64,000 nt of DNA, taken from the NCBI GenBank assembly GCA_028872875.1, contig JAGWOC010000004.1, positions 1 through 64,000 of the forward strand, written 5' to 3'. The DNA is from Chloroflexota bacterium (lineage in GTDB: Bacteria; Chloroflexota; Dehalococcoidia; DSTF01; JACRBR01). Numbering within the stretch: the stretch's first letter is position 1; the number at the start of each line of letters is the position of its first letter. Of the stretch, positions 1 through 64,000 are shown piece by piece. A program made the translations under genes and the position numbers. The notes under the pieces were generated by a model, which was given only the letters and a program-made list of their open reading frames with translations, was not told the origin of the DNA and made no database searches.

Positions 1-1
1 G

Positions 2-1126
2 CTGGGCTCGCTGAACCCGGGCACCAGCATCAACTTCACAATGTCGATCACGGTGCCGGGCAGCACGGTCTCGTCGAACACGGTCACCGTGTGGGCGGAC
101 GGGCTGGAGAACAACGTCCCGACCACGCCGATCTCGTCGGTGAGCACGGCGGTCTCGGCGGGGGCGAGCAGGCTCGCCTTCACCACGCAGCCGAGCGCCA
201 CAGGCACGACGGGTGGCATCGCCTTCGCGTCCCAGCCCGTGGTGACGCTCTATGACGTGAACAACAACGTCCTCACCGGCAGCACGGCGAGCGTGACGCT
301 GACGCTGAGCGGCGGCACGGCGGGCGCGGTGCTCACGTGCGCCCAGGCCGGGAACACCGTGACGGCGTTCAACGGCACCGCGACATTCAGCGGCTGCAAG
401 ATCAACCTGGCGGGAACCGGCTACGTGCTCACGGCGAGCAGCCTGGGCGCGACGGGCGCCGTGAGTAACGCCATCACGATCACGGTCGGCCCGGCAGCGC
501 AAGTCGGGTTCACGACGCAGCCGGTCGGCGCGGCGGCGGGCGCTGCTCTTGCTACCCAGCCGATCGTCCAGGTTCAGGACGCGGGTAGTAATGCAGTCAG
601 TTCCTCCGGTATCGCGATTACCCTGAGCGTCAGCCCCGGATCTACAGCGTCCGGGTTGACGTGCACGACCAACCCCGTTAACACGAACGCCAGCGGCGCC
701 GCAGGCTTCGCAGGCTGTACGCTCACCGGCGCCGGGACCGCGAGTCTGCTTGCCCAAGCGACGGGGCTCTACCCGGCCACGAGCACGTCGTTTACCATCA
801 CACCGGCTGGGGCGACGAAGCTCGCCTTCAAGACCCCGCCGAGCGCGACCGCAACCGCCGGTGCGCCGTTTGCGGTGCAACCGGTCGTCGTGGTCCAGGA
901 TGCCTACGGGAACACCGTGACCACGAGCAGCGCTTCCGTGACGCTTGCCATCGCCGTGGGCACGGGGACGCTGACGTGCAGCCAGGCGAGCAACACCACC
1001 GCTGCCGTGAGCGGCGTGGCGACGTTCAGCGGGTGTTCGCTGACACCTGCGGGGACGTACCAACTCAACGCGACCTCGACGGGTCTGACGAACGCACCTA
1101 ACACGGCGGACATCGTGGTTTCGTAG
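2..1126 (+). CDS. Secreted or surface protein fragment with tandem Ig-like repeats (5' end outside window)
   Basis: Frame is open to the left edge; three roughly 105-aa repeats with 'FTTQPSATG...QPVVTLYD', 'FTTQPVGAAAG...QPIVQVQD', 'FKTPPSATATAG...QPVVVVQD'. Confidence 0.7.
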   Translation: MGSLNPGTSINFTMSITVPGSTVSSNTVTVWADGLENNVPTTPISSVSTAVSAGASRLAFTTQPSATGTTGGIAFASQPVVTLYDVNNNVLTGSTASVTLTLSGGTAGAVLTCAQAGNTVTAFNGTATFSGCKINLAGTGYVLTASSLGATGAVSNAITITVGPAAQVGFTTQPVGAAAGAALATQPIVQVQDAGSNAVSSSGIAITLSVSPGSTASGLTCTTNPVNTNASGAAGFAGCTLTGAGTASLLAQATGLYPATSTSFTITPAGATKLAFKTPPSATATAGAPFAVQPVVVVQDAYGNTVTTSSASVTLAIAVGTGTLTCSQASNTTAAVSGVATFSGCSLTPAGTYQLNATSTGLTNAPNTADIVVS

Positions 1127-1146
1127 AGGCGGACTACACCGAGCCA

Positions 1147-1179
1147 GAAGAAGGGCGGCCATCATGGCCGCCCTTCTTC
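1147..1179. terminator. Strong, possibly bidirectional, intrinsic terminator hairpin
   Basis: GAAGAAGGGCGGCCATcATGGCCGCCCTTCTTC perfect inverted repeat just after the Ig-repeat gene stop. Confidence 0.8.
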
Positions 1180-1328
1180 GTTCCCCTGCATCCACCCTCA
1201 CGAACGCTCGCGGCGCGAGATACCGCCGGCGGCGCGCGTCGCGTATACGTGACGGCATCGGCCCCGACCCGCGCCTGGCGCGCGCGGCCACCGGCGCCCG
1301 CGCGGCGCAACCAGAAAGGCCCATCACC

Positions 1329-2024
1329 ATGACCGCCACCCTCGACGTCATCGACGACGTGCGCGCGATCATCGCGCGGCGCGGCCTGCTCGGCCATCCC
1401 TTCTACCAGGCGTGGCAGCGGGGCGAACTCACCCTCGGCGACCTGCGCGTGTACGCGGGCCAGTACTACCACCACGTGCTCGCCTTCCCGCAGTACGTCA
1501 GCGGCGCCCACGCCATCTGCCCGGACCAGCGGGACCGCCAGGAGCTGCTCGAGAACCTGATCGAGGAGGAGCGCGGCGAGGAGAACCACCCGGAGCTCTG
1601 GCTGCGCTTCGCGGAGGGCGTTGGCGCGTCGCGCGCGGCGGTCGAGGGCGCGGCGCCGCTGCCCGAGACGCGCGCGCTCGTCTCGCTCTACCGCGACGCG
1701 ACGCTGCGGCGGAGCTTCCCGGAGGCGTGCGCGGCGCTCTACGTCTACGAGTCGCAGGTGCCGGAGGTCGCGAAGACGAAGATCGCCGGCCTCAAGCGCT
1801 ACTACGGCATCGACGACCCGCGCACGCTGCAGTTCTTCGAGGTGCACATCGGCGCCGACGAGGTGCACGCGGAGGTCGGCGCCGGCATGGTGCGCCGGCA
1901 CGCGGCCGAGGGCCCGGCGCGGTCGGCGGTGCTCGAGACGGCGCGCGCGTGCGCGGACGCGCTCTGGTCGTTCCTCGATGGCGTCGAGCGCACGCGCGCG
2001 TGCGCGGCGGCGCGGGCAGGGTGA
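1329..2024 (+). CDS. CADD-family (TenA/PqqC-like fold) putative folate-metabolism (pABA synthase-like) protein
   Basis: MTATLDVIDDVRAIIARRGLLGHPFYQAWQRGELTLGDLRVYAGQYYHHV...NLIEEERGEENHPELW; heme-oxygenase-like helical family; start trimmed from 1164. Confidence 0.7.
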   Translation: MTATLDVIDDVRAIIARRGLLGHPFYQAWQRGELTLGDLRVYAGQYYHHVLAFPQYVSGAHAICPDQRDRQELLENLIEEERGEENHPELWLRFAEGVGASRAAVEGAAPLPETRALVSLYRDATLRRSFPEACAALYVYESQVPEVAKTKIAGLKRYYGIDDPRTLQFFEVHIGADEVHAEVGAGMVRRHAAEGPARSAVLETARACADALWSFLDGVERTRACAAARAG

Positions 2025-2251
2025 CCGGCACGGTAGCGGTCCGGAGGACCTAACCCGCGGCCCCTTCCCTTGAAGGGGAGGGGTGTGCGGCGCGGCTGGA
2101 ACATGACCGCGCACTCGGGCATCCAACGCGCGACCTTGTGGCGCTCGCCACCTGTTGACAAGCCCGCCGTAGCCCGAGCGCGGCGCATCGTCTATAACGC
2201 CAGCGACCGATGGTGGTGCGTCCCGCCGCACCGGCTGCGTAGACTGCGACG

Positions 2252-3001
2252 ATGACGCTCGACCTCACCTTCCTCGGCACCGGCAACGCCTTCGCGCCCA
2301 CGCGCTACTGGAGCAGCTTCCTGCTCGGCGACCGCTGCCTCTTCGACGCGCCGCCGACGCTGCTGGCGCACCTGAAGAAGCTCGGCAAGGACCCGCGCGA
2401 CATCGAGGTGGCGTTCATCAGCCACTTCCACGGAGACCACTTCTTCGGCCTGCCGTTCCTCCTGCTCGAGTACGCGGAGCTGGCGCCGCGCACGAAGGAC
2501 CTCACCATCGTCGGGCCGCCGGGCATCGCCGCGCGGCTGCGCGCGCTGACGGACCTGGCGTTCGCGAACGTCTTCCGGAAGGACCGCGGCTACGACCTGC
2601 ATTTCGTCGAGGCCGGCGACGGCGCGGAGGGCGAGGCCGCGGGCTGCCGCTTCGTGTCGCGGCAGGTGCCGCACGTGCCGGGACTGCAGTCCTTCGCGTA
2701 CCGCGTCGAGACCGGCCACGGCAGCGTCGCCTACTCGGGCGACACGATGATGTGCGATGCGCTCGTGTCGATCGCCGATGGGACGGACGTGTTTGTGGTG
2801 GAGTGCTCCTGCTGGGGCGAGCAGTGCGGCCCGCACCTGAGCCCGAAGGACATCCTCGCGCTACGGGCGCGGATCACGCCATCGACGCGCTTCGTGCTGA
2901 CGCACATCGGAGCGGGCGAGGCGCCGCGCGCCATCGTCGATGCGGGCATCCTCATCGCGGACGATTTCGAGCATCTGGAGTTCACAGTGGATAGTGAATA
3001 G
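2252..3001 (+). CDS. MBL-fold metallo-hydrolase (RNase Z-like)
   Basis: FLGTGNA N-terminus, ISHFHGDHFFG metal-binding motif, VAYSGDT, LTHIG. Confidence 0.8.
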   Translation: MTLDLTFLGTGNAFAPTRYWSSFLLGDRCLFDAPPTLLAHLKKLGKDPRDIEVAFISHFHGDHFFGLPFLLLEYAELAPRTKDLTIVGPPGIAARLRALTDLAFANVFRKDRGYDLHFVEAGDGAEGEAAGCRFVSRQVPHVPGLQSFAYRVETGHGSVAYSGDTMMCDALVSIADGTDVFVVECSCWGEQCGPHLSPKDILALRARITPSTRFVLTHIGAGEAPRAIVDAGILIADDFEHLEFTVDSE

Positions 3002-3056
3002 TCGGGCGCGGCGGCCGCGCTCGGGGCGGGGACTATCAACTACAAACTAGTCACGA

Positions 3057-3512
3057 TCAACTACTCCGCGCCCGCTCGATGCAGTAGTAGAGCGCCACGG
3101 ACTTCGACGTAAAGAGCGAGTAGCGGTTGTCCAGCACGAAGGTGTAGGTGCCGTCGATCGTCGCGGGGAAGGTGAAGTCGTAGTTCGAGGCGCGCGGCGA
3201 GACGAGGATCTCCTGGCCCTGCGGCGTCACGAGGCGCATCAGCACGTCGACGCTGCCGAAGCCGCCGTCGGCCTCGAACGTGCCGCGGACGTAGTCGCCC
3301 TCGCGGAGCGACACCTGGCGGGTCGCCTCGGCGCCGGGGCGGACGTTGACGTTGAGGTTCGTGCAGTCCTGCGGCCGCCCCTGGGACACCGCCCCGGCGT
3401 GAGCGGGCGTGCCGACGCTGCCCGGCGCCCCGTACCTGAGCGCCCACCAGGCGCCGCCGAGGCCCAGCCCGAGCACGAGCGCCACCGCCACGATGATGCC
3501 GAGCGCGCGCAT
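3057..3512 (-). CDS. Small membrane-anchored or secreted hypothetical protein
   Basis: Start at 3512 gives MRALGIIVAVALVLGLGLGGAWW signal/TM segment followed by a beta-rich domain. Confidence 0.55.
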   Translation of the reverse strand: MRALGIIVAVALVLGLGLGGAWWALRYGAPGSVGTPAHAGAVSQGRPQDCTNLNVNVRPGAEATRQVSLREGDYVRGTFEADGGFGSVDVLMRLVTPQGQEILVSPRASNYDFTFPATIDGTYTFVLDNRYSLFTSKSVALYYCIERARSS

Positions 3513-4050
3513 CGCCTGCCCCCTGTGTACGTAGTCGGCCGGCGCGGGCGTCGGTGTAGGGGCGGGCGCGTATGCCGCCGTGCGACTGGCGCGCGAATCG
3601 CGCGGGCTGAAGGCCCGCGCTCCGAGTGCGGGCGGGGCCGGGTGCGACTGGCGCGCGATTCGCGGGGGCTGAAGGCCCGCGGTCCGAGTGAGGGCGGGGC
3701 CGGTGCGGCTGGCGCGCACGTTGCCCGCTATAATCGCGGCGAATCCGCCTTCTAGGGGATTCGTGCGCGGCTCAGACACCCGGAAGACAGGGGGTGGACG
3801 GTGGAGGCGCGTGACGGCGCCATCGGCGCGTGACCAGTGCGGGCTGAAACGCCCGCGCCACGAAGGGCGCATCGGCGCGCAGCGCGTCGCGCGGGCTTTC
3901 CGTACGGCCCGTATGGGAAGGCGCGCTATGCGCGAGGGCGGAGGTGAAGCTCCGCGGCTACGTGTTCCGCGCGCGGCTCGGGCGGGTGGGCTTCTCATCC
4001 CCACGTCGGTGCCGCGGGCGGCGTGGTGGGGATCTACGGAAGGGGCACGT

Positions 4051-5193
4051 ATGGCGGCATCCCGGCGTGACGGCGGACAGCCCGGCTATCGCCGCATCGT
4101 CGCGAAGCTCGGCACGAACCTGCTGACCGGCGGCAGCGACCGGCTCGATGCGGGCGTGATGGCCGTGCTGGTCACGCAGGCCGTGCGGCTGATCGACGAG
4201 CGGCGCGAGGTCGTGATCGTCACCTCGGGCGCGATCGCGGCCGGGCGGGAGCGGCTCGGGCCGCAGAAGGAGCGGCGCGACATCCCCTTCCGGCAGGTGC
4301 TGGCGGCGGTCGGACAGCCGCGGCTGATGCAGGCGTACGACGGACTCTTCGCCGCGCGCGGACGCGTCGTCGCGCAGACGCTCGTGAGCCGCCGCGACCT
4401 CCACGACCGCGCGGGCTACCTCAACGCCCGCAACACGCTGCTCGGGCTGCTGGAGATGGGCGTGGCGCCGATCGTCAACGAGAACGACGCCGTCGCCATC
4501 GACGAGATCGCCGACGCGCGCATCGGTGACAACGACAACCTCTCGGCGCTCGTCGCCAACCTCATCGACGCCGACGCGCTGGTGATGCTGACCGACATCG
4601 ACGGCCTCTACACGGCCGACCCGCGACGCGACCGCGGCGCGAAGCTGATCCCGCGCGTCGACCGCATCACGAAGGAGATCGAGCAGATCGCCGGCGTCAG
4701 CGAGACGGGCCGTGGCACCGGGGGCATGGTCACAAAGCTGCAGGCGGCGAAGCTTGCCACCGGCGGCGGCTCCGACGTCTACATCGCCGACGGCCGGGCG
4801 CCCGACGTGCTGTACCGCATCGCCAGCGGCGAGCACCTGGGTACGCTGCTGCCCGCGCGCGGCAGCCGCATGGAGAGCCGCAAGCGCTGGATGCTGTCGG
4901 GCCTGGGGACGAGGGGCCGCATCGTCGTCGACGCGGGCGCCGCGCGGGCGCTGCTGGACCAGCGGCGCAGCCTGCTGCCGGCGGGCGTGCGCGAGGTGCA
5001 CGGGCCGTTCAAGCGCGGCGACGCCGTCAACATCTGCCTGGCGGAGGGGCAGGCCATCGCCTGCGGCATCACGAACTACGACGACCGCGAGCTGGCGGCG
5101 ATCCGCGGCGTGCGCTCCGACCGCATCGCGGGCGTGCTCGGGCACGAGTATGGCGCGGAGGCGGTGCACCGGAACAACCTGGTGCTGCTGTAG
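4051..5193 (+). CDS. proB: Glutamate 5-kinase with C-terminal PUA domain
   Basis: IVAKLGTNLLTGG, VVIVTSGAIAAGRERLG, NENDAVAIDEI, FGDNDNLSALVA-type motif, GTGGMVTKLQAAKLA. Confidence 0.93.
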   Translation: MAASRRDGGQPGYRRIVAKLGTNLLTGGSDRLDAGVMAVLVTQAVRLIDERREVVIVTSGAIAAGRERLGPQKERRDIPFRQVLAAVGQPRLMQAYDGLFAARGRVVAQTLVSRRDLHDRAGYLNARNTLLGLLEMGVAPIVNENDAVAIDEIADARIGDNDNLSALVANLIDADALVMLTDIDGLYTADPRRDRGAKLIPRVDRITKEIEQIAGVSETGRGTGGMVTKLQAAKLATGGGSDVYIADGRAPDVLYRIASGEHLGTLLPARGSRMESRKRWMLSGLGTRGRIVVDAGAARALLDQRRSLLPAGVREVHGPFKRGDAVNICLAEGQAIACGITNYDDRELAAIRGVRSDRIAGVLGHEYGAEAVHRNNLVLL

Positions 5194-5294
5194 CGCCGGC
5201 CGCGCACCAGGGGGCGCGGCAAGCGGCGCCCCTACCCTCTGTGCGAAGGATCGCCGCCTACGTCGCCGGCGGCCGGCCTGTTAGCCTGTAGCCG

Positions 5295-6035
5295 ATGGAC
5301 CACGCATCCCCGCCCCCGCTGCTCTTCGACAAGTCGGACGATGGCATCGCCTGGATCACGCTGAACCGCCCGCAGGTGCTGAACGCGGTGAACCTGGCGA
5401 TGCGCGACGCGCTCTGGTCGGCCTTTCAGGCCGTGCGGGACGACCCGGAGATCCGCGTCGCCGTGCTGCGGGGAGCGGGCCAGCGCGCGTTCTCGGCCGG
5501 GGCGGACATCAGCGAGTTCGGGACGGCGCCGTCGTACGTCGAGGCGCGCCGCGCGCGGCACGAGCGCGACGTTTGGGCGTTGATGCTCGCGATCCCGAAG
5601 CCGCTCGTCGCGGCGGTGCATGGCTTCGCGTTCGGCGCCGGCTGCGAGATGCCGCTCTGCTGCGACATCCGCATCGCGTCGGACGACGCGACGTTCGCGC
5701 TGCCCGAGGTGACGCTGGGCTACATCCCCTCGGCCGGCGGCACGCAACTGCTGCCACGCACCGTGCCGCCGGGCGTCGCGCGCGAGATGGTGCTGGGCGG
5801 CGAGCCGATCGACGCGCAGCGCGCGCTCCGCATCGGCCTCGTGCACCGCGTCGTAGCCCGCGAGCGGCTGGAGGCGGAGACGGCGGACGTCGCCCGGGCG
5901 CTCGCCGCCAGGCCGCAGCGCGCACTGCGCGCCGCGAAGGAGGCGATGCGCCGCGGCGCGGATTTGCCGCTCGACGCGGCGCTGCGGCTGGAGGCGCTAC
6001 TGGCGGAGCGCGCAGGCCGCGGAGACCCGCCTTGA
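5295..6035 (+). CDS. Enoyl-CoA hydratase/isomerase family protein
   Basis: ITLNRPQVLNAVN, FSAGADISEF, AAVHGFAFGAGCEMPLCCDIRIASDDATFALPEV. Confidence 0.9.
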   Translation: MDHASPPPLLFDKSDDGIAWITLNRPQVLNAVNLAMRDALWSAFQAVRDDPEIRVAVLRGAGQRAFSAGADISEFGTAPSYVEARRARHERDVWALMLAIPKPLVAAVHGFAFGAGCEMPLCCDIRIASDDATFALPEVTLGYIPSAGGTQLLPRTVPPGVAREMVLGGEPIDAQRALRIGLVHRVVARERLEAETADVARALAARPQRALRAAKEAMRRGADLPLDAALRLEALLAERAGRGDPP

Positions 6036-6619
6036 GCGAGGCAGCTCCGCCCGGACCGCGCGGCTGCACCTGGCGCACCGGCTGCCTGCTCCCCCTCGCG
6101 ATCGTCGCGGCGGTCGTGGTACTGGTGACTGTCGGCGAGTTCATCGCCTTCCTCGTTGGGTCGCCGTCGGGCGGTGCCCCTTCGTCGCAGTTCGACGCGG
6201 GCCCCGCCGACGCCTACCGGCGTGGCGACGTCAGCCAGATCGAGCCCGAGCATCTCTTCGTCACGCGGCTGGAGGACGGCACGTTCATCGCGCTCTACGA
6301 CAAGTCGCCGCGCCAGCAGGAGGGCAACGGAAGCTGCCGCGTCCACTACGTCGACGTCTCGCCGCTGGGGACGCTGCCGCAGCTACCCGGCTTCACGGGC
6401 GCCTTCGTGGAAGACTGCGACGCGGAGACGCGCACGGTCTGGCGCGCCGATGGCACGTACGCGTTCGGCGCGGGGTACGGCAACCTCGACCGCTACGACA
6501 CGCGGATCAACGCCGAAGGGCACCTGCTCATCGACCTCAGCTCGCGCACCTGCACGCGCAGCGTCGGCGTCGTCGGCGTGCCGCCGTTCAGGGTCACGCG
6601 CTGCGGCCGGGGAAGCTGA
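6032..6619 (+). CDS. Membrane-anchored hypothetical protein, weakly Rieske-like ectodomain
   Basis: TTG start overlapping previous stop; N-terminal TM (LLPLAIVAAVVVLVTVGEFIAFLVG); 'LEDGTFIALYDKSP...CRVHYVDV'. Confidence 0.5.
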   Translation: MSEAAPPGPRGCTWRTGCLLPLAIVAAVVVLVTVGEFIAFLVGSPSGGAPSSQFDAGPADAYRRGDVSQIEPEHLFVTRLEDGTFIALYDKSPRQQEGNGSCRVHYVDVSPLGTLPQLPGFTGAFVEDCDAETRTVWRADGTYAFGAGYGNLDRYDTRINAEGHLLIDLSSRTCTRSVGVVGVPPFRVTRCGRGS

Positions 6620-6621
6620 CG

Positions 6622-7044
6622 TCAGGGCGCCGCCGCGAGGACTGCGAGGAAACGCGCCGGTGTGACGATCGGGATGCTCTCGTATGCCGCGAGCGCGAGC
6701 AGGTCGCCGTCTCCCGTGACGATGCAGTCAGCGCTGCCGGCGACTGCGGCCTCGAGTACGCGGTTGTCGTCGGGGTCCCGACAGACGTCGACCAGGACCG
6801 CAGGCTCGACAACCTCGGCGAACGTGGCGAGGAGCGCGACGATCTCAGCGCGCTGGCGCGGGCTCCAGTTGATGCGCCCTTTGAGCTTGCGCGCTTCGAA
6901 TGTGCGTGCGAGCTCCGCGAGGAGGTGCGGCGATGTGATCCATGTGAATCGATCAGCGCGCCACGCATCCACGACGCGCGCCGCGTTACCGCCAGGTGAC
7001 AGCCCGGCGCTGATCAGCACGTTGGTGTCGACGACCGCGCGCAC
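6622..7044 (-). CDS. PIN-domain toxin (VapC-like)
   Basis: VVDTNVLISAGLSPGGNAARVV... DCIVTGDGDLLAL; GTG start 1 bp after upstream gene stop. Confidence 0.85.
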   Translation of the reverse strand: MRAVVDTNVLISAGLSPGGNAARVVDAWRADRFTWITSPHLLAELARTFEARKLKGRINWSPRQRAEIVALLATFAEVVEPAVLVDVCRDPDDNRVLEAAVAGSADCIVTGDGDLLALAAYESIPIVTPARFLAVLAAAP

Positions 7045-7045
7045 C

Positions 7046-7354
7046 CTAACTTGCGATCTTGCGCTTCGTGCTCTTGCGTCGCGCCCAGCGCACGGCCTCG
7101 ATCGCGAGCTCGTCGGCCGCCTCCGGGGAGAGATCCTTGTTGCGCGCCCAGTTCTCCTCGAGGAGCGTGCTCAGCCGGTCCATCGCGTGTTCGCGCCCCT
7201 GCTTCATCGTCTCGTGGTACTCCGGGGAGATCACCACCCCCATCAGCTTGCCGTGGCGCTCGATCCGTACTTCGTCGCCACGGTAGAGCACGCCTTCGAG
7301 AATCTCGCCGAGGTTGCGGCGGAACTCCATCGCCGAGACCGTGCGCTTCATCAT
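7046..7354 (-). CDS. Phd/YefM-type antitoxin
   Basis: MMKRTVSAMEFRRNLGEILEGVLYRGDEVRIERHGKLMGVVIS; GGAGGTG Shine-Dalgarno; directly upstream of PIN gene. Confidence 0.75.
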   Translation of the reverse strand: MMKRTVSAMEFRRNLGEILEGVLYRGDEVRIERHGKLMGVVISPEYHETMKQGREHAMDRLSTLLEENWARNKDLSPEAADELAIEAVRWARRKSTKRKIAS

Positions 7355-7364
7355 GCACCTCCGG

Positions 7365-7404
7365 GAATACGGAGTATTCTATCAATTGTGCGGACTGCCT
7401 TGAA
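7365..7404 (-). promoter_or_regulatory. Promoter with overlapping operator palindrome of the Phd/PIN operon
   Basis: On minus strand: TTCAAG-17 bp-TAGAAT; palindrome GAATAC-TCC-GTATTC (7365-7379) overlaps the -10. Confidence 0.55.
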
Positions 7405-7606
7405 CATAGACACGGGATCAGACACAAGGCTGGACGGTGGAACGTGGAGGCGCCCAGACGGGCCGTACTGCGGGACGATGCCGTCCGCGTGCGACCCGCG
7501 CGGGCTGCAGCGAACCTGTCTCACAATGCGATGCGGCCTGAGCACGAGGGCACCGGGTAACGGGCGTGCGGTGCCGGTGATGCGGACGTGGCGGCGCGTG
7601 CAGGGG

Positions 7607-8146
7607 CTACGCGGCCCGGCGCTCGGCGCGGTAGAGGTTGATCGGGGCCGGGATGCCCTTCATCACCGCGGGGCCTAGGCGCTCGAAGGCGACGTCCGGC
7701 GGCACCTCGGAGATGGCGCGCACCGTCGCCTCCGAGGCGAGCACCTCGCCGGAGCCGGCGAGGCTCATGATGCGCGAGGCGACGTTGACATCGTGCCCCA
7801 CCAGGTCGTCGCCGCGACGCGTCTGCTGGCCCGCGTGGACGCCGATGCGTACCGAGAGCGGGGCGTCGGCCCTCGTCGTTTCCTCTTCGAAGCGCTCTTG
7901 CACGCAGAGGCCGGCGATGATGGCGGCGCAGGGATCCCTGAACCAGAGCATCAAGCCGTCGCCCAGCTCCTTGACGATGCGGGCATCGCCATCGAGCGCC
8001 GCCCGGACGATCGCCTCCTGCATCGCGAGGAGCGCGAGCGCGTCGGCGTCTCCGCGGAGGGCCGTGAACTCCGTGAAGCCGACGATGTCGGTGAACATCA
8101 CCGTGCCACGGATCGTGGCCGCCGGGGGCGGGGCAGCCGTCGTCAT
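7607..8146 (-). CDS. Class III adenylate/guanylate cyclase catalytic-domain protein
   Basis: VMFTDIVGFTEFTALRGD..., VKELGDGLMLWF, VRIGVHAG, GHDVNVASRIMSLA; ATGA overlap with 8143-8850. Confidence 0.85.
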   Translation of the reverse strand: MTTAAPPPAATIRGTVMFTDIVGFTEFTALRGDADALALLAMQEAIVRAALDGDARIVKELGDGLMLWFRDPCAAIIAGLCVQERFEEETTRADAPLSVRIGVHAGQQTRRGDDLVGHDVNVASRIMSLAGSGEVLASEATVRAISEVPPDVAFERLGPAVMKGIPAPINLYRAERRAA

Positions 8147-8850
8147 TGGGCCAGCACCTGGATGGACCCGGAGATCGAGACGGCGTCGATGCGGCAGTCG
8201 GCGCCCGGCGGCAGGTCGCACAGGACGCGGCCGCCGACGCTCTTGCAGAACATCTCGGCCGCGGTGCCCTGGGGCAGCGCGATGCGCACCGTGCCGGACA
8301 CGGTCTTCACCTTGATCGCGCCGTCGCCGCCGCACGAAGCATCGATGGAGCCGCCGACGCTGCGCGCGCGAAATGCGCCGTCCACGCGGTCGAAGCGGAT
8401 CGCGCCGGACATGGTGCTGGCCGTGGCGGCGCCGGCGTGGCCGCCGCTGATCGTGCCGCCCACGCTGCTCGCCCGGCAGCCGCCTTCACAGGAGCCGATG
8501 ACGATGTCCGCCGATACCGTGCGGAGGTCGGCCTGGTCCGCCGCGTCGAGCTCGATCCTGCCGCTCATCGTCGTCACGGACACATCGCCGAAGCGGCCAT
8601 CGAGCCGCACGCTGCCGGAGTGCGTGCCGACCACGACGTCGGTGCCGGCAGGACAGCGCACGGTGATGGCGCCCGATCCGCGCCCCGCGCGCACCTGGAG
8701 CGTGGCGCCGCCGTCCTCTTCCATCGCCTGCAGGTGCTCTCCCCGCGCCTCGACGTCGTCGCGCGGCTCGGCGATCACGTGTACGCGTCCGGAACGCGAC
8801 TGGACGCGCAGGGTGACGGCCACGGGGAGCGGATAGTGCTCGATGTCCAC
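8143..8850 (-). CDS. DUF4097-like beta-helical adhesin-type protein
   Basis: Repeated 'SGSVRLDG..GDVSVTTMSGRIEL', 'SVGGTISGG', 'TMSGAIRF', 'SVGGSIDA', 'TVSGTVRI'. Confidence 0.65.
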   Translation of the reverse strand: MDIEHYPLPVAVTLRVQSRSGRVHVIAEPRDDVEARGEHLQAMEEDGGATLQVRAGRGSGAITVRCPAGTDVVVGTHSGSVRLDGRFGDVSVTTMSGRIELDAADQADLRTVSADIVIGSCEGGCRASSVGGTISGGHAGAATASTMSGAIRFDRVDGAFRARSVGGSIDASCGGDGAIKVKTVSGTVRIALPQGTAAEMFCKSVGGRVLCDLPPGADCRIDAVSISGSIQVLAQ

Positions 8851-8944
8851 GGGCGGCCTCGTCTCTGCCTGTGGCGGTCATTGTGGCGCGCGGCGGTGGC
8901 GGGGTTCAAGGGGCGGAGCTTGCGGAACGCGCACCGGGGCCGGG

Positions 8945-10426
8945 TCAGTCGCGGCGGCGCATCTGGGGGAAGAGGATGACCTCACGGATCTGGGTCCGGC
9001 CCGTGAGGAGCATCACCAGACGGTCGATGCCCATGCCGAAGCCGCCGGTCGGCGGCATGCCGTGTTCGAGCGCGGCGAGAAAGTCCTCGTCGAGCGTCTC
9101 GACGTCCTCCAGGCCGGCGGCCTTGAGTCGCGCCTGCGCCTCCAGGCGCTCGCGCTGGTCGATGGGGTCGTTGAGTTCGGTGTACGCGTTGCCCAGCTCG
9201 AAGCCGGCGGCAAACGCCTCGAAGCGCTCCACGAGCCCGGGCGCGCCGGGCTTGCTCTTCGCGAGCGGCGAGATCTCCTTCGGGTAGTCGAGCAGGAAGG
9301 TGGGTTGCACGAGCTGCGGCTCGACGTAGACAGAGACGGCCTCATCGAGCAGCTTGCCCCACGACCAGCCGGGGTCGACCTCGATGCCGCGGCGCTGCAA
9401 CTCGGCCAGCAGGTGCTCACGCGTGCGGAACTCCTCGAAGTCGATGCCGCTGTGCTCGGCGAGCGCCTCGCGCATCGTGATGCGGCGCCACGGGGGCGCG
9501 AGCTCGAGGACGTGCTCGCCGAACTGCACCTGCGTCGTGCCCAATACGTCCTGCGCCACCGTCGAGACCAGTTCCTCGGCCATGCGCATCACGTCGTGGT
9601 AGTCCGCGTACGCCTCGTACGTCTCGATCATCGTGAACTCGGGCACGTGCGTCCGGTCGATGCCTTCGTTTCGGAAGAGCCGGCCCATCTCGTAGACCTT
9701 GTCGAGGCCGCCGACGATCAGCCGCTTGAGGTGCAGCTCCAGGGAGATGCGCAGGTAGAGGTCCTGGTCGAGTGCGCGGTGGTGCGTGACGAACGGCGTG
9801 GCGGCGGCGCCGCCGGCCTCCGGCTGCAACACCGGCGTCTCGACCTCGACGAAGCCGCGGTCATCGAGGAAGCGCCGGATGCGGGCGATGGTGGCGGCGC
9901 GTGTGCGGAAGACCCGGCGCGTCTCCTCGTTCGCCATCAGGTCCAGGTAGCGCTGGCGATACCGGGTCTCGATGTCCTCGATGCCGTGGAACTTCTCCGG
10001 CGGCGGGCGCAGCGCCTTCGCCAGCACGGCGTAGGCGCGTGCTTCGACCGTGATCTGCCGCGTCCGCGTACGAAAGAGGCGGCCGCGTACGGAGAGGAAA
10101 TCGCCGAGGTCGAGGTCGGCGAGCCCGGCGTACGCCTCGTCGCCGAGCAGATCCTTCTTCAGGTAGCACTGGATGCGGCCGCTCGCATCGTTCAGGTCGA
10201 GGAACGCCGCCTTGCCCATGTCGCGCAGCGCGGTGATGCGGCCGGCGACAGCGACCTCGGGCGCATCGGGCGGGCTTCCCGCCGCCTCCCATCCTTCGAA
10301 CGCGGCGACTGCCGCCGCGGCGGTGTGGGTGCGGTCGGCGCGCGGCGGGTAGGGGTCAACGCCGCGGGCGCGCAGGCGCGCCAGCTTCTTGCGGCGTCCC
10401 TCGATCAGCTCGTCTTCGCCCGGCAT
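8945..10426 (-). CDS. lysS: Lysyl-tRNA synthetase (class II)
   Basis: YRQRYLDLMANEETRRVFRTRA, VETPVLQPEAGGAAATPFVTHHRALD, FRNEGIDRTHVPEFTMIE, GMGIDRLVMLLT; start trimmed to 10426. Confidence 0.95.
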   Translation of the reverse strand: MPGEDELIEGRRKKLARLRARGVDPYPPRADRTHTAAAAVAAFEGWEAAGSPPDAPEVAVAGRITALRDMGKAAFLDLNDASGRIQCYLKKDLLGDEAYAGLADLDLGDFLSVRGRLFRTRTRQITVEARAYAVLAKALRPPPEKFHGIEDIETRYRQRYLDLMANEETRRVFRTRAATIARIRRFLDDRGFVEVETPVLQPEAGGAAATPFVTHHRALDQDLYLRISLELHLKRLIVGGLDKVYEMGRLFRNEGIDRTHVPEFTMIETYEAYADYHDVMRMAEELVSTVAQDVLGTTQVQFGEHVLELAPPWRRITMREALAEHSGIDFEEFRTREHLLAELQRRGIEVDPGWSWGKLLDEAVSVYVEPQLVQPTFLLDYPKEISPLAKSKPGAPGLVERFEAFAAGFELGNAYTELNDPIDQRERLEAQARLKAAGLEDVETLDEDFLAALEHGMPPTGGFGMGIDRLVMLLTGRTQIREVILFPQMRRRD

Positions 10427-10539
10427 GACCGCAGGGTAAAGGGTCGGCGCCCGCAGGTCGATGGCCGGCCAGACTCCGAGAGGGGCCGGGGGGGAGGGCG
10501 CCTTGCCGCCGCGGCCCGGCGCCTGATAGACTTTGGGCG

Positions 10540-10566
10540 TTAGCACTCTCCGGGCGAGAGTGCTAA
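10540..10566. promoter_or_regulatory. CIRCE operator upstream of hrcA
   Basis: TTAGCACTC-TCCGGGCGA-GAGTGCTAA, perfect consensus with 9-bp spacer. Confidence 0.97.
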
Positions 10567-10580
10567 TCTGAGACTGGACC

Positions 10581-11600
10581 ATGCTGACAGAGCGCCGCGC
10601 ACAGCTTCTGAGCCTCATCGTCCGCGAGTACGTCGACTCGGCCGTGCCCGTCGGCTCCGAGGCGATCGTGCGGAAGCACGAGCTGCCCTTCTCGTCCGCC
10701 ACCATCCGCAACGAGATGGCGCGGCTGGAGGAGGACGGCTACATCAGCCACCCGCACACCTCGGCCGGCCGCGTGCCGTCGGACGTGGGCTACCGCTACT
10801 ACGTCGAAGCGCTGATGCAGGAAAGCGACCTGCCGAAGGAGGTCAAGCGGACCATCCGGCACCAGTTCCACCAGGCGGGGCGCGAGGAAGACGAGTGGAT
10901 CCAGCTCGCCGCGGCGGTGCTGGCCCGCGCCGTCGAGAACGCCGCCGTCGTGACCGTGCCGCGCTCGCCGGAAACGCGGTTGAAGCGGCTCGAGCTGGTG
11001 GGCATCCAGGACAACGCGGCGCTGCTCGTGATGGTGCTGCACCAGGCGCGTGTGAAGCAGCAGGTGTTGATCTTCCCGGAGCCGGTCGAGCAGGACGAGC
11101 TGCTGCGGATCTCGAACCGCCTCAACGACGTCTTCGCCGGCCACACGGCCGCCGAGATCGGCCGCTCGCAGGCGCAGATGACGCAGATCGAGTGGCACGT
11201 CGCCAACGCCGTGCGCGAGATCATGGAGGCCTGCGACCGCGGCGGCTTCGACGAGGCCTACCTCGAGGGCGTGCGCAACGTGCTCAAGAAGCCGGAGTTC
11301 GCTTCGAGCGAGAAGATGCTGACGATGCTCGACGTCCTCGAACAGAAGAGCCTGACGCGCCTGATCCCCTTCGCCGGCCTGCCCGCCGAGGGCATCACGG
11401 TCAGGATCGGCGCCGAGAACCAGCAGGACGCGATGCGCGACTACAGCGTCGTCATCAGCCCGTACGGGATGCCGGGCGGCATCATGGGGGCGATGGCGGT
11501 CGTCGGCCCGACGCGGATGCACTATTCGGAGACGATCTCGACCGTCCGCTTCATCGCCGGGCTGATGAGCGAGATGCTGGCGACGTACTACGACGAGTAG
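10581..11600 (+). CDS. hrcA: Heat-inducible transcription repressor
   Basis: MLTERRAQLLSLIVREYVDSAVPVGSEAIVRKHELPFSSATIRNEMARLEEDGYISHPHTSAGRVPSDVGYRYYV; CIRCE immediately upstream. Confidence 0.96.
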   Translation: MLTERRAQLLSLIVREYVDSAVPVGSEAIVRKHELPFSSATIRNEMARLEEDGYISHPHTSAGRVPSDVGYRYYVEALMQESDLPKEVKRTIRHQFHQAGREEDEWIQLAAAVLARAVENAAVVTVPRSPETRLKRLELVGIQDNAALLVMVLHQARVKQQVLIFPEPVEQDELLRISNRLNDVFAGHTAAEIGRSQAQMTQIEWHVANAVREIMEACDRGGFDEAYLEGVRNVLKKPEFASSEKMLTMLDVLEQKSLTRLIPFAGLPAEGITVRIGAENQQDAMRDYSVVISPYGMPGGIMGAMAVVGPTRMHYSETISTVRFIAGLMSEMLATYYDE

Positions 11601-11672
11601 GGGATGGCCCGCGCCGGACGCGCTTCCGGATCCGCGGCAGGACACCCGGCAGCAGAGGAGATCGATACGCGC

Positions 11673-12203
11673 ATGACGACCGAACGCGAGCAGGATGCCA
11701 CCGACGCGCCGGCGGCCGACGACATCGACGCGCTGAGGGCCCAGCTCGACGAGGAGCGGCAGAAGGCGCAGTCCTACTACGCGAGCTGGCAGCGCGCCGC
11801 CGCCGACTACCAGAACTTCAAGCGGCGCGTCGAGGAGGAGCGCAGCGAGGCGGCGCGCTTCGCCAACGCCGCGCTGATCATCAACATGCTGCCGCTGCTC
11901 GATGACCTGGACCGGGCGCTCGGGAACGTCGATGCGCACCTCGCCGGGCTGACGTGGGTGGACGGCATCCGCCTCATCCACCGCAAGTTCCAGGCGCTCG
12001 TCGAGATGGCCGGCGTCGAGGAGATCGAGGCCGACGGCCAGACCTTCGATCCGGCGCAGCACGAGGCGGTGAGCCAGGCGCCCGGCGAGGACGGCAAGGT
12101 GGTGGCGGTCGTCCAGAAGGGCTACCGGCTCGGCGACCGCGTCATCCGCCCGGCAATGGTTGTGGTGGGGCAGGGGATGGCCGCAGAAGGATCGCAAGAC
12201 TGA
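11673..12203 (+). CDS. grpE: Nucleotide exchange factor GrpE
   Basis: YYASWQRAAADYQNFKRRVEEER...LPLLDDLDRALGN...EADGQTFDPAQHEAV...KGYRLGDRVIRPAMVVVGQG. Confidence 0.95.
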   Translation: MTTEREQDATDAPAADDIDALRAQLDEERQKAQSYYASWQRAAADYQNFKRRVEEERSEAARFANAALIINMLPLLDDLDRALGNVDAHLAGLTWVDGIRLIHRKFQALVEMAGVEEIEADGQTFDPAQHEAVSQAPGEDGKVVAVVQKGYRLGDRVIRPAMVVVGQGMAAEGSQD

Positions 12204-12215
12204 AGGAACTTCACC

Positions 12216-12278
12216 GTGAGCAAGGTAATCGGCATGGAAGTGGCGGCCACCGGCAGGGTGGCGGTCCTGGAGGCGTAG
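12216..12278 (+). pseudogene. Remnant of the ancestral dnaK start (20-codon mini-ORF VSKVIGMEVAATGRVAVLEA)
   Basis: GTG AGC AAG GTA ATC GGC AT is the expected DnaK N-terminus (MSKVIGI); GAAGGA Shine-Dalgarno upstream; diverges after 14-bp repeat, then TAG. Confidence 0.7.
12222..12235 (+). repeat. Direct repeat copy 1 (AAGGTAATCGGCAT) flanking inserted segment
   Basis: Exact 14-bp match to 12654-12667; offset 432 bp. Confidence 0.95.
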
Positions 12279-12281
12279 ACA

Positions 12282-14546
<2,265 letters not shown>

Positions 14547-14768
14547 GGGGCGGCGTCGGTTGCAGGCTGTAGTCATAGCGCGCGGCCAACGTCACACCAG
14601 CACCGTAGCGCGGGCTTTCCAGCCCGCGCCCGTGCCGGGCCAAGGCCGATGCGTTCGGCGAATCCCGGGGCACAGGCGCGTATAGATCCGCAGCGTCCGT
14701 AGTCCGCGACGGCGAGCCGTAGGCTGCGCGGCAGGCGGTGGCCGGCCGCGGGGACGTATGCTGCAGAC

Positions 14769-15998
14769 GTGATGCGTCTGCTCGCGCTCCTGACCGTGTC
14801 AGCTCTCGCCGCGTCGGCATGCGGGACCGGCCCTGTGGCCCCTGGCTCGACCGCACCGCCCAAACCCTCTGCGACCGCGCCTGCGACACCTCCCTCACCA
14901 CCCCGGCTCCCGCCCACGCCAGCCCCGCCGCAGCTCCCGCCCACGCCGATCCCGCCGGTGCCGCCGCCGGCGACCGTGCTCAAGATCGCCGGGCACGCCG
15001 TCTACCTGCGCGGCAACGACCTGTACGTCGGCGCGCTGGACGGCGGCGGCGAGGTCGCTCTGACCCGCGGCAGCCTGGGCGCCGGGTACGCCGGGTCGAC
15101 CGTCATCGGCGGGACGGCGTGGCTGTACTACACGAGCATGTTCGCGCGCACCGGCGCCGGCACGCTGCGTCCGGGCGGCAGCTTCCGCGTCATGCGCCGC
15201 GCGCTCGGCGGCGGCCAGGAGCAGGTGCTCCTCGAATTCGCCGGCTCGGACAAGAACGTGGAGTTCTTCGGTTCGAACGCATCGGTGTCGCCCGATGGGC
15301 GGTTCATCGCTTATTCCGCCACCGACGGCCTGCACCGCTACGACCTCAACACGCGTACGGACATCGTGCTGCTCGCGAACAAGCCGTGCGTTACCCCGGA
15401 CCAACCGGAGGGTGTGCCGGGGTGCTATGGCTACTACGACCCGGTATGGTCGCCGCGCGGTGACTGGCTGGTGGTCAGGAAGATCTTCTACGAAGGTGCG
15501 CGCGCTGCGCTCGTCCGCCCGCTGGCGCCCGGATCACCCGCGATCACGCTCGACGCGGGTGGCCTCTTGGCGGCGTGGACGCCGGACGGTAGCAGGCTAT
15601 GCATCTCGCAGAGTGGCTACGCCGGCGGAGGCGCCCGGGTCCTCTTCCCGGACACCGGTGCCTATCGCGACCTCGGGCCGGCCCGTGAGTCTGCGGCCGG
15701 CTGCGCGTGGAGCGGCTCCGGGGCGCTCGTTGTGCGTTTCATCGACGGAACCCCGGAGGGCTCGCGGCTCACCTTCTGGGACGCGGGCCTGACGTCCGAC
15801 CGCAGCATACAAATCCCAGACAGTGCCTTATGCACCTGCGTCTGGCTGCCGGGTGACCGCGGCGTTATCGTCCGGGAGGTCGCCGGCACCGGACAACGCG
15901 GACCGCATCTCCTGACCTACGCCCTGGCCATCATGGTCGACGGCCGCCTGAACTCCCTCGCCGTAAACGCCGATACGGTGCTCGCCGTGCTGCCGTGA
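14769..15998 (+). CDS. Lipoprotein with proline-rich linker and WD40/TolB-like beta-propeller
   Basis: Lipobox LAASACGT, P-rich stretch, 'NASVSPDGRFIAYSATDGLHRYDLNTRTDIVLL'. Confidence 0.7.
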   Translation: MMRLLALLTVSALAASACGTGPVAPGSTAPPKPSATAPATPPSPPRLPPTPAPPQLPPTPIPPVPPPATVLKIAGHAVYLRGNDLYVGALDGGGEVALTRGSLGAGYAGSTVIGGTAWLYYTSMFARTGAGTLRPGGSFRVMRRALGGGQEQVLLEFAGSDKNVEFFGSNASVSPDGRFIAYSATDGLHRYDLNTRTDIVLLANKPCVTPDQPEGVPGCYGYYDPVWSPRGDWLVVRKIFYEGARAALVRPLAPGSPAITLDAGGLLAAWTPDGSRLCISQSGYAGGGARVLFPDTGAYRDLGPARESAAGCAWSGSGALVVRFIDGTPEGSRLTFWDAGLTSDRSIQIPDSALCTCVWLPGDRGVIVREVAGTGQRGPHLLTYALAIMVDGRLNSLAVNADTVLAVLP

Positions 15999-16000
15999 GC

Positions 16001-16085
16001 GCGCCCGGCGCCGGCAACGCAGCAGGGCGGCCATCTGGCCGCCCTGGCTGATCGCTGACTACTTGCTGCGGGCCCCTACCCCTCG
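16001..16085 (+). repeat. Direct repeat copy A (about 80 bp, contains GGGCGGCCA/TGGCCGCCC hairpin)
   Basis: gcgcccggcgccggcaacgcagcagggcggccatctggccgccctggctgatcgctgactacttgctgcgggcccctacc matches 17697-17775. Confidence 0.85.
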
Positions 16086-16199
16086 CGCGCGAAGGTTGCT
16101 CCGCCAATGTCCGTCCGCGCAGGTGGCGCGCCGTGACGGCGGAGCGCCCGTCCGGATGGGGACGGGCGCTCCGCTTGTTGCGGTCCGAGTGATCTGACC

Positions 16200-17384
16200 T
16201 TAGGGAGTGGAACTCAGCGTCATGGCGTTGTAGCTCTGGCCGGGCGTGTTGCGGCAGGACCAGTTGCCGGTCGGCTTCGAGTAGATCAGCGCCAGGCACT
16301 GGCCAAGCGCGCGCTGCCCGAACGCGTTGGGGTGCACCGACTCCTGGGCGTCACCCTGGCAGCAGCCGGTGTTGACCCAGCGCACCCACTCGTTCGTGAC
16401 GGGGTTTGGCCCGCTCGACCCGACGAGCGATGAGGCCTTGTTGCAGATCTCGTGGCCATTGAGCGCGTCCTGCACGTCGAGGAACTGGACGCCCTTCTCG
16501 GCGGCGACGGTGCGCATTCCGTCGACGATGAACGGCGTGGCGGTGTCCTTCGCCCAGGTGAAGTCGTCGTTGTAGAAGGGGCAGCCGCCGAGGTTCCACT
16601 TGTCGGCGCCCGAATAGCGGACATCGGCGGCCGCCGGGATCGGCGATGCGTAGCCGGCGATGACGAACCGCCACTGCGACGGGCTGTAGCCGGCCGCGGC
16701 CATCACGGCGCGCACCTCATCGATCGCCTTCCTCAGGCCGTTCTGGGCGGCCGGCATCGCCGCCTGCATCGACGCCTGCTCGGCCTGGTTGCAGGGGCCG
16801 AGTCCGAGGATCCAGTCGGTGGCGCAGTTGATGACGTGGTCCGCGAACCCCAGGTCGTTCGCGCTGATCGTGAGGACCACAAGCTTCACGTTGTACTGCT
16901 GGGCGACGGTCGCCAGTTGGTCGGCCTGCGGCGGCTCGCCCTTGAAGCTCTGGCCGCCCTGTGAGGCGCGCCAGATGTTCACCGTCTGGGCGCCGGAGCA
17001 GGCCAGGTTGATGTGCCGGTTGACCGCGATGCCGGCGCTCTGAATCGTCGCGACGTCGGAGCGGTGGCAGCCGTTGCTGTACGAGGAGCCGTAGACGCGG
17101 GTCGGGTCGTACGTGCAGTAACCCCACCAGGTGCACCTGGCGGCGCGGTCGGTGCCGTCGCGAGTGAAGAACATGTTGAGGCTGTTGCCCTGCCAGCGTC
17201 CGGCTTCGCCGGAAATGAAGCTGTCGCCCAGCGACACGATGGCGGTCGAGCTCGACGCGGGGCTCGCCTCGGATGACCGGGCATGCGGCATCGTTGCCGC
17301 GAGCACGACGGCCACGAGCGCGACGACGAGGGTGCGTCGTTGCCTGGCGAGCCGCATCAAGACCTTCCATCCGTTCGACGCCAT
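16200..17384 (-). CDS. Secreted SGNH/GDSL-type hydrolase
   Basis: N-terminal signal (RRTLVVALVAVVLAATMPHA), VSLGDSFISGE (block I GDS), NLACSGA, LTISANDLGF, ESVHPNAFGQRALGQ. Confidence 0.85.
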   Translation of the reverse strand: MASNGWKVLMRLARQRRTLVVALVAVVLAATMPHARSSEASPASSSTAIVSLGDSFISGEAGRWQGNSLNMFFTRDGTDRAARCTWWGYCTYDPTRVYGSSYSNGCHRSDVATIQSAGIAVNRHINLACSGAQTVNIWRASQGGQSFKGEPPQADQLATVAQQYNVKLVVLTISANDLGFADHVINCATDWILGLGPCNQAEQASMQAAMPAAQNGLRKAIDEVRAVMAAAGYSPSQWRFVIAGYASPIPAAADVRYSGADKWNLGGCPFYNDDFTWAKDTATPFIVDGMRTVAAEKGVQFLDVQDALNGHEICNKASSLVGSSGPNPVTNEWVRWVNTGCCQGDAQESVHPNAFGQRALGQCLALIYSKPTGNWSCRNTPGQSYNAMTLSSTP

Positions 17385-17696
17385 AGTCAGCCTCCTTTGC
17401 TTGGTACCCTCACATCGGCGACGAACGTAGCACCGAGGTTCGCCCCAAGTCAAGAGGTTTCGGCGCTCGTACGCGAGAATGTCGCCGTATGTTGCGTTAT
17501 GTTTTGAAAACGTCAGGGACGGATAGCTGACCGTGCTTCTGACGTACAGGCGAATACAGGGCGAACACCGGTTGGGGCCGCCGGGAAACAAGCAGCGTGC
17601 GCCAGGTTACGGGACAGGGGTAGGCCCCGGGTGTCCGGGCCGCGATGCCGCGCCGCCTCGGGCGGAGCCGCGCGGCGGCATGCGTGGTCGTTGGCC

Positions 17697-17780
17697 GCCC
17701 GGCGCCGGCAACGCAGCAGGGCGGCCAGATGGCCGCCCTGCCTGATCGCTGACGACGTGCTGCGGGCCCCTACCGCTCGC
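17697..17780 (+). repeat. Direct repeat copy B
   Basis: cgcccggcgccggcaacgcagcagggcggccagatggccgccctgcctgatcgctgacgacgtgctgcgggcccctacc; near-identical to copy A. Confidence 0.85.
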
Positions 17781-18216
17781 GTGCGCTCCAGAGGGTCTGG
17801 TGTCGCGCGCCGGTGATCGCGTCGAGCGTCGCCGCGCGCTCGCGCTCCAGCAGGTCGCGGAGCGCCGCATCGCACGTCTCCGGCGCGCCGTCGAAGTGCG
17901 AGGCGAGCACGCGCTCGCGGACTAGCGCCCAGACGCCGCTCTCCTCGAGGTAGCCGATGCTGTGCGGCCAGAAGAAGAACATGAACTGCTTCGGCATGCC
18001 GAGCGACGGGCGGTGCTGGCCGAGCCAGAAGAAGCGCTCCTGCACCGACGCGACCGGGTCGACGATCGCCACCATCGGCATCTCGCGCTCGTCGTGGCGG
18101 GTGTCGATGACGACGCGCTCGGGGAAGAGGCGGAAGCCGATCGTGAAGACGTCGGCGTCCTTGATGATGTGGCGGATCTCGCCGATATCCACGAGCAGCC
18201 CGTTTTCCGTGTGCAT
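17770..18216 (-). CDS. Conserved-looking hypothetical protein (148 aa)
   Basis: Long unbroken ORF downstream of groEL on same strand; no recognised domain. Confidence 0.6.
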   Translation of the reverse strand: MHTENGLLVDIGEIRHIIKDADVFTIGFRLFPERVVIDTRHDEREMPMVAIVDPVASVQERFFWLGQHRPSLGMPKQFMFFFWPHSIGYLEESGVWALVRERVLASHFDGAPETCDAALRDLLERERAATLDAITGARHQTLWSARER

Positions 18217-18274
18217 CTCGTACCTCCTTCCGGAGGCTTATGGTCTGCCGGGGCGGCGGCCCCGCGGAGACTCG

Positions 18275-19964
<1,690 letters not shown>

Positions 19965-20098
19965 CGCGAGTGTAGCGGCGGCCGGGGCGAGGATCAAGGG
20001 GCGCCGGGGACCCCGCAGGGCGCCGGGGCGCTGCCGGACGGCGCCGGCATGGCGCGGCGGCATGCGCACCGAGCGCGGCGACCGCTACACTGTACGTA

Positions 20099-20587
20099 AT
20101 GGTCCAGCCCGGCGCCGCCGCCCCTGACTTCACGCTGCCCGGCCTCGACGGGCTCGAGTACGCGCTCCACGAGGCGGTCGGGAAGGGGCCGGTGCTCCTG
20201 GCCTTCTGGCAGAAGGACTGCGGCACCTGCAAGCTCGCCGCGCCGTATCTGGACCGCCTGTACGACGCGTACGAGAACCTGACGTGGTCGTTCTGGGCCA
20301 TCTGCCAGAACGACGCGGGAGGCGCCGCCAGCTTCGTGCGCCAGTACGGCTTCCGGCCGACGGTGCTGGTCGATGGCCCGGGGCTCGGGGTTTCCCGCAT
20401 CTACGACCCGGAGTCGACGCCGACGCTGTATCTGATCGAGCCGGAGCAGGGCGTCACGCTCGTCTCGACGGGCTTCGCCAAGGACGAGCTGAACGAGATC
20501 TCGCGCCGGGTCGCCGGGTACGCCGGCGCGGAGTACGTCGAGGTCGCGCCGCCCGGCGATGGCGCGCCGCCCTTCAAGCCGGGTTGA
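20099..20587 (+). CDS. Thioredoxin-like (TlpA/redoxin) protein
   Basis: APDFTLPGLDG..., LLAFWQKDCGTCKLAAPYLDRL (CGTC), STPTLYLIEPE. Confidence 0.8.
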   Translation: MVQPGAAAPDFTLPGLDGLEYALHEAVGKGPVLLAFWQKDCGTCKLAAPYLDRLYDAYENLTWSFWAICQNDAGGAASFVRQYGFRPTVLVDGPGLGVSRIYDPESTPTLYLIEPEQGVTLVSTGFAKDELNEISRRVAGYAGAEYVEVAPPGDGAPPFKPG

Positions 20588-20741
20588 GGGCCGCTGCACC
20601 GATAGGCGGTCGCCTGTCGCCGCAGCTTGACAGCGGACAGCCGCACCCAGTTGACGCGCGAAGGGTGCGCGGGGCAGAATCTTGCACAGATCGGCCGATG
20701 GTTATGGTGAGTAGGTTGGAGCCCCGCCGGGGAGTAGCACG

Positions 20742-21623
20742 ATGAAGGAGCTGAAGCTAGGGCTGGCGCTCGGTGCGGGCGGCACGAAGGGCGCCGCGCA
20801 CGTGGGCGTGCTCAAGGTCCTCGACGAGGCCGGGATCAAGGTCCACGCCGTCGCCGGCACGAGCATCGGCTCGCTCTACGGGGGCGCCTATGCGGCCGGC
20901 TACACGCCGGCGTACATGGAAGAGGAGATCCGCACCTGCCCGTCGAGCGAGGTGTTGAGCTTCTTCCGGCACCGCCTGAAGATCCGCCATCGCAACCGGC
21001 TGGCGCGCCGCTTTTACGAGGCGCTCGCCGGCCGTCAGATCGAGACGCTGCCGCTGCCGTTCGCGGCGACCGCGTCGGACATCGAGCGCAACTGCTCCGT
21101 CATCATCGACCGCGGACCGCTGATCGACGCCATCGAGGCGAGCATCGCGATCCCGTTCGTGGCACGGCCGGTGGCGCACCAGGGACGGTACCTGCTCGAC
21201 GGCGGCTTCTGGGACGCCGCCCCGGTCGATGCCGCGGTGCACCTGGGCGCCGACGTGGTGGTGGCGGTGGAGCTGGGCTCGCCGTACCTGCTGCCGGAGC
21301 CGCTGCGCCGGCCGGCGTCGTGGGTGGCCGACCGACTGGACCGCATCGGCAGGCGCCGCACGCTGGCGGGGCTGCCGTTCACAATCGGCGCGATCGCGCA
21401 CGAGGCAGCGGCGGGGCGGATCGCCGACCTGGCGATACGGCCGGCGCTGACACGGGCGAGGGGCAACTCGCCGTTCCACATGAGCCAGTCCCTCGATGCG
21501 GGCATCGAGGCGGCGCGGGCGGCGCTGCCGGCGATCCGCGCGCTGCTCGCTGGCGAGCCCCTGCCGGCGCCAGATGCGCCGTACGCGCCGGCGCAGCTCG
21601 AGCTGGAGGGCGGCACCGCCTGA
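20742..21623 (+). CDS. Patatin-like phospholipase family protein
   Basis: LALGAGGTKGAAHVGVLKVL oxyanion motif, AGTSIGSLYGG (GxSxG), DGGFWDAAPVD catalytic Asp. Confidence 0.9.
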   Translation: MKELKLGLALGAGGTKGAAHVGVLKVLDEAGIKVHAVAGTSIGSLYGGAYAAGYTPAYMEEEIRTCPSSEVLSFFRHRLKIRHRNRLARRFYEALAGRQIETLPLPFAATASDIERNCSVIIDRGPLIDAIEASIAIPFVARPVAHQGRYLLDGGFWDAAPVDAAVHLGADVVVAVELGSPYLLPEPLRRPASWVADRLDRIGRRRTLAGLPFTIGAIAHEAAAGRIADLAIRPALTRARGNSPFHMSQSLDAGIEAARAALPAIRALLAGEPLPAPDAPYAPAQLELEGGTA

Positions 21624-21724
21624 GCCTGGCACGTCGAGGGTGCCCGGCGCCAGAGCGCACGCGAGGGGCGCGTCGCCGGTCGGCGGATGAGAGGTCATCA
21701 AGACGCCTGCCGTAGACTGACGGC

Positions 21725-22657
21725 GTGCCGAAGCAGCGCAGCGAACCACGACAGGCCGGGCGCAAGCAGGCGGAGCGCCCCACCCGCGGCGCGACGCCGG
21801 GGACGCCCCGGCGGGCCATCCGCGGCCCATCCTTCGTCCAGCGGTATCGTACCGGGCTCCTCCTCGCGGTTGGCGTGACCGTGCTCGTGGCGGGCATCGT
21901 CATCGCCGTGTTGCGGTCGAACACAAGCTCGCCACCCGCCGCCCCGGAGGCGTCCGCCGACCCGGCCGTCATGCAGATGATCACGCAGGTGCCGCAAGCG
22001 ACCTACGACGCGGTCGGCACAGGGAGCGCGAGCAACGCGCTGCGGGTCATTCCCTCGCCCCCGCTTACGGCTGGCGGGAAGCCGGAGGTCCTGTACATCG
22101 GCGCGGAATACTGCCCCTACTGCGCCGCGGAGCGCTGGGCACTGGTGATGGCGCTGAGCCGGTTCGGGACCTTCCAGGGCTTGAAGACGACGCGCTCCGC
22201 GCCGAATGATGTCGACCCCAACACGGCGACGTTCAGCTTCTACGGCTCGACGTATCAGAGCGCCTACCTGTCGTTCGCGGCGGTCGAACAGTACTCGAAT
22301 CAACCGTCGGGCGGCGGGTACACGCCCCTCCAACAGCTCAGCGCCGCACAGGAGCAGATCATCTCGACCTACGATCAGCCTCCGTATGCCACGAACAGCG
22401 GCGCCATCCCCTTCCTGGACATCGGCGGCACGTACGTCATGTCCGGCGCGACCTACGACCCGGGCATCCTGGCGAACATGGACTGGCAACAGATCGCGTC
22501 ACAGCTCCATGACCCGACGTCCGCGCGGGCGAAGGCGATCGTCGGCAGCGCGAACCTCCTGACGGCCGCGCTCTGCAAGGTCACGGGCGGCCAGCCGGCG
22601 GGTGTCTGCCAGGCCGCCGGCACGCAGACGGCGGCCCAATCGCTGCCCGCAGGCTAG
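21725..22657 (+). CDS. DUF929-family, thioredoxin-like CxxC membrane protein
   Basis: Single [48 protein letters not shown]. Confidence 0.75.
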
Positions 22658-22662
22658 GCGGC

Positions 22663-23112
22663 ATGAAGGCCAGCCGGCTCATCTCTCTGGCGACGCTCGT
22701 CATGTCCATCGCGGGGCTTGGCGTGTCGGGCTACCTCACCAGCGTGCATTATGCGTCGGTGCCGCTTGCGTGTGGCAGCGGCGGCCTCGTGAACTGCGAG
22801 CAGGTGCTCACGAGCTCGTACTCGACGGCGCTTGCCATCCCCTGGAGCGTCGGCGGCATCGCCTGGTTCGCCGTCAGCGGCGTCCTCGCCGCGGCCGCGC
22901 TCGTGCGCGAACCGGAGCCGCCGTTGCTGCAACCCGCGCAACTCGCGTGGTCGTTCCTTGGCCTGGGTGTCGCGCTCTATCTGGTCGGCGTGGAGGTGAT
23001 CGCGATTGGCAAGATCTGCGCCTGGTGTACGTCGTTGCATGTGCTCATCGTCGCGATCCTCATCCTCACGATCGTCCGGACGCCGGCGCCGGCGAGCGCC
23101 GGCGCTGGCTAG
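22663..23112 (+). CDS. Vitamin K epoxide reductase (VKOR) family protein
   Basis: SGYLTSVHYASVPLACGSGGLVNCEQVLTS...IGKICAWCTSLHVL (CxxC), multiple TMs. Confidence 0.85.
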   Translation: MKASRLISLATLVMSIAGLGVSGYLTSVHYASVPLACGSGGLVNCEQVLTSSYSTALAIPWSVGGIAWFAVSGVLAAAALVREPEPPLLQPAQLAWSFLGLGVALYLVGVEVIAIGKICAWCTSLHVLIVAILILTIVRTPAPASAGAG

Positions 23113-23135
23113 GAGGTACGTCCCCGGCCAGCAGC

Positions 23136-23160
23136 GCCGCCCGCCTCAACGACGGGCGGC
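23136..23160. terminator. GC hairpin between VKOR and lgt
   Basis: GCCGCCCG-cctcaacga-CGGGCGGC. Confidence 0.5.
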
Positions 23161-23184
23161 CCATGTCTCGACGGGTGCGGATCG

Positions 23185-24009
23185 ATGATCGACAACGCCG
23201 CCCTGGCCGCGATCTCTATCGATGTCAATCCGGTCGCGTTTCGCCTGGGCCCGCTGGCCGTCCGCTGGTACGGCATCATGTACGTCGTGGCGATCGTCGT
23301 GGGCGGCCGGGTCGCCCTGCACTACGCCGCGTATGTTCGGGCCGACGTTGAAACGTTGTGGGCGCTCCTGCCGTGGGGTATCGGCGGCGGCCTGCTCGGC
23401 GGGCGGCTCTTCTACGTCGTGCAGAACCGGCAGTTGTACTACGTGGAGCACCCGCAGCACATCCTCGCCTTCTGGGAGGGCGGGATGGCCTTCTTCGGGG
23501 CGGTTGGCGCGGCGCTCGTGACGGTGATCGTGTTCGCGCACCGGCGGCGGACGCCGGTCTGGCCGCTGCTCGACGTCGCCGCGATCTTCGCGGCTGCCGG
23601 ACAGCCGATCGGCCGCGTCGGCAACCTCATCAACGGCGATATCGTGGGCTATCCGACGAAGCTGCCGTGGGGCGTCATCTACACGAATCCCGCGAGCCTC
23701 GCGCCCCGGCTCGGCGTCGCCTACCAGCCGGCGCCGCTGTACGAGATGGCCGCGAACCTGGTGCTCATCGTCGCGCTGTGGTTGGTGCTGCGACGCCGGC
23801 GGCCGCCGGGCCTCGCCGCCTGTCTCTACCTCATCGGCTACGCCGTGACCCAGTTCGTGGTCTTCTTCTGGCGGGCCAACAGCGTCACGGCCCTGGGGCT
23901 GAAGCAGGCGCAGCTCACCGCGATCGTGGCGTTCGCGGCGGGCCTCGTGCTCCTCTGGTGGGTGCTGCGAAACGCACGCTCGCCCACTCCCGGCGCGGAC
24001 GGGGTCTGA
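23185..24009 (+). CDS. lgt: Prolipoprotein diacylglyceryl transferase
   Basis: VRWYGIMYVVAI, GGRLFYVV, FWEGGMAFFGAV, GQPIGRVGNLINGDIVGYPTKLPWGVIY, HP-like QPAPLYEM. Confidence 0.92.
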   Translation: MIDNAALAAISIDVNPVAFRLGPLAVRWYGIMYVVAIVVGGRVALHYAAYVRADVETLWALLPWGIGGGLLGGRLFYVVQNRQLYYVEHPQHILAFWEGGMAFFGAVGAALVTVIVFAHRRRTPVWPLLDVAAIFAAAGQPIGRVGNLINGDIVGYPTKLPWGVIYTNPASLAPRLGVAYQPAPLYEMAANLVLIVALWLVLRRRRPPGLAACLYLIGYAVTQFVVFFWRANSVTALGLKQAQLTAIVAFAAGLVLLWWVLRNARSPTPGADGV

Positions 24010-24048
24010 GGCCGACCGCCGGCGCCCGCAGCATCCGTTACACTGGAC

Positions 24049-25017
24049 GTGCAGATGCCTCGCAGCAGTGGAGGGACGACGATGGTCGCAACAAATGAGC
24101 GTCCGGCAGCCAGCCAGAGCGGCGCGCCCGGCGGCGCCGAGACGGGTACGTGGGCCGTCAAGAAGGGCCTCGCGCAGATGCTGAAGGGCGGCGTCATCAT
24201 GGACGTCGTCACGCCCGAGCACGCGCGCATCGCCGAGGAGGCCGGCGCCTGCGCCGTCATGGCGCTCGAGCGCGTCCCCTCCGACATCCGTGCGCACGGC
24301 GGCGTCGCCCGCATGTCCGACCCGGAAATCATCTCCGCCATCGTCGAGGCCGTGACGATCCCCGTGATGGCGAAGGCGCGTATCGGCCACTTCGTCGAGG
24401 CGCAAGTGCTGGAGGCGCTGGGGGTCGACTACATCGACGAGTCGGAGGTGCTGACGCCGGCCGACGAGGCCCATCACATCAACAAGCACCCGTTCAAGGT
24501 GCCGTTCGTCTGCGGCTGCCGCGACCTGGGCGAGGCGCTGCGCCGGATCGGCGAGGGCGCGGCGATGATCCGCACGAAGGGCGAGGCCGGCACGGGCAAC
24601 GTCGTCGAGGCGGTGCGCCACATGCGCCAGCTCTGGGACGACATCCGCCGCATCCAGAGCCTGCCGGACGACGAGCTGCCGGCGGCGGCGAAAGAGCTGG
24701 GCGCGCCGGTCGAGCTGGTGAAGGAAGTGCACGACCTGGGCAAGCTGCCGGTGGTGAACTTCGCCGCCGGCGGCATCGCGACGCCGGCCGACGCCGCGCT
24801 GATGATGCAGCTCGGCGCCGAGGGCGTCTTCGTCGGCTCGGGCATCTTCAAGTCACAGACGCCGGAGAAGATGGCGAAGGCGATCGTCAAGGCGACGACG
24901 CACTACCGCGACGCCGCGATCATCGCCGAGGTCTCGCGCGGCACCGGCGACCCGATGCGCGGGCTGGAGATCAGCGCCATCCCGGAGCGCGAGATCCTGG
25001 CCAAGCGCGGGTGGTAA
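24049..25017 (+). CDS. pdxS: Pyridoxal 5'-phosphate synthase lyase subunit
   Basis: [53 protein letters not shown]...[36 protein letters not shown]. Confidence 0.97.
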
Positions 25018-25050
25018 CGGCCCGCGCACCCGGGCGGCTGGAGGCGAGAC

Positions 25051-25304
25051 ATGGAGAAGCAGACGGTCCACGCGGTGATCTACAAGGACGCGGGGAGCGA
25101 CCAGTGGGTGGCAACGTGTCTCGAGTACGAAGTCACCACGCAAGGGGATACCGCGAACACGCCGCGGCGATGATCAAGGAGGCCGTTGAGCTGTACCTCG
25201 AAGACGCCGATCCGAAGGATCTCGAATTGTTCTACCAGCCGATCGACGGGGACGTCAGCATCCATGAAGTTGCGGTAGATGCCCCGGCGCTACTCCACCG
25301 CTGA
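25051..25304 (+). pseudogene. Frameshifted HicB-like antitoxin
   Basis: Frame 1: MEKQTVHAVIYKDAGSDQWVATCLEYEVTTQGD; continues in another frame: REHAAAMIKEAVELYLEDADPKD. Confidence 0.65.
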
Positions 25305-25401
25305 GGTCGCAGCGGCACTCGATCGAGTCGGCATCCGCTTCGTCCGCCGTGATGATCATCGAGTGAGTGTGGGCGCAGCCAGGAAGTCGCCGCGCCGCTG
25401 A
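25279..25401 (+). pseudogene. Truncated HicA-like ORF
   Basis: MPRRYSTAEVAAALDRVGIRFVRRDDHRVSVGAARKSPRR*; overlaps HicB relic end; lacks the expected remainder. Confidence 0.45.
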
Positions 25402-25428
25402 CGTCGTGCCGTCCGTTACCATGACCGC

Positions 25429-26052
25429 ATGAGCGAGATCACCATCGGCGTGCTTGCGCTGCAGGGCGACTTCGCGGAGCACATCGCGATGCTGCGCGCG
25501 CTCGGCGTCGCCGCCGTCGAGGTGCGCCTGCCGGCGCAGCTCGCCGGCCTCGACGCGCTGATCATCCCCGGCGGCGAGAGCACGACGATCACGCGCCTGC
25601 TCGACATCTACGCGCTGCGCGAGCCGGTCCGCCGCCTGGGCGAGGCAGGGCTGCCGATCTGGGGCACCTGCGCCGGCGCCATCGTGCTGGCGAAGCAGGC
25701 GAGCGACCTCGACCGCCCGAACCTGGCGCTGATGGACATCGACGTCCGGCGCAACGCCTTCGGGCGCCAGGTGGACAGCTTCGAGGAGGACCTGGAGGTG
25801 GCCGGCTTCGGCGAGCCGCCCTTCCACGCCGTCTTCATCCGCGCGCCGATCATCGCGGGCGTCGGCCCGGGGGTCGACGTGCTGGCGCGCCTCGGCGACG
25901 GCACGATCGTCGCCGCGCGCGAGGGGACGCTGCTCGCCACGTCGTTCCACCCGGAGCTGACGGGCGACGCGCGCTTCCACCGCCTGCTCGTCGGCATCGC
26001 CGGGGCGCGGCGGCGCGAGCGCCCGGCGGGCAGCCGCGCGGCGCCGGCGTAG
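25429..26052 (+). CDS. pdxT: Pyridoxal 5'-phosphate synthase glutaminase subunit
   Basis: IGVLALQGDFAEHIAMLRALGV, LIIPGGESTTITRLL, IWGTCAGAIVLA, TSFHPELTGD. Confidence 0.96.
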   Translation: MSEITIGVLALQGDFAEHIAMLRALGVAAVEVRLPAQLAGLDALIIPGGESTTITRLLDIYALREPVRRLGEAGLPIWGTCAGAIVLAKQASDLDRPNLALMDIDVRRNAFGRQVDSFEEDLEVAGFGEPPFHAVFIRAPIIAGVGPGVDVLARLGDGTIVAAREGTLLATSFHPELTGDARFHRLLVGIAGARRRERPAGSRAAPA

Positions 26053-26123
26053 GGCAGCGCCCCGGCGCACGCCGGGAATCGGTACAATAGCGGCAGGATG
26101 TACCCATACGTGCAGGTCAGCCG

Positions 26124-27074
26124 ATGACGTCGACCGCCCGTACCGTCCTGCCTACCGATCTCGTCGCCCTGGTCTCCTACGACGGGCGCGTCTACGCGAA
26201 CGAGGCGATGACCGCCGACCGCATCGGCAGCGAGACCTCGCCGCACCCCATCGAGACGGCGCTGGAGCAGTGGTTCAGCTTCGCGACGGGGCGCCACACG
26301 TGGATCAGCGTCAAGGGCGCAACGCTGCGGGGGCTGCTCTCGGCGCGCAACCGCGGTTCGAAGCTGGCGTGGGAGGTCGATTGCCTGATCGACGCGGCGA
26401 CCGACAACAGCGCCGTGCTGATGAGCCTGCTCGACCAGATGGCGGATGCGGCGGGCAGGTCGCACGCCCTGCGCATCTTCCTGCGCCTGCCGCACGGCAG
26501 CTTCAGCGAGGAGATCGCCATGCGCTGCGGCTTCGTGCGGTACCGTGGCGAGACGTTGTATCGGCGCGCCGTTGACCGGAATGAGAAGCACGCCGCGCCC
26601 GAGGATGTGCGGCGGCGTGACGACGGCGACCTCCACGCGATCTTCCAGCTCTACAACGCGGTCGTCCCGGAGTGCGAGCGCCGCGTCGAGGCGCTCACGC
26701 TCAACGAGTGGCGGGCGGCGCAGGAGCACCTGGGGCGCACGTCGCACTATGTCCTCCCGCGCGAGGACGGCGTGCGCGGCTGGCTGCGCGTCGCGGCGGA
26801 CGGCGAGATCGGGCGCTTCGCCCTGCTCGCGGCGCACGACGCGCTCGACGAGTTGCTGGAGGCCGCGCTCGCGAAGCTCGCGAACCGCGAGACGATGTGG
26901 ACGCTCGTGCCCGACCGCGACGCCGGGCTGCGGGCCCGGCTCGAGGCGGGCGGCTTCGAGACGGCGGGCGAGTACAGCGTCCTCTGCCGGCGCACCGTGC
27001 GCGCGGTGCCGGAGGCGGCCAGGGCGCCTGCCCGCATCCAGGAGGGCCGGCCCGCGATCGCGCTGAGGAGCTAG
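26124..27074 (+). CDS. GNAT-like acetyltransferase (probable)
   Basis: [54 protein letters not shown] layout resembles tandem GNAT domains. Confidence 0.5.
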
Positions 27075-27076
27075 GG

Positions 27077-28684
27077 TTGCAGAAGATCATCACCGACGAC
27101 CTCGATCTGCTGCTGGACGCGCTGCCGCCGCAGATCAGCGGCCCGCTCAAGCGGCGCACCGACAACACCGGGCTGCTCGAAATCGTGATGGATCTGGGCC
27201 GCCGCCCCGAAGCGCGCTACCCGGGCAGCGAGGTCGTGCTCTCCGACATGGAGGTCTCGGCCGAAGACCTGGACTACGTCGTCGGGCGGATCGGCGAGTT
27301 CGGCGACGACAACCGCGCCGGCATCGAGCGCACGCTGCACCGCATCTCGTGCATCCGCAACCGCCGCGGCCGCATCGTCGGGCTGACGTGCCGCGTCGGG
27401 CGGGCGGTGTTCGGCACGATCCGGGTGATCGAGGACCTGATCAAGACCGGCAAGAGCACGCTGCTGCTCGGCCGCCCGGGCGTCGGCAAGACGACCATGC
27501 TGCGCGAGGTGGCGCGGGTGCTCGCCGACGACATGGACAAGCGCGTCGTGATCGTCGACACGTCGAACGAGATTGCCGGCGACGGCGACATCCCCCACCC
27601 GGCGATCGGCCAGGCGCGGCGCATGCAGGTGCCGACGCCGGCGCTGCAGCACGCGGTGATGATCGAAGCGGTCGAGAACCACATGCCGGAGGTGATCGTC
27701 ATCGATGAGATCGGTACGGAGCTCGAAGCCGCCGCGGCGCGCACGATCGCCGAGCGCGGCGTGCAGCTCGTGGCGACGGCGCACGGCAACGAGCTCGAGA
27801 ACCTGATGCTGAACCCGACGCTCGCCGACCTGGTCGGCGGCATCCAGTCGGTGACGCTCGGCGACGAAGAGGCGCGGCGCCGCGGCACGCAGAAGTCTAT
27901 CCTCGAGCGGAAGGCGCCGCCGACGTTCGACGTGGTCGTCGAGATCCAGAACTGGGAGCGCGTGGCGGTGCACGGCGATGTCGCCGAGACGGTCGACGCG
28001 ATGCTGCGCGGTTACAGCATGCCGGCGGAGGTGCGCGAGCTCGGCGATGACGACGAGGTGCGCGTGATCCAGGTGCCGGCGCCGGTGGCGCCGACGCTGC
28101 GCGGCGAGCGGGCCGTGTGGGAGCGGCCGGCCTACGGACGAGGCGAGCGGGCGCCGCAGGCGGGAGGTGAGCCCGCGCCGGGCGGACCCTTTCGGCGCGT
28201 CTACCCGTTCGGGGTCTCGCGCAAGCGGCTGGAACAGGCCATACGGGAGACGGCAGCGCGGGTGGCGATCGCGGAGGAGCTGAGCGAGGCGGACAGCGTG
28301 ATGACGCTGCGCTCGTACTTTCGCCGCAAGCCCCAGGCGCTGCGCGACGCCGAGGCGCGCGGGCTGCCGATCTACGTCCTCAAGACGAATACCGTCGTGC
28401 AGATGGAGCAGAGCCTGCTGTCGCTCCAGGGGCGCCCGGCTGCGGACGGGTCCGACGACATCGCGGGCGCGCCCGTGAACTACGCGATGCAGGAGACCGA
28501 AGATGCGATTACGGGCATGCTCAACGGCGCCGGCCGTTCGGTCGACCTGACGCCGCAGAACTCGTACATCCGCCGGCTCCAGCACCAGATGGCGCAGCGC
28601 TACAACCTCGCGTCGCGGAGCCAGGGGCGCGAGCCCTACCGGCGCGTCCGCATCTACCGCGAGGGCCCGCCGGACGGCTACTGA
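27077..28684 (+). CDS. Ycf45/SpoIIIAA-like ATPase with R3H-type C-terminal region
   Basis: TTG start; [71 protein letters not shown]-term [33 protein letters not shown]. Confidence 0.82.
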
Positions 28685-28703
28685 GCGGCGGCACGGCGCG
28701 CAC

Positions 28704-29264
28704 TCACTCGACGGTCAGCGTGCCGGTCATCTGCTGCGGGTGCACCGAGCACTTGAACGGGTAGGTGCCCGGGCCTGGCGTGAACACGAGGGAGGCTGTC
28801 CCCGGCCCCGTCGTCACGGCCGTGCTGGCAACGACCGCGCCGGCCGGCGTGTAGACGATCACGTCGTGCTGCACGCCGGCGTCCTGGTTGTCGAGCACGA
28901 TCGTCAGCGGCATACCCGCCGCCGCGCGCAGGCCCGGCGCCGAAAACTGCAGGCCGCGCGCCACGAGCGTCAACGTCCGCGGGGTAGGCGGTGGCGGCGG
29001 CGTGGGCGATGCCGGCGCGGGCCGCGGTGAGGGTGGTGCCAGCGGCGCGGGCGACGCCGGTGGCTGTGGCGGCGGGGTGGCGCTCGCCGCCGGCGCGGCG
29101 GTCGCCGCCGGGGGCGTCGCGGTCGCCGCGGCCGACACCGTCGCCGTAGCGACGGCGCGCGGCGTCTGCGTGATGGTCGGCGCCGGCCTTGCCGATGTGC
29201 CGGTGCCACAGGCTGCGGCCAGTGCCGCGCTGGCGAGCACGGCGGTGCTGAGCATCAGACGCAC
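28704..29264 (-). CDS. Cupredoxin-domain lipoprotein
   Basis: Lipobox LAAACGT, A/P/T-rich linker, GPGTYPFKCSVHPQQMTGTLTVE copper-ligand motif. Confidence 0.75.
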   Translation of the reverse strand: MRLMLSTAVLASAALAAACGTGTSARPAPTITQTPRAVATATVSAAATATPPAATAAPAASATPPPQPPASPAPLAPPSPRPAPASPTPPPPPTPRTLTLVARGLQFSAPGLRAAAGMPLTIVLDNQDAGVQHDVIVYTPAGAVVASTAVTTGPGTASLVFTPGPGTYPFKCSVHPQQMTGTLTVE

Positions 29265-29342
29265 GGTGGACCCTCTCCCGTGGGGCGCAGCGCAGGGGGA
29301 GGACGGGTTGCGCCCTCCCCCTGTCTGCGCTGTGCCTGTCCG

Positions 29343-30680
29343 TCAGCGCTGGAGCCGGGGCCCCCGCGCGGCCATCCGCCGGCCCGCCAGGGTGGCGGCG
29401 ACGCCCGCCGCCGCGGCGGCGAGCGCGACGAGGTACCAGCCGAGGTTGCCGGCTGTGCCCGCCGCCGGGCCGGTGCCGGTGTTCGGCGCCGTGACGCCGG
29501 TGACCGGTGTTGCGGGCACGCTTGTCGGCGCGGCCGCCGCGGGTGCTGCCGTCGGCGCCGCCGCGGGCGACGCCCCTGCGACCGGCGTCACCGACGAGAA
29601 GTTCGGGATCTGCCAGATGGCGCCCGGCGCCAGCGCACTGAGGCCGTTGTTCACCACGTAGGCCGTGTTGCCGCTAAAGATCATCGACGTCGCGAACGTG
29701 AAGCCGCTGACGATCGGCGTCATCGTGCCGTCGCTGTTCACCTTCAGGATCTTGCCCGTGAACGGCATCCACGGCGGCCCCGGCGAGGTGTTCTGGTCGC
29801 CGAAGTTGAGGGCGTAGAGCTGGCCGCCGGGGCCGATGGCGACGTCGGTCAGTGAGCTGACGCCGCCGGCGATCTTGTTCGTCGAGCCGGTCGGGTAGCC
29901 GACCTGCAGCACGGTGCCTGCGCTGGGCGCGAACGGGAACTGTCCGAGCGTCGTCACGTAGAACGGTCCGCCCGGCGCGTACGTGATGCCCGTCGTCACG
30001 GGGTGGCCGGAGAACGCGGTAACGCGCGAGACCGTGCCGGCCGGGGTCACCTGCAGGAGTTGGTTCTGGTTGCCGTCGACGACGTAGAAGTTACCGCCGC
30101 GTACGGTCATCGAGTACGGGTTGCCGCCGACTTCGATGTCCTTCTGGGTGCCGTTGGTGATATCGGCGACCGGGTTCGCGATGTTGAAGGCGCCGATGTC
30201 GGCGACGAGGGTGGTCGTGCCGTCCGCGTTCACCTTGTAGAGGCCGGTGGGCGTAGCGGGGAATCCGTAGGCGGTGCCGCCGTGCGTCTGCAGGTAGTAG
30301 AGCTGGGCGCCGAGGAAGGCCACGCCGGCCGGTCCGACCGCGTCGCCCAGCGGCCCGACGTCCGAGGGCAGGTTGGACGCGACCGTGGTGACGGTGCCGG
30401 TCGCCGGGTCGATCTTGGAGATGCGGCCGGTCGTCCCTACCTTGTGCTGGCCGCCGTCGATGGTGATCGCCGTGCTGCCGCCGCTGCCGGCCTCGGCGAC
30501 GTAGAGCATGCCGTCGGGGCCCATCGTGATGCCGCGCGGGTTCACGAGACCCGTCGCGAGCTGGGTGCCGGCGGTGGGGCCGGGCGTCTTGGCACGGGCG
30601 GTGGCGCCTTCGGCGAATGCGCCCGCCGCTGCGCTTACGAGCAGTGCGAGCGCCGCCAGCGCGATGGGTGTCCGATTCAC
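29343..30680 (-). CDS. ScyD/ScyE-like beta-propeller secreted protein with possible sorting-signal tail
   Basis: GTG start with AAGGAGG SD; 'GLVNPRGITMGPDGMLYVAEAGSGG'; C-term APNTGTGPA...LGWYLVALAAAAAGVAATLAGRRMAARG. Confidence 0.7.
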   Translation of the reverse strand: MNRTPIALAALALLVSAAAGAFAEGATARAKTPGPTAGTQLATGLVNPRGITMGPDGMLYVAEAGSGGSTAITIDGGQHKVGTTGRISKIDPATGTVTTVASNLPSDVGPLGDAVGPAGVAFLGAQLYYLQTHGGTAYGFPATPTGLYKVNADGTTTLVADIGAFNIANPVADITNGTQKDIEVGGNPYSMTVRGGNFYVVDGNQNQLLQVTPAGTVSRVTAFSGHPVTTGITYAPGGPFYVTTLGQFPFAPSAGTVLQVGYPTGSTNKIAGGVSSLTDVAIGPGGQLYALNFGDQNTSPGPPWMPFTGKILKVNSDGTMTPIVSGFTFATSMIFSGNTAYVVNNGLSALAPGAIWQIPNFSSVTPVAGASPAAAPTAAPAAAAPTSVPATPVTGVTAPNTGTGPAAGTAGNLGWYLVALAAAAAGVAATLAGRRMAARGPRLQR

Positions 30681-31089
30681 GTGCTTCCTCCTTGCTGAGC
30701 CTGCGCGACGGCCTCGGGTTGGCCGTCGCGCGGCGTGGGCGACACCATCTACTGCCTGCATGTCGTTGCAGGTCACCAATTATTGAACTCGCACAACTAA
30801 GGCGCAAGAGGCCATCAGACCGATCGAGGCGCTCGTGGGAGGACGTCGTGCCACTGAGCCCTGTACTGTTGGCAAATTGCCGGCCCGGTGAACGTCGCGC
30901 GCCACCGGGTTGCGGCCTGTCGGGGGCACCGCCATACACCGAGCATTCCTTGCCCCTAGCCCCTGCCTGACATACGCTGCGCTCGCTTTCGCCGCAGGGA
31001 TCTCCGGCGTGCGGCAGCGCGCGCCGCGGCCGGGCCGCAGCGCCCTGATGACACGCGACCAACCAGCAACGCTGAAGGAGGCTACTGCA

Positions 31090-32031
31090 ATGGGTAACAG
31101 GCTCGAAGGCAAGGTGGCGATCGTCACCGGAGGGGGCCGCGGCATCGGGCGCGGCGAGGCGCTGGCGCTGGCGGCGGAGGGTGCGCGCGTGGTCGTCAAC
31201 GACTTCGGCGGCAGCGCGGCGGGCACGGGTGGCGAGCAGGGCCCGGCCGACCAGGTCGTGGCCGAGATCAAGAAGCTGGGCAGCGACGCCGTCGCCAACT
31301 ACGACAACGTCGCGCAGTTCGAATCCGGCAACCGCATGGTGCAGCAGGCGCTCGATGCCTTCGGCCGGCTCGACATCGTGATCAACAACGCCGGCATCCT
31401 GCGCGACAAGATGGTGTTCAACATGTCCGAGGAGGAGTGGGATATCGTCCTCGGCGTGCATCTGAAGGGGCACTTCAACCTCAGCAAGCACGCGTCGGTG
31501 GTGTTCCGCCAGCAGCGGGGCGGCGTTTTCGTGAACACGGCGTCGGAGTCCGGGCTGGGCAACCGCGGACAGGCGAACTATGCCGCGGCGAAGGAGGGCA
31601 TCATCGGCCTGACGCGCACGCTGGCGCGCGACCTCGGCGGCTACGGCGTGCGCGCCAACGCGATCCGTCCGCGCGCGGCGACGCGCCTGGTGATCAGCGA
31701 CGAGATGAAGGCGGCCGCGCAGCGCGGCGGCGCGGCGGGCATGGGCCTCGCCGGGCTCGAGGCGTTCGAGCGCGCCAACCCGGCGGAGGCGGTGGCGCCG
31801 TTCGTCGTCTGGCTCTGCACCGACGCGGCGTCCAATGTCAACGGCCGCGACTTCCTCGTCAGCGGCGCGACGATCGGGCTCTACAGCCTGCCGGAAGTCG
31901 TCGCGAAGGTGGATAACACAGACGCCCACATGTGGACGCTCGATGAGCTCGACAGGATCATCCCGGAGAAGGTCACCGCCGGCCTCAAGAACATGTGGCC
32001 GAAGAAGGAAGAGAAGCCGGCCAGCGCCTGA
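31090..32031 (+). CDS. SDR-family oxidoreductase
   Basis: GKVAIVTGGGRGIGRGEALALAAEGARVVVNDFGG, INNAGILRDKMVFNMSEEEWD, NYAAAKEGIIGLTRTLA. Confidence 0.9.
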   Translation: MGNRLEGKVAIVTGGGRGIGRGEALALAAEGARVVVNDFGGSAAGTGGEQGPADQVVAEIKKLGSDAVANYDNVAQFESGNRMVQQALDAFGRLDIVINNAGILRDKMVFNMSEEEWDIVLGVHLKGHFNLSKHASVVFRQQRGGVFVNTASESGLGNRGQANYAAAKEGIIGLTRTLARDLGGYGVRANAIRPRAATRLVISDEMKAAAQRGGAAGMGLAGLEAFERANPAEAVAPFVVWLCTDAASNVNGRDFLVSGATIGLYSLPEVVAKVDNTDAHMWTLDELDRIIPEKVTAGLKNMWPKKEEKPASA

Positions 32032-32082
32032 CCGGTCTGCGGTCGCAGGTCGGCGCGCCACCGAACATGTTGCACAGAAGGG

Positions 32083-32103
32083 GAGCCCCGTCCGCCGGGG
32101 CTC
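32083..32103. terminator. Intrinsic terminator hairpin after SDR gene
   Basis: GAGCCCCG-tccgc-CGGGGCTC followed by ttcgtct. Confidence 0.6.
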
Positions 32104-32415
32104 TTCGTCTGCCGTGACCATGGAGCCGCTGCCTTGAGAGAGCGTCGCCCGCGCAGCGGCCTGCCACGCGCCCACGGCTGAACGGAAACGCGGCGTGGGG
32201 GCACGAGGCTTTGCGCCCCCACGGTGGCGCACCACGTCGAACCGTCCCAGTTCGCAGGCTGGCGCGATGGTGGCCACAAGGCGTTGTGCCCCCTAGAGGT
32301 GCCGCACCGGGGCATTGGGTGCTCTGCCCGCGCGCCGGATTGCCCGAGCGTTGATTTCGTGCAACGCTCACGGGCGGCTGTGCCGCCTGCCAGCACCGTC
32401 CAGGAGACCCGCTGC

Positions 32416-33855
32416 ATGGAGTTGCGCCCGCCCACCGCGATCAAGTTCGGCACCGACGGCTGGCGCGCCGTCATCGCCGAGGACTACACGTTCGACAACG
32501 TGCGGGCCTGCGCGGCGAGCGTCGCGCAGTACCTGAAGCGTCACGGGCTCGCGGAGCGCGGACTGGTCGTCGGCTACGACACGCGGTTCGCGTCCGAGGA
32601 CTTCGCCGCGGCCGTCGCGGAGGTCGTCGCCGCGGCGGGCATCCGGGTGCTGCTCAGCACCACGCACTGCCCGACGCCCGTCGTCAGCTACTCGATCATC
32701 GACCGGCACGCCGGCGGCGGCGTGGTGATCACCGCGAGCCACAACCCCTGGCGCTGGAACGGCTTCAAGTACAAGCCCGACTACGGCGGCAGCGCCTCGC
32801 CGGAGATCGTCGATGAGATCGAGGCGCCGCTGCCGTCGCTCGTCGGCCGCCAGGTCCCGGCACTCGACATCGAGCGGGCGAAGCGCGATGGCATGGTCGA
32901 GCTGTTCGATGCGCGTACGCCGTACCTCACCGGGCTCGCCCGGCTCGTCGACCTCGACCGCATCCGCGCGGCGGGATTGCGCGTCGCGTACGACGCGATG
33001 TACGGCACCGGCGCCGGCTACTTCGCGCCGCTGCTCGCGGGCGGCACGACGAAGCTCACGGAGCTGCACGGCATCCGCAACCCCGCCTTCCCCGGCATGC
33101 ACGCGCCCGAGCCGATCGCCCGCAACCTGCAGGAGCTGTCGTCGGCGCTGGCGGGCGGCGGCTACGACGTCGGCATCGCGACCGACGGCGACGCCGACCG
33201 CGTGGGCATCGCCGACGAGCGCGGCACCTTCATCAACCAGCTCCAGGTCTTCGCGCTGCTCGCGTACTACCTGCTCGAGGTGCGCGGCGAGCGCGGGCCG
33301 ATCGTTAAGTCCGTGACGACGACGCGCATGGCGCAGCGCCTCGGCGAGCTGTACGGCGTGCCGGTGCACGAGACGAAGGTCGGCTTCAAGTTCCTCGGCC
33401 CGAAGATGATGGAGACGGGCGCGCTGATCGGCGGCGAGGAGAGCGGCGGCTACGGCTTCCGCGGCCACGTGCCGGAGCGCGATGGCATCCTCGCCGGGCT
33501 GTACTTCCTCGACCTCATGGCGCGCACCGGCAAGCGGCCGAGCGAACTGCTGGCGGAGCTGTACGCGAAGGTCGGCGCGCACTACTACGACCGCCTCGAT
33601 GTGGCGCTGCGGCCGGAGGACCGCGACGCCGTCTGGCAGCGGGCCGAGCGCGCCCGCCCGGACAGCATCGCCGGTATCAAGGTCACCGGCATCGATACGA
33701 CGGACGGCTTCCGCTTCCTGCTCGACGGCAAGGGCTGGCTCTTGCTGCGCTTCAGCGGCACGGAGCCGCTCGTCCGCATCTACACGGAGGTCGTCGACGA
33801 CGAGTCGCTCGTCCCGAGGGTGCTCGCCGCCGGGCGGGAGCTGATCGGCGTGTAG
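32416..33855 (+). CDS. Phosphoglucomutase/phosphomannomutase family protein
   Basis: IKFGTDGWRAVIAEDYT, GGGVVITASHNPWRWNGFKYKP, ATDGDADRVGIADE, GGEESGGYGFRGHVPERDGI, RFSGTEPLVRIYTE. Confidence 0.93.
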   Translation: MELRPPTAIKFGTDGWRAVIAEDYTFDNVRACAASVAQYLKRHGLAERGLVVGYDTRFASEDFAAAVAEVVAAAGIRVLLSTTHCPTPVVSYSIIDRHAGGGVVITASHNPWRWNGFKYKPDYGGSASPEIVDEIEAPLPSLVGRQVPALDIERAKRDGMVELFDARTPYLTGLARLVDLDRIRAAGLRVAYDAMYGTGAGYFAPLLAGGTTKLTELHGIRNPAFPGMHAPEPIARNLQELSSALAGGGYDVGIATDGDADRVGIADERGTFINQLQVFALLAYYLLEVRGERGPIVKSVTTTRMAQRLGELYGVPVHETKVGFKFLGPKMMETGALIGGEESGGYGFRGHVPERDGILAGLYFLDLMARTGKRPSELLAELYAKVGAHYYDRLDVALRPEDRDAVWQRAERARPDSIAGIKVTGIDTTDGFRFLLDGKGWLLLRFSGTEPLVRIYTEVVDDESLVPRVLAAGRELIGV

Positions 33856-33890
33856 GCGCCGCGCGCAGTGCTCGTGCAGACCAGGCGCTG

Positions 33891-33954
33891 TCCCGCGCCG
33901 GTCCGGCTTCTCCGGACGCACAGCCGGGGGCGGCTGTGCTCCACGCCGACACGC
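33891..33954. repeat. Dispersed twin-hairpin repeat, copy 1
   Basis: tcccgcgccggtccggcttctccggacgcacagccgggggcggctgtgctccacgccgacacgc; about 89% identical to 50202-50265. Confidence 0.8.
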
Positions 33955-33975
33955 CAGCTCCTCAGGGCCGTTGCT

Positions 33976-34776
33976 ATGATGAGGGATCGGCATCTCATGG
34001 GAGGCGTGGGCATCGAAGAGCACCGGCTGAGGGACCTGCTGCGCGCGGTCGCCGACGGCCGCACGGACATCGACGCGGCGGTCGATGCGTTGCGGCGGCT
34101 CCCGTACGAGGACATCGGCTTCGCGAAGGTGGATCACCACCGCGGGCTGCGCGACGCCGTGCCCGAGGTGATCCTCGGGCTCGGCAAGACGCCGGAGCAG
34201 ATCGCCTCCATCGCGCGGACGGTGCTGGAGCGCGCCGACCGCCTGCTGATCACACGCGCCACGCCCGAGGCCGCGGCCGCGGTGCTCGCCGCACTGCCCG
34301 ACGCGAAGCACTACGAGGTCGCGCGCTGCCTCACCGTCGAGCGCGTGCCGGCGCCGAGGCAGCCCGGCATCACGGTGGTCTGCGCCGGGACGGCGGACCT
34401 GCCGGTCGCCGAAGAGGCGGCGGTGACGGCGGAGATCATCGGCAACGACGTGCGGCGCCTGTACGACGTCGGCGTCGCTGGCATCCACCGCCTGCTCGAC
34501 CACGTGGCGGAGCTGCGCGAGGCGCGCGCCATCGTCGTCGTCGCCGGCATGGAGGGAGCGCTGCCGAGCGTCGTCTCCGGGCTGGTCTCGGCGCCGGTGA
34601 TCGCCGTGCCGACGTCGGTCGGCTACGGTGCGAGCTTCCAGGGGCTGGCGCCGCTGCTGTCGATGCTGAACTCGTGCGCGGCGGGCGTCGGCGTCGTCAA
34701 CATCGACAACGGCTTCGGCGCCGGCTACCTCGCCGCGAGCATCAACCGCATCGCCCTCGAATCGCGCGCGGACTGA
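33976..34776 (+). CDS. larB: Nickel pincer cofactor biosynthesis protein LarB
   Basis: LPYEDIGFAKVDHHRGLRDAVPEVILGLGKTPEQI; GTADLPVAEEAAVTAEIIGNDVRRLYDVGVAGIHRLL; VVVAGMEGALPSVVSGLV; NIDNGFGAGYLAA. Confidence 0.92.
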   Translation: MMRDRHLMGGVGIEEHRLRDLLRAVADGRTDIDAAVDALRRLPYEDIGFAKVDHHRGLRDAVPEVILGLGKTPEQIASIARTVLERADRLLITRATPEAAAAVLAALPDAKHYEVARCLTVERVPAPRQPGITVVCAGTADLPVAEEAAVTAEIIGNDVRRLYDVGVAGIHRLLDHVAELREARAIVVVAGMEGALPSVVSGLVSAPVIAVPTSVGYGASFQGLAPLLSMLNSCAAGVGVVNIDNGFGAGYLAASINRIALESRAD

Positions 34777-34838
34777 CGCGCCAGCGGTCGCATCGTCCGC
34801 TTCCCGGAGCCTCTCGCGCCCGTTACGCTGTGCCCGCT

Positions 34839-35357
34839 ATGCTCGACCTGAAGGCGTACATCCGCGACGTGCCGGATTTCCCGCTGCCCGGGATCCTCTT
34901 TCGTGACATCACGCCGCTGCTGCGCGACGCCGGGGCGTTCCGCTGCGCCGTCGATGCGATGGCGGCGTACGTGGCCTCGTGCGAGGCCGACGCGATCATC
35001 GGCATCGAGTCGCGCGGCTTCCTGTTCGGCGCGCCGGTCGCCGACCGGCTCGGCCTGCCGTTCGTCCCGGTGCGCAAGCAGGGCAAGCTCCCCGCCGCGC
35101 GGATGAGCGTCGAGGTGTCGCTGGAGTACGGCCAGGAGCAGCTCGACATCCACGCCGACGCACTGGCGCCCGGGGCGCGCGCCGTCATCGTCGATGACCT
35201 GCTGGCGACCGGCGGCACCGCGGCGGGCGCCGCGAAGCTCGTCGAGCTGCTCGGCGGCGCCGTTGCGGGCGCCGTCTTTCTCGTCGAGCTGGCCGCGCTC
35301 GGCGGCCGCGCGGCGCTGGCCCGGTACGACGTGCACGCCCTGGTGCGGTTCGAGTAG
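34839..35357 (+). CDS. apt: Adenine phosphoribosyltransferase
   Basis: LKAYIRDVPDFPLPGILFRDITPLLRD, GIESRGFLFGAPVA, VRKQGKLP, AVIVDDLLATGGTA. Confidence 0.96.
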   Translation: MLDLKAYIRDVPDFPLPGILFRDITPLLRDAGAFRCAVDAMAAYVASCEADAIIGIESRGFLFGAPVADRLGLPFVPVRKQGKLPAARMSVEVSLEYGQEQLDIHADALAPGARAVIVDDLLATGGTAAGAAKLVELLGGAVAGAVFLVELAALGGRAALARYDVHALVRFE

Positions 35358-35401
35358 CGGCGCACCACCTGCAGGCGACAACTGACCGAAGCTCCGGACA
35401 G

Positions 35402-36916
35402 TTACGCTAACGACTCCGCCCTTGCGCGACTCCATTCGGAGATCACGCGGTCGAGCTCTACGACCAGCGCCGAGGCTGAACCATCTGTAAGCTCGCTTTC
35501 CAGAAGTCCGAGGACGTAGGTCTCGACTAGGTACTCGTCGGTGTTGCCGATTCCCTTGTAGAGAGGATAGTCCGTATTTACGACGAGCGTAAACGGATCC
35601 GTTCGCATTTGACTTCTGTCCTGGCCGCCCAGAGCGTCGAAGTCAATCCCGGGCAGCCCGCGCCGGAGCTTCCGAAGCAGGTGCCCGACCGCACCGTCGG
35701 GTGCAGGCGTCCGAGGCGTCCGCTTTTCAACAGGGTGCCCACCCCTAGGTGTCGCGTCGACAGGTTCCCGCGGCGACGGAGGCTGCCTCCCCTCTGCGGC
35801 GGTAGCATCACTCGGCGCGCCCCGCTGGGCGGCGGCCTGATCCTGATCAAGGTTCCGCAAGATGCGTTCAACCTCATCACGGATCGCGTTCGCGCGCTTC
35901 CTCAGCTCGCGGGGTACGGATTGCTTCTCCGCCATTTCGCGAAGGAACGCTACAACGGGTTGCATATGCGTGTGCATGTACTCGGTCACGGCGACCCAAG
36001 CCGGCGACGATGTGTCCCAGCCGTCCTTGGTCGTGTTCGGCTTGAGATGCTGTATTTCAATCTCGCCCACCAGACGCTGCAGCGGCCCGCGACCGGCGAG
36101 ATAATGTCCAAACTCCTCTCCCTCGGTTATCAGCCGGCCGTTGAAGATGGTGCGAATGCCCGCCCTCAAGCGCACTCCACGGCCGCCCTCGAAACGATCT
36201 CGATCGGTGACCCAGATGGCACCCTTGATTGTGACACCACCAGGCAGCCGTTCGTGAATCTCGACCGGCGAAAGCACACTCGACTGCGGGATCTCCAGCG
36301 GACGAACCGGCGCGCCGTTCACCGCAATAGAGCATTTCCCAGAGGCCAGCAGATTCCGATAGATATTCGACAGCTTCGCGACAAGGATCTCCTCCTCGAA
36401 ACGATGGCGCTTGAGACTTGTCAGACGCACGAGCGTGAACCCCGTCTTGCTCGGGACGTCGCGGAGGCGAGGCTCCAGATCAGCGTACGAGAGCTGTGTG
36501 AGCTCCTTGTTGGAGAGCAAGTACTCCCGCGAGCCCCAGTTTTTGTCCACAAAGTGCCACACTGCATCCTCTGAGGATCTTCTGCAGACGATCTCAAGCG
36601 CGTCAGCGAGATAAATGGCGGCGAGCTTTCCACCAACGTGGTACTGGCCTATGTCGGTTTCACGATGCTCATGCCCTGTACCCCAACCGATCCAGTCAGC
36701 CAGCCCTTGCTCGTTCATCCCTTCGCCGCCAACATCCAGAACGTCTATGGCGGACTGGCGCTTGTTCACCGTGACCTCAACCGCCAGCGGCCGGCCGTGA
36801 CGATAGTCAAATGGGTTGTCGATAATCTCCGTCAACGCGTCTGCCACTGATTCATATTGGTTCGCCACTGCGATGAGCGCCTTTCGGCTGATTGTCTCGT
36901 TTACGGCAGTTGTCAT
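35402..36916 (-). CDS. GHKL-superfamily ATPase (HSP90/MORC-like N-terminal domain) with uncharacterised C-terminal region
   Basis: VADALTEIIDNPFDYR (N-box), DVGGEGMNEQGLADWIGWGTGHEHRETDIGQYHVGGKLAAI (G1/G2-like); visibly lower GC than neighbours. Confidence 0.7.
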   Translation of the reverse strand: MTTAVNETISRKALIAVANQYESVADALTEIIDNPFDYRHGRPLAVEVTVNKRQSAIDVLDVGGEGMNEQGLADWIGWGTGHEHRETDIGQYHVGGKLAAIYLADALEIVCRRSSEDAVWHFVDKNWGSREYLLSNKELTQLSYADLEPRLRDVPSKTGFTLVRLTSLKRHRFEEEILVAKLSNIYRNLLASGKCSIAVNGAPVRPLEIPQSSVLSPVEIHERLPGGVTIKGAIWVTDRDRFEGGRGVRLRAGIRTIFNGRLITEGEEFGHYLAGRGPLQRLVGEIEIQHLKPNTTKDGWDTSSPAWVAVTEYMHTHMQPVVAFLREMAEKQSVPRELRKRANAIRDEVERILRNLDQDQAAAQRGAPSDATAAEGRQPPSPREPVDATPRGGHPVEKRTPRTPAPDGAVGHLLRKLRRGLPGIDFDALGGQDRSQMRTDPFTLVVNTDYPLYKGIGNTDEYLVETYVLGLLESELTDGSASALVVELDRVISEWSRARAESLA

Positions 36917-36919
36917 CTG

Positions 36920-37417
36920 CTATGCTCCCTGCTTCTTTGCGCGCCGGGTGCCGACGCTTGGTGCCGATGGGTGCCATTCGCGGAGCTCGTAAGTGCCCCG
37001 GGCACTCCGTCGTAAGCGCGAATCGTTAAAGTACTTGGCCAGGAGCGTGTTCGCTGGATCCTGGCCACCGGTGAGGATCCCACGAGCCCGTACCTGCCGT
37101 TCGATCTCGCGGAAGTGCAGCGGGCGCTTTTCTTCTTTGATTATCTCTACTACGAGATCGGAGAGATTCGCGGCGCGAGGCTCGGTAAGCGGAGGGACAG
37201 CTACGGTTGTCCCGTCGTCAAGCGCACCGTGTAGGCGCAGGATTCCCTCGAGGTACCCGATCTCATCCTGTGTTCGTCTGATTTCGCGGTCGATCGAGGC
37301 GCGTTGATGGTTCAGCGAGTCGAGATCGCGCTGGAGGCTCGCCCTGCGGGCGCTAGCCAACAGAATCATATCCTGTGGTGCGTCCTGGTCTTGGGGTGGG
37401 CTCGCTATAGATTGCAT
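36920..37417 (-). CDS. Coiled-coil plus HARE-HTH-like winged-helix protein
   Basis: Coiled coil RRASLQRDLDSLNHQRASIDREIRRTQDEIGYLEGIL; then LVVEIIKEEKRPLHFREIERQVRARGILTGGQDPANTLLAKYFNDSRLRRSARGTYEL. Confidence 0.65.
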   Translation of the reverse strand: MQSIASPPQDQDAPQDMILLASARRASLQRDLDSLNHQRASIDREIRRTQDEIGYLEGILRLHGALDDGTTVAVPPLTEPRAANLSDLVVEIIKEEKRPLHFREIERQVRARGILTGGQDPANTLLAKYFNDSRLRRSARGTYELREWHPSAPSVGTRRAKKQGA

Positions 37418-37631
37418 TTCGATACTCCTACATGCGTCAAGATAGCGCCAGTATAGCCAACCCTAGATAGGCTGGCAAGCAGGCGTAGTGCTCAGTGTCA
37501 AGCTCACATACAATAGGCGTGGCTAGGCCCAAGCTGCGGGTTCTGGAGCGATGGTCGAGGCGGCTGCGCCCAGCCGCGTCTACCACCTCGCGCCCATTCG
37601 GGCTACCATCGCCCGTGCCGACGGATGAAGC

Positions 37632-40355
37632 ATGCCTGGACTGAAGGAGCGGACGCCCATGCCCGCCTACACGAAGCCGAGCGAGAAGCGGATGCTGATG
37701 GTGGTTTCCCACACGCACTGGGACCGCGAGTGGTACCTGCCGTATCAGTCGTTCCGCGTGCGCCTCGTCGGGCTGATCGACCAGTTGCTCGAGCTGTTCG
37801 ACGCCGACCCCGACTACCGGCACTTCATGCTCGACGGCCACACCATCCCGCTCGAGGACTACCTCGAGGTGCGGCCCGAGCGCTTCGAGGACATCGAGCG
37901 CGCGGTGAAGCGCGGGCGGCTGCTCATCGGCCCCTGGTACATCATCCCGGACGAATTCCTGCCCGGCGGCGAGGCGCTGGTGCGCAACTTCCTGCGCGGG
38001 CACCGCGTCGCGCAGGCCTTCGGGCCGGTGATGAAGGTCGGCTACATCCCCGACCCCTTCGGGCAGATCGCGCACATGCCGGCGATCCTGCGCGGCTTCG
38101 GCATCGACTGCGCGACGATGTGGCGCGGCGCCGACGCGTCGCTGAAGACGACCGAGTTCTGGTGGGAAGCGCCCGACGGCAGCGAGGTGCTGACGATCCA
38201 CAAGCCGAAGGGCTACGGCGCCGCCGCACAGCTCCCGCAGCAGACGAAGGCGCTCGTCGCGCGCATCCAGGCGATCCGCGACGACCTGGAGCCGCTCGCG
38301 ACGACGCCCTACGTGCTGATCATGAACGGCAGCGACCACCTGGGCCCGCAGCCGGAGCTGTCGTCGATGCTGCGCGCGGCCAACGAGGTGCTCGGCGACG
38401 CCTTCCTGCGTCACAGCTCGCTGCCCGAAGTGTTCGAGCGCATCCGCGAGTTCATGGGAGACCGCGCCCCGGAGTGGCCGCGCCATCGGGGCGAGTTCCG
38501 CAGCGGCGCCCGCGCGCACCTGCTCCCCGGCGTCATCTCCGCGCGCATGTGGATCAAGCAGGAGAACCAGGAGTGCGAGGATCTGCTCGCGCACTGGGCC
38601 GAGCCGTTCTCGGTGTGGGCGGGGATCCTCAAGCGCGAGATGGGCGAGGAGTGGACGCCGCCGCTGCCGCCGGCCACGGCGCACATCCCGTTCCCGAAGG
38701 AAGACGCGTCGATCGCGGCGCTGGTCGACCGCGCCTGGCGCTACCTGCTCGAGAACCAGCCGCACGACTCGATCTGCGGCTGCTCCGTCGACGGCGTGCA
38801 CGAGGAGATGCGCCAGCGCTACCGCTGGGTGAAGGAGATCGGCGAGGAGATCGTGCGCCAGTCGCTGCGGACGATCGGCGCGCTGGCGCCCGACCATCCG
38901 CTCGGCAGCGTCGCCGTCTTCAACCCGACACCGCAGCCCGCGACCGGCTACGTCACCGCGAGCGTGCCGTGGTCGCCGGAGACGCCGGTCGTCGCCGTCA
39001 TCGGGCCCGATGGCGAGCGCGTCGAGGCGGCGCAGGCCAGCGCGGTGCGCCTCACCGAGCTGCCGGCGGGCGCGCCCGCCGGCTTCGACCCGGCGCGCGC
39101 CGAGATCGGCTTCGTGGCGACCGACGTGCCCGGCTACGGCTACAAGGTCTACCGCATTGAAGAGGCGCAGGCGCCCGTGCCCGCGCGCGGCGCGCCGGAC
39201 GCTGCGGCCGGGATCGACAACGAGTTCTTCCACGTGGTCGCCGATCCGGGCGACGGCACGCTGACCGTGACGGACAAGCGCAGCGGCCGTGTGCTCTCCG
39301 GCCTCAACCGCTTCGTCGATGGCGGCGACCGCGGCGACGAGTACAACTACTGCGCGCCCGAGGACGAGCGCGTCGTGGACCGGCCGGCCTCGCCGCCGAA
39401 GATCAGCGCCGCATCCGCGCCCGGCGCCCAGGCGCTCACGATCGAGCTGACGTACGAGCTGCCGGCCGGCCTCGCGGCCGACAGGCGCGCACGCAGCGCT
39501 GCGACCTGCGCCGAGCGCATCGTCTCGACGGTGACGCTGACGGCGGGCGTGCCGCGCATCGACGTCGAGACGGCGATCTTCAACGCGGCCGAGGACCACC
39601 GGCTGCGCGCGCACTTCCCCTCGGGCGTGCACGCCGATGTGTCGAAGGCCGACGAGCACTTCGGCGTCATCCGGCGCCCGGTCAAGCTGCCCGCGTGGGA
39701 CCACGAGACGGACATGGAGCAGCCCGTCGGCACGTACCCGCACAAGGCCTTCGTCAGCGTCGACGACGGCGCGCGCGGGCTGTCGGTCGCGAATCGCGGC
39801 CTGCCCGAGTACGAGGTGATCGAGACGCCGGAGGGCGCAGTGATCGCCCTCACCCTGCTGCGGTCGGTGGGCTGGCTCTCGCGCGGCGACATCTCGTCGC
39901 GCCGCGGCGGCGCCGGGCCGCAGATCCGCACGCCGGGCGCGCAGCTCCACGGCAAGAACGTCGTCGCCTACAGCATCATCCCGCACGAGGGGGACTGGGC
40001 GCGCGCCGGCGTGCACGTGCTGGCGGTGCAGTTCCTGCGGCGGATGCGCGCGCGCTGGGACCGCCACGGCATCGGCCGCATCGCCGCCCAGGGTGCGCTG
40101 CTGGAGGTGTCGTCGCCGGCGTTCCAGGTGACCGCGATCAAGCGCGCGGAGGACGGCGACGGCGTCATCGTGCGGCTGTACAACACGCTCGACGTCCCGG
40201 CGGAGACGGCGGTCGACTTGACCCCCGTGCACGGCGCGGTGTCGATGGTGAACCTGAACGAAGAGCACATCGCCGGGATCCCGCGCGTGGACGGCGAGGT
40301 GCCGGTCGCCGCGCGCGCGAACGAGATCGTGACGCTGCGGTTCCGCGGCGCGTAG
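37632..40355 (+). CDS. Glycoside hydrolase family 38 alpha-mannosidase
   Basis: VVSHTHWDREWYLPYQSFRVRLV, MLDGHTIPLEDYLEVRPE, GYIPDPFGQIAHMPAILRGFGI, MNGSDHLGPQPEL, NQPHDSICGCSVD. Confidence 0.93.
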   Translation: MPGLKERTPMPAYTKPSEKRMLMVVSHTHWDREWYLPYQSFRVRLVGLIDQLLELFDADPDYRHFMLDGHTIPLEDYLEVRPERFEDIERAVKRGRLLIGPWYIIPDEFLPGGEALVRNFLRGHRVAQAFGPVMKVGYIPDPFGQIAHMPAILRGFGIDCATMWRGADASLKTTEFWWEAPDGSEVLTIHKPKGYGAAAQLPQQTKALVARIQAIRDDLEPLATTPYVLIMNGSDHLGPQPELSSMLRAANEVLGDAFLRHSSLPEVFERIREFMGDRAPEWPRHRGEFRSGARAHLLPGVISARMWIKQENQECEDLLAHWAEPFSVWAGILKREMGEEWTPPLPPATAHIPFPKEDASIAALVDRAWRYLLENQPHDSICGCSVDGVHEEMRQRYRWVKEIGEEIVRQSLRTIGALAPDHPLGSVAVFNPTPQPATGYVTASVPWSPETPVVAVIGPDGERVEAAQASAVRLTELPAGAPAGFDPARAEIGFVATDVPGYGYKVYRIEEAQAPVPARGAPDAAAGIDNEFFHVVADPGDGTLTVTDKRSGRVLSGLNRFVDGGDRGDEYNYCAPEDERVVDRPASPPKISAASAPGAQALTIELTYELPAGLAADRRARSAATCAERIVSTVTLTAGVPRIDVETAIFNAAEDHRLRAHFPSGVHADVSKADEHFGVIRRPVKLPAWDHETDMEQPVGTYPHKAFVSVDDGARGLSVANRGLPEYEVIETPEGAVIALTLLRSVGWLSRGDISSRRGGAGPQIRTPGAQLHGKNVVAYSIIPHEGDWARAGVHVLAVQFLRRMRARWDRHGIGRIAAQGALLEVSSPAFQVTAIKRAEDGDGVIVRLYNTLDVPAETAVDLTPVHGAVSMVNLNEEHIAGIPRVDGEVPVAARANEIVTLRFRGA

Positions 40356-40615
40356 CGCGCCAGGTACGGGCGCGCCAGGTACGGGCTCGACCCGGCCATC
40401 GAATCGGCGATGGAGGCCCGCGCTGCGTCGGTCGCGTATCGGTCGGGCTGGCGCGCAACACCGTGCCGCCCAATGGGAAGGTCTGCGCCACGCCGGGCGC
40501 GTATCGGCGGGCCGCAACCCGCGGGGCCTGACGGCCCGCGCTCCGAGTGTGCGGGTGATCGTTCTGAGAGGCTGCCACGCCCGAACGCGCGCCCGGCGCG
40601 TCACGAGCGCGCGCC

Positions 40616-41929
40616 CTACGCGCCGTAGAGCCGCCGCGCCTCCGCGCGCAGTTCCGCGCGGACGTCCGGGTGCGCGATGGCGATCATCTCGTCGATGCGC
40701 CGGCGGAGCGGCTTGCCCTTGAGCCGCGCGATGCCGTACTCGGTCACGAAGAGGTCCGCGTAGACGCGCGGCACGGTGACCGCGCTCCCGTGCGGAAGCA
40801 TCGCCACGATGCGCGAGCGCCGCTCGCCGGCGACGAGCGACGTCGACGGCAGCACCGTCACGGAGCGCCCGCCCTTGGCGTGCAGCGCGCCCACGGAGAA
40901 GGCGAAGGCGCCGCCGGTGCCGCTGTAGATCTCCGGGCCCAGCGTCTCGCCGTTGATCTGCCCGGTGAGGTCGACGAGCAGTGCGTTGTTCACGGCGACC
41001 ATGTTGTCGTGCGCCGCGATCACGGCGATGTCGTTGGTGTGGCTCATGCAGTACAGCTCGTAGCGCGGGTCGCCATCGACCGCGGCGAACTCGTGCGCCG
41101 ACAGCGGCCCGAACGACGCGCCGACGACCTTGCCGGGGTGCAGCGTCTTTCGCCGTCCGTTGACGACGCCGGCATCGACGAGCGCGGGGATGCCGCCGAA
41201 GATCAGCTCGGTGTGGACGCCCAGGTCGTGCCGGTGAGCGAGGAACTCGGCGAGCGCCGCCGACACGGTGCCCGTCCCCATCTGCAGCGTGTCGCCGTCG
41301 CGCACGATCTCGGCGCCGACGAGCGAGCAGATCACCGACGTGACGGCGTTCTCCTCGTCGTCGCGGGGCGGCCGGCGCAGGTACTTCCAGACCGGAGGCG
41401 CCTCCACCAGCGCCTCGATGCGGGAGATGTGGATGCGGTTGTCGCCGCCCGTGCGGATGAAGCGCGGGTTGACCTCGCCGATCACGTGCCTGGCCTCGCG
41501 CGCGACCTCGGGCGCGCCCCAGACGCTCATGCCAAAGCTGCACCAGCCGTCGCCATCCGGCGGCGAGACGCTGACGAGGAAGACGTCCGGCTTGCGGTCG
41601 AGCCAGTAGCTGTCGTCGGCGCGCGTCGGCGGCGCGATCACGTAGTCGAGCAGCCCTTGCCGCATGGCGGGCCGGTCGCTCGCCTGCAGGAAGAACGTGC
41701 GGACGTTGAAGGTGCTCCGGCGCGCGCCGTGCGGCCACCAGGAGACGAAGGTCGAGATCGAGTTCTCGATCTCGCACCGCAGCTCGCCGTTGCGCGCGGC
41801 CAGCGCCCGGCAGAGCGCCAGCGGCGTCTGGTAGTGCATGCCGATGACGACGCGGTCGCCGTCCTCGACGACGCGCACCGCCTCCTCGGCGGTCGTCAGC
41901 TTCTCCGCGTAGCGCTCGCGCCAGTCCAA
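40616..41929 (-). CDS. Acetyl-CoA hydrolase/transferase (4-hydroxybutyrate CoA-transferase-like)
   Basis: KLTTAEEAVRVVEDGDRVVIG, LQMGTGTVSAALAEFL, TELIFGGIPALVDAGVVNG, GTGGAFAFSVGALHAKGGRSVTVLPST, VTEYGIARLKGK. Confidence 0.88.
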   Translation of the reverse strand: MDWRERYAEKLTTAEEAVRVVEDGDRVVIGMHYQTPLALCRALAARNGELRCEIENSISTFVSWWPHGARRSTFNVRTFFLQASDRPAMRQGLLDYVIAPPTRADDSYWLDRKPDVFLVSVSPPDGDGWCSFGMSVWGAPEVAREARHVIGEVNPRFIRTGGDNRIHISRIEALVEAPPVWKYLRRPPRDDEENAVTSVICSLVGAEIVRDGDTLQMGTGTVSAALAEFLAHRHDLGVHTELIFGGIPALVDAGVVNGRRKTLHPGKVVGASFGPLSAHEFAAVDGDPRYELYCMSHTNDIAVIAAHDNMVAVNNALLVDLTGQINGETLGPEIYSGTGGAFAFSVGALHAKGGRSVTVLPSTSLVAGERRSRIVAMLPHGSAVTVPRVYADLFVTEYGIARLKGKPLRRRIDEMIAIAHPDVRAELRAEARRLYGA

Positions 41930-42005
41930 CGTTGCCCTCCTGCGGCGGCTCGTCGCCGCACGAGGCTAGCAGCCGCGCTGGACGAAGGGCAACGCGGCGC
42001 CGCCG

Positions 42006-42608
42006 ATGCGCTATCCTGCGAGATCCATGGCCCGCACGAGCCCTGTTCCTGCGATCCTCGACCGCCTGCCGGACCGCATCGTCGTGAGCGGCACGACGGG
42101 CTCCGGCAAGACGACGCTCGCGCACGAGATCGCGGCGATCATCGGCGCGCCGCACGTCGAGCTGGACGCGCTGCACTGGGAGCCCAACTGGACCGAGGCG
42201 GAGGCCGCCGTCTTCCGCGCGCGCGTCGCCGAAGCGACGGCCGGCGGGCGATGGGTGGTCGATGGCAACTACGCGATGGTGCGCGACCTGACGTGGGGCC
42301 GCGCGGAGCTGCTGGTCTGGCTCGACTATCCGATCGGCCGCATCTTCTGGCAACTCCTCTGTCGCACGTCGCGGCGCGTGGTCACGCGCGAGGAGCTGTG
42401 GCAGGGCAACCGCGAGCGCCTGCGCACGGCGTTCTTCTCGCGCGACTCACTCTTCGTCTGGGCGCTGCAGACGCACTGGAAGCGGCGGCGGACGTATCCG
42501 CCGCAGCTCCGCGAGCCCGCGCACGCGCACCTGCGCGTCGTGCGCATCCGCTCGCCGCGCGCGCTGCGTGCGTTCATGAGCGCGTTGCGATCTGCGGCTT
42601 GGCGATAG
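42006..42608 (+). CDS. P-loop adenylate-kinase-like protein (topology modulation type)
   Basis: RIVVSGTTGSGKTTLAHEIAAIIGAPHVELDALHWEPNW, GGRWVVDGNY, VWLDYPIGRIFWQLLCRTSRR. Confidence 0.85.
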   Translation: MRYPARSMARTSPVPAILDRLPDRIVVSGTTGSGKTTLAHEIAAIIGAPHVELDALHWEPNWTEAEAAVFRARVAEATAGGRWVVDGNYAMVRDLTWGRAELLVWLDYPIGRIFWQLLCRTSRRVVTREELWQGNRERLRTAFFSRDSLFVWALQTHWKRRRTYPPQLREPAHAHLRVVRIRSPRALRAFMSALRSAAWR

Positions 42609-42708
42609 GCCGGGATGCACAGGGCCACGCGTACACATCTGCTACGCCGGCGCCGTTGGCCGCTCCGGGCTCCGCTGCGTCCGCTACAATCGCGCGGGAG
42701 TATTCCGC

Positions 42709-43818
42709 ATGGATGTCCGTCTCCACCGCGCCGCCGTGCGCATCGCGGCGGCGATCGTCGCCGTGGTCGCGCTCGCCGGCGGCAGTGCCGCCTGCGGGAG
42801 CGGCGCCGCGAAGAGTCAGCGCACCGCGAGCGGGCCGCCGCGCACCTTCATGATGGGGTTCAGCACCGTCCCGCGTGAGCTCAACGCGAACGCGTACGCG
42901 GCGACCTTCGACCTTGCCGCCAAGGACGGTGAGATGGTGCTGATCCAGCGTACGCCGCCGTGGTCCGACTTCCTGCCCGGCGCGTCCGTCAGCGCGGACA
43001 CCGCAGACACGACGGCGTCGGAGAAGAAGGCGCTCGCGGACAAGAAGCTGAAGCTCTTCTTCGCCATCGACCCGACCGACGGGGCGACGGGCCGCGACCG
43101 TCTCACTGACCTGCCGCCGCAGCTCGCCGGCAAGGGGTTCGGCAACCCGGACGTGCGCGCGGCGTTCCTCTCCTACGCCAAGTACGTCGCGCTCAACTAC
43201 AAGCCCGCATACCTCGCGCTCGGCGTGGAGATGAACCTGTACTACGAGAAGAACAGGGCCGATTTCGAGAACTTCCGGACGCTGTACGCGCAGGCGTACG
43301 ACGAGGTCAAGAAGATATCGCCCGCCACGCAGGTGACGGTGACGTTCCAGTACGAAGACCTGCAGGGGCTGCTGCCGACGTCCGACAAGCACTTCCCCGA
43401 CTGGCAACTGCTGCACGCCTTCGACCCGAAGCTCGACCTCGTCACGATCAGCACCTACCCCAGCTTCGCGTTCCCGTCCGCGAGCGCGATCCCGGCCAAC
43501 TACTACAGCCAGCTCGCCGCGTTCACCGACCGGCCGATCGCGATCGCCGAGATGGGATACTCGTCCGCGGCGAGCGCCCAGGGCCTGAACGACGGCACAG
43601 AGGCCGACCAGGCGGCGTACCTCAAGCGCGTCCTGATCGACGCCGGCAAGCTCAAGATGCCGTTCGTTATCTGGTTCGCGGGCTGGGACCCCTCGTTTGC
43701 GAAGGGCAGCGCGTACAGCGTGTTCCAGCACATCGGCCTGCTCCGCGCCGACAACAGCAAGAAGCCCGCCTGGCAGGAGTGGGCCGCCGCGGCCCGCCGG
43801 CCCTACCGGCCGGGGTAA
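42709..43818 (+). CDS. Lipoprotein with TIM-barrel glycosidase-like domain
   Basis: Signal plus lipobox-like SAACGS; ALGVEMNLYYEKN; LDLVTISTYPS; IAIAEMGYSS; PFVIWFAGWDPSF. Confidence 0.6.
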   Translation: MDVRLHRAAVRIAAAIVAVVALAGGSAACGSGAAKSQRTASGPPRTFMMGFSTVPRELNANAYAATFDLAAKDGEMVLIQRTPPWSDFLPGASVSADTADTTASEKKALADKKLKLFFAIDPTDGATGRDRLTDLPPQLAGKGFGNPDVRAAFLSYAKYVALNYKPAYLALGVEMNLYYEKNRADFENFRTLYAQAYDEVKKISPATQVTVTFQYEDLQGLLPTSDKHFPDWQLLHAFDPKLDLVTISTYPSFAFPSASAIPANYYSQLAAFTDRPIAIAEMGYSSAASAQGLNDGTEADQAAYLKRVLIDAGKLKMPFVIWFAGWDPSFAKGSAYSVFQHIGLLRADNSKKPAWQEWAAAARRPYRPG

Positions 43819-43867
43819 GCCGGTGGTCGCAGGGCGCGGGCCGGCGGTCCGGTACCCTGCGGTCGGC

Positions 43868-45268
43868 ATGGACTACGACGCGTCTCTGCGCTGGCTGCTG
43901 ACGCTGCCCGACTTCGAGCGCACGGGGCAGTTCAGCGCGCGCCCCGACGTCGCGCCGATGCGCGCGCTGCTCGCCGTGCTCGGCGACCCGCAGCGCGGCC
44001 GTCCGACGCTCCACGTCGCCGGATCGAAGGGCAAGGGCAGCACCGCCGTGATGGCGGAGGCGATCCTGCGCGCGGCGGGGCTGCGCACCGTCTGCTACAT
44101 CAGCCCGCACCTGCATCGCTTCAACGAGCGGGTACGCATCGACGGTGCATCGATCGCGCCTGAGGGTTTCGCGGCCGCGATGACCGCCGCGCGCGAGGCG
44201 ATGGCCGGCGTGGCGCCACGCTTCCCCGGCCGCGAGTTCGTCGCCTTCGACGCGCTGACCGCGGCGGCGTTCGTGGCGTTCCGCGACGCGGGCGCCGGTG
44301 CGCAGGTCGTGGAAGTCGGTCTGGGCGGGTTGCTCGACTCGACCAATGTCTTCCATCGCGACGATGCCGCACCGGACGAGCCGCACGTCGCCGCGATCAC
44401 CTCGATCAGCCTGGAGCACACGGCCGTGCTCGGGTCGACGGCCGGCGCGATCGCCGCGCAGAAGGCGGGGATCATCGTGCGCGGCGATGTCGTGGTCGTA
44501 GCGCCGATGCGCGAGTCGGCGCTCGACGCCGTGCGGGGGCGCGCGGCCGCGCAGGGAGCGCGTGCCGTCGAGGTCGCACAGGCGTGCCAGATGACGCGGA
44601 CGTCCGCCGGCGCGGAGGGCCAGGACTTCCGGCTGAAGACGCCGCGCGCAACGTACACCGCGCACCTGCCGCTGATCGGCCGCCACCAGCTCGATAACGC
44701 GGCGACGGCGGTCGTCGCGTGCGAGGAGCTGTGCGCGCAGGCGGGGATCGCGCTGACGCCGGCGCACGTGCGCGCCGGCCTCGCGGACGTCGTCTGGCCG
44801 GGGCGGCTGGAGGTGCTCAGGCGCCGCCCCCTCGTCGTCGTGGACGGTGCGCACAACGGCGACTCCGCGAAGCGCCTGGCCGCCGCGCTGCGCGAGCACC
44901 TCGGGCTGTCGCACGCCCTGTTCCTGGCCGGTACGCTGGCGGACAAGGACATCGCTGGCATGGCCGAGGCCGTCGCGCCGATGGCCGCACAGGTGCTCGT
45001 GGCACCGTGGCCGAACCGTCGCGCCGCCGGCCCGGACGCGATCGCCGGCGCCTTCCGCGCCCACGACGTGCCGGTGGCCGTGTTCGGCTCGCTGCCCGCC
45101 GCCTGCGACGCTGCGCTGGCCGAGGCGGGGACCCGCGGCGCGGTCGTCGCCTTCGGCGCGATCGCCTTCGCCGGGGCGGTGCGCGAGTACCTTCTCGGAA
45201 TCCAATCAGATATGATCCGTCTACAATCAGGCGCGGCGCCCGCGGGCCAGGAAGCGCGGGAGGAGTAG
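43868..45268 (+). CDS. folC: Folylpolyglutamate/dihydrofolate synthase
   Basis: TLHVAGSKGKGSTAVMAEAILRAAGLRTVCYISPHLHRFNERVRIDG, ITSISLEHTAVLGSTAGAIAAQKAGII, LVVVDGAHNGDSAKRL. Confidence 0.95.
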   Translation: MDYDASLRWLLTLPDFERTGQFSARPDVAPMRALLAVLGDPQRGRPTLHVAGSKGKGSTAVMAEAILRAAGLRTVCYISPHLHRFNERVRIDGASIAPEGFAAAMTAAREAMAGVAPRFPGREFVAFDALTAAAFVAFRDAGAGAQVVEVGLGGLLDSTNVFHRDDAAPDEPHVAAITSISLEHTAVLGSTAGAIAAQKAGIIVRGDVVVVAPMRESALDAVRGRAAAQGARAVEVAQACQMTRTSAGAEGQDFRLKTPRATYTAHLPLIGRHQLDNAATAVVACEELCAQAGIALTPAHVRAGLADVVWPGRLEVLRRRPLVVVDGAHNGDSAKRLAAALREHLGLSHALFLAGTLADKDIAGMAEAVAPMAAQVLVAPWPNRRAAGPDAIAGAFRAHDVPVAVFGSLPAACDAALAEAGTRGAVVAFGAIAFAGAVREYLLGIQSDMIRLQSGAAPAGQEAREE

Positions 45269-45283
45269 CGCGAGAGGACCCTC

Positions 45284-46546
45284 ATGCAGGATGGTAACGG
45301 GCGGCGCCCGCGACGCGTGGTGATCACCGGGATGGGCACGATCAACCCGCTCGGCAACACGGTCGAGGAGTTCTGGCAGGGCGCGATCGCCGGCAAGTCC
45401 GGCATCGGCTGGCTGACGCAGGTGGACTCCGAGGGCTACGCCACGCACATCGCCGGCGAGGTGAAGGGCTTCGTGCCGGAGGACTTCATCGACCGCAAGG
45501 AGGCGCGGCGGATGGCGCGCTTCTCGCAGCTCGCGCTCGCCGCCGCGGCCGAGGCGGTCGCCCAGTCGGCGCTGGACCTCGGCGACGTGGACCCGTACCG
45601 CATCGGCGTCTTCTTCGGCAACGGCATGGGCGGCTACCCGGACACCGACCGCGCGGTGAAAGACATCGTGCGCAAGGGGGGCAACCGCATCGACCCCTTC
45701 TACATGGTGAAGATGCTGCCGAACATGGCCGCCGCCCAAGTCGCCATGCGCTACGGCACGAAGGGCTACAACGCCACCATCTCCACCGCCTGCGCTTCGG
45801 CCGGCAACGCGATGGGCGAGGCGATGGACCTGATCCGCAACGGGCGCGCCGACGTGATGATCGCGGGCGGCACCGAGGCGGGGCTCTCCGAGCTCGGCCT
45901 CGCCGCGTTCCAGGTGATGAAGGCCATCTCCACCAGCAACGACCCACCCGAGAAGGCGAGCCGGCCGTTCGACGCGAAGCGCGACGGCTTCGTCTCTTCG
46001 GAGGGCGCCGGCGTCTTCATCATCGAAGCGCTCGAACACGCGCAGGCGCGCGGCGCGAGGATCCTGGCGGAGCTGGCCGGCTACGGCTGCACGTCCGACG
46101 CGCACCACGTCGTCGTCCCCGTCGAGGACGGCGAGACGACGGCCGCGGCGATGACGCTCGCGCTGCGGGACGCGGGCGTGGGGCCGGAAGATATCGACTA
46201 CATCAACGCGCACGGCACGTCGACGCAGATGAACGACAAGTACGAGACGGTCGCCCTGAAGCGCGCGCTCGGCGAGATGGCGTACCAGATCCCGATGAGC
46301 TCGACGAAGTCGCTGATCGGCCATACGCTCGGTGCGTCGGGCGCGATCGAGGCGGTGGCGTGCGTGCAGTCGATCCTCACGGGCATCGTCCATCCGACGA
46401 TCAACCAGGAGTATCCCGACCCGGACTGTGACCTGGACTACATCCCCAACAAGGCGCGCAAGATCGATGTGAAGGTGGTGCTGAAGAACAGCTTCGGCTT
46501 CGGCGGACAGAACGCCTGCCTCGTATTCAAGAAGTACGAGCCCTAG
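45284..46546 (+). CDS. fabF: Beta-ketoacyl-ACP synthase II
   Basis: VVITGMGTINPLGNTVEEFW, ISTACASAGNAMGEAMDLIRNG, INAHGTSTQMND, STKSLIGHTLGASG, NSFGFGGQNACLVF. Confidence 0.96.
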   Translation: MQDGNGRRPRRVVITGMGTINPLGNTVEEFWQGAIAGKSGIGWLTQVDSEGYATHIAGEVKGFVPEDFIDRKEARRMARFSQLALAAAAEAVAQSALDLGDVDPYRIGVFFGNGMGGYPDTDRAVKDIVRKGGNRIDPFYMVKMLPNMAAAQVAMRYGTKGYNATISTACASAGNAMGEAMDLIRNGRADVMIAGGTEAGLSELGLAAFQVMKAISTSNDPPEKASRPFDAKRDGFVSSEGAGVFIIEALEHAQARGARILAELAGYGCTSDAHHVVVPVEDGETTAAAMTLALRDAGVGPEDIDYINAHGTSTQMNDKYETVALKRALGEMAYQIPMSSTKSLIGHTLGASGAIEAVACVQSILTGIVHPTINQEYPDPDCDLDYIPNKARKIDVKVVLKNSFGFGGQNACLVFKKYEP

Positions 46547-47464
46547 GTGCGCGTCCTTGTCACCGGCGGCGCGGGGTTCATCGGCTCGGCCGTCACGCGC
46601 GTGCTGCTCGAAGAGGGGCACGAGGTCACCGTCCTCGACAATCTCTCGAAGGGCTTCCGTGCGCTCGTCCCCACGGGCGCGCGCTTCATCGAGGGCGACC
46701 TGCGCGACGAGGAGCGGCTGCCCGGCTGGCTCCGCGGCCACGACGCGGTGATCCACATGGCGGCGTTCATCGAAGTCGGCCGCTCGGTCGAGGAGCCGCT
46801 CGTCTTCGCGGAGAACAACATCCTCAACTCTGTGCGCCTGCTGCAGGCGATGCAGCCCGCCGGCGTCGGCAAGATCGTCTTCTCGTCGAGCGCGACGGTG
46901 TACGGCACGCCGCGGAGCCTGCCGATCCGCGAGACGGACCCGCTCGGCGTGCAGTCGAACCCGTATGGCGCGTCGAAGGTCGCGACGGAGGCGTTCGTCG
47001 CGACGTACAACCAGCTCTACGGCATGGACGCGCTGATCCTGCGCTACTTCAACCCCTATGGCCCCAACGAGCTGCACGAGCCGGAGACGCACGCGATCCC
47101 CAACTTCGTGCGCGCGGTGCTCGAGAAGCGCCCGGTGCCGCTGTACTGGAAGGGCGAGGTCGTGCGCGACTTCATCTACGTCGACGACCTGGCGCGCGCC
47201 CACACCGCCGTGCTCGGCCTCACCGGCCTGCAGTACTACAACGTCGGCTCGGAGACGGGCACGAAGATCATCGATGTCGTCCGCCAGATCTTTGAGATCG
47301 CCGGCTACGAGACGCCGATCGACGACCTGGGCGAGCGTCCCGGCGACGTCCCGGCCACCTACGCCTGGTCACGGAAGATCGCCGAGGCGACGGGATGGCG
47401 CGCGCAGGTGCCGCTGCGGGAAGGGCTCGCGCGCACGGTCGAGTGGTACCGCTCGCGGATGTAG
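46547..47464 (+). CDS. NAD-dependent epimerase (UDP-glucose 4-epimerase-like)
   Basis: GTG start directly abutting fabF stop; RVLVTGGAGFIGSAVTRVLLEEGHEVTVLDNLSKG, NPYGASKVATEAFV, LRYFNPYGPNE. Confidence 0.92.
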   Translation: MRVLVTGGAGFIGSAVTRVLLEEGHEVTVLDNLSKGFRALVPTGARFIEGDLRDEERLPGWLRGHDAVIHMAAFIEVGRSVEEPLVFAENNILNSVRLLQAMQPAGVGKIVFSSSATVYGTPRSLPIRETDPLGVQSNPYGASKVATEAFVATYNQLYGMDALILRYFNPYGPNELHEPETHAIPNFVRAVLEKRPVPLYWKGEVVRDFIYVDDLARAHTAVLGLTGLQYYNVGSETGTKIIDVVRQIFEIAGYETPIDDLGERPGDVPATYAWSRKIAEATGWRAQVPLREGLARTVEWYRSRM

Positions 47465-47558
47465 GGGCGCTGCTTGCCGCGCCCGTGGGCGCTGCTTACT
47501 GCGCGTCGCGTCCGGGCTTGCCGCGCGCCGCTCCGGGCTGGCCGGCGGCGGCCGCGCC

Positions 47559-48308
47559 TCAGGGGCCGACGCGGAAGGCCGTCTCCATGCCAAGCTTGAA
47601 GTGGCCGACGGTGCTCCCGGCCTCGCCGGGGACGATCAGGCAGGCGAGGATGTACTTGCCGGGCGTCAGACGGAGCGTCATCTCGCCCGACTGGTTCGGC
47701 GCCAGGGCCTCGATCTCACCCAGCTTCTCGAAGGAGCCGCCGCCCTTCGCGCGCAGCACCGCTAGCTCGTGCGCGTGATCGGGGCTGGCGTTCTTCGCGA
47801 CGAAGGTGACCGTGCCGGCCGGGACGTCCGTGCGGTCCGGCGTGATCGTGTAGTCGACGAGCGTCGCGGTGACGACCGTGCCCGCCGGTGCGGCCACCGT
47901 CGAGATCCCCGTCACACCGGCCGCGGTGGCGGGCGCTGTGGCCGCGGCGTCGCCGGCGTGGATCTCGATGATCGTGGACACGCCGGCGGGCACGTAGCAC
48001 TTGAGCTTGTGGATGCCCGGGCCATCGGGGACGGTGTAGCCCGGCGTGCGCGTCAGGCCCGACGGGATGATCAGCTCTTCGAGCTTCGTGCCGTCGATGC
48101 CCTCGATCTCGTAGTCCTTGTTGCTCTCGTTCTTGACGACGAGCTTCAGCTTTTCACCCGGCGTCGCCTGCACGGTGGTGGGCGTGCAACCGCTGTCCTT
48201 CTGCGCGATCTGCACGGCGCGCCCGCCGGCGCCGCTGCTCGCACACGCCGCGAGCAGCGCGACCGCCGCCACGGCGGCGCCCGCGAGGCCGCCCTTCGTC
48301 CAGATCAT
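47559..48308 (-). CDS. Cupredoxin-domain lipoprotein associated with iron permease (EfeO-cupredoxin-like)
   Basis: Lipobox LLAACAS; CTPTTVQATPGEKLKLVVKNES; two cupredoxin-like units; next to FTR1. Confidence 0.72.
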   Translation of the reverse strand: MIWTKGGLAGAAVAAVALLAACASSGAGGRAVQIAQKDSGCTPTTVQATPGEKLKLVVKNESNKDYEIEGIDGTKLEELIIPSGLTRTPGYTVPDGPGIHKLKCYVPAGVSTIIEIHAGDAAATAPATAAGVTGISTVAAPAGTVVTATLVDYTITPDRTDVPAGTVTFVAKNASPDHAHELAVLRAKGGGSFEKLGEIEALAPNQSGEMTLRLTPGKYILACLIVPGEAGSTVGHFKLGMETAFRVGP

Positions 48309-48326
48309 CGGGCCCTCCCCCGGGAG

Positions 48327-49187
48327 CTACTGTGGGTCCGCCGCGGCGAGCGCCTGGGCGCTCTCGGACGGCGGCGCCTTCCGCTTCGGGGCGGGCCATG
48401 CCAGGAAGGCGCCGAGCACGACAACGAGGTAGGCCCAGTAGGCGGCGATCTGCGCCATGGCCGGCGCCGAGTCGTAACCGAGCACGGTGTGCAGGAACTT
48501 GCCCATCGTCGACGTCATCGAGATCGCGGCCTCGGTGTCCCACGGCCGTACGCCGACGTTGGTGAGCAGGGCCGCTTCGTGGAGCGCGCCCACGCTATTG
48601 GCAAGGAGGCCCGCCGCGAGCACGATCACGGCGATGCCGGTGACGAGGAAGAATGGCTTGAGCGGCAGCCTGGCGGCGCCATAGTAGAGGGCGACGCCCG
48701 CCGCGCCCGCGAGTGCGAAGCCCGCAATGCCGCCCGCGACGAACTGCGTGCCCGACGCGGCCTGCGCCGAGCCGGCGAAGAGAAACAGCGTCGTCTCGAT
48801 CCCCTCGCGCGCGACGGAGGTGAACGCCAGCAGCGCCAGCGCCAGCACCGAGCCGCCGGAGAGCGCCGCGTCGACCCGCTGCCGCAGCTCCTTCGAGATG
48901 CCTGCGGACTGGCGCTTCATCCAGAACACCATCCACGTCAGCACCGCGACCGCGATCAGCGACGTGAACCCCGCAAAGCCTTCCAGCACGCGGCCGCTGA
49001 GGTCGCGTGACGCCGCCTCGAGGCCGGCGCCCACGGCGAGCGACAGCGCGGCGGCGGCCGCGACCCCGATCCAGACCTCGCGGAAGTGGCGCTTCTGGTT
49101 GATGTTGCGGAGGTAGCCGAGGAGGATCGTCACGATCAGGGCGATCTCGATGCCCTCCCGGAGCGTGACGAGGAGCGAGAACAACAT
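48327..49187 (-). CDS. FTR1-family iron permease
   Basis: TLREGIEIALIVTILLGYL (REGxE), SVAREGIETTLFLFAG (REGxE), multiple TMs. Confidence 0.93.
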   Translation of the reverse strand: MLFSLLVTLREGIEIALIVTILLGYLRNINQKRHFREVWIGVAAAAALSLAVGAGLEAASRDLSGRVLEGFAGFTSLIAVAVLTWMVFWMKRQSAGISKELRQRVDAALSGGSVLALALLAFTSVAREGIETTLFLFAGSAQAASGTQFVAGGIAGFALAGAAGVALYYGAARLPLKPFFLVTGIAVIVLAAGLLANSVGALHEAALLTNVGVRPWDTEAAISMTSTMGKFLHTVLGYDSAPAMAQIAAYWAYLVVVLGAFLAWPAPKRKAPPSESAQALAAADPQ

Positions 49188-49223
49188 CGGCGTCCCTCCG
49201 CCTAACTGAGCATCTGCTAGAAT

Positions 49224-49242
49224 CGAGGTTAGCCTATGCTAA
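49224..49242. promoter_or_regulatory. Candidate DtxR/IdeR-type iron box
   Basis: CGAGGTTAGCCTATGCTAA; 15/19 matches to TTAGGTTAGCCTAACCTAA; located between FTR1 and divergent DtxR-family gene. Confidence 0.6.
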
Positions 49243-49345
49243 ACCAACAGCTTAGTCAAGGCTATTCGGCCGCCAGCGGCGGGGCCATCCGGCCCGTTTC
49301 GCACAGGTTCGCCGAGGATCGCACCCCGGCCTATAATCAGGCGCC

Positions 49346-50044
49346 ATGTCTCACAGACCCTCCTCGACCATCGAGGACTACCTCATGGAGATCTACAACA
49401 TGACCACCGAGGGCCGGGTGGTCATCGCCGCGCGCCTGACGGAGAAGATGAACGTCACGGCGCCGACCGTCTGGAACACCGTCCACCGGATGCAGCGCGA
49501 CGGACTGGTCGAGATCAGCGCCTCGAAGGAGATCACGCTGGCCCCGGCCGGCCTCGCCGCCGCCGAGTCGATCAAGCGCCGCCACCTGCTCACCGAGCGC
49601 CTGCTCGTGGACATCCTCGGCCTCGACTGGGCGGACGCGCACGAGGAAGCACACCTGATCGAGCACACGATCACGCCGCGCGTCGAGGCGCGCATCACGG
49701 CGGTCCTCGGCAACCCGACGACCTGCCCGCACGGCAACCCCTTCCCCGGCGTCGACCCGGCGACGCGGCCGAAGACGCGCCCGCTCGCCACCGCGCGCGC
49801 CGGCGAGGAGTGGACGCTCGACGGCATCAACGAAGAGGCTGAGGAAGACCACGAGCTGATGACCTTCTACCAGAACAACGGGCTCAAGCCCGGCGCGCGC
49901 CTCCGCGTCGTCGACGTGGCGGCGTACAACTCGACGATCACCGTCCGCCTCGACGGCCGCGACGTGACGCTCGGCATGGCCGCCGCCGAGAACCTGCGCA
50001 TCATCGTCGAGCAGCCCGCCGGCGTGAGCGCACCCGTCGCGTGA
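49346..50044 (+). CDS. DtxR/IdeR-family metal-dependent repressor
   Basis: SSTIEDYLMEIYNMTTEGRVVIAARLTEKMNVTAPTVWNTVHRMQRDGLVEI; EEAHLIEHTITPRVEARITAVLGNPTTCPHGNPFPG. Confidence 0.92.
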   Translation: MSHRPSSTIEDYLMEIYNMTTEGRVVIAARLTEKMNVTAPTVWNTVHRMQRDGLVEISASKEITLAPAGLAAAESIKRRHLLTERLLVDILGLDWADAHEEAHLIEHTITPRVEARITAVLGNPTTCPHGNPFPGVDPATRPKTRPLATARAGEEWTLDGINEEAEEDHELMTFYQNNGLKPGARLRVVDVAAYNSTITVRLDGRDVTLGMAAAENLRIIVEQPAGVSAPVA

Positions 50045-50201
50045 CGCGCAGCGCCGCGGGCCCGATGACGGCGTGTGCGTGTAGCGCACGCCGCTTACGG
50101 GCCGCGCCAAACATCTCATGTCGTGCTTCGGACGCTTCTTCTAGCGTGGCGATCCGTCGGCAGGCTCCGCGCGTGGCGGACGTCCCGTCGAAGAGGCGCT
50201 A

Positions 50202-50265
50202 TCCCGCAACGATCCGGCTTCGCCGGATGCACAGCCGAGGGCGGCTGTGCTCCACGCCGACAGGC
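50202..50265. repeat. Dispersed twin-hairpin repeat, copy 2
   Basis: tcccgcaacgatccggcttcgccggatgcacagccgagggcggctgtgctccacgccgacaggc; see 33891-33954. Confidence 0.8.
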
Positions 50266-50441
50266 CCGCCCGGGATGTGCGCGGCGTTTACGAACGCTCG
50301 TTTGGAAGCAGTACACCAACGTCCAACATCTCACGTCCAACATCCCCCGCCGCGCTCGCTTCCCCGCGCTGTCGCTTGCGGCGCGATCGCGCGCCTCGTA
50401 CACTCACGCCGGCGGCAGGATGGGTCGGAGGGCAACCCCGG

Positions 50442-50843
50442 GTGTCCAGGCTGCCGCATCTGTCCCTTACCACGATCGTCCTCTGCGCGGCTGCTGTCGC
50501 CATCGGCTCCTTCGCCGTCACCACCGCGCGCTCCATCGTGCACAACTATCAGCTCGGGCAGCAGGAAACGCAGATGCGCGCCGATATCGCGCAGCTCGAC
50601 CGCGATCACGCGCGCCTCGTGGCGATCCGCGACTACCTGAAATCGGACCAGTACGTCGAGCAAGTGGCGCGCCGGGTGCTGGGACTCGTGCACCCCGGCG
50701 AGACGCTCGTCATCGTCGCCGCGGCGCCCGGGGTGCCGACGGCGACCCCGCCCGCGATGGGCGGGACGGCGCCGGGCGAGCCGTGGTGGAAGGAGCTGTT
50801 CCTGCAGCCCCAGCCCGCCGCGACGCCGCAGCCCGGGGGCTGA
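50442..50843 (+). CDS. Septum formation initiator (FtsB/DivIC-like) protein
   Basis: N-terminal TM then coiled coil QQETQMRADIAQLDRDHARLVAIRDYLKSDQYVEQVARRVLGLVHPGE; start trimmed to GTG 50442. Confidence 0.72.
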   Translation: MSRLPHLSLTTIVLCAAAVAIGSFAVTTARSIVHNYQLGQQETQMRADIAQLDRDHARLVAIRDYLKSDQYVEQVARRVLGLVHPGETLVIVAAAPGVPTATPPAMGGTAPGEPWWKELFLQPQPAATPQPGG

Positions 50844-50882
50844 CCGGCCGCGGCGCTGCGGCCGGCGCGCTAGCATGAGCGC

Positions 50883-52304
50883 ATGACCGGCATACCCGCC
50901 CTCGAAGCGCGCGTGCGCCGTTACGCGAGCGAGCGCGTCCCTTCGCTCGGACACGATGTGCGTACGCTCTTGGCCGTCTCGGGTGGCGCCGACTCGACCG
51001 CCATGGCGGCGATCCTCTGCGAGGGCGGCGTCATCGATCCCGCGCGGGCCACGGTGGCCCACTTCGACCACGGGCTGCGCGGCGCCGCTGCCGCGGCGCG
51101 CGACCGCGCGGTCGTGGAAGCGCTCTGCGAGCGCTACGGTCTGGCGCTCATCGCCGGCGCATGGGCGCAGCCGCGCCCGGGCGAGGCGGCGGCCCGCGAG
51201 GCGCGCTACCGCTTCCTCGCGGATGCGGCCCTCGCGGCCGGGGCGAGCTGCGTCGCCACCGGCCACACGGAAGACGACCAGGTCGAGACGATCGTGCTCC
51301 AGACCTTGCGCGGGCGCGGCGCCCGCGGCACCGCCGGCATCGCCCCGGAGCGCGCATGGCCGCACGCCGGCCCGGCCCGCGGCGTAGGCGAGCCGCCCGG
51401 CCCGCGGCTCGCGCGACCGCTGCTCGCGGTCAGGCGCGCCGAGACGCGCGCGTACTGCGCGGCCCGCGGCCTCGCGTTCGTCGATGACGAGACCAACGAC
51501 GACCCGCGGCTCGCGCGCAACCGCGTGCGCGCCATGCTCGCCGATGTCGATGCGGAGACGCCAGAGGCGCGCGCGCTCATCCTGCGGACCGGCGAACTGG
51601 CGCGCGCGAGCCTCGCGACGCTCGAAGCGGCGGCGATGCAGGCGGCGCCGCCGCGGACGGCCGAAGGAGGGCGCGCCGTCGCGCTCGACCGGGGGCCGCT
51701 GCGCCGGCTCGGCCAGGAGCTTGCGCCCTACGCGTGGCGTCTGGCGATCGAGCAGTTGGTCGGGGACGCGCGCGACTTCGGCCGCCGGCACTACGCGGCG
51801 ATGGCCGCGGCCGCGGGCGCCCGCACCGGCGCGACCTTCGAGCTGCCGCGCGGCGTCGTCCTCACCGTCGATGCGCGCGAGCTTTTGCTATCGGTCGGGC
51901 CGCTCGTCGAGCCCGCGGTGGCCCCGGGCACGACACACTGCCTGCCGTTCTCCGGCACGCTCGGCGCCTGGGAGGTCGACGTGCGCGCGGCCGCAGCAGC
52001 AGCCGGCGCGCAGGCGATCGATCACGCGGACGGGCAGACGACGCTCCACCTGCCGGCGGACGCCGTCCTGCGCGCCCGCCGCCCGGGCGACCGCGTACCG
52101 CTCGGCGCTGGTCGCGGCCACGCGAAGCTGCACGACGTGTACATCGACGCGAAGGTACCCCGGCGCAGGCGGGACGCCGCGCCGGTGATCGCCGCTGGCC
52201 GGGATGTGCTGTGGTCGCCGCTCGTCCGTCTCGTCCCCGGCGGCACGGCGGCGGGCGGTGCGCCGTACGCCGTCCGCTGGCGGCGCGTCGCGGAGAGCGC
52301 GTGA
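50883..52304 (+). CDS. tilS: tRNA(Ile)-lysidine synthase
   Basis: LLAVSGGADSTAMAAIL PP-loop, VAHFDHGLRG, ATGHTEDDQVETIVLQTLRGRG, RNRVRAML. Confidence 0.93.
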   Translation: MTGIPALEARVRRYASERVPSLGHDVRTLLAVSGGADSTAMAAILCEGGVIDPARATVAHFDHGLRGAAAAARDRAVVEALCERYGLALIAGAWAQPRPGEAAAREARYRFLADAALAAGASCVATGHTEDDQVETIVLQTLRGRGARGTAGIAPERAWPHAGPARGVGEPPGPRLARPLLAVRRAETRAYCAARGLAFVDDETNDDPRLARNRVRAMLADVDAETPEARALILRTGELARASLATLEAAAMQAAPPRTAEGGRAVALDRGPLRRLGQELAPYAWRLAIEQLVGDARDFGRRHYAAMAAAAGARTGATFELPRGVVLTVDARELLLSVGPLVEPAVAPGTTHCLPFSGTLGAWEVDVRAAAAAAGAQAIDHADGQTTLHLPADAVLRARRPGDRVPLGAGRGHAKLHDVYIDAKVPRRRRDAAPVIAAGRDVLWSPLVRLVPGGTAAGGAPYAVRWRRVAESA

Positions 52305-52382
52305 CATGCGCCGCGGCGCGGCGGTGGAGTTGCGTGGATACCGCGCTTTCGCCGGGCGGGCGGCGACGGCTACACTCGGCGC

Positions 52383-52979
52383 ATGAACCTTGTACTGCGC
52401 GCTCATCACACATCGGTACACGACAGCTTCCGCGAGCAGGCGGAGAAGAAGCTGGGGCGGCTCGACCGCTACCTGCCGCGCATCGACGACGTGGTCGTCG
52501 AGGTCGCGCGTGAAGACACCAAGGCGGCGGCGCACCGCTACACCGTGCAGGTCACGGTCCGCGCGGGCGACGCCATCCTGCGCGCCGAGGAGCGGGGCGC
52601 CGACCCGCGCGTCGCGCTCGACGAGGCCGTCGCCGTGCTCTCGCGCCAGGCGCAGCGGCATGGCAAGCGGCTGCACGACTGGCATCGTCGCGGCGCGGCG
52701 GCGGAGGCGGGCGAGGGCCACGCGGCCGCCTCGCAGGCGCCGGCACGAGAGACGCGCGACGAGGACGGGACGGAGAGCATCGACGAGTACATCGCGGGCA
52801 AGGTGGTGCGTGTGAAGCGCTTCGACGCCAAACCCATGTCGCAGGAGGAGGCGCTGGCGCAGATGGACCTGCTCGGGCACGACTTCTTCCTCTTCCTCAA
52901 CGCCCGGTCGAACGACTACGCGCTCCTCTACAAGCGCAACGACGGCGGCTACGGCCTGCTGGAGCCGGAGCGGGCGTAA
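52383..52979 (+). CDS. hpf: Long-form ribosome hibernation-promoting factor
   Basis: SVHDSFREQAEKKLGRLDRYLPRIDDVVVEV; C-term VVRVKRFDAKPMSQEEALAQMDLLGHDFFLFLNARSNDYALLYKRNDGGYGLLEP. Confidence 0.9.
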   Translation: MNLVLRAHHTSVHDSFREQAEKKLGRLDRYLPRIDDVVVEVAREDTKAAAHRYTVQVTVRAGDAILRAEERGADPRVALDEAVAVLSRQAQRHGKRLHDWHRRGAAAEAGEGHAAASQAPARETRDEDGTESIDEYIAGKVVRVKRFDAKPMSQEEALAQMDLLGHDFFLFLNARSNDYALLYKRNDGGYGLLEPERA

Positions 52980-53148
52980 GGGGGCCGGACCTCACCCCCG
53001 GCCCCCTCTCCAAAGAGAGCACGGCGCGCGCCCGCCTTGTGCGCCAGCCGCATCGACGCCGCGCCCTCCATGCTCCATCTGCCGCCCTCCCGTGCCCGTG
53101 CACGCGGCGGATGCGCCAGCATCCGCGTGGGCGTACCATCGATGGGCG

Positions 53149-54498
53149 ATGACGGACTACATCACCCTCCCGGAGCGGCGCGTGCCGGTCGTCGCCGCCT
53201 GCGACGTGCTGGTGGTCGGCGGCGGCGCCGCGGGCATCTCGGCGGCGGTCGCCGCGGCGCGGCAGGGCGCCGACGTCGTGCTCGCCGAGCGCTCCGGCTA
53301 CCTCGGCGGTCTGGCGTCGGGCGGGCTGATCGTGCTGCTGCTGACGCTCGACGACGGCAACGGCCGCCAGGTGGTCGCCGGCCAGTGCCAGGAGCTCGTC
53401 GAGCGGCTCGATGGGCGCGGGGCGTGCTTCTATCCGCCGCCGCAGCAGTGGGGCGTGGCGGACGACGCGCTCGTCGAGCAGTACCGGCGCTGGGGGCTGG
53501 TCTGGGGCTCGGGGCCGCACCGCGTGCGCTATTCCGTCGCGTACGACCCGGAGGAGTTCAAGTTCGTCGCGAACACCTGGGTCGCCGAGGCCGGCGTGCG
53601 GCTGATGCTGCACCGCTGGGCGAGCGACGTGGTCTTCGAGCTGGAGCGGCCGCACGGGCGGCCGGCGGGGCGCCTGTCGCACGTCGTGTTCACGTCGAAG
53701 GCGGGGCCGCAGGCGGTGCGGGCGGCGCAGGTGGTCGACGCGACGGGCGACGGCGATGTGTTCGCGCTGGCGGGCGAGTCCTTCGAGAAGGAGCAGGTGC
53801 ATCCGTGGCTCTGGTTCCGTATGTCCGGCGTGCGCGACATCGACGCGGCGCAGACCGCGCGCGGCGGCTACTTCTTCCGGACGCTGCGTCCCGGGCAGGT
53901 GCTGATGCCGTGGGGCGCGGCCGAGCGCATCGCCCGGCGCATCGACGCGACGGACCCGGACGACCTGACGTTCGCGGAGGTCGAGTGCCGCCGCATGGTG
54001 ATGGACGAGGTGGCGCGCCTGCGCGCTCAGGCCCCCGGCTTCGAGGACGCGTACCTGACCGACATCGCGCTGACGCTCGGCATCACGGAGTCGCGGCGCC
54101 TGCGCGGCGCGCACGTGCTCGCGCGCGACGAAGTGAATACGGTGTTCGACGACACCGTCGCCAGCACGGGCCACTGGACCAAGTACGGCGCCGTCTACCA
54201 CATCCCCTATCGCAGCCTGCTGCCGCTGCGGACGTCGAACCTGCTGGCGGCGGGGCGCTGCATCAGCGTCGACCATCGCGTGCACCACGCGACGAAGGAG
54301 ATCCCGCCCTGCTTCGCGACGGGGGAGGCGGCCGGCGTCGCGGCGGTACAGGCGCTGCGCGCCGGCGGCGCGGTGCAGGACGTCGACGTGCCGGCGCTGC
54401 AGCGGGCGCTGCGCGCGGCGGGCGCGTGGCTGCCGGAGGGGACGGCAGACGACAGACAACAGACGACAGACGACAGACGACAGACGACAGAGAGTTAG
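53149..54498 (+). CDS. FAD-dependent oxidoreductase
   Basis: CDVLVVGGGAAGISAAVAAARQGADVVLAERSGYLGGLASGG; VVDATGDGDVFALAG; NLLAAGRCISVDHR...ATGEAAGVAAVQAL. Confidence 0.88.
   Translation: MTDYITLPERRVPVVAACDVLVVGGGAAGISAAVAAARQGADVVLAERSGYLGGLASGGLIVLLLTLDDGNGRQVVAGQCQELVERLDGRGACFYPPPQQWGVADDALVEQYRRWGLVWGSGPHRVRYSVAYDPEEFKFVANTWVAEAGVRLMLHRWASDVVFELERPHGRPAGRLSHVVFTSKAGPQAVRAAQVVDATGDGDVFALAGESFEKEQVHPWLWFRMSGVRDIDAAQTARGGYFFRTLRPGQVLMPWGAAERIARRIDATDPDDLTFAEVECRRMVMDEVARLRAQAPGFEDAYLTDIALTLGITESRRLRGAHVLARDEVNTVFDDTVASTGHWTKYGAVYHIPYRSLLPLRTSNLLAAGRCISVDHRVHHATKEIPPCFATGEAAGVAAVQALRAGGAVQDVDVPALQRALRAAGAWLPEGTADDRQQTTDDRRQTTES
54446..54495 (+). repeat. Heptanucleotide tandem repeat (CAGACGA)n
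   Basis: Seven tandem CAGACGA-type units spanning the 3' end of the FAD oxidoreductase ORF (encodes DRQQTTDDRRQTTES). Confidence 0.85.
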
Positions 54499-54757
54499 CG
54501 TGTGCGCTCGCCCGGCGCGGTGGGGGCGTGCTCGACACGCAGGCTGTGAGAGGAGGAAGGTTGGTGGTCTTGGCCTCACACAACATGAGCCAGGCCCTGA
54601 CGGTCGCCGGGGCGGCCCTGCCGCGACCGGTAGGAACGCCTTCCAGGCCCGGTCATCGCCGTCTCGTTTCTTGCTCAGGCGACGGGCGTCGGCGGCGCCT
54701 TCGCCGCGTCTCCGCCGTCCCGGGGTGGGTTAGATCTTGTTGAGTTGGCCACTCACG

Positions 54758-54796
54758 AATCCTAACGCGACAAACAGGGTTTGTTGTGTTAGGATT
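54758..54796. promoter_or_regulatory. Long operator-like palindrome upstream of fic
   Basis: AATCCTAACGCGACAAAC-agg-GTTTGTTGTGTTAGGATT; 16/18 paired positions. Confidence 0.6.
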
Positions 54797-54803
54797 ATTT
54801 CCG

Positions 54804-55811
54804 GTGCAGCACAACACTTCCAACCGGGGCCGCCCGCCCCGCCAGATGGTCTACCAACGGCTGAGCGAAGCCATCGCCGAGCTTCGCGAGCGTATGGGCG
54901 GACTGCCCTCGCCCACAGAAGCCGAGGGCATCTGGACGTCGATCTGGTACCAGGAAGCACACCATTCTACCGCACTCGAGGGAAACACCCTCGTCATCCA
55001 GCAGGTAGAGGCCCTCTTGGCCGAAGGCCGCGCCGTTGGGAACAAAGAGCTCCGGGAGTACATGGAGGTGACAGGCTACGCGGACGCGGCGCAGTGGGTC
55101 TACGGACAGGCACTCGATCCGGGCGACTGGAACCCTGAGGCGCCACTCACCCTGACCGAGGTTCGTCACGTTCACGAGCTTGCGCTCGAACCCGTGTGGG
55201 GAGTGGCGCCCCACCCGAATGCCACGCCTAACGAGCGACCAGGCAGCTTCCGGCAGCACGACATCCAGGCGTTCTCCGGCGGGATGGTCCCTCCGTCCTG
55301 GGTCGAGGTCGGGGCCGCGATGGCGGACTGGATCAAGTCCCTTTCCGCGATCGATTCCGCTGAGAACCCCATCGAGTCAATCGCCGCGGCGCATGGCGAC
55401 TTCGAGAGGATCCACCCGTTTCTCGACGGCAACGGGCGAACGGGGCGTCTGCTTCTCAACCTGACCTTGGTGCGCTTTGGCTATCCACCTGCGGTCATCT
55501 ACACGCGAGACCGCAACAGGTACCTGCGAGCGCTACGGAAAGCAGACGCCGGAGATTCCGGCCCGCTCGGCGAGCTCATCGCCCGCGCTGTCACCGACAA
55601 TCTCTATCGCTTCGTAGTACCTGCTGTGGCAGGACCGCACCGCCTGGTTCCACTTGCCGCCTTAGCGACAAGAAGGCAAAGCGTGTTCACGCTCCGAGCA
55701 GCCATCGAACGCGGGCGGCTCAAGGCGCAGAAGGGATCAGATGGGCAGTGGCGCAGTACCCGCGTTTGGGTAGACGAGTACATCGCGAGCAAGTACCAGC
55801 GGCGAGGCTGA
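54804..55811 (+). CDS. Fic-domain AMPylase/nucleotidyltransferase family protein
   Basis: ERIHPFLDGNGRTGRLLLN (HPFxDGNGRxxR); inhibitory-motif-like STALEGN; C-terminal HTH-like region VFTLRAAIERGRLKAQKGSDGQWRSTRVWVDEYIASKYQ. Confidence 0.92.
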   Translation: MQHNTSNRGRPPRQMVYQRLSEAIAELRERMGGLPSPTEAEGIWTSIWYQEAHHSTALEGNTLVIQQVEALLAEGRAVGNKELREYMEVTGYADAAQWVYGQALDPGDWNPEAPLTLTEVRHVHELALEPVWGVAPHPNATPNERPGSFRQHDIQAFSGGMVPPSWVEVGAAMADWIKSLSAIDSAENPIESIAAAHGDFERIHPFLDGNGRTGRLLLNLTLVRFGYPPAVIYTRDRNRYLRALRKADAGDSGPLGELIARAVTDNLYRFVVPAVAGPHRLVPLAALATRRQSVFTLRAAIERGRLKAQKGSDGQWRSTRVWVDEYIASKYQRRG

Positions 55812-55975
55812 CCCGGATCTTCACGGAGCCTGACCTGAGATCGCCCGTTGGCGACATCTCCGCGGCGGATTCGAGCAGCCTCGCAAGGCTGCACGCCGAC
55901 GGTAACGACACCCGCTGTGGCATCTCGGCCCGCAGGCAACCAAGCTGAGTTCGGAGCGGTCCCTATTGGGTTGAG

Positions 55976-56051
55976 TGGTGGAGCCGAGGGGGCTCGAACC
56001 CCTGACCTCGACACTGCCAGTGTCGCGCTCTCCCAATTGAGCTACGGCCCC
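55976..56051 (-). tRNA. tRNA-Ala (anticodon GGC)
   Basis: GGGGCCGTAGCTCAATTGGGAGAGCGCGACACTGGCAGTGTCGAGGTCAGGGGTTCGAGCCCCCTCGGCTCCACCA; cloverleaf and encoded CCA. Confidence 0.96.
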
Positions 56052-56133
56052 ACACGCGGCTTCGCGGCGCGCTGCATGCTATCAAGACGGCCGGCGCGGC
56101 GGCAACAGGAGGCCACGAGCCGCATGACGACGG

Positions 56134-57045
56134 CTACGCCGCCGTTGGCTGCGGCTCGTCGCGTTGTGTTGCCTGCCGCGGGTCCGCATGCACCCGGACA
56201 GCCATCTCTAGGCCGAGACTCCGGCAGTGGTCGGCGACGGCGGCCCAGGCCTCGCTCGGTGAGACATGCACCTCGCGATACGCGAGCTGGGATTGTTTGC
56301 CCAGACAGCTCGTTTCGGGCCACAGGTCGTTGATCATCGGGCGCGCGAAGCGCACGGCGTCAGTGTCGCTCTTGGCGGGCTTGCAGGGGACGAAGCTGAA
56401 CATGCCCTCCGCGGGGTCGTCGAGCATCGCACCCTCGTACAGCACAAGGCCGCGGTCGGGGATCTGCCCGCGGATTCGGTCGAGCGTAGCTCGCCGGTAG
56501 AGGTCATCAACGTTCTGGGGGAGCGCCGATTTCCAGTAGGGTTGACCACAGCGGACCACGAACACGGTATCCAGGAAGAAATTGAACTCTGGCGCGCGGT
56601 GGCCGCACTCGTCACGCTTGCGGAGTGACCCGAAGAACACCACGTCACCTGATTCCAGTCTGCGGAGCAACTCATGTCTCGCCTGGCGGCAGATCGCGTA
56701 CCGCATACGTTCGCCGAAGATCCACGGGTCGGTGTTCTGGGCGCACGGCGGCGGGTTGTCGGTGGCGTCGAACAGGGGGCGATGCCACGCTTGGGGCAGC
56801 ATGGCCCGGTCGTCGCCGTGGAAGATGCCCGTGAGGCTCGGTGGCTCCCACTCGCCCCAAAGCCCGACCTCATGCGTTCCGGTCGATTGAGCGGCGCTCC
56901 GATCCCACATGGCTGTGGCCGCGCGGACGAGCATGAACTTGCGATGATGGCCGCCGGTGTTCCAGGGATACACGGTGCCCTCGGCTTCGCGACATCGCGG
57001 CACGTGCTCGCCGCCGGGATGGCAGAACAGGATGGTCTTCGACAT
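56134..57045 (-). CDS. Uncharacterised protein (303 aa), partner of UDG-like gene
   Basis: MSKTILFCHPGGEHVPRCREAEGTVYPWNTGGHHRKFMLV...GLWGEWEPPS...NTDPWIFGERMRYAICRQ; start 1 bp after the upstream gene's stop. Confidence 0.65.
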   Translation of the reverse strand: MSKTILFCHPGGEHVPRCREAEGTVYPWNTGGHHRKFMLVRAATAMWDRSAAQSTGTHEVGLWGEWEPPSLTGIFHGDDRAMLPQAWHRPLFDATDNPPPCAQNTDPWIFGERMRYAICRQARHELLRRLESGDVVFFGSLRKRDECGHRAPEFNFFLDTVFVVRCGQPYWKSALPQNVDDLYRRATLDRIRGQIPDRGLVLYEGAMLDDPAEGMFSFVPCKPAKSDTDAVRFARPMINDLWPETSCLGKQSQLAYREVHVSPSEAWAAVADHCRSLGLEMAVRVHADPRQATQRDEPQPTAA

Positions 57046-57046
57046 G

Positions 57047-57835
57047 TCAGGACGCCCTCCGCATACGTCGATCTTCCAACAGCGCAGCGACTGATCGGAG
57101 TTCGGCGTGGGAAAGAGGCGCGCCGGGCGTGCCCCTGAGATACGGCTTGAGCCCGAACAGCGGCAGGGCACGGCCGTCCGGCAGGCGCCATGTGGATTGG
57201 CGCAACGCAGGCGTCCACCCCTTCATCTTCGGGAGGTGATCCAGTTCTGTGGAGACCGGGAGGAAGAGAAAGCCGGCCTGCTTTTCCAGCGCCTCGCGCG
57301 CCGTCTTCCCGACGACAATGATCCGCTCGGCGTGTCGGGCATACAGGAGGACGGCGGCAAGCGTTTCGTAGCCGGAAGCGGCGAGGCGGATCGAGACCGC
57401 CTCGCCGAGCTTGCTCCACGCTGGGCTGGTCGCGAAGCACGACATGACGTCGGTATGCGCCGCAGTGCCCGCGTAGTAACTGTCGCCGAAACCGTTCAGA
57501 AGCGCTTCGAGCCAGCCGAACCACGCGCGGTAGGGGTTGCTCTGGAAGTAGCGCCGCATCCCATCCAGCGCCACGCGCGCGTTCGATGCGTCATCTCCGC
57601 AGAAGTCAGATTGATGGGCGAAGCGTCGTTTCGTTGGGGGTAGTGGCTTGTGGTCCTTCCCCCAGAACTCATGCCACGAGGGGTTGATCCCGATGGTGAT
57701 CGTGCGAGCGTTGCTGAGTTCTCCGAAGAAGAGCACCGGCGTTGAGTCTTCGCAGACGGCTGCAACGCCCTGCCGCCGGATCGCGTGCATGTCGTCCAGC
57801 CGGGCAAGGAACAACTGCTCCAATGATTCGCTCAT
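57047..57835 (-). CDS. Uracil-DNA-glycosylase-superfamily-like protein (262 aa)
   Basis: VLFFGELSNARTITIGINPSWHEFWG (GINPS-type motif I) and RIIVVGKTAREAL; family call by motif only. Confidence 0.5.
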   Translation of the reverse strand: MSESLEQLFLARLDDMHAIRRQGVAAVCEDSTPVLFFGELSNARTITIGINPSWHEFWGKDHKPLPPTKRRFAHQSDFCGDDASNARVALDGMRRYFQSNPYRAWFGWLEALLNGFGDSYYAGTAAHTDVMSCFATSPAWSKLGEAVSIRLAASGYETLAAVLLYARHAERIIVVGKTAREALEKQAGFLFLPVSTELDHLPKMKGWTPALRQSTWRLPDGRALPLFGLKPYLRGTPGAPLSHAELRSVAALLEDRRMRRAS

Positions 57836-57944
57836 CTGCCCTCCTCAGATCGCATCCACGTGGGACATCGGCGGACGAATGCAGTGCTGCTGTGCGGATC
57901 GCCCCGGCTGTTGGCAGATGGATCCCCCAATTTGTCGCGCCGCT

Positions 57945-57974
57945 TGCCTCCGCCGCGCGGGATCTTCGTATAAT
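57945..57974 (+). promoter_or_regulatory. Sigma70-like promoter for T-box leader
   Basis: TTGCCT-18 bp-TATAAT. Confidence 0.55.
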
Positions 57975-57980
57975 GCGCCC

Positions 57981-58220
57981 AACCAGACGGAACGCGGCGA
58001 TCCGGAGTAGTAGGCGCAGGGCAGAGAGCCGGCGGCGGTGCAAGCCGGCAGCGGGGGCGCTGAACTCGCCGGGGAGCGGCGCCGGCGACGCTCGCGCACG
58101 CGAGCCAGCCGGCGACGGGTGCGCCCGCTACAGCGCTGCTTGAGTGGCCCGCCGCGCCGGGCAACCAGGGTGGTACCGCGGAGTCATGCCCTCCGTCCCT
58201 GCGAGGACGGAGGGCATGCT
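57981..58220 (+). ncRNA. T-box leader (candidate specifier CTC, Leu)
   Basis: AGGGTGGTACCGCG T-box sequence at 58167-58180; stem I-like GCAGAGAGCCGGCGGCGGTGCAAGCCGGC; GAACTCGCC specifier region; 13-bp terminator ATGCCCTCCGTCC-ctgcga-GGACGGAGGGCAT (58186-58217). Confidence 0.88.
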
Positions 58221-58248
58221 GCTTGTTCAGCGGGTGAGGCGGCAGGGC

Positions 58249-58713
58249 ATGATCGACACGGCCGGCCAGTGGGCCATCATCGGGCGGATCGCGCTGGCGG
58301 CAGGGCTCGGCGCCAGCATCGGCCTCGAGCGCGAGTACCGCGGCTACCCCGCCGGGGTACGGACGATGGCGCTCGTGTGCATGGGCGCCGCGCTCTTCGC
58401 CGACGAGTCGGGGCTGTTCGGCGGTGATGCGGCGCGCGTCGCGGCGCAGATCGTCTCCGGCATCGGCTTCCTGGGCGCCGGGCTGATCCTGCGCGAGGGT
58501 GGCAGCGTGCGCGGCATCACGACGGCCGCGACGATCTGGACGACCGCCGCGGTCGGCGTCGCGGTCGGCGCGCACGTCTACCTCGTCGCCGTGTTCGCGG
58601 CGCTCTTCGCGGTGATCCTGCTCGAGCTGCGGATCGTCACGAAGAGCATCCGACCCATCGGCCACGAGACGAACGGCGACCCGGAGGACGAGGCGGGGCA
58701 CGAGCACGACTGA
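58249..58713 (+). CDS. MgtC/SapB-family membrane protein
   Basis: IIGRIALAAGLGASIGLEREYRGYPAGVRTMALVCMGAALF, VSGIGFLGAGLILREGGSVRGITTAATIWTTAAVGVAVG; start placed after T-box terminator. Confidence 0.88.
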   Translation: MIDTAGQWAIIGRIALAAGLGASIGLEREYRGYPAGVRTMALVCMGAALFADESGLFGGDAARVAAQIVSGIGFLGAGLILREGGSVRGITTAATIWTTAAVGVAVGAHVYLVAVFAALFAVILLELRIVTKSIRPIGHETNGDPEDEAGHEHD

Positions 58714-58761
58714 CGGGGGCCAGAGCGCGGCAGGCATCGGGAAGGGCCGGCCTCACGGGAG

Positions 58762-61257
58762 GTGCACATGGGCGAGCAGACACAGACGAAGCGGAAGCCG
58801 CCGCGCGCGGAACGCTACGACCCCCGCGCCATCGAGCCGAAGTGGCGCGCGCGCTGGGAAGCCGACGGCATCTACCGCACGCCGGACGACGACCCGCGGC
58901 CGAAGTGGTACGCGCTGACGATGCTGCCGTACACGTCGGGCGACCTGCACATCGGCCACTGGTGGGCGATGGCGCCGTCGGACACGCAGGCGCGCTACAA
59001 GCGGATGCGCGGCTACAACGTGCTCTTCCCGATGGGCTTCGACGCGTTCGGCCTGCCGGCAGAGAACGCGGCCATCAAGGACCAGACGCACCCGGCGCAG
59101 TGGACGTACCGCAACATCGAGCACATGCGCCGCCAGCTCAAGACGATGGGCGCGATGTTCGACTGGAGTCGCGAGGTGATCACGGCGTCGCCGGAGTACT
59201 ACCGGTGGACGCAGTGGTGGTTCCTGAAGCTGCTGGAGCACGGGCTGGCGTACAAGCAGCACGCGCCCGTGTGGTGGTGCCCGAACGACCAGACGGTGCT
59301 GGCGAACGAACAGGTCATCGACGGCCGCTGCGAGCGCTGCGGCGCGGCCGTCTACAAGCGCGACCTGGACCAGTGGTTCTTCCGCATCACGGCGTACGCC
59401 GACGAGCTGCTGGACTTCTCCGGCCTGCAGTGGCCGCCGCAGATCGCCGCGATGCAGCGGAACTGGATCGGGCGCAGCGAGGGCGCGGAGCTGCGCTTCG
59501 GGTTGGACGTGCCCGGCGTCGAGACGAAAGACGTGCGCGTCTTCACAACGCGGCCGGACACGGTCTACGGCGTGACCTTCTTCGTGCTGGCGCCGGAGCA
59601 CCCGCTCGTCGAGCGGCTGACGACGCCGGACCGCGCCGCCGAGGTGCGCGCGTACGCCGACGCGGCCCGCAAGGAGACGGAGATCGAGCGCCTGTCGACG
59701 GAGCGCGAGAAGACCGGCGTCTTCACCGGCGGCTACGTGATCAACCTGTTCAACGGCGAGCGCGTGCCGGTGTGGACGGCTGACTACGTGCTCTCGACCT
59801 ACGGCACCGGCGCCGTGATGGGCGTGCCGGCGCACGACCAGCGCGACTTCGAGTTCGCGAAGAAGTACGGGCTGCCGGTCGTGCCGGTGTTCCGCCACCC
59901 TGACGGGGACGGCGGCGAGCTGACGGCGGCGCTCGGCCACGGCGGCACGATGATCAACTCTGGGCCGTTCGACGGGACGCCCGACGAAGAGGCGGTCGCG
60001 GCCGTCGTGACGTACGCCGAAGAGCGCGGGTATGGCCGGGCGGCCGTTAGCTACCGCCTGCGCGACTGGCTGATCTCGCGCCAGCGCATGTGGGGCGCGC
60101 CGATCCCCGTCGTCTACTGCGACACGCACGGCATGGTGCCGGTGCCGGAGAAGGACCTGCCGGTGCTGCTGCCCGAGGATGCGGAGTTCCGCCCGACGGG
60201 CGAATCGCCGCTGACGTACCACGAGGGCTTCCTGCACACGACGTGCCCGGTCGGCGGCGAGCCCGCGCGCCGCGAGACGGACACGATGGACACGTTCATG
60301 TGCTCGTCGTGGTACCAGATGCGGTACATCGACCCGCACAACAGCGAGCGGCCGTTCAGCAGCGAGCTGGCGCGCAAGTGGCTGCCGGTCGACCAGTACA
60401 CGGGCGGCGCCGAGCACGCGGTCATGCACCTGCTCTACTCGCGGTTCTTCACCAAGGCCGCGCGCGACATGGGCTTCGTCGAGTGCGACGAGCCGTTCAT
60501 CCGGCTGTTCAACCAGGGGCAGATCCTGGGGCCGGACGGGCAGCGCATGAGCAAGTCGCGCGGAAACGTCGTCGCGCCGGACGACCAGGTCGCGCAGTGG
60601 GGCGCCGACACCTTCCGCGCCTACCTGATGTTCCTGGGGCCGTGGGACCAGGGCGGGCCGTACGACCCGAGCGGCATCAACGGCGTCTACCGCTGGCTGA
60701 ACCGCGCCTGGAACGTCGTCACCGGCGGGGTCGCGGCCGCGGCGAGCCCCGGCGCGCCGGAGACGCGCGCGCTGCGCCGCTGGACGCACCGCACGGTCGA
60801 GCGCGTGACGCGCGACATCGAGGCGTTCCACTTCAACACGATGATCGCGGCGCTGATGGAGTACACGAACGAGCTGACGCGACTGCGCGAGTCCGGCGCG
60901 GCGGTCGACGCCGCCGCCTGGGACGAGGCGATGCGCGCGCTGGTGCTGATGCTCGCGCCGGCCGTGCCGCACATCGCGGAGGAGCTGTGGCAGCGGCTGG
61001 GCCAGCCGTACAGCGTCCACACGCAGAGCTGGCCGGCCTTCGACCCGGCGCTGGCCGTCGAGGAGGAGGTCGAGATCGCGGTGCAGGTGAACGGCAAGCT
61101 GCGCGACCGCCTCTCGCTGCCGCTCGACGCGCCGGAGGACGCCGCGCGCGAGCGGGCGCTGGCGAGCGGGCGCGTGGCGCCGCACGTCGCGGGCAGGGAG
61201 ATTGTGCGGGTGATCTACGTGCCGAATCGGCTGCTGAACATCGTGGTGCGCGCCTGA
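58762..61257 (+). CDS. leuS: Leucyl-tRNA synthetase
   Basis: PYTSGDLHIGHWWAMAPSD (HIGH), PMGFDAFGLPAENAAI, RMSKSRGNVVAPDD (KMSKS), WHYTQ-type zinc/editing motifs. Confidence 0.96.
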   Translation: MHMGEQTQTKRKPPRAERYDPRAIEPKWRARWEADGIYRTPDDDPRPKWYALTMLPYTSGDLHIGHWWAMAPSDTQARYKRMRGYNVLFPMGFDAFGLPAENAAIKDQTHPAQWTYRNIEHMRRQLKTMGAMFDWSREVITASPEYYRWTQWWFLKLLEHGLAYKQHAPVWWCPNDQTVLANEQVIDGRCERCGAAVYKRDLDQWFFRITAYADELLDFSGLQWPPQIAAMQRNWIGRSEGAELRFGLDVPGVETKDVRVFTTRPDTVYGVTFFVLAPEHPLVERLTTPDRAAEVRAYADAARKETEIERLSTEREKTGVFTGGYVINLFNGERVPVWTADYVLSTYGTGAVMGVPAHDQRDFEFAKKYGLPVVPVFRHPDGDGGELTAALGHGGTMINSGPFDGTPDEEAVAAVVTYAEERGYGRAAVSYRLRDWLISRQRMWGAPIPVVYCDTHGMVPVPEKDLPVLLPEDAEFRPTGESPLTYHEGFLHTTCPVGGEPARRETDTMDTFMCSSWYQMRYIDPHNSERPFSSELARKWLPVDQYTGGAEHAVMHLLYSRFFTKAARDMGFVECDEPFIRLFNQGQILGPDGQRMSKSRGNVVAPDDQVAQWGADTFRAYLMFLGPWDQGGPYDPSGINGVYRWLNRAWNVVTGGVAAAASPGAPETRALRRWTHRTVERVTRDIEAFHFNTMIAALMEYTNELTRLRESGAAVDAAAWDEAMRALVLMLAPAVPHIAEELWQRLGQPYSVHTQSWPAFDPALAVEEEVEIAVQVNGKLRDRLSLPLDAPEDAARERALASGRVAPHVAGREIVRVIYVPNRLLNIVVRA

Positions 61258-61435
61258 GCGGGTATCGAGTTCGATACCGTTGGCATCGCGGCCGGTTCGG
61301 ACGGCGGCACGTACGCCACTTCTCGGGCCGCGCGGCCCGTGTATCCACCGCATCGCACACCGTGCAGCCCCGGTGCCCGTCGCTACTGCCTGCGCCGTGG
61401 CCCGCGTATGCTCTTCCTCACGAGGAGGTGCTTCG

Positions 61436-62314
61436 ATGGCGGGCGAGGTCCCCGGCGCGTACGCGACGGTCAACGGCATCAGGCTGCACTACGTGCGGCA
61501 GGGGCGCGGCGAGCCGCTGCTGCTGATCCACGGCTGGCCCGGGTTCTGGTACGAGTGGCACCTGAACATCGGCCCGCTGTCCGAGCGCTTCGACGTGATC
61601 GTGCCGGACATGCGCGGCTTCGCGTACTCCGACAAGCCCGATCTCGCTCCGGAGGTCGGGTACAGCGACACGCAGTTCGCCGAGGACATCCGTGCCCTGA
61701 TCGATGGCTTCGGCTTCGGGCGCGTGCGCATTGTCTCGCACGACTTCGGCGCGGTGTGGGTGCAGCGCTTCGCGCGGATGTACCCGGAGCGGCTGGCGAA
61801 GCTGATGCTCTTCGACCCGCCCTACCCCGGCATCGGCGGGCGCTGGTTCGAGCTGCCCCACGTCTTCCACACCTGGTACCAGATCTTCCACCAGCAGCCG
61901 TGGGCCGAGGATCTCGTCGGATCGAGCCGGAAGGCGACCGAGATCTACCTGCGCCACTTCCTCTCGGCGTGGAGCGCGAAGAAGGATCTCTGGACCGACG
62001 AGGAGATCGCTGAGTACGTCGAGGCCTACTCCCAGCCGGGCGCGCTGCGCGGCGGCTTCAACTGCTACCGCGCGGCGCTGCGCGGCGGCATGCAGACGTC
62101 CGGCGACCTGACGGTGAGGACGCCGACGCTCGTGCTCTGGGGCGACGGCGACGCGATCCTGCCGTACGCGTGGTCCGACCGGCTGCCGGAGTTCTTCCCG
62201 AACCTCACGCTGAAGAAGGTCGAGGGCGCCGGCCACTTCATGATGCGCGAGGCGCCGGAGCGTGTGAACGCGGAGATCATCGCGTTCATGGCGGGCGGCG
62301 AGGCGCGCGGATAG
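61436..62314 (+). CDS. Alpha/beta hydrolase (epoxide-hydrolase-like)
   Basis: LLLIHGWPGFWYEWHLNI (HGxP), PDMRGFAYSDKP, VSHDFGAVWVQRFARMYPERL, GAGHFMMREAPERV. Confidence 0.9.
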   Translation: MAGEVPGAYATVNGIRLHYVRQGRGEPLLLIHGWPGFWYEWHLNIGPLSERFDVIVPDMRGFAYSDKPDLAPEVGYSDTQFAEDIRALIDGFGFGRVRIVSHDFGAVWVQRFARMYPERLAKLMLFDPPYPGIGGRWFELPHVFHTWYQIFHQQPWAEDLVGSSRKATEIYLRHFLSAWSAKKDLWTDEEIAEYVEAYSQPGALRGGFNCYRAALRGGMQTSGDLTVRTPTLVLWGDGDAILPYAWSDRLPEFFPNLTLKKVEGAGHFMMREAPERVNAEIIAFMAGGEARG

Positions 62315-62324
62315 CATTCTCGCG

Positions 62325-63080
62325 ATGGACCTGGAGCTGGACGGCAGGGTCGCGCTCGTGACGGGCGGCTCGCGCGGCATCGGGCGGGCGATCGCGCGCG
62401 CGCTCGCGGCGGAGCGCTGCGATGTCGCCATCGTCGCCCGCGGCGAGGAGCGGCTGCGCGAGGCGGAGCGCGAGATCGCCGCGCTTGGCGTGCGCGCGGC
62501 AGCGATCGTCGCCGACGTGGCACAGGCGGATGACGTCGAGCGGATGGTGCGGGAGACGGCGGGACGGCTGGGCCGCATCGACATCCTGGTGAACAACGCG
62601 GGCGGCTCGTTCCCCGATGACGACGCCGGGTGGGAGAACGCGTACCGCGCGAACATCGAGGCGGCCGTGCGGGCGACGCGCGCCGTGGTGCCGCACATGC
62701 GCGCACAGGGCGGCGGCGCGATCGTGCACATCGCCTCGATCTACGGGCGCGAGGCGGGCGGCGGGCTGCCCTACAACGCGATGAAGGCGGCGATGATCAG
62801 CCACGCGAAGAACGCCGCGCTGGCGCTGGCGCGCGACAACATCCGCGTCAACTCCGTGGCGCCGGGCTCGATCCGCTTCCCGGGCGGCTCGTGGGACCGG
62901 CGGGCCGAGGCGGACCCGGAAGGCATGGCGCGCTTCGTCGAGCAGCAGATCGCGATGGGGCGCTTCGGCACCGCCGAGGAGGTGGCGCACGTCGTCGCCT
63001 TCCTCTGCTCGCCGAAGGCGGGCTGGGTGACGGGCGCCTGCCTGAACGTCGACGGCGGCCAGAGCCGCAGCAATATCTGA
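62325..63080 (+). CDS. SDR-family oxidoreductase
   Basis: GRVALVTGGSRGIGRAIARALAAERCDVAIVAR, LVNNAGGSFPDDD, YNAMKAAMISHAKNAALALA. Confidence 0.92.
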   Translation: MDLELDGRVALVTGGSRGIGRAIARALAAERCDVAIVARGEERLREAEREIAALGVRAAAIVADVAQADDVERMVRETAGRLGRIDILVNNAGGSFPDDDAGWENAYRANIEAAVRATRAVVPHMRAQGGGAIVHIASIYGREAGGGLPYNAMKAAMISHAKNAALALARDNIRVNSVAPGSIRFPGGSWDRRAEADPEGMARFVEQQIAMGRFGTAEEVAHVVAFLCSPKAGWVTGACLNVDGGQSRSNI

Positions 63081-63155
63081 CCGCGCCGGGGCCCGAAATG
63101 GCCGCTGGCAGGCCGCTCTCGCACCGATGCTATACTCACGGCGGTGGGCGCCGAC

Positions 63156-63242
63156 GGAGAGGTGTCCGAGTGGTTGATGGTGCCGCTCTCGAAAAGCGGT
63201 AGGTGATGAGCCTCGTGGGTTCGAATCCCACCCTCTCCGCCA
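63156..63242 (+). tRNA. tRNA-Ser (anticodon CGA)
   Basis: GGAGAGGTGTCCGAGTGGTTGATGGTGCCGCTCTCGAAAAGCGG...GTGGGTTCGAATCCCACCCTCTCCGCCA. Confidence 0.96.
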
Positions 63243-63303
63243 CATGAGTCCTTACGGTCCCCGTCCGCGGGCGGGGGCCGTTGTCTTGCCGGTGGCCGCG
63301 CGC

Positions 63304-63393
<90 letters not shown>

Positions 63394-63542
63394 TGCCCGG
63401 GAACACCAGACGACAGACGACATACGACGGAGCCGGACGCCGGCCGCCGGGGACAGGCGGCGAGCCCGCGCGGTTGGCTGAAGCCCGGCGATGCCGCACA
63501 ATCCCTCCGGACCCCTGACTCTGTTCTGAAACGGAGCCTCAC

Positions 63543-64000
63543 GTGGAACTGAAGAACACCGTCGCGATCGTCACGGGCGGCGCCCGCGGCATCGGCCGCG
63601 GCATCGCCTGCGCGCTGGCGGAGGAGGGCGCACGCATCGCCGTCGCCGACCTGCCCGCGACCGACGCCGACCGCCAGGAGACGATCGCCGAGATCAAGCG
63701 CCTGGGCAGCGACGCCCTCGCCGTCGACGTCGACGTGCGCGACTTCGCGCAGGTGCAGGCGATGGTCGAGGCGGCGCGCGCGAAGTGGGGGCGGCTGGAT
63801 ATCCTCGTCAACAACGCGGGCGTCATCGCCATCGGCCCCGTCGTCGCGTTCGCGGAAGAGGACTGGGACCGCGTGATGGACGTCAACCTGAAGGGGACGT
63901 TCCTCTGCTCGAAGGCGGTGGGGCCGCACCTGATGCAGCAGCGCAGCGGCCGCATCATCAACCTCTCGTCGATTGCGGGGAAGAAGGGCCGCGCCGGCTC
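63543..64000 (+). CDS. SDR-family oxidoreductase (truncated by window end)
   Basis: GTG start; VELKNTVAIVTGGARGIGRGIACALAEEGARIAVADLP...ILVNNAGVIAIGP...; open to window end. Confidence 0.9.
   Translation, partial: MELKNTVAIVTGGARGIGRGIACALAEEGARIAVADLPATDADRQETIAEIKRLGSDALAVDVDVRDFAQVQAMVEAARAKWGRLDILVNNAGVIAIGPVVAFAEEDWDRVMDVNLKGTFLCSKAVGPHLMQQRSGRIINLSSIAGKKGRAG

Follow-up and report, generated by a model that had tools for sequence, protein, structure and literature searches.

What do the two adjacent minus-strand genes located between a tRNA-Ala(GGC) gene and a T-box leader in a Chloroflexota bacterium encode, and do their products act together? The genes lie in the window, that is, the whole analyzed stretch of 64,000 nucleotides (positions 1 to 64,000 of contig JAGWOC010000004.1). 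An earlier note, made from the sequence alone, had described them as a gene for a protein similar to the uracil-DNA glycosylase (UDG) superfamily coupled to a gene for a protein of no recognizable family, and had proposed that the two products jointly act on modified bases of foreign DNA. Very probably, this pair is a divergent anti-phage operon of the Brig3-BapA type, gained by horizontal transfer.

The two-gene Brig3-BapA operon comes from soil DNA, namely from one metagenomic clone (GenBank PX942695; PMC13160076, bioRxiv Feb 2026). Brig3 is a UDG-superfamily enzyme that excises 5-hydroxymethylcytosine (5hmC) from DNA and retains a weak uracil activity, and BapA, a predicted ASCH-like protein with an essential D101, takes glucose off glucosyl-5hmC (PMC13160076). 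The brig3 and bapA genes overlap, and the pair restricts fully glucosylated T4 (PMC13160076). The crystal structure and mutants of Brig3 name the pocket residues F31, N50, P51, S52, E55, Y97, W100, F101, H125, and D127, and the enzyme also requires N225 in the DNA-intercalation loop (PMC13160076). Homology of the window proteins to Brig3 and BapA was judged from the published residue numbers and spacing, the fold, and the gene order. In structure prediction, one alignment row, which came from a plasmid record, was left out.

Gene Pair and Its Genomic Context

The main features of the locus are the following.

57047..57835, minus strand: Brig3-type DNA glycosylase gene (UDG superfamily), 262 aa, the upstream member of the pair, assigned by the UDG fold and residue equivalents
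56134..57045, minus strand: BapA-type gene (putative DNA deglucosylase), 303 aa, the downstream member, with a family of 54 aligned homologues
56109..57935, no strand: accessory insert of 1.83 kb containing the two genes and no others; the sister species has 91 unrelated bp here
55976-56051, minus strand: tRNA-Ala(GGC), a neighbor outside the insert, present also in the sister genome
57988-58203, plus strand: T-box leader upstream of a membrane-protein-like open reading frame (ORF) and leuS, a neighbor outside the insert

The arrangement described in the earlier note was confirmed: both minus-strand ORFs, of 262 and 303 aa, are intact and contain the quoted motifs, and the ATG of the 303-aa gene lies 1 bp past the stop codon of the glycosylase gene. 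The family alignment favors this ATG (57045) as the start of the 303-aa gene; the GTG codon that opens a longer frame at 57171 is an unlikely start. The islet is more than a chance arrangement, because both proteins belong to conserved families and retain the invariant residues. Profile scans yielded no useful Pfam, NCBIfam, PADLOC, or PHROG match for either protein, the PDB sequence searches with single sequences and profiles gave no match for them, neither was found in the GenBank phage records, and no other phage-defence system adjoining the pair in the window was established.

The pair is accessory DNA, because the insert is missing from a sister species, where 91 bp occupy this site. This sister belongs to the same genus, its LeuS is 95% identical to that of the host, and its genome aligns to the window with 89.6% identity over 53927-56108 and 93.7% identity over 57936-61362. 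From about 54600 to 57900, the GC content is 63-68%, while the flanking DNA mostly has 70-75%. Of two possible histories, acquisition by the host seems more likely than loss in the sister, since a search of 98 related genomes revealed no homologues of the 303-aa protein.

Both RNA neighbors named in the earlier note are real. The T-box was identified with E 3.3e-12 and 59 bits; this score is under the Rfam gathering score of 93, which is why the default Rfam scan missed it. The tRNA-Ala gene and an adjoining Fic-domain gene lie outside the insert, since both are also present in the sister genome. The earlier note had further taken the tRNA neighbor as a sign of integration. In its classical form, integration into a tRNA site was rejected, because the tRNA gene has the insert on its 5' side, none of the ORFs within these 1.83 kb was recognized as an integrase, and long flanking repeats were not found, the ends of the insert having only chance matches of 8-9 bp in common.

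Several other observations concern this neighborhood. The Fic-domain gene (54786-55811, plus strand), with matches to Pfam Fic and PADLOC SoFic/PDC-S04, has a GC content below that of most of its surroundings and is common to the window and the sister species. The sequence GACGACA forms a short tandem repeat (7.3 copies, 54441-54491) at the end of an FAD-protein gene upstream of the Fic gene. Finally, the tRNA-Ala gene beside leuS has the same direction as leuS in two further genera of the family (L118:3238-3313 and L120:5826-5901) and the opposite one in the window and the sister, which suggests that this region was inverted or rearranged.

Brig3-Type Glycosylase

The assignment of the 262-aa protein to the UDG superfamily, proposed in the earlier note from sequence features, is borne out by its predicted structure (pLDDT 85). 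The first 18 PDB matches of the model are all members of UDG family 4, UdgX, SMUG1, or UNG, with the best E of 6.9e-5 and probability of 1.00. At the level of sequence profiles, comparison with the canonical UDG and EVE alignments was not significant, and a Pfam UDG match, at 0.02 or weaker, was obtained in only three of 25 members of the glycosylase family.

By the published residue numbers, all ten pocket and catalytic residues of Brig3 have equivalents in the window protein (Brig3 residue first):

F31, F37; N50, N51; P51, P52; S52, S53; E55, E56
Y97, Y102; W100, W105; F101, F106; H125, H127; D127, D129

In the family alignment, the columns of these ten residues are invariant or nearly so. 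A homologue from Chloroflexia (L021) contains F31, N50, P51, S52, R53, E55, Y97, W100, F101, H125, and D127 with exactly the published spacing, and a homologue from Acidobacteriaceae (L056) shows the published loop pattern A224, N225, G229, T230, and N233. Among 2455 scanned ORFs, including those of 30 canonical-UDG loci, this residue constellation is restricted to the Brig3-type family.

The window protein has W54 where Brig3 has R53, and its DNA-intercalation loop, FGLKPYLRGTPGAPLS, contains no Asn, as against N225 needed by Brig3. This position varies in the relatives as well, being occupied by Gln in L021 and L018. We treat N225, which is not conserved across the family, as a residue of Brig3 itself rather than a family-defining one, and therefore assign the window protein, whose loop lacks it, to the Brig3 type without equating it with Brig3. 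In the two family trees, the window proteins form terminal branches of 2.7 and 2.55, are among the most divergent members of their families or even the most divergent ones, and fall near different neighbors with weak support.

BapA-Type Partner

The alignment of the 303-aa family comprises 54 homologues and has 21 invariant columns, including the NTDP motif. The Asp residue of this motif, D106 in the window protein, occurs without exception in the 54 members, at positions 94-133. Judged by its position, D106 is the likely counterpart of the essential BapA residue D101, a natural choice because the sole other invariant Asp of the family is D159.

The predicted model of the 303-aa protein is beta-rich and confident (pLDDT 88). 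PUA-like structures of the EVE, ASCH, and YqfB types recur among its weak PDB matches, and ASCH proteins occur among the weak matches in a viral library; the best EVE/ASCH-type match has E of about 0.5, and none is below 0.001. These weak matches would fit the ASCH-like fold predicted for BapA. At the same time, none of the 54 family members matches Pfam ASCH or EVE. The nucleotide-modification-associated (Nmad) domains, named in the earlier note for comparison with both proteins, were rejected as an identity of the partner, as none of the 54 members matches an Nmad Pfam model.

The 303-aa protein, described in the earlier note as unrecognized, could be placed in none of the families of Pfam, NCBIfam, PADLOC, or PHROG. 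The pair is no unknown association, because it matches the described Brig3-BapA system.

Distribution, Pairing, and Gene Fusions

When viral and genome contigs were scanned with single sequences, no match for the pair proteins was obtained. Searches by tblastn identified plasmid-borne homologues of both proteins, that of the 303-aa protein in Synechocystis and that of the 262-aa protein in Leptospira. The Synechocystis gene (L002:7834-8743) is a BapA-type gene that is degraded and frameshifted. Scanning of 85,462 species genomes with a two-sequence alignment, composed of the 303-aa protein and its Synechocystis plasmid homologue, revealed 55 genome loci of the 303-aa family; by organism labels, the family occurs in at least 11 phyla, in addition to the cyanobacterial plasmid.

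According to HMM searches, the glycosylase adjoins, overlaps, or is fused to the partner in 22 of the 55 loci, counting two fusions in Peribacillus, so that the recurrent pairing that the earlier note had put forward as a check was indeed observed. The paired loci come from at least seven phyla, namely, Chloroflexota, Actinomycetota, Acidobacteriota, Armatimonadota, Bacteroidota, Bacillota, and Planctomycetota. Usually the glycosylase gene is first, often with an overlap of 4-11 bp; the order is reversed in three paired loci (L046, L048, and L051). In the cultured species Peribacillus deserti (807 aa, L031:7158-9581) and P. saganii (778 aa, L044:2833-5169), both proteins are encoded by a single continuous frame with about 190-200 extra C-terminal residues, which in the P. 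deserti fusion match no Pfam family. Such fusions fit enzymes that benefit from proximity. The gene order, overlaps, and fusions, considered jointly, make it very likely that the glycosylase and its partner are functionally linked.

The remaining 33 of the 55 BapA-type loci have no glycosylase, and therefore the partner family may have other roles besides this pairing. Across phyla, the glycosylase-less BapA-type genes are often located a few to about 100 bp from genes of repeat proteins, including BspA-type LRR proteins (L012, L023, L026, L028, L030, and L050), Sel1 proteins (L040 and L059), a TPR protein (L049), and a DUF285 protein (L042); some of these neighbors carry dockerin or PKD domains.

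Brig3-type genes, in turn, are also found flanked by genes of a thymidylate-synthase homologue and an aGPT-PPlase3/ADDT amino-acid:DNA transferase, which constitute a phage-type thymine-hypermodification cassette. Such cassettes were observed on the Leptospira plasmid (L003:6946-9507) and on two viral contigs (L060, L061:6849-9664). The cassette glycosylases form a separate, well-supported clade in the tree and have no BapA-type partner.

Proposed Mechanism and Alternative Explanations

We infer both enzymatic activities and the defence role of the window pair from the published Brig3-BapA work. The target would be the DNA of an infecting phage that contains hydroxymethylated and further sugar-decorated pyrimidines. 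The 303-aa protein would flip the decorated base out and hydrolyze the sugar off, leaving a hydroxymethyl base. This base could then be flipped into the aromatic pocket of the 262-aa glycosylase, formed by F37, Y102, W105, F106, and H127, where E56 would read the hydroxymethyl group, and N51 and D129 would cut the glycosidic bond. The resulting abasic sites would block phage replication. The core of the earlier proposal, joint action on modified bases of foreign DNA, is well supported by the UDG fold, recurrent pairing, and fusions; the points that needed revision are a possible Nmad nature of the partner, the integration at the tRNA gene, and the view of the pair as an unknown association, as the system has been described.

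A variant of this explanation, compatible with it, keeps the same two-step mechanism and assumes another target base in phages of the pair's own host, for instance, sugar-decorated hydroxymethyluracil or a differently glycosylated hmC. The long branches of both window proteins, the altered intercalation loop together with W54 in place of R53, and the occurrence of glycosylase relatives in thymine-hypermodification cassettes all point in this direction, and Brig1 and Brig2 demonstrate that specificity does change in such glycosylases (PMC11078745; Brig2 as cited in PMC13160076). However, the residues tied in Brig3 to recognition and excision of 5hmC (E55, D127, W100, and N50) are all kept in the window protein, and we regard the other target as plausible, if somewhat improbable. 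A more tentative and rather unlikely proposal is that the 303-aa protein represents a large, as yet undescribed enzyme family whose members remove chemical decorations from hypermodified DNA. In the window, its target, attacked jointly with the Brig3-type glycosylase, would be some modified base different from glucosyl-5hmC; in other genomes, the family would cooperate with different proteins, for example, repeat proteins.

The glycosylase could also serve the cell itself, repairing deaminated or oxidized host bases with the 303-aa protein as a DNA-binding helper. Such a role in host DNA repair would agree with the UDG fold of the 262-aa protein and with the weak uracil activity of Brig3 (PMC13160076), but it is very unlikely for a patchy, accessory pair that is missing from the sister at this site and whose partner was not found in the 98 related genomes. 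Moreover, each of the 25 tested relatives, counting the host, has canonical UDGs, and the active site matches that of Brig3 and lacks the canonical UDG motifs. Finally, the location of relatives between the thymidylate-synthase homologue and the aGPT-PPlase3/ADDT enzyme, on the Leptospira plasmid and the two viral contigs, might suggest a base-modification module derived from a phage or plasmid, in which the glycosylase edits the DNA of the element. We consider this explanation extremely improbable, as both the separate, partner-less clade of the cassette glycosylases and the composition of the window insert, which is limited to the pair and carries no modification enzymes, speak against it. 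The preferred reading of the locus is a Brig3-BapA-type operon directed against phages.

Comparison with Known Systems

Brig3-BapA has been known from one metagenomic clone, and our results suggest that it represents a widespread and mobile two-gene defence, as coupled genes occur in at least seven phyla, natural fusions exist in Peribacillus, and the insertion in the host genome is clean. The paper on this system (PMC13160076) is silent on how widely the pair occurs, on fused forms, on BapA-type proteins that lack a glycosylase, and on Brig3-type genes in thymine-modification cassettes. The many natural variants provide material for asking how such glycosylases choose the modified base, and the BapA-type proteins without a glycosylase raise the question of their function.

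The window glycosylase has a common overall fold with the canonical uracil-DNA glycosylases (PF03167; family 4, UdgX, and SMUG1), but it has neither a Pfam UDG match nor the HPS/HPA motif. The ASCH and EVE (PUA-like) domains are the source of the most plausible, though weak, matches of the partner model, whereas the partner is larger, has invariant motifs of its own, and has no Pfam ASCH/EVE match among the 54 members.

Brig1, an alpha-glucosyl-hmC DNA glycosylase, is sufficient alone (PMC11078745). Like the predicted activity of the window protein, it represents a UDG-superfamily glycosylase directed at phages with modified cytosine; it differs in having E147 at the base-recognition site, where the window protein has D129.

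The closest system is Brig3-BapA itself. As in the window, a gene of a glycosylase with the UDG fold is directly followed by a gene of a partner of no established family, the ten pocket and catalytic residues have their equivalents, and the partner has an Asp near residue 101; the weak ASCH/EVE-type matches of the window partner might reflect an ASCH-like beta-barrel such as that predicted for BapA. In contrast, the window proteins are divergent, as seen from their long branches, the intercalation loop is different and lacks Asn, and the genes are separated by 1 bp, whereas brig3 and bapA overlap. Taken together, these comparisons lead us to classify the window pair as a probable divergent representative of the Brig3-BapA type, a system that has already been described.
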